Below, piece after piece: positions 1 through 43,829 of a stretch of DNA of 43,829 bases (its first letter is position 1; each line of letters starts with the position of its first letter). Made by a program: the position numbers and the translations under genes. The notes under the pieces were generated by a model. That model saw nothing but the letters and a program-made list of their open reading frames with translations, made no database searches and was not told the DNA's origin. The DNA comes from Longimicrobium sp. (lineage in GTDB: Bacteria > Gemmatimonadota > Gemmatimonadetes > Longimicrobiales > Longimicrobiaceae), in assembly GCF_035474595.1 (NCBI RefSeq), contig NZ_DATIND010000110.1, positions 1 through 43,829 of the forward strand, in the 5' to 3' direction.

Positions 1-70
1 CCCGGTTCGCCTTCAACAGCGTTTCCAGCTCCTCCTGCGACTGCGCAATCGCGGGAAAGCGTTCGCTCAT
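1..70 (-). CDS. 5' end of an unrecognised gene (truncated by window edge)
   Basis: An ATG at 70 opens a frame that runs off the window. The 23 visible residues begin MSERFPAIAQSQEELETLLK and look like an acidic helix. A GGAG lies about seven bases upstream, and a consensus-like promoter sits at 100-127, so this is a real translation start. The fragment is too short to assign a family. Confidence 0.6.
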   Translation of the reverse strand, partial: MSERFPAIAQSQEELETLLKANR

Positions 71-72
71 CG

Positions 73-94
73 GCCAACTCCGGTTGAGGTTGGC
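73..94. promoter_or_regulatory. Inverted repeat between promoter and start codon of the truncated gene
   Basis: GCCAAC at 73-78 is mirrored by GTTGGC at 89-94 with ten bases between. The element covers the predicted transcription start and the ribosome binding site of the gene starting at 70. It could be an operator or a small 5' UTR hairpin. Six-base arms are short, so chance is possible. Confidence 0.3.
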
Positions 95-99
95 TCACA

Positions 100-127
100 A
101 AGATAAGCTAAGTGAACAATCCGTCAA
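100..127 (-). promoter_or_regulatory. Sigma-70-type promoter for the truncated gene
   Basis: Read on the minus strand, TTGACG (127-122) and TATCTT (105-100) are separated by 16 bases. The surrounding DNA is visibly more AT-rich than its neighbours. It sits about 30 bases upstream of the start codon at 70. Seen by eye; no start-site data. Confidence 0.55.
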
Positions 128-159
128 GGGAATTGGTATGACCCCCAAGCATCGCAGGG

Positions 160-229
160 TCTCACGCGGAGACGCGGAGACGCAGAGGAACTCCGTGCGG
201 CGATGAGTTCTCTGCGTCTCCGCGTGAGA
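160..229. repeat. Imperfect inverted repeat, CAGAGACGCAGAG family (copy 1)
   Basis: The left arm (160-193, TCTCACGCGGAGACG...) pairs with the right arm (205-229, ...CTGCGTCTCCGCGTGAGA). The left arm carries a duplicated GACGCG. Related hairpins occur at 8851, 14171 and 23071, and half of one at the window end. This copy lies downstream of the minus-strand lipoprotein gene ending at 253 and may terminate it. Confidence 0.75.
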
Positions 230-252
230 TTGCGGTTAAGAAAGCGTGACAC

Positions 253-837
253 TCACGGCGGCGGCGGCTCCACGTGCGCGTTGCGGCGCGTGAGGCGCAC
301 CACGGTGCTGTCGCCCTTGCGCGCGGTGACGGGCACCTGCCACTCGAGCACCGCGTCCGGCAGCACGTAGCGCGACACCGCCCACCATTTCCCCGCGTCC
401 ACGCCGAAGCTGGCGCGGCCGGAGGTGTCGGTGGTGTCGGCGTGCTCGTCGCCGCTCCCCTTCACCGCCTCCTGGAAATCCTTGTCCACGTCGTGCAGCC
501 ACCTGTCGCGCGCGCGCCGGATGCTGTCGATCTGCGCGAGCAGCGCGCGGCGCTCGGCCTCGATCCTGCCTGTGGCGGTGTCGCCCCTCGCCTTGACGGC
601 CGCTTCCTCGGCCTGCAAAGTGCGCAGGCGCTGCACCGAGGCGCCCGGGATCTTCGGCTCGGGCGTTCCGCTTTCGGTGGCGATTGAATCGAGCACGGCC
701 TGGCGGTCGTACGGAAGCAGGCGGACGGGAAGGTCGCCCACGGGCTGGCCGTCGAGCGAGGCGCGCACCACCACGTTGTCGCCGCCGCCGCACGCACCGG
801 CCGCGAGCAGGGCTGCCACCCACACGGATCGCTTCAT
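253..837 (-). CDS. Putative lipoprotein with coiled-coil middle
   Basis: The 194-residue product starts MKRSVWVAALLAAGACGGG, a lipoprotein signal with cleavage expected before the Cys of AAGAC, so it should be membrane-anchored outside the cytoplasm. The open frame extends upstream to 1065, but the signal peptide argues for the ATG at 837. Residues about 50-115 are rich in Arg, Glu and Ala and likely helical or coiled coil. The C-terminal part (GRASFGVDAGKWWAVSRYVL, then LEWQVPV and VVRLTRRN) looks like a small beta domain, perhaps carboxypeptidase-regulatory-like. It is divergent from the TPM gene at 920, with 82 bases between them. No family recognised. Confidence 0.7.
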   Translation of the reverse strand: MKRSVWVAALLAAGACGGGDNVVVRASLDGQPVGDLPVRLLPYDRQAVLDSIATESGTPEPKIPGASVQRLRTLQAEEAAVKARGDTATGRIEAERRALLAQIDSIRRARDRWLHDVDKDFQEAVKGSGDEHADTTDTSGRASFGVDAGKWWAVSRYVLPDAVLEWQVPVTARKGDSTVVRLTRRNAHVEPPPP

Positions 838-919
838 CGCGAGTCTGAACCTGACGGGTCTGGAGGCTGGACTGAACCGGAGCACCGAACGTACCGGCGC
901 CCCACGCGGCGCACAACGC

Positions 920-1798
920 ATGCGAATCGCGCGCCGCCGGGGCCGGACCGCGCTCGCCGCGGCCATCGCCATCGCGGGCGTCGGCCTGCGCGCGCCTGCG
1001 GCCGCGCAGGGGCTGCAGCTGCCGCAGCCGGTGGGGTACGTGAACGACTTCGCCAACATCATCACCCCCGCCTACCGCGACAGCATCGACGCGGTGGTGC
1101 AGGACGTGGTGCAGAAGAGCGGCGGCGAGATCGTGGTGGTCACCCTTCCCTCGCTGCAGGGGCGCAGCCGCGACGAGGTGGCGCTGCAGATCGGGCGCGA
1201 GTGGAAGATCGGGCAGAAGGGCGGCCCCACCGACCGCAACCGCAACACGGGCACGGTGGTGCTGGTTTCCACGCAGGACCGCGAGTGGAAGGTGGAGACC
1301 GGCACCAACACCATGACCTTCATCCCCGCGGCCGAGGCCACCCGCCTGGGCCGCGAGCTGATGGTCCCCGAGCTCCGGGCCGGGAACGCGGGGCGCGGCA
1401 TCTACCTGCTTGTCTCCGCGCTGGCGCAGGCGTACGCCGAGCACTTCGGCTTCCAGCTCTCGCCGGTGGTGGCCACGCCGGCGCCGCAGGCGGAGCGAGA
1501 TCCGTACGCGGGCCAGCCGAGCGGCGAGTCGGGTGCCACCTTCTGGTTCACCATCGCCCTGATCGTCGTCTTCTTCGTCCTGTCGGGGATGGGCGGGCGG
1601 CGGCGCGGGTGCGGCGGCGGCGGGTGCATCCCCATCTTCCTCCCGTTCCCCATGGGCGGCGGCGGACGGCGCGGCGGCGGCTGGGGCGGCGGGGGATGGG
1701 GAGGCGGCGGCGGATTCGGGGGCGGCGGCGGGGGCGGGTTCGGGGGATTCGGGGGCGGCGGCGGGTTCAGCGGGGGCGGAGGAGGAGGCAGCTGGTGA
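920..1798 (+). CDS. TPM-domain (YgcG-type) secreted/membrane protein
   Basis: The 292-residue product has a signal peptide (MRIARRRGRTALAAAIAIAG... to about residue 31), then a TPM domain at about 39-170. The domain's opening YVNDFANIITPAYRDSI and the segment GGEIVVVTLPSLQGRSRDEV are typical of the family. A single membrane helix (FWFTIALIVVFFVLSGMG, about 207-225) follows, then a long Gly-rich tail with many GGGGGF/GGGGGW runs ending in GGGSW. This architecture matches YgcG-like proteins, which often sit beside LemA, as here (LemA gene at 2591). The open frame extends upstream to 425, but the signal peptide fixes the start at 920. Function is unproven; the domain has been linked to phosphatase activity and to photosystem repair in plants. 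Confidence 0.85.
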   Translation: MRIARRRGRTALAAAIAIAGVGLRAPAAAQGLQLPQPVGYVNDFANIITPAYRDSIDAVVQDVVQKSGGEIVVVTLPSLQGRSRDEVALQIGREWKIGQKGGPTDRNRNTGTVVLVSTQDREWKVETGTNTMTFIPAAEATRLGRELMVPELRAGNAGRGIYLLVSALAQAYAEHFGFQLSPVVATPAPQAERDPYAGQPSGESGATFWFTIALIVVFFVLSGMGGRRRGCGGGGCIPIFLPFPMGGGGRRGGGWGGGGWGGGGGFGGGGGGGFGGFGGGGGFSGGGGGGSW

Positions 1799-1818
1799 GC
1801 ACCCGAACCGGAGCGAGC

Positions 1819-2544
1819 ATGGGGAAGGAAACCGAGCGGGCGCAGGCGTTCGCGCGCGACCTGGCGTCCGCGTACGGTGACGCGCTGCGCGGGGTGGTGC
1901 TGTACGGATCGGCCGCGCGCGGCGAGTACCGCGACGGGGTGAGCGACCTGAACCTGCTGGTGCTGCTGGCCGACACGCGCGCCGCCACGCTGCGCCGCGG
2001 CACGGCGCTGGCGCGCGCCTGGGCGGCGGAGAACAATCCGCCGCCGCTGGTGATGAGCGAGGCGGAGTTCCGCGACAGCGTGGACACCTTTCCCATCGAG
2101 CTCTCCGACATCCGCGACGCGCACGTGCTGCTGCACGGCGCCGACCCGTTCGCGGGGCTGCAGATCCGCCCGGCGGACCTGCGGCTGCAATTGGAGCGCG
2201 AGCTGAAGGGGGCGCAGATCCGGCTGCGCACGCACTACCTCACCCAGTCGGGCGAGGCGGCGAGGTTCGAGCCGGTGCTGCTGAAGTCGCTTTCCACCTT
2301 CCTGGTGATGTTCCGCACCGTCCTGCGCCTTTCCGGCGTGGAGGTTGCGCGGGACCCCGAGGCGGCCGTGCGCGCCACGGCCGAGCGGGTGGGGTTCGAC
2401 CCGGCGCCGCTGCTGGAGATCCTGGCGGCGCGCGCGGGGCGGACGAAGCTGGACGTGCGGCCGGACTCGGCCGTGGTCACGGGGTACCTGGACGCGGTGG
2501 CGCGGGTGGTGGAGTTCGTGGACCGGTTCGAGGCGCGGGCCTGA
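1819..2544 (+). CDS. Nucleotidyltransferase-fold protein
   Basis: The 241-residue product starts at the ATG at 1819, 21 bases after the TPM gene. Residues about 27-47 carry the Pol-beta-type motif VVLYGSAARGEYRDGVSDLN: the GSxxxG helix turn followed by an acidic pair. The usual second catalytic Asp (SDxD) reads SDLN here. Proteins with SDxN exist in the family but may bind nucleotide without full transferase activity. The C-terminal two thirds are helical with no recognised domain. Position inside a TPM-LemA operon suggests cotranscription. Substrate unknown. Confidence 0.75.
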   Translation: MGKETERAQAFARDLASAYGDALRGVVLYGSAARGEYRDGVSDLNLLVLLADTRAATLRRGTALARAWAAENNPPPLVMSEAEFRDSVDTFPIELSDIRDAHVLLHGADPFAGLQIRPADLRLQLERELKGAQIRLRTHYLTQSGEAARFEPVLLKSLSTFLVMFRTVLRLSGVEVARDPEAAVRATAERVGFDPAPLLEILAARAGRTKLDVRPDSAVVTGYLDAVARVVEFVDRFEARA

Positions 2545-2590
2545 CCCCATCGTCGGGCACGCTTTTCCTGGACAAGACGGAGGATACGAG

Positions 2591-3214
2591 ATGCGGCAGA
2601 AGCGGATGGCGGTTGCGGCGGCGGCCCTGTCGCTGGCCCTGGGCGGGTGCGGCTACAACCAGATCCAGCAGCTGGACGAGACGGCCGAGCAGGCCAAGTC
2701 CAACATCGGCGTGGAATTGACCGCGCGGAACCAGCTGATCCCCAACCTGGTGGCCACGGTGAAGGGCGCGGCGGGCTTCGAGCGCGGCACCTACACCGAC
2801 GTGGCGCGCGCGCGGGCCGGGCAGCTGGCCAACGCCGAGGCGGGGCTGAACCAGGCCCGGGCGCAGACCCAGACCGCCGTGGAGAGCAAGGACGTGAACC
2901 AGCTGCAGCAGGCCGAGCAGGCGCAGACGCGGGCGATCGGCACCTACCTGAACATCGCGGTGGAGGCGTACCCCAACCTGCGGGCCACGCAGAACTTCAC
3001 CGCGCTGCAGGACCAGCTGGCCGAGAGCGAGAACCGCATCGCCGTGGCCCGGCGCGACTACAACGAGGCGGTGCGCAACTACAACACGTACATCCGCCAG
3101 TTCCCGCAGGCCATCACGGCCAAGGTCACCGGCGCGCAGCGCAAGGTGCCGTACCAGGCTCCGGCAGGCAGCGAGCAGGCGCCCACCGTTAACTTCGGCG
3201 ACAGCGCGAAGTAG
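2591..3214 (+). CDS. lemA: LemA family lipoprotein
   Basis: The 207-residue product has a strong ribosome binding site (GGAGG) nine bases before the ATG. The N-terminus MRQKRMAVAAAALSLALGGC is a lipoprotein signal with lipobox LGGC. The rest is the helical LemA bundle: YNQIQQLDETAEQAKSNIGV, RNQLIPNLVATVKG, NYNTYIRQFP. These match the conserved helices (ARNQLIPNLV, ENRIAVARRDYNEAV). LemA proteins are membrane-attached helical proteins of unclear role, commonly next to TPM proteins as here. A strong hairpin at 3256 follows. Confidence 0.92.
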   Translation: MRQKRMAVAAAALSLALGGCGYNQIQQLDETAEQAKSNIGVELTARNQLIPNLVATVKGAAGFERGTYTDVARARAGQLANAEAGLNQARAQTQTAVESKDVNQLQQAEQAQTRAIGTYLNIAVEAYPNLRATQNFTALQDQLAESENRIAVARRDYNEAVRNYNTYIRQFPQAITAKVTGAQRKVPYQAPAGSEQAPTVNFGDSAK

Positions 3215-3255
3215 CGCGGATCGGCCCGTCGGGGCGATCATGGACGGAGAACGAC

Positions 3256-3295
3256 AGCGGGGCCGCATCTCGAACGAGGGGGTGCGGCCCCCGCT
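3256..3295 (+). terminator. GC-rich hairpin after the LemA gene
   Basis: AGCGGGGCCGCA (3256-3267) pairs with TGCGGCCCCCGCT (3283-3295) across a 15-base loop, with one bulged base. It lies 41 bases after the LemA stop. No U-run follows, so Rho-independent action is not certain. Confidence 0.5.
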
Positions 3296-3308
3296 GCATT
3301 CCACCCCC

Positions 3309-3354
3309 GACTGGAAGTCGAGGGCAACAACAGCACAAAGTCCCTGCGGGACTG
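3309..3354. repeat. Degenerate repeat shared with 29788-29846
   Basis: GACTGGAAGTCG is followed by GCAACAAC and a small hairpin AAGTCCctgcGGGACT. The copy at 29788 has GACTGAAGTCG, GCAACAAC and then a hairpin GCCTCGC/GCGAGGC. Order and spacing of the blocks are similar, so they look like diverged copies of one element. The 3215-3626 gap holds this, the hairpin at 3256 and the repeat at 3528, and no gene. Confidence 0.4.
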
Positions 3355-3527
3355 CGGCCTCACCATCGCCGTGACTCCGAGCGAATGGTGCTGGCAGGAT
3401 GCTGCTCCTTCGCGCTGATGCATCTCTCCGCACGGAGTGCTCCCCTTCTCCTGCTGTCGGGAGAAGGGGGCCGGGGGAATGAGGGCTCCCGGCGCGCAGC
3501 GCCCCCGCCGTCGCACGAAAATGCACC

Positions 3528-3561
3528 GAGCCCCATCTCCCGTTTCAGGGAGATGGGGCTC
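3528..3561. repeat. GAGCCCCATCTC hairpin (copy 1)
   Basis: GAGCCCCATCTC (3528-3539) and GAGATGGGGCTC (3550-3561) form perfect 12-base arms. The flanks ATGCACC before and the GATCGGT after are shared with the copy at 5542. Both copies lie at the 3' side of minus-strand genes and also follow a CGGAGTGCTCCCCTTCT block (3431 and 5459). Confidence 0.8.
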
Positions 3562-3626
3562 GATCGGTGATAATCGTTCCTCTTGCGCTCACCCTCCGGC
3601 GCTGACGCCGACGCCAGATCCCATCC

Positions 3627-5324
3627 TCAATCCCACCAGCAGTACAGGATGCGCCGCTGCCGCATCTCCTCCGCCAGCGCGCGGACGCTGCCGGTGCCCT
3701 GCGACACCACGTCGGGGCAGAAGCGGGCGACGCGCGCCGCCAGCTCCATCGCCTCGTCGGCCGAGAGCGGGCGGCGGAAGCGCCCCTCCACGTAGTCGAA
3801 GCCCGCGCTGGTGAGTGTGAAGGGGTGATCGCGGTCCGTCTCCCGCAGCCAGTCCGCGATCTCCTTGGGGCCGATGCCGTAGTTGCCGCCGTTGGTGTTC
3901 AGCTTCAGCACCAGGCTGAACGGGTCGCGCGACGGGTACACGGCCAGCGCGTCGGGCTCGCCGTGCACGCCGTCGAACTCCTGCGTGTGGAAGAGCACGA
4001 ACCCGTTCGCCGCGAACCAGGGCTGGGCGGCGGCGAGCAGCGCCTGCACCCGAGCGGTGTCCATCGGCACCATCATCGCGTCCGACGGCCCGCCGGAGAA
4101 CCCGTCGTCCACCGTCAGCGGGCGCGCCCGCGCGCCGGCGAGCCGCTCCAGCGCCCGCACCGCGCCGGGAAAGTCGCCCGGCACCGCGAACCCGTCGGGG
4201 AGCCGCGCGGGCACGATGCTGTCCGCCCGCGCCGCGGCCATCACCGGGAGCATCGCCCCCAGCCCGCCGCGGCTGGCCAGCGCCGGCCACGCCAGCCCCA
4301 GCACCAGCAGCGCGGCCGCCCATGCCACGTTCATCCCCCCGAACGACAGCCACCACCCCACCGGCCCCGGCTCGGGTTCGCGCGGCGGAAGCGGAAGCCC
4401 CAGCCGCTCCAGCTCGCGGTCCTGCTCGCGGCGGCCGGCGCGCGCGTAGACCTGCCGCAGCGGGAACACGTGTTGCCAGGAGGAGAGCACGGCGCCGCGC
4501 GGCGTGTAGCGATATCCGTCGCCGGCGCGGCGGTACCACCCCGCGGCCACGAGCTGCTCCGCGGCCTCGCGCGCGCCGCGGGCGGTGATCTCCGCCGCCG
4601 TGGTGCCGGGGGGAAGCGAGCGCCGCTCCGCTCCCGGGGTGGTGCGGAGCAGCTTCCAGAACGCCGCCAGCACCCGAACAGGGTCGCGCACGTCCGGCAG
4701 CCGCAGGGCGACGACGCCGGGCATCCCGCGGAGGCCGCGCGTGCCGCCGCCGTTGCCGGCCACCACCCGCCTCCCGTCCGCCAGCACGGTCTGGAAGGTG
4801 ACCTCGCCGTCCGCGGGCTCCAGCGCCGTGGCGGTTCCCGCCAGCACCACCGCGCGGACCGACTCGCCCGCGTGGTCCATCACCACCACCCGCAGGCTCC
4901 GGCCGCCGGCGGAGCGCATCGCCACGTCGTCCACGCGCGCGAAGCCCTCCGCCTCCAGCGCCTCCACCGTCCGCACGGCCCACTGCACGGTGCCCCGGGC
5001 CAGCGGGTGCCGCGCCGGATCGTACGGCTCGGACGGCGCCGCCGCTCCGGATACCGGCCTGCGCAGCGAAAGGAGCGGGCTCATCACCCACGGCCCCACC
5101 GCGACGGCCGCCAGCGGCAGCAGCAGCGCCCACCGCCACGGCGACGCGCCCAGGGTGACGAAGTACAGGTCGTTCCACAGCACCACCGCCAGCGCCGCGG
5201 CAAGCGCGGTGGGAACGCGCCTGCGCTTCAGCACCGGCGCGAACAGGAACCCCAGCAGCGCCACGAACAGGACCGGCAGCATGCGCGTGGCCTGCAGGAT
5301 GAGCAGGATGAAGGATTCGAACAT
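3627..5324 (-). CDS. Membrane protein with DUF4253-like C-terminal domain
   Basis: The 565-residue product is predicted to have three membrane helices near the N-terminus (about 2-28, 38-57, 62-82), a cytoplasmic or external region of about 240 residues, a fourth helix near 325-350 (VAWAAALLVLGLAWPAL), and a C-terminal domain of about 190 residues. The end, FCPDVVSQGTGSVRALAEEM...CWWD, closely resembles the terminal signature of DUF4253 proteins (CPDIVxQGTGT...WWD). The start at 5324 was chosen because it gives a clean N-terminal helix; no Shine-Dalgarno is visible and the frame is open to 5423. The membrane-anchored fusion is unusual for a domain normally seen in small soluble proteins. Function unknown. 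Confidence 0.7.
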   Translation of the reverse strand: MFESFILLILQATRMLPVLFVALLGFLFAPVLKRRRVPTALAAALAVVLWNDLYFVTLGASPWRWALLLPLAAVAVGPWVMSPLLSLRRPVSGAAAPSEPYDPARHPLARGTVQWAVRTVEALEAEGFARVDDVAMRSAGGRSLRVVVMDHAGESVRAVVLAGTATALEPADGEVTFQTVLADGRRVVAGNGGGTRGLRGMPGVVALRLPDVRDPVRVLAAFWKLLRTTPGAERRSLPPGTTAAEITARGAREAAEQLVAAGWYRRAGDGYRYTPRGAVLSSWQHVFPLRQVYARAGRREQDRELERLGLPLPPREPEPGPVGWWLSFGGMNVAWAAALLVLGLAWPALASRGGLGAMLPVMAAARADSIVPARLPDGFAVPGDFPGAVRALERLAGARARPLTVDDGFSGGPSDAMMVPMDTARVQALLAAAQPWFAANGFVLFHTQEFDGVHGEPDALAVYPSRDPFSLVLKLNTNGGNYGIGPKEIADWLRETDRDHPFTLTSAGFDYVEGRFRRPLSADEAMELAARVARFCPDVVSQGTGSVRALAEEMRQRRILYCWWD

Positions 5325-5541
5325 GGAGCGGGGAGGATGGACGCAGGCAGAGCAACCACGAAGAACGACGGGAGATGCGAAAAAGCTCGCCCCGCGCACG
5401 CATCCCGTCAACCCGGAGTGCACCCGGCCCCGCGGAAGGCCGAGATGCCACTCCTCACGCGGAGTGCTCCCCTTCTACGCGCGCGCTTCAAGAGCGGGTC
5501 CAGAAGTGTCACCGATGTCCCCGAACACTGGTAGATGCACC

Positions 5542-5574
5542 GAGCCCCATCTCCAGCGGTCAGAGATGGGGCTC
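5542..5574. repeat. GAGCCCCATCTC hairpin (copy 2)
   Basis: GAGCCCCATCTC (5542-5553) and GAGATGGGGCTC (5563-5574) are perfect 12-base arms around a 9-base loop, preceded by GATGCACC as in copy 1 at 3528. It lies in the 312-base gap 5325-5636 between two minus-strand genes, which otherwise shows only the CGGAGTGCTCCCCTTCT block and no gene. Confidence 0.8.
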
Positions 5575-5636
5575 GCATCGGTATCCATCACGCTACGGAT
5601 CTAGGGGATGAGATGAGATCACCCCCGTCGACGCCA

Positions 5637-6626
5637 TCACCGGCACGCCTTCCCTTCCCATACCTTCTGCCATCCCTTGTTGCGGTCGGCGGAGATGGCC
5701 TCGTACCACGAGTCGGTGGCGCCGAACACCTGGATCAGCAGCTCGTTGCCGCCCTTGCCGTCCCAGTTCAGGTAGTCCACCGCCTTGGGCGCGCGCTTGG
5801 GCGCCCGGCGGTAGTCCGCCACCTCGCTGTAGATGGGGTTGTAGCCGGTGCGCTGCTCGTAGCCCGCCACGTAGAACACGCTCCACCCCTCCTTGTCGCC
5901 CGCCCCCACCGCCAGGTTGTCGCCCGACAGGAAGGTGGTGGCCATCTCGGGGTTGCCGCCGCGCACCAGGTCCAGCGCCTGCAGGTCGCGCTGCGAGCGC
6001 GGCCAGCTTCCCGGCCGCGGCAGCCCCGAGGCCAGCACCTGCCGCTCGGCCACCAGCGGCGCGTAGCGGCGGATGGGCCCGTCGATCTGCGGCGGGCTGA
6101 ACTCGCCCACCACCGGCGGCTCCAGCCCCTTGCGGAAGGCCAGGAACTCCTGGTCCGCCGCCGCGGCCGCCACCGTGGTGGCCTGGCCCGTGCCCATGGG
6201 AATGCCGCAGCTGGTGAGCCCCGCCGGCCCGGCCAGCGTGAACGTTCCCACGTTGGCGCCGCGGCGGAAGAGCACGAATTGCGCGTTGGGCGGGAGCACC
6301 GCCTGCCGGAAGCGCTGCTCGAAGGCCTGCGGCGACACGCCCGCCGGTCGCGAGAGCGAGCGCAGCGAATCGCCCGAGACCTCGGCCACGGGCACGATGC
6401 GGTCCTGCCCCTGGCTGCGCACCACGTGGAAGAGCACGGTGCCGCGGGGAAGGCCCAGGTTGGTCTGGTCCACCGCCGTGGGTGTGGCGGCGGCCACCCC
6501 CTCGGGCGGCGGCGGCTTCACCACGCGGACCTCGGCGCCGCCCCATTGTACCTTTTCGCAGGCGGAGAGACCGGTTAGAATCAGGGCGGCCGCGGCGCAA
6601 GCGGCGCGGGCTGGCTGAGCGCGCAT
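5637..6626 (-). CDS. Putative lipoprotein of unknown function
   Basis: The 329-residue product starts MRAQPARAACAAAALILTGLSAC, a lipoprotein signal with cleavage before the Cys of LSAC; this fixes the start at 6626 although the frame is open to 6722. A proline-rich linker follows. The body contains LPRGTVLFHVVRSQGQDRIV and ends with YLNWDGKGGNELLIQVFGAT, DSWYEAIS and NKGWQKVW. The 'DGKGGNELLIQVFGA' phrase resembles FG-GAP/VCBS-like wording about a measured quantity, but I do not recognise the family. It is divergent from the flavin reductase gene, with 150 bases between the starts. Confidence 0.65.
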   Translation of the reverse strand: MRAQPARAACAAAALILTGLSACEKVQWGGAEVRVVKPPPPEGVAAATPTAVDQTNLGLPRGTVLFHVVRSQGQDRIVPVAEVSGDSLRSLSRPAGVSPQAFEQRFRQAVLPPNAQFVLFRRGANVGTFTLAGPAGLTSCGIPMGTGQATTVAAAAADQEFLAFRKGLEPPVVGEFSPPQIDGPIRRYAPLVAERQVLASGLPRPGSWPRSQRDLQALDLVRGGNPEMATTFLSGDNLAVGAGDKEGWSVFYVAGYEQRTGYNPIYSEVADYRRAPKRAPKAVDYLNWDGKGGNELLIQVFGATDSWYEAISADRNKGWQKVWEGKACR

Positions 6627-6776
6627 GGACAATCCCGAAACGTGTTGGAGCGGACCGGGGCCGCGGGTGCGGCGCCGGTCCGCCGTATGCGTGGCCCGCA
6701 CCAGCAAGGAACCGGCCAGCAACGGCGCCGATGGGCGTGTGGCCGAAGCTTACGGAAAATCCCCGATCCCTGCCAG

Positions 6777-7262
6777 ATGATCGACACCAGCGAGTTCCGC
6801 CGCGTGATCGGCCACTTCGCCTCGGGCGTGACGGTGGTCACCACGCGGCGGCCCGACGGCGGCCCCTGCGGGCTGACCGCCAGCGCCGTCGCGAGCCTTT
6901 CGCTGGACCCCACGCTCCTGCTGGTGTGCGTGGAGAAGAGCGCCGACACGCACGACTGCATCGACGCCAGCGGCTTCTTCGCGGTGAACGTGCTGGCCGA
7001 GGGAAAGGGCGAGACGCTGGCGCGCCGCTTCGCCGCCAGCGACGCCGACGCCGAGACCAAGTTCACGGGGATCGCCTACCGCCCCGAGCGCACGGGCGCG
7101 CCGGTGCTCGACGAGTCGCTGGCGTGGCTGGACTGCGCCATCGTGCAGCGGGTGGACGCGGGCGACCACACCATCTTCATGGGCGAGGTGATGGCGGCGG
7201 AGGTGGCCGAGGGCACGCCGCTGCTGTACTACCGGGGAGGATACGGCCGCTTTGTCTCGTGA
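6777..7262 (+). CDS. Flavin reductase family protein (FMN-binding split barrel)
   Basis: The 161-residue product matches the flavin reductase domain along its length: FRRVIGHFASGVTVVTTRRP, GLTASAVASLSLDPTLLLVC, GFFAVNVLAEGKGETLARRF, and the late DCAIVQRVDAGDHTIFMGEV. Such proteins use NAD(P)H to reduce FMN or FAD, often for a partner monooxygenase; none is visible nearby. The start at 6777 gives the canonical N-terminus (DxxEFRRVIGHFA); the frame is open upstream to 6642. The last 11 bases overlap the next gene, so the two are probably translationally coupled. Confidence 0.88.
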   Translation: MIDTSEFRRVIGHFASGVTVVTTRRPDGGPCGLTASAVASLSLDPTLLLVCVEKSADTHDCIDASGFFAVNVLAEGKGETLARRFAASDADAETKFTGIAYRPERTGAPVLDESLAWLDCAIVQRVDAGDHTIFMGEVMAAEVAEGTPLLYYRGGYGRFVS

Positions 7263-8793
7263 CCTCCTGCGCCGGCTGAGCGCGTACCTGCGCCCGGTGC
7301 TGCTGGGCGCCGCGCTGGCCGTGGTCGCCTTCACCGGCGGCACCCTGATGCTGTACGAGGCCCGCGGCGCCCTTCCCGCGGCCGGCGGGCTGCTGGCCAC
7401 CTTCGCCGCCGCGCTCGCGGCCGGGCTGTGGGCCGGCGCGGGTGCCGACGAGGGGGATGACGAGCCCGATCGCGCCCCGGCCGGGCGGTGGATCCTGGTC
7501 GGCATCGCCCTCGGCGTCGCGGGCGTCATCGCCACCGTCTGGCGCGTGTACGAGGGCGAGCGGATGGGCGGCGCGGCGCGCGCGCTGGGGCTCCTGTTCA
7601 TCGTCGGCATCCCCGTCTACGCCATGGGATACCTCCTTCCCGGGCTGCAGGCGTGGGAGTCGCTGGCCGACGAGGACGCGGTTGACGGCGAGGCGGGGAT
7701 GCCGGCCGCCTCGTTCGTGGTCGCCGTCCTGGCGGGGATCACGATCGGCGCGGCGCTGGCCGGGCTGGTGCTCCTCCCCCGCTTCTCGCCGGGGATCCTG
7801 CTGCTGGGCACGGCGGCGGTGGTCACCTTCCCGCTCGCCTATCCCCGCCGGGGGCAGGCCGCCGCGACCGAGCGGACCCTGCTGATGGAGGAGCAGACGC
7901 CCTTCGGCACGCTGCGGGTGGAGGAGATCGCGTATCCCGGCAAGCGCCAGCCCGAGCGGCGCCTCTCGCAGAACGGCGAGATCGAGTCCGGCGAGCTGGT
8001 GCGCACCGGCGCGCCGACCTTTGCCTACATCGCCGCGGCGGAATGGCTGTTCGGGCAGATGGAGGCGCCGGGGCTGGCGTACCTCTGCCTGGGCGGCGGC
8101 GCGTACACCCTTCCCCGCCGCATCGCCGAGCGCGATCCGCGGGCGCGGATCACCGTGGTGGAGCTGGACCCCGAGGTCACCCGCGCCGCCTACCGCTGGT
8201 TCGGGCTGCGGCCGGAGCACGGCGTGCACTCCATCCACGGCGACGCGCGGATGGTGGCCCAGGGGCTTCCCGACGCCGCGTTCGACCGCGTGTTCCTGGA
8301 CGTGTACGACGGCACCGAGTCGGTCCCATACACCTTGGTGACGCTGGAGGCGCTGCGAGGCTTCAGCCGTCTCCTGCGCCCCGGCGGCGTGGTGGTGATG
8401 AACGTGATCGGCGTGGCCGAGGGCGAGGGTGACCGCCGCTTCTGGTCCACGGTGCGGACGGCGCGCGAGGCGTTCGGGAGCGTGCGGCTGTACCAGCACC
8501 TGGGGCGCGACTTTCCGGACCGGCAGAACTTCCTCATCGCCGCGTCGCCGGAAGCGGGGGTGCAGTTCCCGCCGGCCGCGGGCGTCTTCGAGCGCTGGGA
8601 CGAGGCGGAGTGGCCGCGCCTGGCCGGCACCACCGTGTTCCGCGACCGCTACGCCGACCCGCAGGAGCGTCGCGCCCCCCTCCCCTCCGGCGACGGTCCC
8701 CGCCCCGCGCTCGCCGCCGACCGCGAGCCGCTGCAGGCCGAGGCCCGCCCGGCGGATACCCATCCGGCGGAAGCTCGCGAGCCGGGGGATTGA
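7252..8793 (+). CDS. Membrane-anchored spermidine synthase-like methyltransferase-fold protein
   Basis: The 513-residue product starts at a TTG (7252) inside the end of the flavin reductase gene, with GGAGG 11 bases upstream. The first ~205 residues hold about six hydrophobic helices. Residues about 215-460 form a spermidine-synthase/SAM-type Rossmann domain: AYLCLGGGAYTLPRRI (motif I), ITVVELDPEVTRAA (motif II), HGDARM, then FDRVFLDVYDG. Fused membrane-spermidine synthase proteins of this kind are known in bacteria; most are not proven to make spermidine. The last 45 residues are Pro/Arg/Ala-rich and look disordered. Coupling to a flavin reductase is noted but not explained. Confidence 0.8.
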   Translation: MSRDLLRRLSAYLRPVLLGAALAVVAFTGGTLMLYEARGALPAAGGLLATFAAALAAGLWAGAGADEGDDEPDRAPAGRWILVGIALGVAGVIATVWRVYEGERMGGAARALGLLFIVGIPVYAMGYLLPGLQAWESLADEDAVDGEAGMPAASFVVAVLAGITIGAALAGLVLLPRFSPGILLLGTAAVVTFPLAYPRRGQAAATERTLLMEEQTPFGTLRVEEIAYPGKRQPERRLSQNGEIESGELVRTGAPTFAYIAAAEWLFGQMEAPGLAYLCLGGGAYTLPRRIAERDPRARITVVELDPEVTRAAYRWFGLRPEHGVHSIHGDARMVAQGLPDAAFDRVFLDVYDGTESVPYTLVTLEALRGFSRLLRPGGVVVMNVIGVAEGEGDRRFWSTVRTAREAFGSVRLYQHLGRDFPDRQNFLIAASPEAGVQFPPAAGVFERWDEAEWPRLAGTTVFRDRYADPQERRAPLPSGDGPRPALAADREPLQAEARPADTHPAEAREPGD

Positions 8794-8850
8794 TCCCGGA
8801 TCCGCCCGAACCGTGGAGTGGATTCGACGATCGGAAAAGATGGGTATCAT

Positions 8851-8901
8851 GAAGAGAAGCAGAGGAGCAGAGAGGAATTCTCTGTTTCTCTGCTTCTCTG
8901 C
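8851..8901. repeat. Inverted repeat, CAGAGACGCAGAG family (copy 2, AT-richer variant)
   Basis: The arms GAAGCAGAGGAGCAGAGAGGA and TCTGTTTCTCTGCTTCTCTGC pair around a central GAATTC. It lies between convergent genes ending at 8793 and 8946 and could terminate either. Confidence 0.7.
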
Positions 8902-8945
8902 GTGAATCAGGTCGGGCGCAGGCTACGATGACAGGTGCGGCCTGC

Positions 8946-9143
8946 TCACGCCGCGGCGGGCTTCTCGTCCCCGGTGCCGCCGTACTTGGGAGTGAGGCGG
9001 CCATCCGCGGTGTAGATGCCCGCGCGGATGGCGAGTGCCCAGAGCTCGTCGTCCGTCATGCGGTTGATCGAATCCATCACCCGGTGAAAGGCCTCGACCC
9101 CGGGATTTTCGGGCGGAGGTGGTACGAGCGGGTATTTACGCAT
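8946..9143 (-). CDS. 65-residue partner of the ART-like protein
   Basis: The ATG at 9143 has a textbook AGGAGG site eight bases upstream and overlaps the end of the upstream gene by 8 bases, so the two are translationally coupled. The product is soluble. It begins MRKYPLVPPPPENPGVEAFHR and holds the compact block MTDDELWALAIRAGIYTADG followed by RLTPKY. I recall the phrase 'AIRAGIYTxDGxLTxxY' recurring in small bacterial proteins without assigned function, but this could not be checked. Size and coupling fit an antitoxin or immunity role, though it is the downstream gene, whereas antitoxins are usually upstream. Confidence 0.75.
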   Translation of the reverse strand: MRKYPLVPPPPENPGVEAFHRVMDSINRMTDDELWALAIRAGIYTADGRLTPKYGGTGDEKPAAA

Positions 9144-9750
9144 CACTGCCTCCTGAAGATGCGCCGGAGATGGGGCTGAATACGCCCACGATGCACTGCG
9201 CGTTCCGTACGGCGATCTGGATGTGCGTCTCCATGTGCAGACCCGATCCGGGATAGATGGGCTCACCCTCCACGAACGCCGCGCGGACCGAGTCGTAGAC
9301 GATCCCCATCTCCTCCGCGTAAACCACCATCCCCTCGATTACCGAGCGATCCCTGAACCGCGCCTTTCCGCGGTTCTCGGGCACCCGGTCGCCGCGCGAC
9401 TGCAGAAGCCACAACCACCGCGCGTAGTAGTCCTGCAGCTGGGCCGTGAACCGGGTGTCCAGCAGGTCGAAGCAGAGGCCCAGCTGGATCACCGCGCCGA
9501 CCACGGCGGGCTTCCGCGCGTGCTGCATCTCCGCCCAGCGGAGCGCGCGGTCCGGTCCGTACTCCCAGAAGTATATCCCGCTGCCGAGCCAATCCCAAAG
9601 GTTCGAGCTCGGCACGAACCCCTCGCCGGCCAGGACGCGCGCGGCGACGGCATGGCTGCAGCCGTGGTATCCGTGGACCTGCCTGCTGTAGGCGGAGAGC
9701 GGCATCTCCTCCCGCGAGTCTGCGGGGTCTCGCGGGAGTTTCGGGCTCAC
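9136..9750 (-). CDS. ADP-ribosyltransferase-fold-like protein (DUF3990-like), putative toxin
   Basis: The 204-residue product starts at GTG 9750 with GGAG six bases upstream. N-terminal motifs resemble an ADP-ribosyltransferase NAD pocket: GYHGC (His29), then ARVLAGEGFVPSSN, then DWLGSGIYFWE (Tyr60, Glu63) and RALRWAEMQ. The order HG ... S ... GxGxYF ... A..WA parallels DUF3990 and other ART-like toxins. The C-terminal METHIQIAVRNAQCIVGVF may hold the final catalytic Glu/Gln strand. It has its own consensus promoter (9821-9849) and overlaps the 65-residue gene at 8946. I infer a toxin-like enzyme. The fold assignment rests on motif order only. Confidence 0.65.
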   Translation of the reverse strand: MSPKLPRDPADSREEMPLSAYSRQVHGYHGCSHAVAARVLAGEGFVPSSNLWDWLGSGIYFWEYGPDRALRWAEMQHARKPAVVGAVIQLGLCFDLLDTRFTAQLQDYYARWLWLLQSRGDRVPENRGKARFRDRSVIEGMVVYAEEMGIVYDSVRAAFVEGEPIYPGSGLHMETHIQIAVRNAQCIVGVFSPISGASSGGSDA

Positions 9751-9798
9751 GGGCGCTCCATGTCCGGGTCCGCGAACGATCGCGTGCGCAACGGGTGA

Positions 9799-9808
9799 TC
9801 TGTACAGA
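9799..9808. promoter_or_regulatory. Palindrome TCTGTACAGA near the start of the ART-like operon
   Basis: A perfect 10-base palindrome lies about 13 bases downstream of the -10 box of the promoter at 9821-9849, at the expected transcription start. It is a candidate operator for autoregulation of the two-gene unit. A 10-base palindrome can occur by chance. Confidence 0.35.
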
Positions 9809-9820
9809 GTGGGGGACAGG

Positions 9821-9849
9821 ATGATATTCTCGTACTCCGTTTACGTCAA
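9821..9849 (-). promoter_or_regulatory. Consensus sigma-70 promoter for the ART-like operon
   Basis: On the minus strand, TTGACG (9849-9844) and TATCAT (9826-9821) are separated by 17 bases: five of six matches in each box at optimal spacing. It lies 70 bases upstream of the GTG at 9750. It is one of the clearest promoters in the window and sits in unusually AT-rich DNA. Confidence 0.65.
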
Positions 9850-9872
9850 GATCATCTCAGGCCCTCGAATAC

Positions 9873-9907
9873 CGAAGCCCCCGCCGAACGAATCAGCGAG
9901 GGCTTCG
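9873..9907 (-). terminator. Hairpin after the basic-protein gene
   Basis: CGAAGCCC (9873-9880) pairs with GGGCTTCG (9900-9907). It is 26 bases past the stop of the minus-strand gene ending at 9934 and just upstream of the ART operon promoter, which it may insulate. Confidence 0.45.
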
Positions 9908-9933
9908 ATCACTTCTTCCGGACGCAGTCGGCG

Positions 9934-10287
9934 TCAGCGTGCCTTGCCGGGACCTCCGCCGCCGCGCTTCTGCTGGCGCTTCTGCATCTTGCGCAGCTCG
10001 CCCTGCATGTAGTCCGCGGCCTTCTGGCGCTGCTCCAGGTGGCGCTTCATCTGCTCGCTCTGCTTCAGCTTGGCGCCCTCGGTGCCCTTGTAGCGCGTGC
10101 GGTTCATCAGCTTGTTGATGAAGCGCAGCACCGGGCCGGTCAGGTACTTCACGATGAACGCCTGCGTGCGCTTGCCCTCCTTCTGCAGGTGCTGCACGGC
10201 GTACGGCAGCGCCTGGACCTGGTCCTGCACGGTGCGGTGCATCTCGGCGGCGCTGCGCTTCTTCTTCTTTTTCTTCGGCTCGGCCAT
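9934..10287 (-). CDS. Small, strongly basic protein of unknown function
   Basis: The 117-residue product starts MAEPKKKKKKRSAAEMHRTV, and its C-terminus (RKMQKRQQKRGGGGPGKAR) is again Lys/Arg/Gly-rich. The middle is helical (LPYAVQHLQKEGKRTQAFIV, LRFINKLMNRTRYKG) with many Gln/Lys residues. Charge and Gly-rich basic tail suggest nucleic-acid or ribosome binding. The frame is open upstream to 10536, but the ATG at 10287 is preceded by AGGAAAG. It is divergent from sbcD. No family recognised. Confidence 0.65.
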   Translation of the reverse strand: MAEPKKKKKKRSAAEMHRTVQDQVQALPYAVQHLQKEGKRTQAFIVKYLTGPVLRFINKLMNRTRYKGTEGAKLKQSEQMKRHLEQRQKAADYMQGELRKMQKRQQKRGGGGPGKAR

Positions 10288-10565
10288 CTTTCCTGTTCCG
10301 TCGGGGCGAAGGTTCCGCCAGGGGTGCGGGCACACGCGCGGGAGGAGGATGGGTACCCCCGCCCGCGATCTCCGTTCTCCCCGTTGCCGGGGGCGCGCGC
10401 CGGAGGTACGATTCACCGCTCGCGCTCCCGATTGATCTAGCCGGTCGCGGTCCCGCGCGCCAGTTCCAACGCGGGGCCGCACCTCGTTTGCTTTCCCGGG
10501 TACAGGGGGAAAGCCCGCGACCGGGCGTCCGTTCATCCGCAGTCCCCGTTCCTGCAGCGACTCAC

Positions 10566-11714
10566 GTGAAAATCGCCCATCTGGCCGACCTGCACCTGGG
10601 CTACCGTGCCTACCACCGCGTAACCAGCCGCGGCGTGAACCAGCGCGAGGCCGACGTGGCCGAAGCGTTCCGCCGCGCCGTGGCCCGCGTGGTGGAGATC
10701 CGGCCGGACCTGGTGGTGGTAGCCGGCGACGTGTTCCACACCGTGCGCCCGTCCAACACGGCCATCGCCGAGGCGTTCCGCCAGTTCTCGGTGCTCAGCG
10801 AGCGGCTGCCCGGCACGCCGGTGGTGATGATCGCCGGGAACCACGACTCGCCGCGCTCGGCCGACACGGGCAACATCCTCTCGCTCTTCCGCGAGATCGA
10901 GACGATGCACGTGGTCCACGAGGAGTGCCGCACCGTCTCCCTCCCGGCGATCGAGACCTCGGTCCTCTGCATGCCGCACGTTTCCCTCGCCGCCGACCAC
11001 CAGACGTCGATGGAGCCGGACGCGAAGGCCAAGCACAACGTGCTGGTCCTCCACGCCGAGGTGATGGGGAACGACGGCGAGCCGCGCTACCGCACCGAGT
11101 TCGGCGGCGCGCAGGTGCCCGAGAGCGCCATCCGCCCGCGCGCGTGGAGCTACGTGGCCCTCGGCCACCACCACATCGCCGCGCCGCTGGCGCCCAACGT
11201 CTGGTACGCGGGGGCCACGGAGCGGACCAGCGCCTTCATCTGGCAGGAGAAGAGCGCGAAGGGCTTCCTGGTCTACGATACGGAGACGAAGCAGGCCGAG
11301 TTCGAGGCGGTGGAGACGCGGGCCATCCTCGATCTCCCGCGCATCGAAGCCAAGGGCCTGAGCCCCACGGAGATCGACGAGCGCATCCTGGCCGCCGTCG
11401 GCCGCATCGACGACGGGATCCGCAGCAAGATCATCCGCCTGGTGGTGCAGGACGTTCCCCGCGCGGTGGTCCGCGAGCTGAACCACCGCCGCATCCGCGA
11501 GTGGAAGGCCGAGGCGCTGCACTTCCACCTGGACGTGCGCCCCCCCGAGGTACGCCGCCGCGCGTCGTCGGGCGCGCCGGCGCGGCGCCTGACGCTGAAG
11601 GAGCAGGTGGAGAACCACCTGGGCCGCTGGAAGCCCACGCGCGCCGGCATCCAGCCCGAGCGGCTGGTGGAGATGGGCGGCGACTACATCGACCGCACGG
11701 CGGAAGGGAGCTGA
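10566..11714 (+). CDS. sbcD: SbcD/Mre11-type DNA exonuclease
   Basis: The 382-residue product carries all the Mre11 phosphoesterase motifs: HLADLHLGYRAYHR (metal-binding Asp and His), VVVAGDVFHTVRPS, MIAGNHDSPRSADT, HAEVMGN and LGHHHIAAPL. With SbcC it forms the ATP-dependent nuclease that opens hairpins and processes blocked DNA ends. The start is taken as GTG 10566, which puts the first strand (VKIAHLADLHLG) at the N-terminus as in the family; the frame is open to 10488. The stop is followed one base later by the ATG of sbcC. The C-terminal ~120 residues are the capping/SbcC-binding region. Confidence 0.93.
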   Translation: MKIAHLADLHLGYRAYHRVTSRGVNQREADVAEAFRRAVARVVEIRPDLVVVAGDVFHTVRPSNTAIAEAFRQFSVLSERLPGTPVVMIAGNHDSPRSADTGNILSLFREIETMHVVHEECRTVSLPAIETSVLCMPHVSLAADHQTSMEPDAKAKHNVLVLHAEVMGNDGEPRYRTEFGGAQVPESAIRPRAWSYVALGHHHIAAPLAPNVWYAGATERTSAFIWQEKSAKGFLVYDTETKQAEFEAVETRAILDLPRIEAKGLSPTEIDERILAAVGRIDDGIRSKIIRLVVQDVPRAVVRELNHRRIREWKAEALHFHLDVRPPEVRRRASSGAPARRLTLKEQVENHLGRWKPTRAGIQPERLVEMGGDYIDRTAEGS

Positions 11715-11715
11715 G

Positions 11716-14151
11716 ATGAAGCTCGTCTCGCTCCGGCTGCGGAACTTCCGCCAGCACGCCGACACGGAGATCCACTTCCGCGCCGGCCTGACGGGCATCA
11801 TCGGCCCCAACGGCTCGGGGAAGTCCACCATCCTCGAGGCCATCGCCTGGGCCATCTACGGCTCGCAGGCGGCGCGGGGAACCAACGACACCATCCGCTT
11901 CGCCCGCGCGCAGCCGCGCTCGCGCGTGGAGGTGGAGCTGCGCTTCGCGCTGGGCGAGCAGGAGTACCGCGTCGTCCGCTCGCTGCACAGCGCGGAAGTC
12001 TATCTGGACGGCGGCGCGCAGCCGGTGGCGGCCACCCTCGCGGGCGCCAGCGTGTACCTCCAGCAGCGGCTGGGGATGACGCGCGAGGAGTTCTTCAACA
12101 CCTACTTCACCGGGCAGAAGGAGCTGCAGTTCCTGGCGGCGATGGGCCCGGCCGAGCGCGGGCGCTTCCTCTCCCAGGTCCTGGGCTACGAGCGCCTGCG
12201 CCGCGCGCAGGACCTGGTGCGCGAGCGCAAGTCCGAGCTGCGCGCCGAGATCCGCGGGCTCAAGTCCTCCCTGGGCGACCTGACCGAGCTGGTGGACGCG
12301 CGCATCGGCGCCCAGCAGCGCAGCCAGGCGGCGCTGGACGGCTGGAAGGCGGCGAAGGACGAGACGGCCCGGGCCGAGGTCGAGCGCAAGGCGTTCGAGC
12401 CGAAGTGGAAGGCCGCGCAGGAGGCGCGCGACCGCCACCGCGAGCTGGCGCACGCGCTGGACGGCGCCGAGCGCGACCGGGCCGCCGCCCGCCGCGACGT
12501 GGACCGCGCAGACACGGGGCTGCAGTCCGTGGCCACGGCCGAGGCCGAGCTGGAGCCGCTGCGCGCGCAGCTGGAGCCGCTCCCCGCGATGGACGACGAG
12601 TGCAAGCGGTGGGAGCAGCTGGCGCGGGAAGAGGAGAAGCGGAAGGCGCTCGCCCGGCAGCTGAAGGAGGCCGACGCGGAGCTGGAGCGCGGCCGCGAGC
12701 GGATGGAGAAGCTGGAGAGCGCGCCGGAGCTGGAGAAGAAGTTCGCGTCCGAGCTGGAGCAGCTGCGCGCCGCGCGCGACGAGGCGGCCGCCGAGGCGGA
12801 CGAGAAGAAGACGTCGTGGCTGGCCGACCGGCAGGACGCCTTCACCAAGCTGCAGAGCTACCGCGACCGCGCGCGCGAGCTGAAGGAGCAGATCGACAAC
12901 ATCGAGGAGCTGGGCCCCGAGGGCACCTGCCCCACCTGCGGCCGCCCCGTGGGCGCCGACTACGAGCGGCTGCTGGAGGAGCTCAAGGACCAGTGGATCA
13001 CGCTGGTGCAGGACGGGAAGTGGTGGGCCAGCCGCCACGAGCAGCTGGAGGAGAAGCCCGAGGACGTGGCGTCTCTCGAAGAGCGCGAGAAGCAGCTCGC
13101 GGCGGCGATCGACGACCGCGCGAACAAGCACACCCGCTGCCAGGCCGCGGTGCAGGAGCTGGAGACGATGCGCGCCGAGCGCACCCGCCGCGAACGTGCG
13201 CGCGACGTGCTTGCCGGGGAGCTGGCGGCCATCCCCGGCGGGTACGACCGCGAGCTGCACCGCCAGGTCGAGGCCGCGCTCCGCCACCTGCGCGGGCTGG
13301 AGAAGCAGGCCGCGCGGCTGGAAGAGACGGTGGGCCGCCGCGAGGCGTGGGAGGCCGAGCTGGCCGAGGCGACGGCGCGCGAGGCCGCGGCGATGGAACG
13401 CCACGCCGGAGTCGCGGCGGAGATCGCGAAGCTTGGCTTCAGCGATGCCGACTTCGCGGGGGTGAAGGCGGAGTACGACGCGGTGGTGGAGCGCCACCGC
13501 TCCTTCGAGCTGCGCGAGACGGAGATGAAGGGCGGGGTGCAGATCGCCGAGCAGGCGCTGCAGGCCGCCCAGCGCGCCGAGGCGCAGTACCACGAGCGCG
13601 CGAAGGCGCTGGGCGAGCAGCAGGGCGAGCTGGACCACCTGGACGAGCTCGACGAGGCATACACCGAGCTCCGCACCGAGCTGAACGACCAGGTACGTCC
13701 CGAGCTGTCGGAGATCGCGTCGATGTTCCTGGCGCAGCTCACCGACGGGCGCTACACGGCCATGGAGATCGACGAGGGCTACAACATCCTGGTGCTGGAC
13801 GAGGGCGAGGAGAAGCCGGTGATCTCGGGGGGCGAGGAGGACGTGGCCAATCTCGTCCTCCGCCTCTCGCTCTCGCAGATGATCGCGGAGCGCGCCGGGC
13901 ACCCGCTCTCGCTGCTGATCCTGGACGAGGTGTTCGGCTCGCTGGACGTGGCGCGGCGCGACAACGTGGTCCAGCTCCTCCACAACCTGGAGGACCGCTT
14001 CGAGCAGGTGATCCTCATCACCCACATCGAAGGCATCCGCGAGAGCCTGGACCAGGTGCTGCGCGTGGAGTACGACGAGCGCACCGGCACCAGCATGGTC
14101 CGCGAGGAAGACGTCACCAGCGACGCGCCGACGCCTCTCCTGGCCGCCTGA
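11716..14151 (+). CDS. sbcC: SbcC/Rad50-type ATPase
   Basis: The 811-residue product has a Rad50 N-terminus (MKLVSLRLRNFRQHADTEIH) with Walker A GPNGSGKST at 30-38, a long charged coiled coil, a zinc hook CPTCGRP at Cys405/Cys408, a second coiled coil, then the C-terminal ATPase lobe. That lobe holds the signature region (VISGGEEDVANLVLRLSLSQ) and Walker B LSLLILDEVFGSLD. It is shorter than the E. coli protein (~1,050) and closer to Rad50-like SbcC of other phyla, implying shorter arms. It follows sbcD by one base and ends just before a strong hairpin at 14171. It is expected to act with SbcD on DNA ends and hairpins, notable in a window so rich in inverted repeats. Confidence 0.93.
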   Translation: MKLVSLRLRNFRQHADTEIHFRAGLTGIIGPNGSGKSTILEAIAWAIYGSQAARGTNDTIRFARAQPRSRVEVELRFALGEQEYRVVRSLHSAEVYLDGGAQPVAATLAGASVYLQQRLGMTREEFFNTYFTGQKELQFLAAMGPAERGRFLSQVLGYERLRRAQDLVRERKSELRAEIRGLKSSLGDLTELVDARIGAQQRSQAALDGWKAAKDETARAEVERKAFEPKWKAAQEARDRHRELAHALDGAERDRAAARRDVDRADTGLQSVATAEAELEPLRAQLEPLPAMDDECKRWEQLAREEEKRKALARQLKEADAELERGRERMEKLESAPELEKKFASELEQLRAARDEAAAEADEKKTSWLADRQDAFTKLQSYRDRARELKEQIDNIEELGPEGTCPTCGRPVGADYERLLEELKDQWITLVQDGKWWASRHEQLEEKPEDVASLEEREKQLAAAIDDRANKHTRCQAAVQELETMRAERTRRERARDVLAGELAAIPGGYDRELHRQVEAALRHLRGLEKQAARLEETVGRREAWEAELAEATAREAAAMERHAGVAAEIAKLGFSDADFAGVKAEYDAVVERHRSFELRETEMKGGVQIAEQALQAAQRAEAQYHERAKALGEQQGELDHLDELDEAYTELRTELNDQVRPELSEIASMFLAQLTDGRYTAMEIDEGYNILVLDEGEEKPVISGGEEDVANLVLRLSLSQMIAERAGHPLSLLILDEVFGSLDVARRDNVVQLLHNLEDRFEQVILITHIEGIRESLDQVLRVEYDERTGTSMVREEDVTSDAPTPLLAA

Positions 14152-14170
14152 CGAAGAGAGCAGTTTCACC

Positions 14171-14226
14171 CAGAGACGCAGAGCCGCGGAGAACGACGGT
14201 CGTTCTCCGCGGCTCTGTGTCTCTGC
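14171..14226. repeat. Near-perfect inverted repeat, CAGAGACGCAGAG family (copy 3)
   Basis: Arms of about 26 bases (CAGAGACGCAGAGCCGCGGA...ACGA, and TCGT...TCCGCGGCTCTGTGTCTCTG) pair with a very short loop. It lies between the convergent sbcC and the gene ending at 14242 and is a likely bidirectional terminator. The left arm is nearly identical to the last 28 bases of the window. Confidence 0.85.
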
Positions 14227-14241
14227 GTAAACCCGCTGTTT

Positions 14242-15087
14242 TCAGCCTGCGCGCTTGCGGAAGCGCAGCCACACGCCGCCGGCGATCACGACGCCCATCC
14301 CCAGGATCCACGGCGCTTGGCGGCCCTGCTGCTCGGGCGTCTGGAGCGGGTTCAGCACCCACGGGTCTAACGCGAGCTTCACCCCCTGCTCCTCCATGTA
14401 GCGCCGCACCGGCGCCTCCATCGACCGCCACACCAGCCCGCGGATGGTCACCGAGCCGTCCATGTTCCGGCGCACCCGGTCCGCCAGCTCCTCCGGCCGC
14501 CCCTCGACGAAGACGGGGACCAGCGCGTCGTCCGCCGCGTCGCGCGCCGAGCGCAGGCCGAAGTACACGTGCTCGTCGCCGTTCTTGGTCTCGGTTACGC
14601 TGCGGGTGTCGGGCCAGCCGGTGATCTCCACCCAGCGGCTGGCGACGGGGCCGGCCATGTCGTCGGCCGTAACCTGCCGCAGCACGCCGTACGACGCCGC
14701 CTCGTTGCGGACGTGCAGCGCCAGCCCCGCGAACAGCAGGAAGATCGCCGCGGCGCCGGCCTTCGCACCCAGCAGTCCGTCGAAGCGCTCCACCAGCGTC
14801 CGCGCGCCCGCCGATGCGTCGCCCGCGTGGAGGCGCGCGGGAAGGACCCGGCGCAGCACCAGCGCGGTCGCGCCCCATCCCGCCAGCAGCGGCACGCCCA
14901 TCGACACGAACTGCAGGTAGTGGCCGAATTGCCGCATCTGCCATTCCGAAAGCCAGCGGTACGGCCCGGAGTAGGTGATCGCCCAGTACAGCGTGACCGC
15001 CATCCACACCACGAGGGCGGCGGCTTCCGGCCAGCTGAGCTTGTGATCGGGCCTCGGCGAGACCGCGGAAGGAACGGGCGTGCTCAT
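14242..15087 (-). CDS. Membrane protein of unknown function
   Basis: The 281-residue product has predicted helices at about 20-40 (AAALVVWMAVTLYWAITY), 58-80 (FVSMGVPLLAGWGATALVL), 107-124 (GAAAIFLLFAGLALHV) and a C-terminal one at about 255-272 (WILGMGVVIAGGVWLRF). Between helices three and four is a soluble domain of about 130 residues with SRWVEITGWPDTRSVTETKN and EHVYFGLRSARDAADDALVP. No family recognised. It is divergent from the TMEM175 gene. Confidence 0.7.
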   Translation of the reverse strand: MSTPVPSAVSPRPDHKLSWPEAAALVVWMAVTLYWAITYSGPYRWLSEWQMRQFGHYLQFVSMGVPLLAGWGATALVLRRVLPARLHAGDASAGARTLVERFDGLLGAKAGAAAIFLLFAGLALHVRNEAASYGVLRQVTADDMAGPVASRWVEITGWPDTRSVTETKNGDEHVYFGLRSARDAADDALVPVFVEGRPEELADRVRRNMDGSVTIRGLVWRSMEAPVRRYMEEQGVKLALDPWVLNPLQTPEQQGRQAPWILGMGVVIAGGVWLRFRKRAG

Positions 15088-15388
15088 GCTGGGATCCGGG
15101 GGGATGGAGATCGGGGGAACGCGAAGCGAGGTGCAGCGAGCGGGCTGCGATGCATCAACCGCTGAATTGCCGTGTGGACTCGAACATTATCTCCATCCTC
15201 CATTTCCGACAACAGTTTCCTTCGCGGCGGTTTATCATCTCCACCCGCTGCTGTTCGTGATCCGGTGGACGGGCGCGCGACGAACGGCATTGATCCGCAC
15301 CACCCTCGCGCGAACGGCGGGCGGCGAGCACTATTCGGGAAACGGGGAGATGCGCGGGCGCGCTCACGAACCAGCGAAGGGACGGGGG
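15088..15388. other. 301-base divergent intergenic region
   Basis: This separates two divergently transcribed membrane-protein genes and should hold promoters for both. It is AT-richer in the middle (about 15175-15250), but no box pair stood out. No gene or clear repeat is seen. Confidence 0.5.
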
Positions 15389-15961
15389 ATGACCAAGGGG
15401 CGGATGGAGGCGTTCAGCGATGGGGTGATCGCGATCCTCATCACCATCATGGTGCTGGAGCTGAAGGTGCCGGAGGGGGCCGACGCGCACGCGCTGCGGG
15501 GGATGCTGCCGGGGTTCCTGAGCTACCTGCTCAGCTTCATCTACCTCGGCATCTACTGGGTGAACCACCACCACATGGTGCATACCGCCGACCACATCAA
15601 CGGCAGGATCCTGTGGGCCAACCTGCACCTGCTGTTCTGGCTGTCGCTGGTGCCGTCGGCCACCGCGTGGATGGGCGACAACCACACCCTGCCGATCCCC
15701 ACCGCGGTGTACGGCGCCGTGCTGCTGATGCCGGCCATCGCGTACTACGTGCTGCAGCAGTCGATCATCGCCGCGCAGGGGCCGCACTCCCGGCTGCACG
15801 ACGCCATCGGCCGCGACTACAAGGGGAAGCTCTCGCCCGTGCTCTACGCGTCGTCCATCGGCCTGGCGTTCGTCCGCCCCTGGATGGCCGACGTGATCTT
15901 CGTCCTGGTCGCGCTCATGTGGCTGGTCCCCGACCCGCGCATCGAGTCGCGGCTGGGGTAG
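15389..15961 (+). CDS. TMEM175-family potassium channel
   Basis: The 190-residue product begins MTKGRMEAFSDGVIAILITI, the hallmark RxxxFSD motif of TMEM175 proteins in the first helix. About six hydrophobic helices follow, with YWVNHHHMVHTADHINGRIL after helix two, also typical. Bacterial members are short single-repeat proteins that assemble as tetramers and conduct K+ through a pore lined by helix one. The ATG at 15389 follows GACGGGGG; the frame is open to 15080, but the FSD motif is always N-terminal. It is monocistronic; the next gene is convergent. Confidence 0.9.
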   Translation: MTKGRMEAFSDGVIAILITIMVLELKVPEGADAHALRGMLPGFLSYLLSFIYLGIYWVNHHHMVHTADHINGRILWANLHLLFWLSLVPSATAWMGDNHTLPIPTAVYGAVLLMPAIAYYVLQQSIIAAQGPHSRLHDAIGRDYKGKLSPVLYASSIGLAFVRPWMADVIFVLVALMWLVPDPRIESRLG

Positions 15962-15997
15962 CACCCCGGCGTCGCGTGCGGCTGACGGCGCGCCGCG

Positions 15998-16672
15998 CTA
16001 CCGGCCCGGCGGACGGGATGGCGGCGTGCCGCGAAGCTGCCGGAGCGCCTGCTCGGCGTGCGCCGCGGCCGTGGTCCCCGCGTGGCGGACGCGCATCCGC
16101 TCCAACTCGCTCGCGGCGCGCGCGGGATCGTCCAGCGCGCCCATGTACAGGTCGATGAGCCGGTTCGTGGCCGTGTAGTCCTGCGCCGGCGAGACGCCGC
16201 GAATCTCCCGCACGTGCAGGTACAGCCGCTCGGCCTTCGCGGCGTCGCCCGCCTCGCGCGCGTACACGTCCGCCGCGAACAGGCAGAGCGCCGCGTCGTG
16301 GGGCCGGTTCGCCAGGCGCGCCTCGATCTCCGCCAGCGCCGTCTCGACATCGCCGCGCGCGATCAGCGCCTTCTCGCGCGAGTAGTCGTCCGCCGACGGC
16401 GTGCTGGATCCCGACGGCGCCACGAAGCTGGCCGCGCCGCGCGCCGCCGAGTCCGCGGTCCACAGGATGGCCAGCGGCAGCAGGAACAGCGTCCCCCCGA
16501 ACGCCAGCAGCGCGCCCAGGATGGCCACCAGCGTCCCGTACCCGCGCAGCGCCGATCCCGCGAACCCGCCCGCCACGACCGCCACCGCGAACGACGTCGT
16601 GAACGCCCGGATGTTGCGCGGATTGTCGAAGTCGAACAGCTGCGCGAAATGGATCTTGATGTTGATCTTCAT
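15998..16672 (-). CDS. Two-helix membrane protein with TPR-like tail
   Basis: The 224-residue product starts MKINIKIHFAQLFDFDNPRN, followed by two predicted helices (about 25-45 and 50-72). A linker rich in Ser/Ala/Asp leads to a helical region of about 120 residues: YSREKALIARGDVETALAEI, NRPHDAALCLFAADVYAREA, AERLYLHVREIRG. The helix pairs with Ala/Leu/Tyr spacing resemble tetratricopeptide repeats. The start at 16672 fits the promoter at 16713-16741; the frame is open to 16858. Probable scaffold; no specific function assigned. Confidence 0.7.
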   Translation of the reverse strand: MKINIKIHFAQLFDFDNPRNIRAFTTSFAVAVVAGGFAGSALRGYGTLVAILGALLAFGGTLFLLPLAILWTADSAARGAASFVAPSGSSTPSADDYSREKALIARGDVETALAEIEARLANRPHDAALCLFAADVYAREAGDAAKAERLYLHVREIRGVSPAQDYTATNRLIDLYMGALDDPARAASELERMRVRHAGTTAAAHAEQALRQLRGTPPSRPPGR

Positions 16673-16712
16673 GAATGGGACTGATGGACGGGATGGCTGA
16701 GAGCGGCGGACA

Positions 16713-16741
16713 ACTCTAAACGAATACGAAGTTGCTGCCAA
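16713..16741 (-). promoter_or_regulatory. Probable promoter for the TPR-like membrane protein
   Basis: On the minus strand TTGGCA (16741-16736) and TAGAGT (16718-16713) are 17 bases apart, in locally AT-rich sequence 41 bases upstream of the ATG at 16672. Confidence 0.45.
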
Positions 16742-16772
16742 CTGCTTACGTCGTTGGTGGATGCACACGCCA

Positions 16773-16802
16773 AGGCCCGTCGCCTGAGCGGCAGCCGGGC
16801 CT
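16773..16802 (-). terminator. Hairpin downstream of the Cys-rich peptide gene
   Basis: AGGCCCG (16773-16779, plus strand) and CGGGCCT (16796-16802) form perfect 7-base arms about 29 bases past the peptide's stop. It separates that gene from the next minus-strand promoter at 16713-16741. Confidence 0.4.
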
Positions 16803-16830
16803 CTGTAATCCACGGAGAAGCTACTCCAGA

Positions 16831-17049
16831 TCAGCAGTCCTCCGTCACCTCGCCGCACATCTCCGGTTCCGAGCAGTCGAAGGTGTCGCAGTCGGGAGCG
16901 GCGGTTTCGCAGTCGGGCGGACCGCTCTCGGTGTCGCAGTCCGCGTCGTCGGTGTCGGCGGCGAGGCGGAACGGCTGGATGCCGCGAAGAGGAGCGGTGG
17001 TGAACGTCTCCACCTCGAGCATGTCCGGGTTCAGCGTGAGCATCCGCAT
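16831..17049 (-). CDS. Cys-rich RiPP precursor-like peptide with pinensin-type leader
   Basis: The 72-residue product starts at the ATG at 17049, with GAAAGGCGG about nine bases upstream. The N-terminus MRMLTLNPDMLEVETFTT matches the leader pattern LxLxxDxLxVExFxT found in pinensin-family lanthipeptide precursors and related peptides of Bacteroidota and Gemmatimonadota. The C-terminal half is acidic and carries six Cys (38, 47, 54, 59, 65, 72), five of them preceded by Asp (ADC, PDC, PDC, FDC, EDC), with Thr/Ser between them; the last residue is Cys. No dehydratase, cyclase or protease gene is in the window, so modification in trans would be needed. Glycosyltransferase genes lie immediately upstream. 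I infer a RiPP precursor; a metal-binding or disulfide peptide is the alternative. Confidence 0.7.
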   Translation of the reverse strand: MRMLTLNPDMLEVETFTTAPLRGIQPFRLAADTDDADCDTESGPPDCETAAPDCDTFDCSEPEMCGEVTEDC

Positions 17050-17093
17050 GGGATTGACCGCCTTTCGGTAAGATGATCGGCCTGCGCTACATT

Positions 17094-17147
17094 GAAGTCC
17101 GCGAAGGCGGACTGCGTGCCGTTGTAGCCGCCACTTCAGTGGCATTT
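17094..17147. repeat. ~55 bp repeat, copy 1 (inverted partner at 19464)
   Basis: The copy runs from GAAGTCCGCGAAGGCGGACT to GCCACTTCAGTGGCATTTTT. It holds two small hairpins, AGTCCGCgaagGCGGACT and GCCACTtcAGTGGC. The reverse complement lies at 19464-19519 with very few differences. On the minus strand this copy lies just past the glycosyltransferase stop at 17257 and upstream of the Cys-rich peptide. Confidence 0.85.
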
Positions 17148-17256
17148 TTCCCAATCTCGAATCGGATCGCCCTCACAACGTGAGCACATTCGAACGCGCA
17201 CGCCAGCTTCTTCGCCGGCGTGCGCGTCTGTCGTGGGAGCGGTCCGGATTTCCGCC

Positions 17257-18330
17257 CTACGCCGCCACCGCCTGCGTGACGTACGCCTCCAGCTCCTCCG
17301 CGCGGTGCTCGGCCGTGTGCGCGGCCAGGATGCGGGCGCGGGCGGCGGCGCCGATGGCGCGGCGATCGTCGGCGTGCGTGGCGCGCAGGATCTCGACGAC
17401 TTCCTCCGTCGACTCCGGGAGCAGGATCTCGGTGCCGGGGGTGAAGAAGTGGTCCAGGCCGTCCCACCGGTCGCTGATCATGGCCGCGCCGCACGCCGCC
17501 GCCTCGAACAGCCGCACGCTGGGCGACCAGCCCGCCGCCACCATGTCGGCCCGCGTGGCGTTCAGCTGCCAGGCCGCGCTGCTGTAGAACGTGGGATGCC
17601 GCTGCGGCGGGAGATGGTGGATGTGGCGCACGTTTCCCGGCCAGAGCGTCTCCGCCGGATACTGCGGCCCGGCCACGATGAAGCGCTTCCCCGGCATCCG
17701 CCCGGCGACGTCCAGCAGGAATCTTTCTACTACCGGCTGCCGGTCCGCCGCGTAGGTGCCCATGTACGCCAGCTCGCAGGCCAGATCGAGATCGGGCGCC
17801 GTGGGATGGTAGCGCTCCCCATCCACCGAGCAGTACAGCGGCACCGCCTCGCGCGCGCCCAGCTCGCCCTCCACCACCTCGCACAGGAACGGGCCGCCGG
17901 TGAACGACAGGTAGCGGGTGAAGAGCGGCACCTGGTCGGTGCGCAGGTACTCCGCGCCGCCGCCGCGCAGCGCGGCCACGGTCACCGGCGTGTCGATGTC
18001 GTAGAAGAACAGCGGGTCCACGCCGGCCCCGGCCAGGTCGTCGATCACCCGCGGGCCGCCGTTCACGTAGCTCCCCACGATGGTCGCGTCCGCCTCACGC
18101 GCCTCGGCCAGGGCCTCGGCGCGGACGTCCTCCCACTCGTTCCACAGCTTCAGGGTAACGTAGCCCGGCGCGGGGTGGTCGCGGTTGTCGGCGTACCAGG
18201 GCGCGTTCCACTCGTAGAACACCACGTCGTGGCCGCGCGCCGCGAAGGCGCGGAGGAGGGCGCGATACGTCGTCGCGTGCCCGTTCCCCCAGCTGGACGA
18301 GATGGAGAGGCCGAAGACGACCAGCTTCAT
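17257..18330 (-). CDS. CgeB-type glycosyltransferase (1)
   Basis: The 357-residue product starts MKLVVFGLSISSSWGNGHAT, then TYRALLRAFAARGHDVVFYE, an N-terminal domain of the CgeB/DUF3880 kind. The C-terminal GT-B half carries WSPSVRLFEAAACGAAMISD and DHFFTPGTEILLPES, the sugar-nucleotide-binding region of Glyco_trans_1_2 proteins. It is expected to be a cytoplasmic sugar transferase; donor and acceptor are unknown. CgeB in Bacillus acts in spore-coat glycosylation. Its ATG overlaps the stop of the paralogous gene upstream (ATGA), so the two are coupled. The next gene downstream is the Cys-rich peptide. Confidence 0.85.
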   Translation of the reverse strand: MKLVVFGLSISSSWGNGHATTYRALLRAFAARGHDVVFYEWNAPWYADNRDHPAPGYVTLKLWNEWEDVRAEALAEAREADATIVGSYVNGGPRVIDDLAGAGVDPLFFYDIDTPVTVAALRGGGAEYLRTDQVPLFTRYLSFTGGPFLCEVVEGELGAREAVPLYCSVDGERYHPTAPDLDLACELAYMGTYAADRQPVVERFLLDVAGRMPGKRFIVAGPQYPAETLWPGNVRHIHHLPPQRHPTFYSSAAWQLNATRADMVAAGWSPSVRLFEAAACGAAMISDRWDGLDHFFTPGTEILLPESTEEVVEILRATHADDRRAIGAAARARILAAHTAEHRAEELEAYVTQAVAA

Positions 18331-19409
18331 GCGACGCTCCCCACCGCGGCGTTCAGCACGGCGTCCATCCGCTCGGCGCGCTGGGCGTAGGTGTGGTCGG
18401 CCAGCGCCCGCCGCCGCCCCGCCTCGCCGATGCGGCGCGCGTCGGCGTCGGTCGTCTCGGCGACGATGCGGGCGACCGCGGCGCCGTCGCCGGCCACCAG
18501 GATCTCCGTCCCGGGCGTGAAGAAGTCCTCGATCCCGCGCATGGCGTCCGTCACCTGGCAGCTGCCGGCGCCCGCGGCCTCGAACATCCGCGTGGCCGGG
18601 CTCCACCCGTTCTCGATCATCGATTCGCGGTGGATGTTCAGAACGAGCCGGGCCGAGGCGTTCACCGCGTTGTGCCGGTGCGTGGGCACGTGGCCCAGGT
18701 AGGTGACGTTCGCCGGCATCGCCTTGTCCCCCCACCCCTCGCCGCCCAGGACGAACTTGCGATCGGGCGACAGCGACGCGGCGCGGAAGAAGAACTCGTC
18801 CACGCGCGCCTCGCGGTCCGGCAGGCGGTTGCCCATGAACAGCAGGTCGAACTCGGGGTGCGCGGCCATCTCCAGCGGCCGGTGCTCCTCGGGATCGAGG
18901 CCGTTGTAGATGCAGGTGCACCCCTGCGAACCCCACGCCGCGTAGGCGTCGATCACCGGCGGTCCGCCGCCGTAGGTGAACACGTGGTCGTAGCGGGGGA
19001 TGTGCGCGCGGAACGGGTCGCCCGCGTCGGCGGCGATGCGGGCCAGCGTGGCGGGCGCGTCCACGTCCAGGAACGCGGTGCGCGCGCCGCCGCCGGAGCG
19101 TTCGGCCACGGCAGCTTCGAGCTCCGCGTCCCACACGCCCACGCCGCTGCACTTGATCACCCAGTCGCTCTCCGCGAACGCCTGCTCGAGCAGCGCGTCG
19201 CGCTCCTCGGGCGTGCGGTAGACGATGACGCGCGCGTAGTCCGGATCTTCCGCCATGTCGCGGTTCTGCTGGCGGTTGTACGCGTCCGGCTCGCAGAAGG
19301 TGATGCTGTGGCCGCGCGCGTGCAGGGCGCGGATCAGCCCGCGGTAGTAGGTCGCCGCGCCGTTCCAGTAGCTGGAAACGAGGGACGATCCGAAGAAGGT
19401 CAGCTCCAC
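18327..19409 (-). CDS. CgeB-type glycosyltransferase (2)
   Basis: The 360-residue product is a clear paralogue of the next gene: MELTFFGSSLVSSYWNGAAT, YYRGLIRALHARGHSITFCE at the N-terminus, and WSPATRMFEAAGAGSCQVTD, EDFFTPGTEILVAGDG near the C-terminus. The middle has HVFTYGGGPPVIDAYAAWGS and FDLLFMGNRLPDREARVDEF. It should be a cytoplasmic GT-B transferase. It starts at ATG 19409, followed upstream by a 275-base gap full of inverted repeats rather than tight operon spacing, so the two CgeB genes may form their own unit. Confidence 0.85.
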   Translation of the reverse strand: MELTFFGSSLVSSYWNGAATYYRGLIRALHARGHSITFCEPDAYNRQQNRDMAEDPDYARVIVYRTPEERDALLEQAFAESDWVIKCSGVGVWDAELEAAVAERSGGGARTAFLDVDAPATLARIAADAGDPFRAHIPRYDHVFTYGGGPPVIDAYAAWGSQGCTCIYNGLDPEEHRPLEMAAHPEFDLLFMGNRLPDREARVDEFFFRAASLSPDRKFVLGGEGWGDKAMPANVTYLGHVPTHRHNAVNASARLVLNIHRESMIENGWSPATRMFEAAGAGSCQVTDAMRGIEDFFTPGTEILVAGDGAAVARIVAETTDADARRIGEAGRRRALADHTYAQRAERMDAVLNAAVGSVA

Positions 19410-19463
19410 GCGGCCTCCTCAGCCGTGGGGGTGATGTGGATCCTGCGCATCCGAAGACACCCG

Positions 19464-19519
19464 AAAATGCCACTGAAGTGGCGGCTACAACGGCACGCAG
19501 TCCGCGTTCGCGGACTTCC
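19464..19519. repeat. ~55 bp repeat, copy 2 (inverted relative to 17094)
   Basis: AAAATGCCACTGAAGTGGCG through CAGTCCGCGTTCGCGGACTTCC is the reverse complement of the copy at 17094-17147, differing at only a few bases. The two copies enclose exactly the two CgeB-type glycosyltransferase genes. Confidence 0.85.
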
Positions 19520-19546
19520 CGCACGGCTATTTCCGCTCGTGAGAGA

Positions 19547-19759
19547 GACGTCATCCTGAGGCCGGCCACGCCGTCGGCGCGGAGTGCGCCATCATCGGCA
19601 GGCCGAAGGATCCATAGCCCGCACTCGGTAGTCAGCCGGGGTGGCGCGCCGAATCCCCGCGCGTCCATCCGGCAGACGTGCGGGTCAGGCTATCGATCCT
19701 TCGGCCTGCGACCACTCGTGTGCGGCCGAGCTCGGTGTGGGCGGCCTCAGGATGACGTC
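19547..19759. repeat. Long inverted repeat built from two facing copies of a ~65 bp element
   Basis: The left copy (19547-19612) begins GACGTCATCCTGAGGCCG and ends CAGGCCGAAGGATC. The right copy (19695-19759) is the same in reverse. Pairing continues inward: CATAGCCCGCAC faces GTGCGGGTCAGGCTATC. A third copy lies at 43689-43752. Conserved ends with variable centres suggest a dispersed non-coding element. The right copy lies inside the 3' end of the gene ending at 19685. Confidence 0.8.
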
Positions 19760-20890
19760 TTCCTGTCTCGCGGCAGATCCGAAAGCGCTTCCCGCGGCGC
19801 CGAGCCCGGCGATGATGTCCAGCAGCTGCGCGGCGCGGTGGTCGCAGGTGTGGCGGGCCAGGATCGTCTCCAGGCCGCGCTCGGCCTGCGCGCGCGCGGC
19901 ATCTTCATCTCTCGAAAGCCGCAGGAGCGCGTCGCGCATCTCCGCCGGGGTTTCGGCGACAGCGTAGTCGCCGGCGCGGAACAGGCCCTCGGCGTCGCTC
20001 CACGGCGCGGAGACCAGGGGGATGCCGCAGGCCAGCGCCTCGAACACGCGGATCGTGGGGATCCCCGCCAGCGCCTGCACGTACGCGCGCCGCGGCACGT
20101 GCAGCGTCACCCGGCTGCGCGCGAACACCTCGGGCACCTGCACCGACGGCGCCCAGCCGCGGAACTCCACCCCCGCGTCCGCCAGCTCGGCCAGCGCGTA
20201 CTCCGGGTACCGCACGCCGTGGGCGACGAACCTCAACTCCGGCAGCGCGCGCGCCGAATCCAGCCAGAAGCCGCGCAGCTCCTGCGTCCGCTCCTCGTCG
20301 CCCCAGTTGCCGATCCACACCACGTCCTGCTCCTTCGGCCGGTCCAGCGGGCGGAAGCGGACGTGGTCGGCGGCCTCGTGGAAGGTCCACGCGCGCCGCA
20401 CCCCGAAGCGCGTGCGATAGATCTCCGTCAGCACCTCGCCGAAGGCCAGCACGCCGTCGTACGCGCGCAGGTCGAAGCGGGCGATGGCCTCGGGCTGGCT
20501 CCACGGGCGGTGGTGCGTGTCGTGGAAGATGGCCAGCGCGCCGACCCGTCTCGCGACGGACGGGAGGAGATTCACGACGTGGGGATCGTTCCACTCGTGC
20601 ACCATCACCACGTCCGCGCCCGCGCAGGCCGCCGCGAGGTCGTCCGCCAGCGAGGGAGACGCGGGGTCGTAGGAGCGGACGTCGATCTCGGGGTACGCGC
20701 GGGCGAACGCCACGATCGGCGCCACGCCGTGGTCGGCCAGCAGGTTCTGCAGCGACCAGGCATCGCGCGGCTCGTACGACGCGACCGCGTGGCCGCCGCG
20801 CACCAGCGCGCTCATCAGCCCGCGGATGAAGTGCGCGTTTCCGTGGTTCCAGTCGCTGACGGCGCTGTGGATGAAGAAGACGAAGCGCAT
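19685..20890 (-). CDS. CgeB-like glycosyltransferase (3), C-terminus extended by a repeat
   Basis: The 401-residue product starts MRFVFFIHSAVSDWNHGNAH, then FIRGLMSALVRGGHAVASYE, like the two CgeB-type genes downstream. The C-terminal GT-B half holds IRVFEALACGIPLVSAPWSD and AEGLFRAGDYAVAETPAEM. The natural domain ends near LDIIAGLG. The last ~30 residues (RQEDVILRPPTPSSAA...) are encoded by the repeat element at 19695-19759, which also leads to the present stop. It starts one base after the upstream GT4 gene stops, so they are in one operon. Donor and acceptor unknown. Confidence 0.83.
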   Translation of the reverse strand: MRFVFFIHSAVSDWNHGNAHFIRGLMSALVRGGHAVASYEPRDAWSLQNLLADHGVAPIVAFARAYPEIDVRSYDPASPSLADDLAAACAGADVVMVHEWNDPHVVNLLPSVARRVGALAIFHDTHHRPWSQPEAIARFDLRAYDGVLAFGEVLTEIYRTRFGVRRAWTFHEAADHVRFRPLDRPKEQDVVWIGNWGDEERTQELRGFWLDSARALPELRFVAHGVRYPEYALAELADAGVEFRGWAPSVQVPEVFARSRVTLHVPRRAYVQALAGIPTIRVFEALACGIPLVSAPWSDAEGLFRAGDYAVAETPAEMRDALLRLSRDEDAARAQAERGLETILARHTCDHRAAQLLDIIAGLGAAGSAFGSAARQEDVILRPPTPSSAAHEWSQAEGSIA

Positions 20891-20891
20891 C

Positions 20892-21986
20892 TCAGGCCAC
20901 CGAGCGGTTGGTTTCGGGCGCCGCCACGACGTCGCGGTACAGGGCCACGTACTCCTCCGCCATCCGCCGGGCCGTGTAGCGCCGCAGCGCCCGCTTGCGC
21001 GCGCCCTCGGCCAGCCGCTGGACGCGCACGGGGTCGCGCGCCAGGCGATCGAGCACCGCCGCCAGCGCCTCCGCGTCGCCGCTGGGAAAGAAATCCGCGC
21101 ACCCGTTCCACAGCTCGCCGAAGGTGCCGATGTCGCTGAGCAACAGCGCGCAGCCGTGCAGCGCGGCCTCCAGCGGCGCCAGCCCGAACGGCTCGTAGCG
21201 CGACGGGGCGACGTAGATCGTCGCGCGCCGCATCCACGCATCGACTTCCGCGCGCTCCACGCGGCCGTGCATCGCCAGGTTGCGCGCCCGGAAGACGCTG
21301 CCGTGCGGCGCCACCGTCTCGCCCAGCACGTGCACGGGCGGCGCATCCGCGCCCAGCATCCCCACCGCCTCGTCGAGCACGTCCACGCCCTTCCCCTGGT
21401 CCCACGCGCGGCCGACGCAGAGCACCAGCGGCTCCGTGCGCGCCGGCGGCTCATCTCCCGACGTTTCCACGCCGTTGTGGATGACGTGGGTGGCGTGCAG
21501 GCCGTAGTGCCGCCAGAGGAGCGCGGACTGGTACTGCGTGGGCGTCACCACCGCGTCGGAGGCGCGGATGCCGTCGCTCACCCAGCGCGCGTACGGCGCC
21601 CACTCCGGCGGCGCCTCGCACTCGTGGATGTGCGTCCACCAGCTCAGCACGTCGCTGTGCACGGCGGTCACCACGGGGCAGGGGAAGCCGAACGCCGCGT
21701 AGGCCAGCTGGTTGAGATGGACCACGTCCGCCGCCCAGAGCTGCGCCAGCTCGCGCAGCCACTTCGCGGCGGCGCGCACGTCCTCTTCCGCGCCGGCCAT
21801 CCACTCCAGCCGGTACGTCCGCCACGTCACCTGCACGCCGGCGGGGATGCGCGCCAGCCGCTCGTCGCGCGGCTCGCCGATGGCGGCGATCAGCACCTCG
21901 CACCCCATGGCGTCCAGCTGCCGCGCCAGCGTCACGGTGTAGTCCCACACGCCGCCGACGGTGTCGGTGCTCAGGAGGATCTTCAT
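20892..21986 (-). CDS. Glycosyltransferase family 4
   Basis: The 364-residue product starts MKILLSTDTVGGVWDYTVTL, a typical GT4 N-terminus. The C-terminal domain has VLCVGRAWDQGKGVDVLDEA and the nucleotide-sugar motif SRYEPFGLAPLEAALHGCAL with the family's two Glu residues seven apart (E..FGLAPLE). It is probably a retaining cytoplasmic transferase for a surface or secreted glycan. Its start overlaps the stop of the Gfo/Idh/MocA gene by 4 bases and it is followed after one base by glycosyltransferase 3, so these three are one operon. Confidence 0.9.
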   Translation of the reverse strand: MKILLSTDTVGGVWDYTVTLARQLDAMGCEVLIAAIGEPRDERLARIPAGVQVTWRTYRLEWMAGAEEDVRAAAKWLRELAQLWAADVVHLNQLAYAAFGFPCPVVTAVHSDVLSWWTHIHECEAPPEWAPYARWVSDGIRASDAVVTPTQYQSALLWRHYGLHATHVIHNGVETSGDEPPARTEPLVLCVGRAWDQGKGVDVLDEAVGMLGADAPPVHVLGETVAPHGSVFRARNLAMHGRVERAEVDAWMRRATIYVAPSRYEPFGLAPLEAALHGCALLLSDIGTFGELWNGCADFFPSGDAEALAAVLDRLARDPVRVQRLAEGARKRALRRYTARRMAEEYVALYRDVVAAPETNRSVA

Positions 21987-23032
21987 CGCCCGTAGATGCG
22001 GTCCAGGACCCGCGCGACCTCCACCAGCCGCTCGCAGGCGGGGTCGAACCGCTCGCCCTCGGCCAGCCGCCGCGCCCAGTCCGCCGCCGCGCGCCCGCCC
22101 CACGCGTCCGGCGGGCTGGCCAGCGTCTCGCGCGCGGTGCCGTGGTACAGCTCGGCGGTGAAGTCGTAGAACGAGCCGCCCACGTTCCTCAGCGCCGCGC
22201 CGCCGCCGGTGCCGTAGAACGCGGCCCCGATCACCGCGTCCTGCCCGGCCGAGACGCGCCACGAGCAGGTGAGGTTCACCGCCGCCCCGCCGTCCACCCC
22301 CACCGCCGCCGTCGCGTAGTCCTCGCAGACGTCGGGAGATGCGGGGAGCGCGGTGCCCTCCCGGAACAGGCGGCTGGAGACGGACTCGACCGTCGGCCAG
22401 CCGAGCGTCCACAGCGCGAGGTCGACGAGATGGACGCCCAGGTCCATCACGCACCCGCCGCCGGAGAGCGCGGGATCGTAGAACCACGGCTTGTCGGGGC
22501 CATAGGCGTTGTGGAAGACGAGATCGACCGCGAACACCTTCCCCAGCTCGCCGGCGCGTATGCGCTCGCGGATCTCCCGCATCCCCTCGGTGAAGCGGTA
22601 GCTGAAGTCGACGGACAGGAGACGGTCGGCCGCGCGCGCGGCGTCCACCACCCGGCGGGCCTCGGCGGCGGTGCGGCCGAGCGGCTTCTGGCAAAACACC
22701 GCGGCGCCGCTCTCCAGCGCGCGCACCGACTGCTCGGCGTGCAGCGCGCTGGGCGTGGCGATGACGATGCCGTCCAGCCCCATCGCCAGCAGCTCGTCCA
22801 GCCCGGAGGCGACCTCGGCCGCGGGCGCCGCCTCCTTCGCGGCTGCGATCATCCCGGGTGAGGTGTCGGCGATGGCGGCGATCTCGGCCACGCCGGTGTT
22901 GGCGATGGCCTCCATGCGGTGGCGGCCGATCCACCCCACGCCCAGGAAGCCCAGGCGCGGCGTGGACAGCTCGGTGGCGCCGGAGTGGGCCAGCTCGTCC
23001 GCGGAAGTCGGCGCGGTCAGAAGGTCGGTCAC
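21983..23032 (-). CDS. Gfo/Idh/MocA-family sugar dehydrogenase
   Basis: The 349-residue product (GTG start) has the NAD(P)-binding motif LGFLGVGWIGRHRMEAI at about residues 27-43. The signature FCQKPLGRTAAEARR, with the Lys of EKP-type motifs (here QKP), follows near 115. The C-terminal domain has GGGCVMDLGVHLVDLALWTL, matching the conserved GG..D.G.H..D motif and its catalytic His. Members oxidise or reduce sugar hydroxyls in nucleotide-sugar or inositol pathways. It is coupled to a GT4 and close to a zinc alcohol dehydrogenase and two sugar epimerases, implying a role in making a modified sugar. Confidence 0.88.
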   Translation of the reverse strand: MTDLLTAPTSADELAHSGATELSTPRLGFLGVGWIGRHRMEAIANTGVAEIAAIADTSPGMIAAAKEAAPAAEVASGLDELLAMGLDGIVIATPSALHAEQSVRALESGAAVFCQKPLGRTAAEARRVVDAARAADRLLSVDFSYRFTEGMREIRERIRAGELGKVFAVDLVFHNAYGPDKPWFYDPALSGGGCVMDLGVHLVDLALWTLGWPTVESVSSRLFREGTALPASPDVCEDYATAAVGVDGGAAVNLTCSWRVSAGQDAVIGAAFYGTGGGAALRNVGGSFYDFTAELYHGTARETLASPPDAWGGRAAADWARRLAEGERFDPACERLVEVARVLDRIYGR

Positions 23033-23070
23033 GGGTCGATTCGGTGCGTGTATTCAGCTCTCATGGATCT

Positions 23071-23163
23071 TCACGCAGAGGCACGGAGCCACGGAGGCAC
23101 GGAGAACTGCGAACGGTCAACCGGATTCCTCTGTGGCTCCGCGTCTCTGTGCCTCTGTGTGAA
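23071..23163. repeat. Inverted repeat, CAGAGACGCAGAG family (copy 4)
   Basis: TCACGCAGAGGCACGGAGCC... (23071-23105) pairs imperfectly with ...GGCTCCGCGTCTCTGTGCCT...GTGTGA (23128-23163). It lies in the gap between the alcohol dehydrogenase stop (23180) and the next gene's GTG (23032), so it could attenuate transcription inside the sugar cluster. Confidence 0.75.
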
Positions 23164-23179
23164 ATCTTCTTTTTCCTTC

Positions 23180-24154
23180 CTACATCGTGATCAGCGCCTT
23201 CAGGAAGCCGTCGGGCCGGTCGCGGGTGGCGTCCAGCGCGTCGCCCAGGCGGTCGAGCGGGAAGGTGTGCGTGTAGAGCGGCGTGGGATCGAGACGCCCG
23301 CTGGCGACCGCGTCCACCGCGGCGCGGATGCCGTCCACGTACACCCGCGGGTCGCGCTCGTGGGCGTTGATCACGTCCAGCCCGCGCCAGTTCCACATCT
23401 GCATGTTCACCTGGCGCGGCCCGTCCTGATGGTACCCGGCGATCACCAGCCGCCCCCGCTCGCGCGTCAGCTCGGCCGAGAGGTCCAGCGGCCACTGCTT
23501 GCCGACGGCCTCGATCACCCGGTCGCAGAACACGCCGCCGGTCAGCTCCTTCACCCGCTCGATGATCCGCCAGTGGTCGTCCATGGGGACCAGCTCGTCG
23601 GCCCCCATCTCCCGCGCCACCTCCAGCGAAAAGGGGCGCCGGGAGATGGCGATCACGCGCGCCCCGGCCTCCTTCGCCAGCCGCGTCAGCAGCGCGCCCA
23701 AGAACCCGATGCCCACGATCGCGACCGTCTGCCCGGACGAGATGCCGCTCCTGCGGTAGATGTTCATCGCGCACCCCAGCGGCTCGCCGGGAAACGGCTT
23801 CCCCTCGAGCGACGCGGGGAGCGGCACCACCGCGGAGGCGTCGGCCAGGTCGTACTGCGCGTAGGCGTTGTACGTCAGCGCGGCGACCCGCATCCCCTCC
23901 ACCAAGCCCTCGACGCCCTCGCCCACGGCGTCGATCACCCCCCATCCCTCGTGCCCCAGCGCGCCGGGGTCGGTGGGGTACTTCATCCACTCCGCCCCGC
24001 CCCAGGGGGTCAGGTTGCTGGCGCAGACGCCGCATCCCTCCAGCCGGATGCGCACCTGCCCGGCGCCGGGCTCCGGCAGCGGAACGTCCTCCAGCACCAC
24101 CTGCCCCGGGCCCGCCAGGCGGGCGGCCTTCATCGTGTCGGTCGCGGTCAGCAT
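23180..24154 (-). CDS. Zinc-dependent alcohol dehydrogenase-like oxidoreductase (MDR)
   Basis: The 324-residue product begins with a short lead-in and then MKAARLAGPGQVVLEDVPLP, the usual MDR N-terminus. Catalytic zinc ligands are visible in GCGVCASNL and ALGHEGWGVIDAVGEGV. The structural-zinc four-Cys lobe is absent. The cofactor motif is VAIVGIGFLGALLTRLA. Such proteins often pair with Gfo/Idh/MocA dehydrogenases in polysaccharide clusters, as here (next gene downstream after the repeat at 23071). Substrate unknown. The start could also be the internal Met (MKAARLAG), seven residues later. Confidence 0.85.
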   Translation of the reverse strand: MLTATDTMKAARLAGPGQVVLEDVPLPEPGAGQVRIRLEGCGVCASNLTPWGGAEWMKYPTDPGALGHEGWGVIDAVGEGVEGLVEGMRVAALTYNAYAQYDLADASAVVPLPASLEGKPFPGEPLGCAMNIYRRSGISSGQTVAIVGIGFLGALLTRLAKEAGARVIAISRRPFSLEVAREMGADELVPMDDHWRIIERVKELTGGVFCDRVIEAVGKQWPLDLSAELTRERGRLVIAGYHQDGPRQVNMQMWNWRGLDVINAHERDPRVYVDGIRAAVDAVASGRLDPTPLYTHTFPLDRLGDALDATRDRPDGFLKALITM

Positions 24155-24198
24155 CCGTGCGTCGTGTCGGTCGGAAAAGGAATGGGGGAGATGGAGAT

Positions 24199-25296
24199 TC
24201 AGTCGCCGGCCGAGGCCTCGGCGAGCACCGCCACCGATGGCCCGGGGACCGCGGAGCGCGGCACGGCGGGGGTGTCGAGGTTGGCCTCGTGCAGCCACCC
24301 GGCCAGCTTCTCCAAGCCCTCCTGCCAGCTCGTCTCCGCGCGCCACCCCAGCACCGCCTCGGCGTGGCGGGTGTCGGAGACGTAGACCTTCTGGTCGCCC
24401 GGGCGCCAGTCGGCGTAGGTCACGGGCACGCTCGCGCCGGTGATCTCGCGCAGGCGGTCGATGACCCCCGTCACCGACACCGCGTTGCGATGCCCGCCGC
24501 CCACGTTGAACACCTCGCCCGCCACCGTGTCGATCCGGTCGGTCGCCAGCCGCATGGCGCGCACGAGGTCGTCGATCCACAGGATGTCGCGCACCTGGCA
24601 GCCGTCGCCGTAGATGGTCAGCGGCTCGCCGCGCAGCAGGGCGCGGCCGAAGTGTGCCACCCACCCCTGGTCCTCGGTGCCGAACTGCCGCGTCCCGTAG
24701 ATGCAGCTCATGCGGAAGACCACCGTGGGCAGCCCGTAGATGCGGGCGTAGTCGTGCACGTACTGGTCGGCCGCGCCCTTGCTGCACCCGTAGGGCGAGT
24801 GGAAGTCCAGCCGCGCGTCCTCGCCGATCCCCCGGCGCCCGTCGCCGTACACGTAGCGGTCGCCGTCCAGCGCCACCGGCACCTCCTCCATCTCGCCGTA
24901 GACCTTGTTGGTCGAGGTGAAGAGGACCGACGGGGGGTTCAGCATCGCCCGCGCGGCCTCGAGCACGTTGAAGGTGCCCAGGATGTTCGTCTCCAGGTCC
25001 GTGGCCGGGTCGGTGAGCGAGGTCGTGACCGCGACCTGCGCCGCCAGGTGGAACACGTGCCTGCTCTCGCGCACCAGCGGGCCGATGCGGGCGCCGTCGC
25101 GCACGTCCACCGTCTCGATGCGCACCCGCTCGCCGTGGCGCCGCTTCAGCCAGGCGGCGTTCATGCGCACCCCCTCGCGGCTGAAGTTGTCGGCCACGAT
25201 CACCCTGTGGCCGTCGCGCAGCAGCGCGTCGGCCAGGTTGGAGCCGACGAACCCGGCGCCCCCGGTCACCAGCACGTAATCGCGCTTGCCCATCAT
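24199..25296 (-). CDS. CDP-paratose 2-epimerase-like SDR
   Basis: The 365-residue product starts MMGKRDYVLVTGGAGFVGSN with the NAD motif GGAGFVG, after GGGAGGGG in the ribosome-binding position. The catalytic stretch is TSTNKVYG with Tyr-Lys in SPYGCSKGAADQY. The segment FRMSCIYGTRQFGTEDQGWV followed by IYGDGCQVRDILWIDDLV is very characteristic of CDP-tyvelose/CDP-paratose 2-epimerases, which make CDP-tyvelose from CDP-paratose. The other genes of that pathway are not in the window, so they may be elsewhere or the substrate may differ. It ends with a ~25-residue Ala/Pro/Val tail. It is 14 bases from the upstream epimerase gene, hence the same operon. Confidence 0.85.
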   Translation of the reverse strand: MMGKRDYVLVTGGAGFVGSNLADALLRDGHRVIVADNFSREGVRMNAAWLKRRHGERVRIETVDVRDGARIGPLVRESRHVFHLAAQVAVTTSLTDPATDLETNILGTFNVLEAARAMLNPPSVLFTSTNKVYGEMEEVPVALDGDRYVYGDGRRGIGEDARLDFHSPYGCSKGAADQYVHDYARIYGLPTVVFRMSCIYGTRQFGTEDQGWVAHFGRALLRGEPLTIYGDGCQVRDILWIDDLVRAMRLATDRIDTVAGEVFNVGGGHRNAVSVTGVIDRLREITGASVPVTYADWRPGDQKVYVSDTRHAEAVLGWRAETSWQEGLEKLAGWLHEANLDTPAVPRSAVPGPSVAVLAEASAGD

Positions 25297-25310
25297 CGTC
25301 GTCCCCTCCC

Positions 25311-26435
25311 TCACAGCGTCAGTCCGCGTGCGGCAAGCTCGGCGGCGTGCGCCTCGACCGTGCTCTCGGGCCGCTCCTGTTCGCGCAGCCACCCCACCAG
25401 CTCCTCCATCCCCTCCCGGAACGACACCCGCGGCTCGTAGCCCAGCACCTCGCGGGCGAGCGAGATGTCCGCGTAGCAGTTCCGGATGTCGCCCACCCGG
25501 TACTTCCCCGTCACCTCGGGCTTCACCTCGCTCCCCAGCACCGAGGCCAGCGTCCCGGCCACCTCGCGCACCGTCACCGCCCGGCCCGAGCCCACGTTGA
25601 AGGCCTTCCCCACCGCCGCCTCCTCCTCGGCCGAGAGCAGCAGCGCCTGCACGATGTCGTGCACGCTCACGAAGTCGCGCCGCTGCTCACCGTCCTCGTA
25701 GACCAGCGGCGGCTGGCCGTTCAGCAGGCGCGACGAGAAGATGGCCGCCACGCCGGTATAGGGGTTGGAAAGGGCCTGCCGCGGCCCGTAGATGTTGAAG
25801 AAGCGCAGCGCCACGCTGGGGATGCCGTACGCGGCGCCGATCATCAGCACCATGCGCTCCTGGTCGGCCTTGGTCAGCGCGTAGATGCTGGTGGAGTCCA
25901 GCGCCTTCCCCTCGTCGGTGGGCACGGGGGAAAGCTCCACGCCGTCGGGGTCGCACAGCTCCCACTCGTGCTGCCTGAGCTGCTCCAGCGAGCGGGTGCT
26001 CACGCGCGGCTCGCGCCCGTCGGGGCGGGTGTAGCGCCCTTCGCCGTAGATGGACATCGACGAGGCCACCACCAGCCGCTCCACCGCGCCGCGCTCGTCC
26101 ACCAGCGCCTGCAGGAGGTTGGCGGTGCCCAGCGTGTTCACGGCCGTGTAGTCGGCCACCTGGTACATCGACTGGCCCACACCCACCGCGGCGGCCAGGT
26201 GGTAGACGGTGTCGATGCCGGCCAGCGAGCGGCGGACGGCGTCGGCGTCGCGCACGTCGGCCTGCACGAACTCGGCGTCGGCGGCCAGCCACGCGGGCCT
26301 GCGCCGCGCGGGGCCGTGCACCTGCGGGTCCAGGTTGTCGAAGATGCGCACCGTGTCGCCCCGGGCGAGCAGCGCGTCCACCAGGTGGCTCCCCACGAAC
26401 CCCGCACCCCCCGTCACCAGAACTCTGCGAGCCAC
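25311..26435 (-). CDS. dTDP-L-rhamnose 4-epimerase-like SDR
   Basis: The 374-residue product has RRVLVTGGAGFVGSHLVDAL at the N-terminus and the catalytic pair in STSIYALTKADQERM. The block RFFNIYGPRQALSNPYTGVA followed by YEDGEQRRDFVSVHDI is typical of dTDP-L-rhamnose 4-epimerases (WbiB/TalE type), which form dTDP-6-deoxy-L-talose, though related UDP-sugar epimerases are hard to exclude. The GTG at 26435 was preferred over the GTG at 26456 because GGAGGAG lies six bases before it. It is the first gene of the sugar cluster; the next starts 14 bases downstream. Confidence 0.83.
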   Translation of the reverse strand: MARRVLVTGGAGFVGSHLVDALLARGDTVRIFDNLDPQVHGPARRRPAWLAADAEFVQADVRDADAVRRSLAGIDTVYHLAAAVGVGQSMYQVADYTAVNTLGTANLLQALVDERGAVERLVVASSMSIYGEGRYTRPDGREPRVSTRSLEQLRQHEWELCDPDGVELSPVPTDEGKALDSTSIYALTKADQERMVLMIGAAYGIPSVALRFFNIYGPRQALSNPYTGVAAIFSSRLLNGQPPLVYEDGEQRRDFVSVHDIVQALLLSAEEEAAVGKAFNVGSGRAVTVREVAGTLASVLGSEVKPEVTGKYRVGDIRNCYADISLAREVLGYEPRVSFREGMEELVGWLREQERPESTVEAHAAELAARGLTL

Positions 26436-26647
26436 TGAAGCTCCTCCGCTGTTCACGTAAAACGTGCCCGCCCACCGGGCGCGTCCCGCCCAACCCTACC
26501 CGGATCCCCTCAAGAAAAGGCGGCTTCGCATCGCACCCGAATTCGCTTTCACTCCTCGCTCCCCGGGATAAAAGGGAGCAAGGTGATGGCGAGAATCGGA
26601 CCAGACGTGTAGCACACCGTCCCACAACGACTTCGGTCACCTTCCGT

Positions 26648-26684
26648 GGCTTGGCGGGGGCGCCGTGCACCCGACGGCCAAGCC
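26648..26684 (-). terminator. Hairpin after the 96-residue protein gene
   Basis: GGCTTGGC (26648-26655) and GCCAAGCC (26677-26684) are perfect 8-base arms 12 bases past the stop at 26697. The rest of the 26436-26696 gap shows no gene and must hold the promoter of the sugar cluster. Confidence 0.45.
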
Positions 26685-26696
26685 CCGGCGGCGCGA

Positions 26697-26987
26697 TTAC
26701 CCCGCGGCGGCGGCCGGCGGCGGTGCCAGCCGGGCGTCGTACTCCGCCGCCCAGCGCTGCAGCCGCAGGTTCACCTCGTCGGCCCACACGCCGGCCACCA
26801 GGCGCTGGGCCAGCCGCACGCCCAGACGCTGCTCCTGCACCCGCCCCGCCTGCTCCCCGCGCCCGCGCTCCAGCAGCTCCGCGGCCTCCATCTCCAGGGC
26901 GAAGGCCAGCCTGTCCAGGTCCGTGAAGATCCGCCCTCGGAGGTCCGCCGCTTCCGGGGCCTCTACGGGTGGAGGGGTGCTGAGCAT
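26697..26987 (-). CDS. Hypothetical helical protein
   Basis: The 96-residue product starts MLSTPPPVEAPEAADLRGRI and is largely helical and charged (FTDLDRLAFALEMEAAELLE, RVQEQRLGVRLAQRLVAGVW). It ends in an Ala/Pro run. No clear ribosome binding site precedes the ATG, but a hairpin follows the stop. No family recognised; it may be a genuine small protein. The 268 bases upstream of it (26988-27255) contain no gene. Confidence 0.5.
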   Translation of the reverse strand: MLSTPPPVEAPEAADLRGRIFTDLDRLAFALEMEAAELLERGRGEQAGRVQEQRLGVRLAQRLVAGVWADEVNLRLQRWAAEYDARLAPPPAAAAG

Positions 26988-27255
26988 TTGCAGGAGCCGC
27001 GGGTGCGGGGCGATCTACCCTCCGTACGCTTCCGTCCGGAATCGCCCGCGTACCTGGCGCAACATGTATGCCGTGTACTCATTCCCGTTACGACGCGGAT
27101 CGGCTCGGAATTCGCGGCCTGTTCATCCAAGTACCGCACCCACAGAAGTTTGCAGGTGCCGATGGAAGTGGACGGACGGATGGAGAAGAGGATTTGCAGA
27201 AGGCGTACAGAGAGATGCGCCGGAGCGCGAACGGTCCGCGCGGGCTCCGGTAGAT

Positions 27256-27663
27256 TCAGAGCCGTCGGACGACGGAGGCGGGCGACGCCACCGGAACCGC
27301 GACCCCGGCGAAGTCTTTCTCGTCGCGCGTAACGATGAAGTCGGCTTCCGCCTTCAGGGCGCATGCGGCCTGCACCCCGTCTTCGTAGTCGCGCAGCCCG
27401 AGCGCCAGCGCGCGGACGAGATCGCCCTTCTCGACGGGTACGATCTCGACGATCGGAAGCAGGTCCGAGATCACCTCGGCGGCCGTGACGCGGCCCATCT
27501 GTTTCGCCGCCAAGTAATGGATGGTCGTGATCGTATGCCCCGCCACGAGCACGATCGCGCGCCCGTGGGCTGCGGCCGCGAGAATCTCACCCGCATCGTC
27601 GGCCCATGGAGCCCGGTCGAGGATCGCGTCCAGGAGCACGTTGATGTCCAGGAGCAGCCTCAC
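27256..27663 (-). CDS. PIN-domain toxin (VapC-like)
   Basis: The 135-residue product starts at GTG 27663, overlapping the antitoxin stop by 4 bases (GTGA). PIN motifs: LLLDINVLLDAILDR with the first Asp at residue 5, the middle region GLRDYEDGVQAACA with conserved acidic residues, and DFIVTRDEKDF with the late Asp. PIN toxins are Mg-dependent ribonucleases. It is translated from the antitoxin message and presumably neutralised by that protein. Confidence 0.9.
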   Translation of the reverse strand: MRLLLDINVLLDAILDRAPWADDAGEILAAAAHGRAIVLVAGHTITTIHYLAAKQMGRVTAAEVISDLLPIVEIVPVEKGDLVRALALGLRDYEDGVQAACALKAEADFIVTRDEKDFAGVAVPVASPASVVRRL

Positions 27664-27902
27664 CGGAGGTACTTCTCCTCAAGGTGCCTGTGATAGTCCT
27701 CGATGTCGACATCGCCCTTCACGGAGCCCATCAGCCGCTGCACGACGGGCGGGAAGTGCTCGCGCCGCGGCCGGTCGAGCGGCAACGAGGCGAGAAACTC
27801 GTCCACCAGCTTCGAGATGCTGGTGCCGTGCTGCTCGCTGTAGCGCCGCGCCCGCTCGATCGATGCGCGCTCGACCGACAGGTTCAGGCTTTCCTTGGGC
27901 AT
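27660..27902 (-). CDS. Antitoxin of the PIN pair (ribbon-helix-helix-like, DUF6364-like)
   Basis: The 80-residue product starts at ATG 27902, preceded by AGGAAG. Its N-terminus PKESLNLSVERASIERARRY followed by HGTSISKLVDEFLASLP reads as a beta strand and two helices, the ribbon-helix-helix DNA-binding pattern. The C-terminal half (GDVDIEDYHRHLEEKYLR) would wrap the toxin. It is upstream of and overlapping the PIN gene. The promoter and paired palindromes at 27919-27967 indicate autoregulation. Confidence 0.88.
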   Translation of the reverse strand: MPKESLNLSVERASIERARRYSEQHGTSISKLVDEFLASLPLDRPRREHFPPVVQRLMGSVKGDVDIEDYHRHLEEKYLR

Positions 27903-27918
27903 GACTTCCTTCCGAGTA

Positions 27919-27967
27919 ATGCGCATGCTTCTTGGAGAAGTATGCGCATACACTGGGCGGGCGTCAA
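27919..27967 (-). promoter_or_regulatory. Promoter and paired ATGCGCAT operators of the PIN toxin-antitoxin operon
   Basis: On the minus strand TTGACG (27967-27962) and CATACT (27944-27939) are 17 bases apart. The palindrome ATGCGCAT occurs twice, at 27942-27949, overlapping the -10 box, and at 27919-27926, just past the expected start, with centres 23 bases apart. Two symmetric sites near the promoter are what ribbon-helix-helix antitoxins usually bind. Confidence 0.65.
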
Positions 27968-28491
27968 CTGCTCCAGCCTCGCGCGAAGCGCGGCCAGCTT
28001 CGTTTCCTGTTCTCGACATTGTGACAGGCTGAGGTTGGAGTGTGTGTCGGGATCTCTTGTGGTTGTGCGCCGCCCTCGGCAGAGGCGAATCTGCGGAGCG
28101 GTGAGTTCGTTACGGCGCGCATCGGGAACGCCGCCAACCATAAAGTGAGCGCGGATCGTTGTCCAGATGCTTCCGTCCACGGCGGGTTGAATACGCCACC
28201 GGTCTAACGTTTTGTTCGAGCGGTGCCCGTCCACTTGCGTGGGGGCGGCCCTTGGATCGTGTTGTAGACAACTCACTGGACACGATGATCCTGCGTGCGG
28301 ATCGGCGTCGCGTGGGGGATGAGGCGAGAGTAGATTGCGGCCCGCGCGGCGCTCGTGACCGGCCACGAATCCGGCGTTTCCGATGTATCCGCCGCGTAGC
28401 AAAATGACGAGCGCTGAAACTTCCCCGGCCGGTTCGGCGTGGAGCATGCGTGATTCCTGAACGCGCAGGCTGACCGGGAGAGAGCCCGAAC
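27968..28491. other. Non-coding stretch upstream of the first flippase-like gene
   Basis: Between the PIN promoter and the GTG at 28492 I see no convincing gene. TTGTAG near 28263 with GATGAT 17 bases on is a weak promoter candidate. Part may be decayed coding sequence, but no frame shows a recognisable motif. Confidence 0.4.
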
Positions 28492-29682
28492 GTGACCGAA
28501 CCCAGCTTCCACCGACGCCACGACGATCCGTCCCTGCTCGCCGACGAGCCGGAGCTGGAGCGCTGGCAGCAGGAAGTGGCCGAGGCCGAGGAAGAGGCCA
28601 AGTCCGCCAAGCCGCTGGCGTGGGTGCGCTGGCTGGTGGTGCTGGCGCTGCTCGCGCTGGCCGTGCACCTCATCATCCCGCAGCTGGGAAGCCTGCAGGA
28701 ATCGGCCAAGGTGCTGAAGACCATGCGCCCGTGGGCGGTGGCGCTGGCCATCCTTTCCGAGATCCTGAGCTACGTGGCGCTGGGCTACATGATGAAGCGC
28801 ATCGTGGGCCTTACCGGGCAGGTGCTGACGCTGAACCGCGCCTTCGCGGTCACGCTGGCGTCCGGCAGCGTGGGGCTGATCGCGGGCGGGCTGGTGGGGA
28901 TCGGCGGGAGCAGCTTCCGCTGGCTGCGCGACGCCGGGATCCGCGCGGAGGGCGCGCTGCTGGCCGGGTGGCTGCCCACGCTGCTGAACGCCGCGACCAT
29001 CGCCGTGTTCGCGCTGATCGGGATGGTGGAGCTGGTCATCTTCCAGGACCTGTCGCCGGCGCTGTGGATCGCGTTCAGTCTGTCGCTGGCGCTGCTGATC
29101 GTCGTGGCGGTGGCGCTCTTCTGGGGGTCGAGCCACCGCGAGGCGGCCAAGGACAAGCTTTGCCGGCTGCAGGCGCGGTGGGCCCGGCTGCGGAAGAAGG
29201 AGCCCACTCCCGAGAAGCTGATGGGCACGGTGGACCGCCTGTTCGACGCCTTCCACATCCTGAAGACGCGTGGGTGGAAGGCACCGGTGGCGGCGGCGGC
29301 GCTGGGCGTGGTGCTGGACATGGGCGCCATGTTCTGGCTCTTCATCGCCGCCGGGCGGCCGGTGACGCCGGGGAAGCTGCTTTCCGGCTACGCGCTGCCG
29401 CTGCTGATCGGCAAGGTGGCGGTGATCCCCGGCGGCATCGGGCTGGTGGAGGGGACGATGATCGCGCTGTACCACGGCTTCGCGGTGCCGACGGCCACGG
29501 CGGTGCTGGTGGTGCTGGCCTACCGCGTGATCGCGTTCTGGATGCCGAACCTGATCGGCCTGGGGATGATCCCCCTGCTGCACATCCCCACCAAGCGCAG
29601 CGGGCGCGACCTCCAGCATCCCCACTGGAGGCGGCGCCAGACGGACAAGGAGCGCGCCGAGGGAACGCCCGCGGCGGATTGA
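28492..29682 (+). CDS. LPG-synthase-TM / UPF0104-type integral membrane protein (1)
   Basis: The 396-residue product starts at GTG 28492 behind GGGAGAG. A charged cytoplasmic N-terminus of about 45 residues is followed by about eight hydrophobic helices. The family core is visible: AVTLASGSVGLIAGGLVGIG, SSFRWLRDAGIRAEGALLAG, and late LPLLIGKVAVIPGGIGLVEG. This matches the membrane domain of lysylphosphatidylglycerol synthase/flippase (PF03706), also found in stand-alone putative lipid flippases. There is no aminoacyltransferase domain. A paralogue lies at 30411. Confidence 0.87.
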   Translation: MTEPSFHRRHDDPSLLADEPELERWQQEVAEAEEEAKSAKPLAWVRWLVVLALLALAVHLIIPQLGSLQESAKVLKTMRPWAVALAILSEILSYVALGYMMKRIVGLTGQVLTLNRAFAVTLASGSVGLIAGGLVGIGGSSFRWLRDAGIRAEGALLAGWLPTLLNAATIAVFALIGMVELVIFQDLSPALWIAFSLSLALLIVVAVALFWGSSHREAAKDKLCRLQARWARLRKKEPTPEKLMGTVDRLFDAFHILKTRGWKAPVAAAALGVVLDMGAMFWLFIAAGRPVTPGKLLSGYALPLLIGKVAVIPGGIGLVEGTMIALYHGFAVPTATAVLVVLAYRVIAFWMPNLIGLGMIPLLHIPTKRSGRDLQHPHWRRRQTDKERAEGTPAAD

Positions 29683-29738
29683 TCGCGATCTTCCCATCCC
29701 TCATCGCGAAATCCACATCTCCAATCTCCCATCCACTA

Positions 29739-29773
29739 CCGGATTCGGAGATCGATCGTGCGATCCGGAAGCG
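29739..29773. repeat. Short repeat shared with 43631-43668
   Basis: CCGGATTCGG, then GATCGATCGTGC, then CCGGAAGCG. The copy at 43631 reads CCGGATTCGG, GATCGATCGTGC, CCGGCAGCG with three extra G's between the first two blocks. Confidence 0.6.
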
Positions 29774-29787
29774 CACCGGTCACCGGC

Positions 29788-29846
29788 GACTGAAGTCGCA
29801 GCGTCGCAGCAACAACTACGGGAAGCCTCGCAAACTGCGCGAGGCT
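29788..29846. repeat. Degenerate repeat shared with 3309-3354
   Basis: GACTGAAGTCG, GCAACAAC, then a hairpin GCCTCGCaaactgcGCGAGGC. See the copy at 3309 for the matching block order. Confidence 0.4.
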
Positions 29847-30089
29847 GATCCGCTCATTCCCTGGCGTCGGCGCTCACGATCCCATCTCCCCAGGGTACTT
29901 CGTTCGGATCGCCGGCTGGAACGCCGCCGGGCCCGGGCCACAGGGCTTCTTCCTGCGGCGGGCCACCGCTGGAGCGCGGCGGCGAGATCGCCAACTACGT
30001 CATCGGAAGATGGTGGGGCGCAGACGGGCGTTGGCGTGCGCCCGCCGATATCGCACCGCGACGGTGTGATGGCCCTCTCATTCGTCCCA

Positions 30090-30121
30090 ATCGATATGTC
30101 GGAAATTTCCGACATATCGAT
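30090..30121. promoter_or_regulatory. Perfect 32 bp palindrome
   Basis: ATCGATATGTCGGAAA is followed directly by its reverse complement, with no loop, giving dyad symmetry over 32 bases centred between 30105 and 30106. It lies 290 bases upstream of the second flippase-like gene. No spacer and an AT-rich edge suggest a protein-binding site or cruciform rather than a terminator. Confidence 0.75.
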
Positions 30122-30410
30122 CCGGCGCCAGAATGGAAGCCCGCTCTCTCTCCGCGATTGGATCAGCGGTTTTGGCCTCTGGCGCGGGTACGCACTGGCG
30201 GCTCGTCGCTCACCAGATCCATCTGATAAACGCAGTTGAGAGCGTATCCACCCGCGCTGCAGCTGCGGGGCTGAACGTGGACAGTCTCACCGCTGGCTGA
30301 ATAGATAGACAAATACGGGAGCATCATCCCATCGCCAATCTCCTCATCTTCCATCTCCCCCTTCCTTCTTTCATCGTCTGCTCATCGTAAGTCGTTCTGC
30401 CGCAACGGTC

Positions 30411-31640
30411 GTGGCCGCGCGGTGGCACGGGGCTGGCGCTGGCGCGGGTAGCCCGCCGACCCTCGGCGGCATCCACCGCCCGCGCCTTCCGGATCCGTTG
30501 CAGCAGCCCGCGCTCGACCCCGAAGCCGTCCTTCCCCCGCTGACGCCGCCGGGCGCCGCGACCGGCGCGGAGCTGGCGCACGAGGCGCAGGAGCTGGCGC
30601 GCGCGGCGGAGAAGCCGAAGCGCCGGCCGTGGCTGCGCTACCTGCTGATGGCAGCGTTCCTGGCGCTGGCGGTGAAGCTGGTGCTGCCGCAGCTGGGGCC
30701 GCTGCAGGACTCGGCGGTGCTGCTGCGGACCATGGTGCCGGGGTTTCTGGCGCTCGCAGCGCTGGTGCAGGTAGGGAGCTACGTGTGGAGCGGGGTGATG
30801 CTGCGCGACATCGTGCGGCTGACGGGCGACGAGCTGTCGGTGGGGCGGGGGACGGCGGTGTCGGTGGCGTCGGGGAGCGTGGGGCTGGTCGCCGCGGGGG
30901 CGATCGGGACGGCGGGGTCGACGTTTCGCTGGCTGCGCGACGCGGGGGTGAGCCCCGAGGGCGCGCTGCTGGCCAGCTGGCTGCCGACGATGCTGAACGC
31001 GGCGGTGATGGTGGCGTTCGGGCTGGTGGGGACGGCGGAGCTGCTGCTGCAGGGCGGGATGTCGGTGGCGGAGGGAACGGCGCTGGCGGTGGCGTTCTCG
31101 CTCGTCGCCGCCGCGTGCGGGTTCCTGTGGTGGGCGGCGGGGCACCCCGCGCCGGCGGAGCGGAGGATCGTGGCGCTGGAGGCGCGGTGGGCGCGGCTGC
31201 GGAAGCGGCCCGCGCGCGAGGCCGCGGTGCGCGACCGCGTGCAGGCGACCTACGCCGCGCTGGAGCTGCTGAAGCGGAAGGGGTGGAAGCGCCCCGCGCT
31301 GGACTCGGCGCTGATGATCGCCTTCGACGCGCTGACGCTGTGGCTGGTGTTCGTGGCCATGCTGGACGTGGTGAGCCCGCACGTGTTCTTCGCGGGGTAC
31401 GCCATCCCCCTGCTGATCAGCAAGTTCGGGGTGGTGCCGGGCGGGGTGGGGCTGGTGGAGGGGATGATGGTGGCCGTCTTCCACCACGTGGGCGAGCAGA
31501 CCTCCGTCGCCGCGCTCGCAGTGGTGGGATACCGGCTGCTGGCGTTCTGGCTGCCGAACCTGATCGGCTTCGGCGTGGTGCCCTTCCTCCAGGCCGGGCC
31601 GCGCGGCGCGAGACGGAAGAGCTCACCCATAGACGCGTAA
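30411..31640 (+). CDS. LPG-synthase-TM / UPF0104-type integral membrane protein (2)
   Basis: The 409-residue product parallels the gene at 28492: AVSVASGSVGLVAAGAIGTA, STFRWLRDAGVSPEGALLAS, and LPLL-like IPLLISKFGVVPGGVGLVEG near the C-terminus, with about eight helices. The N-terminal ~70 residues are Pro/Ala-rich and not shared. GTG 30411 is the first in-frame start but has no good ribosome binding site; later starts before the first helix are possible. It is a putative lipid or polyprenyl-lipid flippase. The gene is convergent with the sulfur gene ending at 31663, 22 bases away. Confidence 0.85.
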   Translation: MAARWHGAGAGAGSPPTLGGIHRPRLPDPLQQPALDPEAVLPPLTPPGAATGAELAHEAQELARAAEKPKRRPWLRYLLMAAFLALAVKLVLPQLGPLQDSAVLLRTMVPGFLALAALVQVGSYVWSGVMLRDIVRLTGDELSVGRGTAVSVASGSVGLVAAGAIGTAGSTFRWLRDAGVSPEGALLASWLPTMLNAAVMVAFGLVGTAELLLQGGMSVAEGTALAVAFSLVAAACGFLWWAAGHPAPAERRIVALEARWARLRKRPAREAAVRDRVQATYAALELLKRKGWKRPALDSALMIAFDALTLWLVFVAMLDVVSPHVFFAGYAIPLLISKFGVVPGGVGLVEGMMVAVFHHVGEQTSVAALAVVGYRLLAFWLPNLIGFGVVPFLQAGPRGARRKSSPIDA

Positions 31641-31662
31641 GAAAAAGCCGGTCTGTGGACGC

Positions 31663-33108
31663 TCAGGCGGTGGGGACGGGCGACGGCGCTTCGGTCTCGA
31701 CGGGACGGCCCTCGCGCGACCAGCCGGCGAAGTCGCCCTGGAGGTGGACGACGTCGCTGAAGCCGCGGGCCTTGAGGAGGGAGATGGCCACGCCGGCGCG
31801 GGCCCCGCCCTGGCAGTGGACGACGAGGGTGCGGTCGCGCGGGAGCTCGCCCAGGTGCTCGGCCAGGCGCCCCAGCGGGACATTGGCCGCGCCGGGAAGG
31901 TGCCCCGCGGTGTACTCGGACGAGTTGCGCACGTCCACCGTCTCCACCGCGCCGGCCAGGGCGCGCCCGGCCAGCTCGTCGGCGGTGACGCCGTCCACCG
32001 AGCCGGCGCGCCCCGTCGCCCGCACGGCGGCGTCCACCGCCTCGGGGGGGAAGCAGCCCGCGACGTCGTCCAGCCCGATCATCGCCAGGTCGCGAATGGT
32101 GCCTGCGGCGCACTCCTCCTCCACGACCAGCCAGAGCGGGCGCCCGTAGGGGACGATGGAGCCCGCCCAGGTGAGGAACGAGCGGCCGAGCGGAACGCTG
32201 AGCGTGCCGGGAACGTGCCGCGCGGCGAAGGCGTCGCCGCGGCGGGTGTCGACCACCGTTTCGCCGGAGGCGGCGAGCGCGGCCAGCTGCTCGGACGGAA
32301 GGCGGCGGGGTGCGCGGAAGCCGCCCAGCACGCGCGGGCCGTCGCGGTTCACCCGCTTCATCTCCGCGAAGTACATGGGCGGCTCGGGCTGCCCCGCCAG
32401 CACGTCGCGCACGAAGGCGTCCTCGTCGCCCTCCGCCAGTCCCCGGTTGAACAGCTTCTCGTAGCCCAGCGTGGTGGACGGCACCGCGCCGAGCGACTTG
32501 CCGCACGCCGAGCCGGCGCCGTGCGCGGGCCAGAGCTGCACCCAGTCGGGGAGCGCGGCCTTGAAGCGCTGCAGCGAGCGGAAAAGGGCGCGCGCTCCGG
32601 CCTCCATCGTCCCCGCGTACTGGGCGGCGCGCTCCAGCAGGTCGGGGCGGCCCACGTCGCCCACGAACACGAAGTCGCCGGTGAACACGCCCATGGGGCG
32701 ATCCGCGCCGGCGGTGTCGGTGACGATGAAGCAGACGTGCTCGGGGGTGTGCCCCGGCGTGTGCATCACGTCGACGCGCACGTTGCCAACCATGAAGCGG
32801 CTGCCGTCCTTCACCCGCACGGCCCCCGCCTCGTCCGCCCATCCGTATCGCCACTCGTCGCCCCCCTCGTCCGAGAGGTACGGCATGGCGCCGGTGCGCT
32901 GGGCCAGCTCGCGCGCGCCGGAGACGAAGTCGGCGTGGATGTGCGTCTCGGCCACGTGGGTGATGCGCAGCCCCTCGCGGGCCGCGGCGTCGACGTAGGG
33001 CTCGGCGTCGCGGTTGGGGTCCACCACCAGCGCCTCGCCCGTGGCGGCGCACCCCACCAGCCAGCTCGCGTGGGCCAGCTTGTCGTCGTAAAAGCGTTTC
33101 AGGATCAT
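31663..33108 (-). CDS. Persulfide dioxygenase-rhodanese fusion (CstB-like)
   Basis: The 481-residue product has an ETHE1-type metallo-beta-lactamase domain (about 1-245): ETHIHADFVSGARELAQ with His56/His58, TPGHTPEHVCF, and TGDFVFVGDVGRPDLLE. The fourth His of classical enzymes is Phe61, as expected for mononuclear-iron persulfide dioxygenases. A first rhodanese domain (about 265-360) lacks a clear catalytic Cys loop (WLVVEEECAAGTIRDL). The second (about 380-470) has the active loop VVHCQGGARAGVA with Cys432. This is the layout of CstB, which converts persulfides to thiosulfate. It is a single gene; the repeat at 33162 lies upstream. No sulfide sensor or SQR is in the window. Confidence 0.9.
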   Translation of the reverse strand: MILKRFYDDKLAHASWLVGCAATGEALVVDPNRDAEPYVDAAAREGLRITHVAETHIHADFVSGARELAQRTGAMPYLSDEGGDEWRYGWADEAGAVRVKDGSRFMVGNVRVDVMHTPGHTPEHVCFIVTDTAGADRPMGVFTGDFVFVGDVGRPDLLERAAQYAGTMEAGARALFRSLQRFKAALPDWVQLWPAHGAGSACGKSLGAVPSTTLGYEKLFNRGLAEGDEDAFVRDVLAGQPEPPMYFAEMKRVNRDGPRVLGGFRAPRRLPSEQLAALAASGETVVDTRRGDAFAARHVPGTLSVPLGRSFLTWAGSIVPYGRPLWLVVEEECAAGTIRDLAMIGLDDVAGCFPPEAVDAAVRATGRAGSVDGVTADELAGRALAGAVETVDVRNSSEYTAGHLPGAANVPLGRLAEHLGELPRDRTLVVHCQGGARAGVAISLLKARGFSDVVHLQGDFAGWSREGRPVETEAPSPVPTA

Positions 33109-33161
33109 GGGATGGAAAGCTTCTCAAGCGGGCGGACGGCGTCAAGGGAGGGGGGTAAAAA

Positions 33162-33244
33162 AAGTGCGAAGGTGCGAAGGTGCGAAGGTGCGTGAGTGCG
33201 TGAGTGGTTCGCTGTTACTCTCGCACTTTCGCACTCTCGCACTT
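33162..33244. repeat. GTGCGAA hairpin (copy 1)
   Basis: AAGTGCGAAGGTGCGAAGGT... pairs with ...CTTTCGCACTCTCGCACTT. The left arm is a tandem array of GTGCGAAG/GTGCGTGA units, suggesting slippage expansion. It lies 8 bases past the stop of the stress protein gene (33253), so it may be its terminator. Confidence 0.75.
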
Positions 33245-33252
33245 CGCCCCTG

Positions 33253-34200
33253 TCACGTCATCGCGAACGCCCGCTCCACCGCCACCTTCGGCACGGCGAC
33301 GGCGGCGCGCGGAACCACCAGCACGTTGCAGCCGGCGCCGCGCAGCGTGGCCGCCGCGGTGCTCCCCAGCGCCAGGCGCGAGAAGCCGGAGCGGCCGTGC
33401 GTGCCCAGCACGAGCAGGTCGGCGGGCCACTCCTCGGCCTCGCGCACCACCTCGCGCGGCACCTCGCCGAAGCGCACGCGCGGCTGGATGCGGTCCGCGC
33501 GCGGGCGCTGGGCGACGAACTCGCGCAGCTCGCCCGCGGCCGCCTCGCGGAGCCCCTCTTCGCTCAGCGGCGGGGGAAGGAGCACGTCGAACCACACCAC
33601 CATCAGCGTGCGCAGCTCCAGCGCGCCGCCGAAGAGCGCGGCGGCGGTGTCGGCGCCGCGGTCGTGCAGCCGCGCGCTCTCGTGCGACAGGTCGGTGGTC
33701 AGCAGCACGCGGCGCACGGGCGCGCCGAACGGCTGGTGCAGAACGAGGACGGGCACCGGCGAGCCGCGGATCACCCGGTCGGCCGTGGTGCCCAGCAGGT
33801 TGCGCCAGAAGCGGCCGCGGCGGGTGGCGCCCACCACCACCACCTGCGCCTTCTCGCGCGCGGCGACCTCCACCAGCGTGCGCCCGGCCGAGCCCTCGGC
33901 CGCGTGGCAGCGGATGCGCTCGTAGCCGAATCGCGTGACCTGCTGCCGCAGCCGGTCCAGCAGGTCGTGGCCGTACCGCGCACAGAGCCCGCCACCGGCA
34001 TACGGCATGGACTGCGCGTACGCGGCCAGCACCGGCGCGGGCTTCTCGTACACGTGCACCACGTGCAGCGTGGCGCCCAGGCCGCGCGCCAGCTCCACCG
34101 CGGGCGCAAGCACCGGGTCTTCGCCCGCGTGCGGCTGGGCCGGGTCGTCGTGCGCCAGCGTGGCAACGCCCACCACGAGGGTGCGGATGGGTTCGGTCAT
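33253..34200 (-). CDS. Tandem universal stress protein
   Basis: The 315-residue product has two Usp domains. The first ends in VVVVGATRRGRFWRNLLGTT followed by ADRVIRGSPVPVLVL, and the second in LLVLGTHGRSGFSRLALGST followed by LRGAGCNVLVVP. Both retain the ATP-binding pattern G-x2-G-x9-G-(S/T). The ATG at 34200 follows GGGAGGA. Members bind ATP and are induced by starvation, redox or respiratory stress. It lies between the persulfide dioxygenase and a PAS histidine kinase, all on the minus strand, but the repeats between them suggest separate transcripts. Confidence 0.9.
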   Translation of the reverse strand: MTEPIRTLVVGVATLAHDDPAQPHAGEDPVLAPAVELARGLGATLHVVHVYEKPAPVLAAYAQSMPYAGGGLCARYGHDLLDRLRQQVTRFGYERIRCHAAEGSAGRTLVEVAAREKAQVVVVGATRRGRFWRNLLGTTADRVIRGSPVPVLVLHQPFGAPVRRVLLTTDLSHESARLHDRGADTAAALFGGALELRTLMVVWFDVLLPPPLSEEGLREAAAGELREFVAQRPRADRIQPRVRFGEVPREVVREAEEWPADLLVLGTHGRSGFSRLALGSTAAATLRGAGCNVLVVPRAAVAVPKVAVERAFAMT

Positions 34201-34331
34201 GGGTCCTCCCGCGTGCGGCGGTCCGGACGGGCGCGCGCGGCACCCGCCTCCACCGGAAGCATGCGCGCGAGGGGAGGATGGGAATGTCGGGGGGACGGCG
34301 CCTGTCGTGTCGGGGAGCTCCCCATCCAATC

Positions 34332-34380
34332 AAAGTGCGAAAGTGCGTTGGTTCACTCTCGCACTTTCGCACTTTCGCAC
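34332..34380. repeat. GTGCGAA hairpin (copy 2)
   Basis: AAAGTGCGAAAGTGCG (34332-34347) pairs with CGCACTTTCGCACTTT (34360-34375). It lies 9 bases past the histidine kinase stop and is a good terminator candidate. Confidence 0.75.
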
Positions 34381-34388
34381 CATTCCCT

Positions 34389-36101
34389 TCAGGGAGAGAG
34401 CGGGAGGGTCAGCGAAAAGACGGAGCCCTTCCCCTCGGTGCTCACGGCCGTCAGGTCGCCGCCCATGCCGCGCGCCAGGTCGCGGGAGATGGCGAGGCCG
34501 AGGCCGGTGCCCTCGGCGGGGTGCGTGAGGGAGCGGCCCACCTGCACGAACGGCTCGAACACCGCCTCCAGCTTGTCGGCGGGAATGCCGATGCCGGTGT
34601 CGCGCACGCGGATGGCCACGCGGCCGTCCTCCACGCCGTGCTCCAGCGTCACGCGGCCGCCGGGCTCGGTGAACTTGATGGCGTTGGAGAGCAGGTTCAG
34701 CAGGATCTGGTCGAGCTTGGGGCGGTCGCCCAGCACGGTGGCCGGGGCGCCGGGGCGCACCTCCAGCGCGACCCCCCGCGTCTTCGCGGAAACGGCCACG
34801 ATCTCCGAGGCCGCCTCGACCGCGTCCTGCACGGGGATGGGGTCGGCGGCGTAGGTGACCTCGCCCGCCTCCATCCGGCTGAAGTTCAGGATGTCGTTGA
34901 TCAGCCCCAGCAGGTGCTGCTGGCTGCGCTGGATGCGGTGGAGCGCGGCCTCCTGCTCCTCGTTCACGGGGCCCTGGATCCCCATCGCCAGGAGCTGGGC
35001 GTAGCCGCCGATGGCGTTCAGCGGCGTGCGCAGCTCGTGCGACATGGCGGCCAGGAACTCGCTCTTCACCCGGTTGGCCTGCTCGGCCTCGCGGCGGCGC
35101 TGCTCCAGCTCCTCGGCCTGGGTGCGGAGCTGCTCGTTCAGCGCGCCCAGCTCCTGCGCGCGCGACTCGGCCATGGCGCGCGCGGTCTCCTCGGCGGCAA
35201 GGCGGCGCGCGTCGGCCAGCTCGCGCTGCATGGAGGCGCGGCGCTCGGTGAGGTCGCGGGTGACCTTGGTGAAGCCGAGCAGCTCGCCGCCGGGGGCCCG
35301 CAGCGCGGTGATCACCACGTTGGCCCAGAAGCGCTCGCCGTTCTTGCGGATGCGCCACCCCTCCTCCTCGAAGCGGCCCTCGCTCGTGGCCACCTCCAGC
35401 TCCCAGGGCGGCTTCCCCCAGCCGATGTCTTCGTCGGGGTAGAAGATGGAGAAGTGGCGCCCCAGGATCTCGGCTTCGCTGTAGCCGTTGATGTGCTGGG
35501 CGCCCTCGTTCCAGCTGATGATGTGGCCGCCGGGGTCCAGCATGAAGATGGCGTAGTCGCGCACGTTCTGAACGAGCAGCCGGAAGCGCTGCTCGCTCTG
35601 GCGCAGCTCCTCCTCGGCGGCGCGGCGCTCGGTCAGGTCGCGCGTGACCTTGGCGAAGCCCACCAGCTCGCCCATCTCATCGCGCAGCGCGGTGATCACC
35701 ACGTTGGCCCAGAAGCGCGAGCCGTCCTTGCGGAGGCGCCACCCCTCGTCCTCGAAACGGCCCTCGCGCGTGGCCACCTCCAGCTCCCACGCCGGCTTGT
35801 TCCAGGCCAGGTCCTCGGCGGGGTAGAAGGTGGAGAAGTGCCGGCCGATGATCTCGTCGGCGGTGTACCCCTTCAGCCGCTCCACGCCGGGGTTCCACGT
35901 GAGCACGTGGCCGGTGCGGTCCAGCACGAAGATGGCGTAGTCGCGGACGCTCTCCACCAGCAGCCGGTGCAGGTCCGTGGTGTCGGCGGACAAGTCCGCG
36001 CCACCCCGGGCGGAGCGCGAGGGGTCGAAGCCCCCGTCCCGGGGGGAGGGGGTCCATCCGGGAGGCGAGTCCCCGGGATCGGCGGGCGATTTGCTCGGCA
36101 T
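34389..36101 (-). CDS. Sensor histidine kinase with two PAS domains
   Basis: The 570-residue product is soluble. PAS1 starts near residue 46 (LLVESVRDYAIFVLDRTG) and PAS2 near 174 (LLVQNVRDYAIFMLDPGG); they are about 128 residues apart and very similar, each ending in a PAC segment (VTRDLTERR). A coiled coil leads to the H box EFLAAMSHELRTPLNA with His355, then the ATPase domain: N box LLNLLSNAIKFTEPGG, G1 VRDTGIGIPADKLE, G2 EGTGLGLAISRDLARG. It should sense an unknown cytosolic ligand and phosphorylate a response regulator, but none is adjacent. The ATG at 36101 was chosen as the first with a sensible N-terminus; the frame is open to 36227. Confidence 0.9.
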   Translation of the reverse strand: MPSKSPADPGDSPPGWTPSPRDGGFDPSRSARGGADLSADTTDLHRLLVESVRDYAIFVLDRTGHVLTWNPGVERLKGYTADEIIGRHFSTFYPAEDLAWNKPAWELEVATREGRFEDEGWRLRKDGSRFWANVVITALRDEMGELVGFAKVTRDLTERRAAEEELRQSEQRFRLLVQNVRDYAIFMLDPGGHIISWNEGAQHINGYSEAEILGRHFSIFYPDEDIGWGKPPWELEVATSEGRFEEEGWRIRKNGERFWANVVITALRAPGGELLGFTKVTRDLTERRASMQRELADARRLAAEETARAMAESRAQELGALNEQLRTQAEELEQRRREAEQANRVKSEFLAAMSHELRTPLNAIGGYAQLLAMGIQGPVNEEQEAALHRIQRSQQHLLGLINDILNFSRMEAGEVTYAADPIPVQDAVEAASEIVAVSAKTRGVALEVRPGAPATVLGDRPKLDQILLNLLSNAIKFTEPGGRVTLEHGVEDGRVAIRVRDTGIGIPADKLEAVFEPFVQVGRSLTHPAEGTGLGLAISRDLARGMGGDLTAVSTEGKGSVFSLTLPLSP

Positions 36102-36433
36102 CACATCCGTTCCGAACCGGCGAGAGCATCGTGCAACCACCCCCGTCCTGCGACTCACGTGCCACATCGCCGGTTCGCGTAACCTTATCGTGATGCAAAC
36201 CTTGCGCATCCGCGTGGAAACAGGCATCCCCGTGCATCACCATGACCCGCTGCGGCCGTGAACGCCGTTTACCTGCCGAACGGGGTGCAATGGTGGTGTG
36301 CAGCGGGCGATGCATTTCACCGCATCGCATTGCAACGGCAGGGGCCACGCGGGGTCAGCGGAAGCCGATCGAGGGCACCGAAGCTCCTCCGCTGACTCGT
36401 GACTCCGTGTGACCTCGACCCGATCGGGGGGAT
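36102..36433. other. 332-base gap upstream of the histidine kinase
   Basis: It should hold the kinase promoter. TGCAATG near 36289 and CATTGCA near 36330 could form a weak inverted repeat. No gene seen. Confidence 0.4.
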
Positions 36434-37669
36434 TCAGGCGCCGTACTTCTTCAGGCGATGCGCGTGGGCGAGAAGGACGGGCATCAGGTCCTTCGCCAGC
36501 AGCTGGCCCAGGCCGCCGCGCATGCACGGCCGCTCGCCGAATGTGGTGACCTCGTCCGGACGCATGGACGCGGGCGCCCAGAGGAGGAGGGGAACGGGGT
36601 GGAAGGAGTGCGCGCGCATCCGCGCCGGGGTGGAGTGGTCGCCGGTGACGCAGAGCACGTCCGGGCTCAGCTCCAGGATGGCGGGAAGCGCGGCGTCCAG
36701 CGCCTCGATCGCGGCGCACTTCCGCGCGAAGTCTCCATCTTCCCCGCTGCTGTCGGTGGGCTTGTGGTGCACGAAGAAGAAGTCGTGTGCGCCCCAGTGC
36801 CGCTTCAGCGCCCCCATCTGCTCGCCGATCGTGCTCCCCGCGTCCAGCACCGTCATCCCCACCAGCCGCGCGAGCCCGCGGTACGTGGGGTAGAGCGCCA
36901 GCGCGGCGGCGTTCAGCCCGTACGCGTCGGCGAACGAGGGGAAGTGCGGGAGGGCGCTGAAGCCGCGCAGGAGGAGATAGTTGGCCGGGTGCGCGCCGCG
37001 CAGCACCTCGCGCACCTGCCGCAGCATCTCGGCGGCGGCGCGGGCGGTGCGCTGCGAGGGCGGGTCGTCGCCCTGCGGATCGACCGGGCGGAGGGCGGTT
37101 TCCAGCGGGTCGGTGTCGTTCACCCGGTCGCCCAGCCCCGTCCCGCGGAAGCGCACGGCCATCCGGTAGTCGCGCACCGGCTCCAGCGTCAGCTCCACGC
37201 CGGGAACGGAGACGCGCTCGCGCAGCATCTCCACCAGCCGACGGCACTCGTCGGTGGAGATGCGGCCGGCGCGGCGGTCGGCCACGGTGCCGTCGTCGCC
37301 CAGCGTGCAGAAGTTGCCGCGCACCGCCACGTCGCCGGGGCCCACCTCCATCCCGATCCCCAGCGCCTCCAGGATGCCGCGGCCCACGGGGTGGGCCACG
37401 GGGTCGTAGCCGAAGAGCGCCAGGTGGCCCACCCCCGACCCGGGCGTGATCCCCGGCGCCACGGGAATGCTGAGACCCACCGTGCCCTGCGCGGCCAGGC
37501 GGTCCAGGTTGGGGGTGCGGGCCGCCTCCAGCTCCGTCTTGCCGCCGGGCGCCATGGGAAGTCCGCCCAGCCCGTCCATCACCACCAGCACGATCTTCGT
37601 TGGCGCGGGCTCCAGCAGCCCGTGCAGCAGCGCCTGCCCCGGCGTGAGGGGCACCCGTTCGTCGCTCAC
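36434..37669 (-). CDS. apgM: 2,3-bisphosphoglycerate-independent phosphoglycerate mutase, archaeal type
   Basis: The 411-residue product (GTG start) has KIVLVVMDGLGGLPMAPGGK (metal-binding Asp), TPNLDRLAAQGTVGLS, and ITPGSGVGHLALFGYDPVAH with the catalytic Ser, all typical of the ApgM family in the alkaline phosphatase superfamily. The C-terminal metal site is CVTGDHSTPARMRAHSFHPV. The length fits (~400-410). It interconverts 3- and 2-phosphoglycerate in glycolysis and gluconeogenesis with Mn or Mg. No linked glycolytic genes are seen. Confidence 0.93.
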   Translation of the reverse strand: MSDERVPLTPGQALLHGLLEPAPTKIVLVVMDGLGGLPMAPGGKTELEAARTPNLDRLAAQGTVGLSIPVAPGITPGSGVGHLALFGYDPVAHPVGRGILEALGIGMEVGPGDVAVRGNFCTLGDDGTVADRRAGRISTDECRRLVEMLRERVSVPGVELTLEPVRDYRMAVRFRGTGLGDRVNDTDPLETALRPVDPQGDDPPSQRTARAAAEMLRQVREVLRGAHPANYLLLRGFSALPHFPSFADAYGLNAAALALYPTYRGLARLVGMTVLDAGSTIGEQMGALKRHWGAHDFFFVHHKPTDSSGEDGDFARKCAAIEALDAALPAILELSPDVLCVTGDHSTPARMRAHSFHPVPLLLWAPASMRPDEVTTFGERPCMRGGLGQLLAKDLMPVLLAHAHRLKKYGA

Positions 37670-37724
37670 GCAGCCGTCTCCGTTCGTGGTCCGGCCGCCG
37701 CGGTCGCGAAAACCGCGCCGGAGG

Positions 37725-37770
37725 GTGCGGAAGTGCGTGAGTGCGGGAGTGCGGGAGCGCGGGAGTGCGC
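37725..37770. repeat. GTGCGGGA tandem units (half of a GTGCGAA-type element)
   Basis: Six or seven imperfect units of GTGCGnGA run from 37725. No right arm follows closely, so this looks like a one-armed or decayed copy of the hairpins at 33162 and 34332. It lies between the CBS-protein stop (37830) and the apgM start. Confidence 0.55.
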
Positions 37771-37829
37771 CGCCATCGTGTGCCGGGCTTCCGGCGCGCT
37801 TCGGCTACCTCGCGCCCTCCCCCGATGTT

Positions 37830-38273
37830 TCACACGCCGGCCAGCTCGGGCTCGGCGATCTGCTGGAGGACCGCCTCCACCAGCTCGGGCGCGAGGCGCT
37901 GCTCGCGCGACAGGATATCGGCGGCGGAGACGACGCCGACCAGGCGACCGGCGTCCACCACCAGCACGCGGCGCACGCGGTGGCGGGCCATGCGGTGCAT
38001 CACCTCGGCCAGCGGCGTGTCGGGCGCCACGGCCACCAGCGGCCCGCGCGACATCACCTGCGCGCAGGTGCACGAGGTCAGGTGCCCGGCCGCCACGTGC
38101 CGCACCACGATGTCGCGGTCGGTGATGACCCCCACGGGGCGCATCTCCTCGCGGCTGCCCACCACCGGCACCATCCCCACCTCCAGGTCGCGCATGGCGA
38201 CGGCGGCGCGGAGGAGCGGGTCTCCGGGCGTGACCGCCACCGGGTCGCGGCTCATCAGGTCTCGCGCGTTCAT
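37830..38273 (-). CDS. CBS-pair protein
   Basis: The 147-residue product starts MNARDLMSRDPVAVTPGDPL after GGAGGAGG. Both CBS repeats are clear: RPVGVITDRDIVVRHVAAGH in the first, AQVMSRGPLVAVAPDTPLAE then RLVGVVSAADILSRE in the second. CBS pairs bind adenosine nucleotides and act as energy or stress sensors; stand-alone ones regulate partners. The wider frame to 38516 is not used because of the strong ribosome binding site. Confidence 0.9.
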   Translation of the reverse strand: MNARDLMSRDPVAVTPGDPLLRAAVAMRDLEVGMVPVVGSREEMRPVGVITDRDIVVRHVAAGHLTSCTCAQVMSRGPLVAVAPDTPLAEVMHRMARHRVRRVLVVDAGRLVGVVSAADILSREQRLAPELVEAVLQQIAEPELAGV

Positions 38274-38314
38274 CGGGCCTCCTCCCGCGCCGCCCGCGCG
38301 GCGCCGTGAAAGGG

Positions 38315-38349
38315 CCGCCGGGCCCAGTGGATTGGGAGGGGCCCGGCGG
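38315..38349. repeat. GC-rich hairpin upstream of the CBS protein
   Basis: CCGCCGGGCCC (38315-38325) and GGGCCCGGCGG (38339-38349) are perfect 11-base arms around 13 bases. It is about 40 bases upstream of the CBS start and could be a 5' UTR structure. The rest of the 38274-38587 gap shows no gene. Confidence 0.5.
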
Positions 38350-38531
38350 CGGGCGACTGCGCCACGGCACGATGCCGCGGGTGCAAGACGGCGGCGACAC
38401 GTTCCGCCGCCTGCCTCCGCATGATGCGCCTCCGCCGCCGCGCCGGGCGTCCGGTTCCGCTCGCCCGCCGCTGTCCGGACTTTGCGGACGGACCGTGCCG
38501 GACGAGGGGATCGCACGCGCGGGAACGACGA

Positions 38532-38562
38532 ACCCCGCGAAGCTGTTGCGGCTACGCGGGGT
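38532..38562. terminator. Intrinsic-type terminator after the second PIN gene
   Basis: ACCCCGCG (38532-38539) pairs with CGCGGGGT (38555-38562). On the plus strand it is followed by GTTTTCT; on the minus strand it lies 26 bases past the PIN stop at 38588. The likely role is to end the minus-strand PIN operon. Confidence 0.55.
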
Positions 38563-38587
38563 GTTTTCTGCAGATCGACGCGCCTGC

Positions 38588-39073
38588 TCAGCGCATCGAG
38601 GCCAGGAGATCAGACACGGTCTGGGTCTCGGGATCGAACGTGCGTAGCCCCTCCCGCGCGGCAATCCTGCGCAGTGCAGCGTCGACCACCGCGAACACGA
38701 CCGGCCGCGGATGCGAAGCAGCTTTCACGTCCAGCGCGCAGGCAAGGTGCAGGATGTCGAGCGCGCCGACGCCGGCTTTGCGGTGCGTTTCGATCAGAGC
38801 ACGCGCGTTCGTGCGGATCCGCTGCTCCACGAGCACCTCCACGAAGTTGCCGGAATAGTCCTTGTGGAATTCTCCACGCGCGGAGCGGTACTCCGAGGCG
38901 GAGAACGTGCCGGTACGGAGCAGCTTGGCGAACACGGAAAGCGTCTCCAGGGCGACGAAGTCGGAAACCGCGGCGCGCCGGGAAGGCACGGCCTTGAGCG
39001 CCGCCTGCGCGGTGGCACTCCCGGGTTCCGTGGCGTACGCCTTGATGAGCGCGCTCGTGTCCCAGAACACCAC
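38588..39073 (-). CDS. PIN-domain protein, probable toxin of second module
   Basis: The 161-residue product starts at GTG 39073. PIN motifs: VFWDTSALIKAYATEPGS (first Asp at residue 5), SDFVALETLSVFAKLLRTG (conserved Glu), and GVGALDILHLACALDV (late Asp pair), ending in a region with VVFAVVDAALRRIAAREGLR. It is a presumed Mg-dependent RNase. It follows a 64-residue gene by one base, the usual toxin-antitoxin layout. It is only distantly like the PIN protein at 27256. Confidence 0.85.
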   Translation of the reverse strand: MVFWDTSALIKAYATEPGSATAQAALKAVPSRRAAVSDFVALETLSVFAKLLRTGTFSASEYRSARGEFHKDYSGNFVEVLVEQRIRTNARALIETHRKAGVGALDILHLACALDVKAASHPRPVVFAVVDAALRRIAAREGLRTFDPETQTVSDLLASMR

Positions 39074-39074
39074 T

Positions 39075-39269
39075 TCAGTCCCGCCCCTGCATCAGCGAGT
39101 AGAGGAACGCGAGCCACCGCGGACGTTTCTTGGCCAGGCGTCGCGGCCGGTTGAGAGAACCGGTCGGCATCCGGTACCCGGCGGCGATGAGGCGCGCATC
39201 CAGCGCACGCTCCTCGTCCGGATCCAGCCCTGTGCCGGGGGTGTTCGAAGCGTCGATGTGCGTGACCAT
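39075..39269 (-). CDS. Small upstream partner of the second PIN protein (putative antitoxin)
   Basis: The 64-residue product starts at ATG 39269 after AAAGGAG. It opens MVTHIDASNTPGTGLDPDEE, then LDARLIAAGYRMPTGSLNRP, and ends in a basic, aromatic stretch (RRLAKKRPRWLAFLYSLMQG). It does not match a common VapB class I can name. Position, size and one-base spacing to the PIN gene support an antitoxin role. A basic C-terminus is less usual for a toxin-wrapping segment. Confidence 0.75.
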   Translation of the reverse strand: MVTHIDASNTPGTGLDPDEERALDARLIAAGYRMPTGSLNRPRRLAKKRPRWLAFLYSLMQGRD

Positions 39270-39550
39270 ACGCTCCTTTCACGGTAAGCAGAGTGGTGCT
39301 GGTCCAAATCTCGACACTTGTATCCCCCGGTCAAGGTCTCCATGCGGCCGCTTTGTGGCGGTGCGACGATCGCCAGCGCCGAAGACGCCAGCGATCGGAG
39401 CAGGATCTCACCAGATGCACGAAAGAGGCGGTCTTCGGCTCCAGCCATCCGCCGCCGTTGATCCGCGCTACCTCGCGCGGTATCGTACTCCGCGCCGCTC
39501 GGCGCACTCGCCGCCGGTCCTCCCACCTCCCCGCGCTCGTCTCCCGCCCG

Positions 39551-42500
39551 ATGACCGAGCTGACGGACCGTTTCGCCGGCCTTTCCCGCGCCAAGCGCGC
39601 GCTCCTGGAAGCCATGCTCCGGCGCCCCGCCGCAGGCGCCATCCCCCGCGCGGCGGACGGGCCGGTGCCGCTGACGTGGGAGCAGCGGCGCCTCTGGTTC
39701 CTGCACCGCCTGGCGCCGGATGCGGCCGTCTACACCATCCCCATCGGCTACCGCCTGCATGGCGGCGTCGACGCGGCGGCGCTGGAGTCGGCGCTGCGTG
39801 CGCTGGCCGCGCGGCACGACGTGCTGCGGATGACGTTCGGGGAGACGGACGGCGAGCCGGTGGCGGCCACCAGCCCCGAGCCGCACGTCGGCTGGGAGAC
39901 GGCGGACGTCACCGACCTCCCCGAAGCGGAGCGCGAGGCGGATGCGCGGCGGCAGGTGCGCGCCTTCCTCGCGCGCACGTTCGACCTGGCGCGCGGGCCG
40001 CTGATGCGCGCGCTGCTCGTCCGTGTCGCGCCGCGCGAGCACGTCCTGGTCATCGCCCTGCACCACGTCGCGGGGGACGGGTGGTCGACGGGAATCCTGC
40101 GACGCGAGCTGGGCGCGCTCTACGCGGCGGCGCGGGGTGGTACCGATGCCAGTCTCCCCCCGCCGGCGGCGCGGTTCCGCGACTTCGCGGCGTGGCAGCG
40201 GAAGGCGCTGGACGAGCGGACGCTCGCCGCGGACGCCGAGTTCTGGCGCCGCGAATTGGAGGCAGCGCCGCACGTCTTCGAGATCATCCCCGACCGCGCG
40301 CGGCCGCCGCTGCAGGGGCTCGGTGGCGCGAAAGCGGCGGCGGAGCTTGCGCCCGCGCTGACGGCGGAGGTGCGCGCGCTGGCGCGGCGCGAGGGGACCA
40401 CGCCCTTCGCCGTCTTCGCGGCGGCGTGGGCGGCGGTGCTGCATCGCCACGCCGGCGCGGACGACTTCCTCCTGGGCACCCTGGACGCGAACCGGTGGAT
40501 GCCCGAGACGGAGGGGACGATCGGCTTCTTCGCCAATACCGTCCCCCTGCGCTTCCGGTTCGATGGCAATCCGACCGTGCGCGAGGCGATCCGGCGCGCG
40601 CACCGCACCGTGGTCGGCGCGCGGGAGCACGCGCGGCTCCCGTTCGACCGCACGGTGGAGATCGCGGGCGTCCGGCGCGATCCGGCGCGGCCACCGCTCG
40701 TGCAGTCGCTCCTGGTCTACGGCGACAACGCCGCCGCGTACCCCTCGTTCCCGGGGATCGAAGCGTCGTACGAGGTGGTGGACACCGGCACCTCCGCGTT
40801 CGACATGGCGCTGGTGGCCGAGGAGATGGGCGGCCGTCTGCACCTGGAGCTGCAGTTCTCCACCGATCTTTACGAGCCGGCCACGGCGCACCGCCTCCTC
40901 CGCCGCCTCCGGGTGATGCTGGAGGGCTTCGCGAGGGATGTGGATCGCCCCCTCGCCGCTGTCCCCCTCGCGGACGCGGAGGAGGTGCGGCGGGTGACGA
41001 TGGATTGGAACCGCACCGATCTCCCCATCCCCGCGCTCTGCATCCACCAGGCCTTCGAGCGGCATGCGCGCGAGCGGCCCGATCGGATCGCCATCGAGGC
41101 CGACGGCGATGGGGGGACGACGTACGGCGAGCTGAACGCGCGCGCCAACCGCATCGCCCACCGCCTCCGCCGCCTCGGCGCGCGGCCGGAGGCGCGCGTG
41201 GGCGTCTGCATGCGGCGCACGCCGGAGCTGGTCGCGGCGATGCTGGGCGTGCTGAAGTCCGGCGCCGCCTACGTCCCGCTCGATCCCGCGCATCCGCCGG
41301 CCCGCATCGCCGCGGTGCTGCGCGCGGCGGGGGCGCAGGCGGTGCTGACCGACGACGCGTCACGCGGCGCGCTGGAGGAGGCGGGCAGGGTGATGGCCAT
41401 CTCCCTCAACTCCGCCGACTTCTCCGCGGAGAGCGACGCCGATCTGGCCGCGGCGGCGGCGCCGGGGAACCTCGCGTACGTCATCTCCACCTCCGGCTCC
41501 AGCGGCGTCCCCAAGGGGGTGGAGATCGAGCACCGGGGCGCGGCCGCGCTGCTGGAGTGGGTTCGGCGGACGGTGGCCGAGGAGGAGCGGGAGAGCGTCC
41601 TCGCCGCGTCCTCCGTCACCTTCGACCCGACGCTGATGGAGATCTGGGGACCGCTCTCGTGGGGCGGCCGGGTGGTGCTCACCGGTGGCCCGCTCGACGC
41701 GGTGCCCGACGGGAGCGCGCCCACGCTCGCCTTCATGGTTCCCTCCATCGCCGCGGAGCTGCTGCGCGAGCGCCGCTTTCCCGCCACGCTGCGCACGCTG
41801 ATGATCGGCGGCGAGCCGGTGCCGCCGGCGCTCGCGCGTGACCTGTACGGAGCGGGGACGCTGCAGCGCGTCGTCAACGTCTACGGGCCGACGGAGGATA
41901 CGACCTACTCCACGGCGTGGGAGGTCCCGCGCGACGTGCGGCGGATGGCGATCGGCGCTCCCCTCGCCAACGGCCGTGCGTACGTCCTCGACGCGGCGAT
42001 GCGGCCGGCGGCGATCGGCGTCCCCGGTGAGATCTGGCTGGGCGGCGCGGGGGTGGCGCGGGGATACGCCGGGCGCCCCGCGCTCACCGCCGAGAGCTTC
42101 GTCCCCGACCCATGCGGAGCGCCGGGATCGCGGATGTACCGCACGCTGGACGCGGGGCGGTGGCTGGAGGACGGCACCATCGAGCACCTGGGCCGCCGCG
42201 ACGCGCAGGTGAAGGTGCGCGGCGTCCGCATCGAGACGGGCGAGGTGGAGACGGCGCTCGCCGCGCATCCCGCCGTCGCCGGGGCGGCGGTGGACGCGCG
42301 GGGCGCGATGGAGGCGCGGCGGCTGGTCGCCTGGCTGGTGTCGCGCGACGGCGAGGCGCGGCCCACCTCGGCGGAGCTGCGGCAGCACCTCCGCGGCCGC
42401 CTGCCCGACGCGATGGTCCCCGCCGCGTTCGCGTGGGTGGACGCGCTCCCGCGGACGTCGAGCGGGAAGACGGACCGCCGCGCGCTTCCCGATCCCCCCG

Positions 42501-43621
42501 CGGACGAGGCGGCGGCGACGGGCCGCGCCACGCAGCCGCGCTCGCCGATCGAGGCGAAGCTGGCGGCGATCTGGGCGGAGGTGCTGGGGCTGGAGCGCGT
42601 GGGGATCCACGACGACTTCTTCGACCTGGGCGGGCACTCCATCATCGCCGCGCGGCTGGCCGCAAGGGTGCGCGCGGAGCTGGGGCGCGAGCTCCCGCTG
42701 GCCGCCATCCTCCGCGCGCCGACCGTGGCCCGGCTGGCCGGGGTGCTGGCGGGCGAGCGCGCGGCGGTGCATCCCCCGCTCATTCCCCTGCAGCCGCACG
42801 GCGGGCGCCCGCCGCTCTTCCTGGCACCGCCGGGCGGGGGCCACGTGGTGTGCTATCACCCGCTCGGCGGGCTGCTGGGCCCGGACCAGCCCGTTTACGG
42901 CCTGCAGGCGCGCGGCATCGACGACGGGCACCTGCCGCTGGAGACGGTGGAGGAGGTGGCCGCGTACTTCGCGTCGGCCGTGCGCGAGCTGCAGCCGGAG
43001 GGGCCGTACCTGCTGGGGGGATGGTCGTTCGGCGGGCTGGTGGCGTGGGAGATGGGGCGGCAGATGCGCGCCGCCGGGCACGACGTGGCGCTGGTGGCGC
43101 TCCTCGACACCGGCATCCCCACGCCGCGCGAGCGCATCGTTGACGACACGCTGGACCACGCGCGGGTGCTGCAGCGCATCGTGGCCGACCTGATCGGCTG
43201 GGCGGGCGCGTCGCTGGTGCGGGTGGAGAAGATCACGCATCTCCCCCCGCGCCAGCAGGCCGTCGAGGCGGTGCGGCAGGTGAATTCGCCGCGCGCGCTC
43301 CCCGAGTCGCGGGTGGACGAGATCCTGACGCTCACGCGCGTGCGGCTGGCCAACCTGTGCGCGCTGGTGAGCTACGACCCGCCGGTGTACGACGGCCACC
43401 TGACGTACGTCCGCACCGCCGCCAGCGACCGCGCGCTCCCGGTGGACGGCGCGATCGAGTTCTGGAGCTCGCGCGCGCTCGGCGGCGCCACCGTGCACCG
43501 CATCGCGGGGAGCCACGGCACGCTGCTGCAGCCGCCGTTCGTGGAGGACCTGGCCGCGCGCCTCACCCAGTCCCTCGCCGCCGCTCTGGCGCCGGCGTCC
43601 GACATCGCCGCCGGCGGGTGA
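39551..43621 (+). CDS. Single-module NRPS: C-A-T-TE
   Basis: The 1,356-residue product has four domains. Condensation (about 40-480) has the active-site motif HHVAGDG at 171-177. Adenylation (about 500-980) has STSGSSGVPKG near 647, FDPTLMEIWG with Asp692, NVYGPTEDT near 778, and Lys in RTSSGKTDRR. The T domain has DDFFDLGGHSI with the phosphopantetheine Ser1030. The type I thioesterase has GGWSFGG with Ser1159, Asp in ALLDTGIP and His in AGSHGTLLQPPF. By eye the specificity residues read about D-P-M-M-M-G-V-T-Y-K, which I cannot assign. The A7 core reads YRTLDAG instead of YRTGDL. The ATG at 39551 has no clear ribosome binding site. No other biosynthetic gene is adjacent; it may extend an acyl or peptidyl donor made elsewhere. 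Confidence 0.92.
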   Translation: MTELTDRFAGLSRAKRALLEAMLRRPAAGAIPRAADGPVPLTWEQRRLWFLHRLAPDAAVYTIPIGYRLHGGVDAAALESALRALAARHDVLRMTFGETDGEPVAATSPEPHVGWETADVTDLPEAEREADARRQVRAFLARTFDLARGPLMRALLVRVAPREHVLVIALHHVAGDGWSTGILRRELGALYAAARGGTDASLPPPAARFRDFAAWQRKALDERTLAADAEFWRRELEAAPHVFEIIPDRARPPLQGLGGAKAAAELAPALTAEVRALARREGTTPFAVFAAAWAAVLHRHAGADDFLLGTLDANRWMPETEGTIGFFANTVPLRFRFDGNPTVREAIRRAHRTVVGAREHARLPFDRTVEIAGVRRDPARPPLVQSLLVYGDNAAAYPSFPGIEASYEVVDTGTSAFDMALVAEEMGGRLHLELQFSTDLYEPATAHRLLRRLRVMLEGFARDVDRPLAAVPLADAEEVRRVTMDWNRTDLPIPALCIHQAFERHARERPDRIAIEADGDGGTTYGELNARANRIAHRLRRLGARPEARVGVCMRRTPELVAAMLGVLKSGAAYVPLDPAHPPARIAAVLRAAGAQAVLTDDASRGALEEAGRVMAISLNSADFSAESDADLAAAAAPGNLAYVISTSGSSGVPKGVEIEHRGAAALLEWVRRTVAEEERESVLAASSVTFDPTLMEIWGPLSWGGRVVLTGGPLDAVPDGSAPTLAFMVPSIAAELLRERRFPATLRTLMIGGEPVPPALARDLYGAGTLQRVVNVYGPTEDTTYSTAWEVPRDVRRMAIGAPLANGRAYVLDAAMRPAAIGVPGEIWLGGAGVARGYAGRPALTAESFVPDPCGAPGSRMYRTLDAGRWLEDGTIEHLGRRDAQVKVRGVRIETGEVETALAAHPAVAGAAVDARGAMEARRLVAWLVSRDGEARPTSAELRQHLRGRLPDAMVPAAFAWVDALPRTSSGKTDRRALPDPPADEAAATGRATQPRSPIEAKLAAIWAEVLGLERVGIHDDFFDLGGHSIIAARLAARVRAELGRELPLAAILRAPTVARLAGVLAGERAAVHPPLIPLQPHGGRPPLFLAPPGGGHVVCYHPLGGLLGPDQPVYGLQARGIDDGHLPLETVEEVAAYFASAVRELQPEGPYLLGGWSFGGLVAWEMGRQMRAAGHDVALVALLDTGIPTPRERIVDDTLDHARVLQRIVADLIGWAGASLVRVEKITHLPPRQQAVEAVRQVNSPRALPESRVDEILTLTRVRLANLCALVSYDPPVYDGHLTYVRTAASDRALPVDGAIEFWSSRALGGATVHRIAGSHGTLLQPPFVEDLAARLTQSLAAALAPASDIAAGG

Positions 43622-43630
43622 TCACTTATT

Positions 43631-43668
43631 CCGGATTCGGGGGGGATCGATCGTGCAAGCCGGCAGCG
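43631..43668. repeat. Short repeat shared with 29739-29773
   Basis: CCGGATTCGG, GATCGATCGTGC and CCGGCAGCG in the same order as at 29739. It starts 10 bases past the NRPS stop. Confidence 0.6.
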
Positions 43669-43688
43669 TACGTGCGACCTCGCCTGTA

Positions 43689-43752
43689 GATCCTTCGGCC
43701 TGCAACCACTCGTGCTGCGCAAAGATGGTGTGGTCGGCCTCAGGATGACGTC
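43689..43752. repeat. Third copy of the GATCCTTCGGCCTG...GGATGACGTC element
   Basis: It begins GATCCTTCGGCCTGCAACCA and ends GGCCTCAGGATGACGTC, like the right half of the inverted repeat at 19695-19759, with a different centre. It lies downstream of the NRPS. Confidence 0.8.
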
Positions 43753-43801
43753 TCTCTGTGCATCTGCAATGCACGGTTGATTGCCGGATCTCGTACGATA
43801 T

Positions 43802-43829
43802 CAGAGACGCGGAGCCGCGGAGAACGACG
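43802..43829. repeat. Left arm of a CAGAGACGCAGAG hairpin, cut by window end
   Basis: CAGAGACGCGGAGCCGCGGA then GAACGACG matches the left arm at 14171 with one difference; the right arm should follow outside the window. Confidence 0.7.

Follow-up and report, generated by a model that had tools for sequence, protein, structure and literature searches.

Prochlorosins are the textbook example of a single enzyme acting on dozens of precursors dispersed through a genome, a system whose purpose is unknown and whose chemistry is class II. Genomes encoding prochlorosins or synechococsins are reported to contain 29 to 83 precursors each (PMC10783134), and the LanC enzymes of the pinensin family have been described as LanM-like (PMC7268733). 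For Longimicrobium terrae only unspecified lanthipeptide clusters have been reported (PMC7291104), and in the open-access literature we found no description of a dispersed class I family, subscription journals and raw database annotation being outside the scope of that search. Here we analyse a short open reading frame in a 43,829-nucleotide contig of Longimicrobium sp. (NZ_DATIND010000110.1, hereafter the window) and propose that it probably encodes a trans-acting class I lanthipeptide precursor (LanA), one of a genome-wide and hugely amplified family with a pinensin-type leader. This reading builds on direct observations, namely the leader family itself, its tendency to occur and to cluster with split LanB/LanC, intact motifs in LanC, and the statistics of Ser/Thr placement before Cys in the cores; expression, modification and biological role of the window peptide are not shown.

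The initial annotation placed a Cys-rich RiPP precursor with a pinensin-type leader at 16831–17049, and these coordinates are correct. The frame lies on the minus strand, from an ATG at 17049 to a TGA at 16831–16833, and its translation is a 72-residue peptide, MRMLTLNPDMLEVETFTTAPLRGIQPFRLAADTDDADCDTESGPPDCETAAPDCDTFDCSEPEMCGEVTEDC. Alignment of leaders assigns residues 1–18 (MRMLTLNPDMLEVETFTT; 16996–17049, minus strand) to the leader, the presumed LanB/LanC recognition segment, and Cys spacing analysis assigns residues 21–72 (16834–16989, minus strand) to a linker and acidic core. Translation confirms six core Cys residues as originally described, five of them in Asp-Cys pairs, with Cys as the last residue. 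The gene is intergenic and has a minus-strand gene on either side, one without a Pfam match (15998–16672) and one encoding a glycosyltransferase (17257–18330). A Shine-Dalgarno-like sequence, AAAGGCGGT (17057–17065, minus strand), stands 7 nt from the ATG. Past the stop codon, folding yields a G+C-rich hairpin (16771–16805, minus strand; z = −2.75 for 16750–16830) that may be a 3′ end structure; a terminator scan did not call this hairpin and, because a T tract is absent, it is not a canonical intrinsic terminator. The window also carries two copies, at 17095–17143 (plus strand) and 19469–19517 (minus strand), of a dispersed intergenic repeat of about 49 bp (AAGTCCGCGAAGGCGGACT nn GTGCCGTTGTAGCCGCCACTTCAGTGGC) present 39 times in 944 kb of the genome. 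We rejected this repeat as a family promoter or mobilising element, as it lies within 250 bp upstream of only 1 of 115 family genes versus 20 of 706 others.

Alone, the window peptide has no match in Pfam or NCBIfam. Searching the genome with it returned weak matches that proved to be complete leader-bearing peptides, some in arrays, and 21 leaders found in this way were used to build a profile. Their alignment has the consensus MKKLxLxxDxLxVESFxT...RGTV, in which L6, L11, V13 and F16 are invariant and E14 and T18 are at least 90% conserved. To avoid circularity, the window peptide was left out of a rebuilt profile, which was then run over the six reading frames of 944 kb of the genome. The window peptide scores 27.0 bits against this leave-one-out profile, versus 5.3 bits for the second-best frame in the window, and the 944-kb score distribution is gapped between background, which stays under about 9 bits, and family members, which exceed about 12 bits. 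The leader assignment of the initial annotation is thus upheld by a profile built without the peptide itself. The window peptide does not match the pinensin leader model NF038180, the curated cut-off of which is passed by 19 paralogs in the same genome; its link to that model is therefore transitive, and we do not file it as a strict NF038180 member.

The family is very large. With the profile that includes the window peptide, a search of the 6.57-Mb genome, in which the best 150 of 402 candidates were scored, gave at least 150 matches (E = 1.5e-15 to 5.9e-6), and the window peptide ranks 40 among the 150 matches listed. The regions that we fetched (about 0.94 Mb) contain 115 members, 97 of which were already among those 150, giving a family of at least 168 genes (150 plus 18 more) and an estimate of about 178 (150 × 115/97). 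The count is a lower bound, and the assembly comprises 163 contigs at 97% completeness and 4% contamination. All 115 members have Cys in the core, and the cores are diverse and Cys-rich. Members are spread over many contigs, mostly in small arrays (a second member lies within 1.5 kb for 98 of 115), and nearly all are away from LanB/LanC genes. Arrays on contigs C70, C97, C80, C3, C28 and C109 were considered as sites of adjoining modifying enzymes; on reading of the gene calls rather than by family searches, only unrelated-looking genes stand beside them. All family genes seem to be served by a single distant modifying-enzyme set.

The window contig itself (C110) encodes neither a LanC (PF05147) nor a LanB C-terminal domain (PF14028), as the initial annotation had reported for dehydratase and cyclase genes, and both domains are present elsewhere in the genome. 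PF14028 occurs once, on contig C23, where an S8 protease, an HlyD protein, an ABC exporter, six leader-family peptides, a 683-residue LanC, a LanB C-terminal protein and a LanB N-terminal protein are encoded in that order. The last of these is incomplete because the contig end cuts its gene; a related genome encodes a complete homolog (G008 C103). LanB is split, with PF14028 and PF04738 on separate proteins, and this is the only split-LanB/LanC/ABC/HlyD/S8 cluster in the genome. The earlier description of the window gene as an orphan whose enzymes, if any, act from elsewhere stands but is too narrow: the gene is an orphan only locally, because at least 168 genes share its leader and a matching split LanB/LanC is present on C23. 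The genome has other lanthipeptide-type synthetases, on C25, C136 and C87, which counts against C23 as the partner. Those on C136 and C87 are less likely candidates because the adjacent short peptides have different leaders. The latter two synthetases have LanC domains (L037 297–4231 on C136 and L038 5190–8714 on C87), and the short peptides near them show other leader types (EEHPIVQLTEEELRVVIGG... and DPMETVLSLQ...).

The C23 LanC is closest to LanM-type cyclase domains. Residues H228, C313, C360 and H361 are invariant in eight homologs, and from knowledge of NisC we take them to be the zinc ligands and catalytic His. The LanC proteins of split-LanB clusters share a conserved C-terminal extension of about 245 residues, and this fusion to a conserved C-terminal domain is seen at L035 13085–13825 (C23) and in seven homologs. 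An AlphaFold model of the domain (mean pLDDT 83) resembles in fold TglI, as found in the TglHI complex (E = 3e-6), and to a lesser degree leader-binding RREs such as TbiB1 and PqqD; its sequence similarity to PqqD is under the Pfam cut-off. We know of no described LanC–RRE fusion. Family leaders start with KLxLD or a similar sequence, and the compiled recognition sequences of lanthipeptide RREs include LxLD-type motifs (PMC12710340). An RRE-like fold on LanC together with an LxLD-type leader motif therefore makes it plausible, as an inference from the predicted structure, that a LanC-borne recognition element could let a single cluster serve distant precursors.

Leader peptides and split LanB travel together among relatives. 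Homologues with a conserved leader are numerous, in the genome itself and in its congeners, answering the objection raised with the initial annotation that none might exist. Of ten congeneric genomes, seven encode leader peptides (at least 150, at least 150, 149, 82, 19, 11 and 1), and the same seven have a LanB C-terminal domain; the other three have neither (P = 0.008). Family size in these congeners (G000–G009) runs from 0 to at least 150 in step with split LanB, a swing that is the gain or loss of an entire dispersed gene family. Across 249 genomes of the phylum, with the best 32 candidates per genome scored, the leader occurs in seven, all of which have a LanB C-terminal domain versus 14 of 249 overall (Fisher P = 3e-10); these co-occurrence P values ignore shared ancestry. 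In each of the seven leader genomes at least one LanB C-terminal domain lies in a short stand-alone frame. Full-length LanB was rejected as the partner, since genomes of this sample having only the full-length form had no leader family. The C23-type gene set flanks leader peptides in four genomes (G008, G009, G014 and G015) and a shorter form does so in three (G006, G190 and G192); copies in G001, G002 and G007 are on short contigs and were left out of this comparison. More distant LanC homologs with a nearby leader-family peptide occur in Ignavibacteriales, Melioribacter, Elizabethkingia and Chryseobacterium. At two further loci (L130, about 13242, minus strand; L133, 4825–5185), leader-family peptides adjoin split LanB and have near-pure Cys/Ser/Gly/Asn repeat cores that read SCTSCSGCSGC... 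and CSNCSDCSNC....

Because the family was picked by leader alone, the cores provide an independent test of the chemistry. Ser plus Thr equal or exceed Cys in 115 of 115 cores, versus a mean of 94.7 and a maximum of 107 under a binomial null and a mean of 103.8 and a maximum of 111 under a permuted null (5,000 draws each). In 98 of the 115 cores a separate upstream Ser/Thr is available for every Cys (shuffle mean 40, maximum 59), and downstream matching is complete in only 18. The same asymmetry is seen in 32 non-redundant cores (<40% identity), 27 of which are fully matched upstream (shuffle maximum 23) and 6 downstream. Class I lanthionine formation would favour Ser/Thr placed before Cys, an arrangement that neither free thiols nor disulfides require. 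Family-wide, Ser/Thr are over-represented exactly one and five residues before Cys (z of about 15 and 14), a preference suggesting that the enzyme imposes a fixed ring size.

The window core has 7 Ser/Thr and 6 Cys, and every Cys can be paired upstream. Ser/Thr stand at exactly −5 to four of the six Cys (shuffle P = 0.0014) and at −3 to the other two, so that all six are served at −5 or −3 (P = 7e-5, the −3 spacing having been noticed post hoc). Six non-overlapping rings can be inferred as possible: T33-C38, S42-C47, T49-C54, T56-C59, S60-C65 and T69-C72. In other respects this member is odd. No other core among the 115 sampled is as acidic (31% Asp/Glu versus a median of 9%; net charge −14, the next most acidic being −9), and none has as many acid-Cys neighbours. 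The residue at −1 to Cys is Asp or Met, where the family prefers Ser/Thr, and the peptide lacks a Gly-Thr-Val-type motif that 99 of 115 members carry close to the border between leader and core. We found no ortholog of the window peptide in congeners or in 84,980 species genomes; the core therefore looks lineage-specific, and for the same reason purifying selection on the frame cannot be shown.

These oddities admit a reading in which the gene is a genuine member by descent that is decayed or diverging, its core drifted and the Gly-Thr-Val motif lost, and is now neither produced nor modified. The gene is solitary and without a detected ortholog, and the absence of both the motif and Ser/Thr at −1 to Cys would fit such decay. 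We nevertheless regard it as unlikely: the frame is intact and the ribosome-binding site good, and random drift would hardly retain six Cys each with Ser/Thr at or near the family-preferred spacing. Still less probable, in our judgement, is that the leader addresses another modifying system or that the core is a metal-binding, metallothionein-like peptide with free or disulfide-bonded Cys. Several RiPP classes have LanB-like leaders in common, and Asp-Cys repeats with strong acidity could suit metal binding, but across the family Ser/Thr never fall below Cys and lie upstream at preferred spacings, which thiol chemistry does not need, and in genome comparisons the leader goes with split LanB. 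A chance frame in G+C-rich intergenic DNA, the composition of which yields many open frames and which would fit the absence of any annotation match for the peptide alone, is contradicted by a leave-one-out score of 27 bits where background in 944 kb reaches no more than about 9 bits, and also by the Shine-Dalgarno-like site and the intergenic position with minus-strand genes on both sides, and we reject it.

For a functional class I precursor, the family and its core grammar allow a mechanism to be inferred. Recognition domains in the remote C23 enzymes would bind the leader (LxLxxDxLxVExF); such domains are expected in LanB, and one is predicted here as an RRE-like domain at the LanC C terminus. 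By inference from the family, split LanB would dehydrate Ser/Thr of the core, and core grammar suggests that zinc-dependent LanC would then link every Cys to the Ser/Thr that precedes it by five (or three) residues. The predicted product is a very acidic peptide in which as many as six small thioether rings follow one another without overlap; the C23 ABC/HlyD exporter and S8 protease may export and trim it. Extending this to the whole family, we lean, without firm conviction, towards the view that one class I (split LanB/LanC-RRE) machine serves about 170–180 dispersed precursors in Longimicrobium-like bacteria, the largest single-genome natural lanthipeptide substrate library that we found reported, and that the window product is a highly acidic six-ring string with five rings closed beside Asp. 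If true, this would point to more than one origin of natural combinatorial lanthipeptide biosynthesis, and a family that some congeners carry (at least 150 genes) and others lack would offer a second comparison for the purpose of such libraries. Peptide engineering would also gain a tolerant LanB/LanC pair, with the RRE-like domain fused to LanC as a concrete, testable reason for substrate tolerance.

The window gene and its family share features with several known systems. Like the pinensins of Chitinophaga (NF038180), they have the same leader type, a split LanB, a LanM-like LanC and Cys-rich cores past the leader. They differ in the acidic Asp-Cys core of the window peptide, which the initial annotation had rightly found unlike known pinensins, in the distance of the window gene from the enzymes, in the at least 168 precursors per genome and in the RRE-like C-terminal domain on LanC. 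That domain matches the fold of TglI and, less strongly, those of TbiB1 and PqqD, all RRE-bearing RiPP partner proteins, but is fused to a lanthionine cyclase. Like prochlorosins and synechococsins (ProcM and SyncM), the family seems to pair one promiscuous enzyme set with many precursors having a conserved leader and a hypervariable core, and as with prochlorosins its solitary genes and arrays are scattered over the genome. Precursor number here is about twice that of prochlorosin genomes, and whereas prochlorosins use class II LanM, Nif11 leaders and a Gly-Gly cleavage site, this family has class I split LanB/LanC and a pinensin-type leader. We conclude that the window precursor joins a prochlorosin-like lifestyle to a pinensin-like leader and enzymes with class I split-LanB chemistry.
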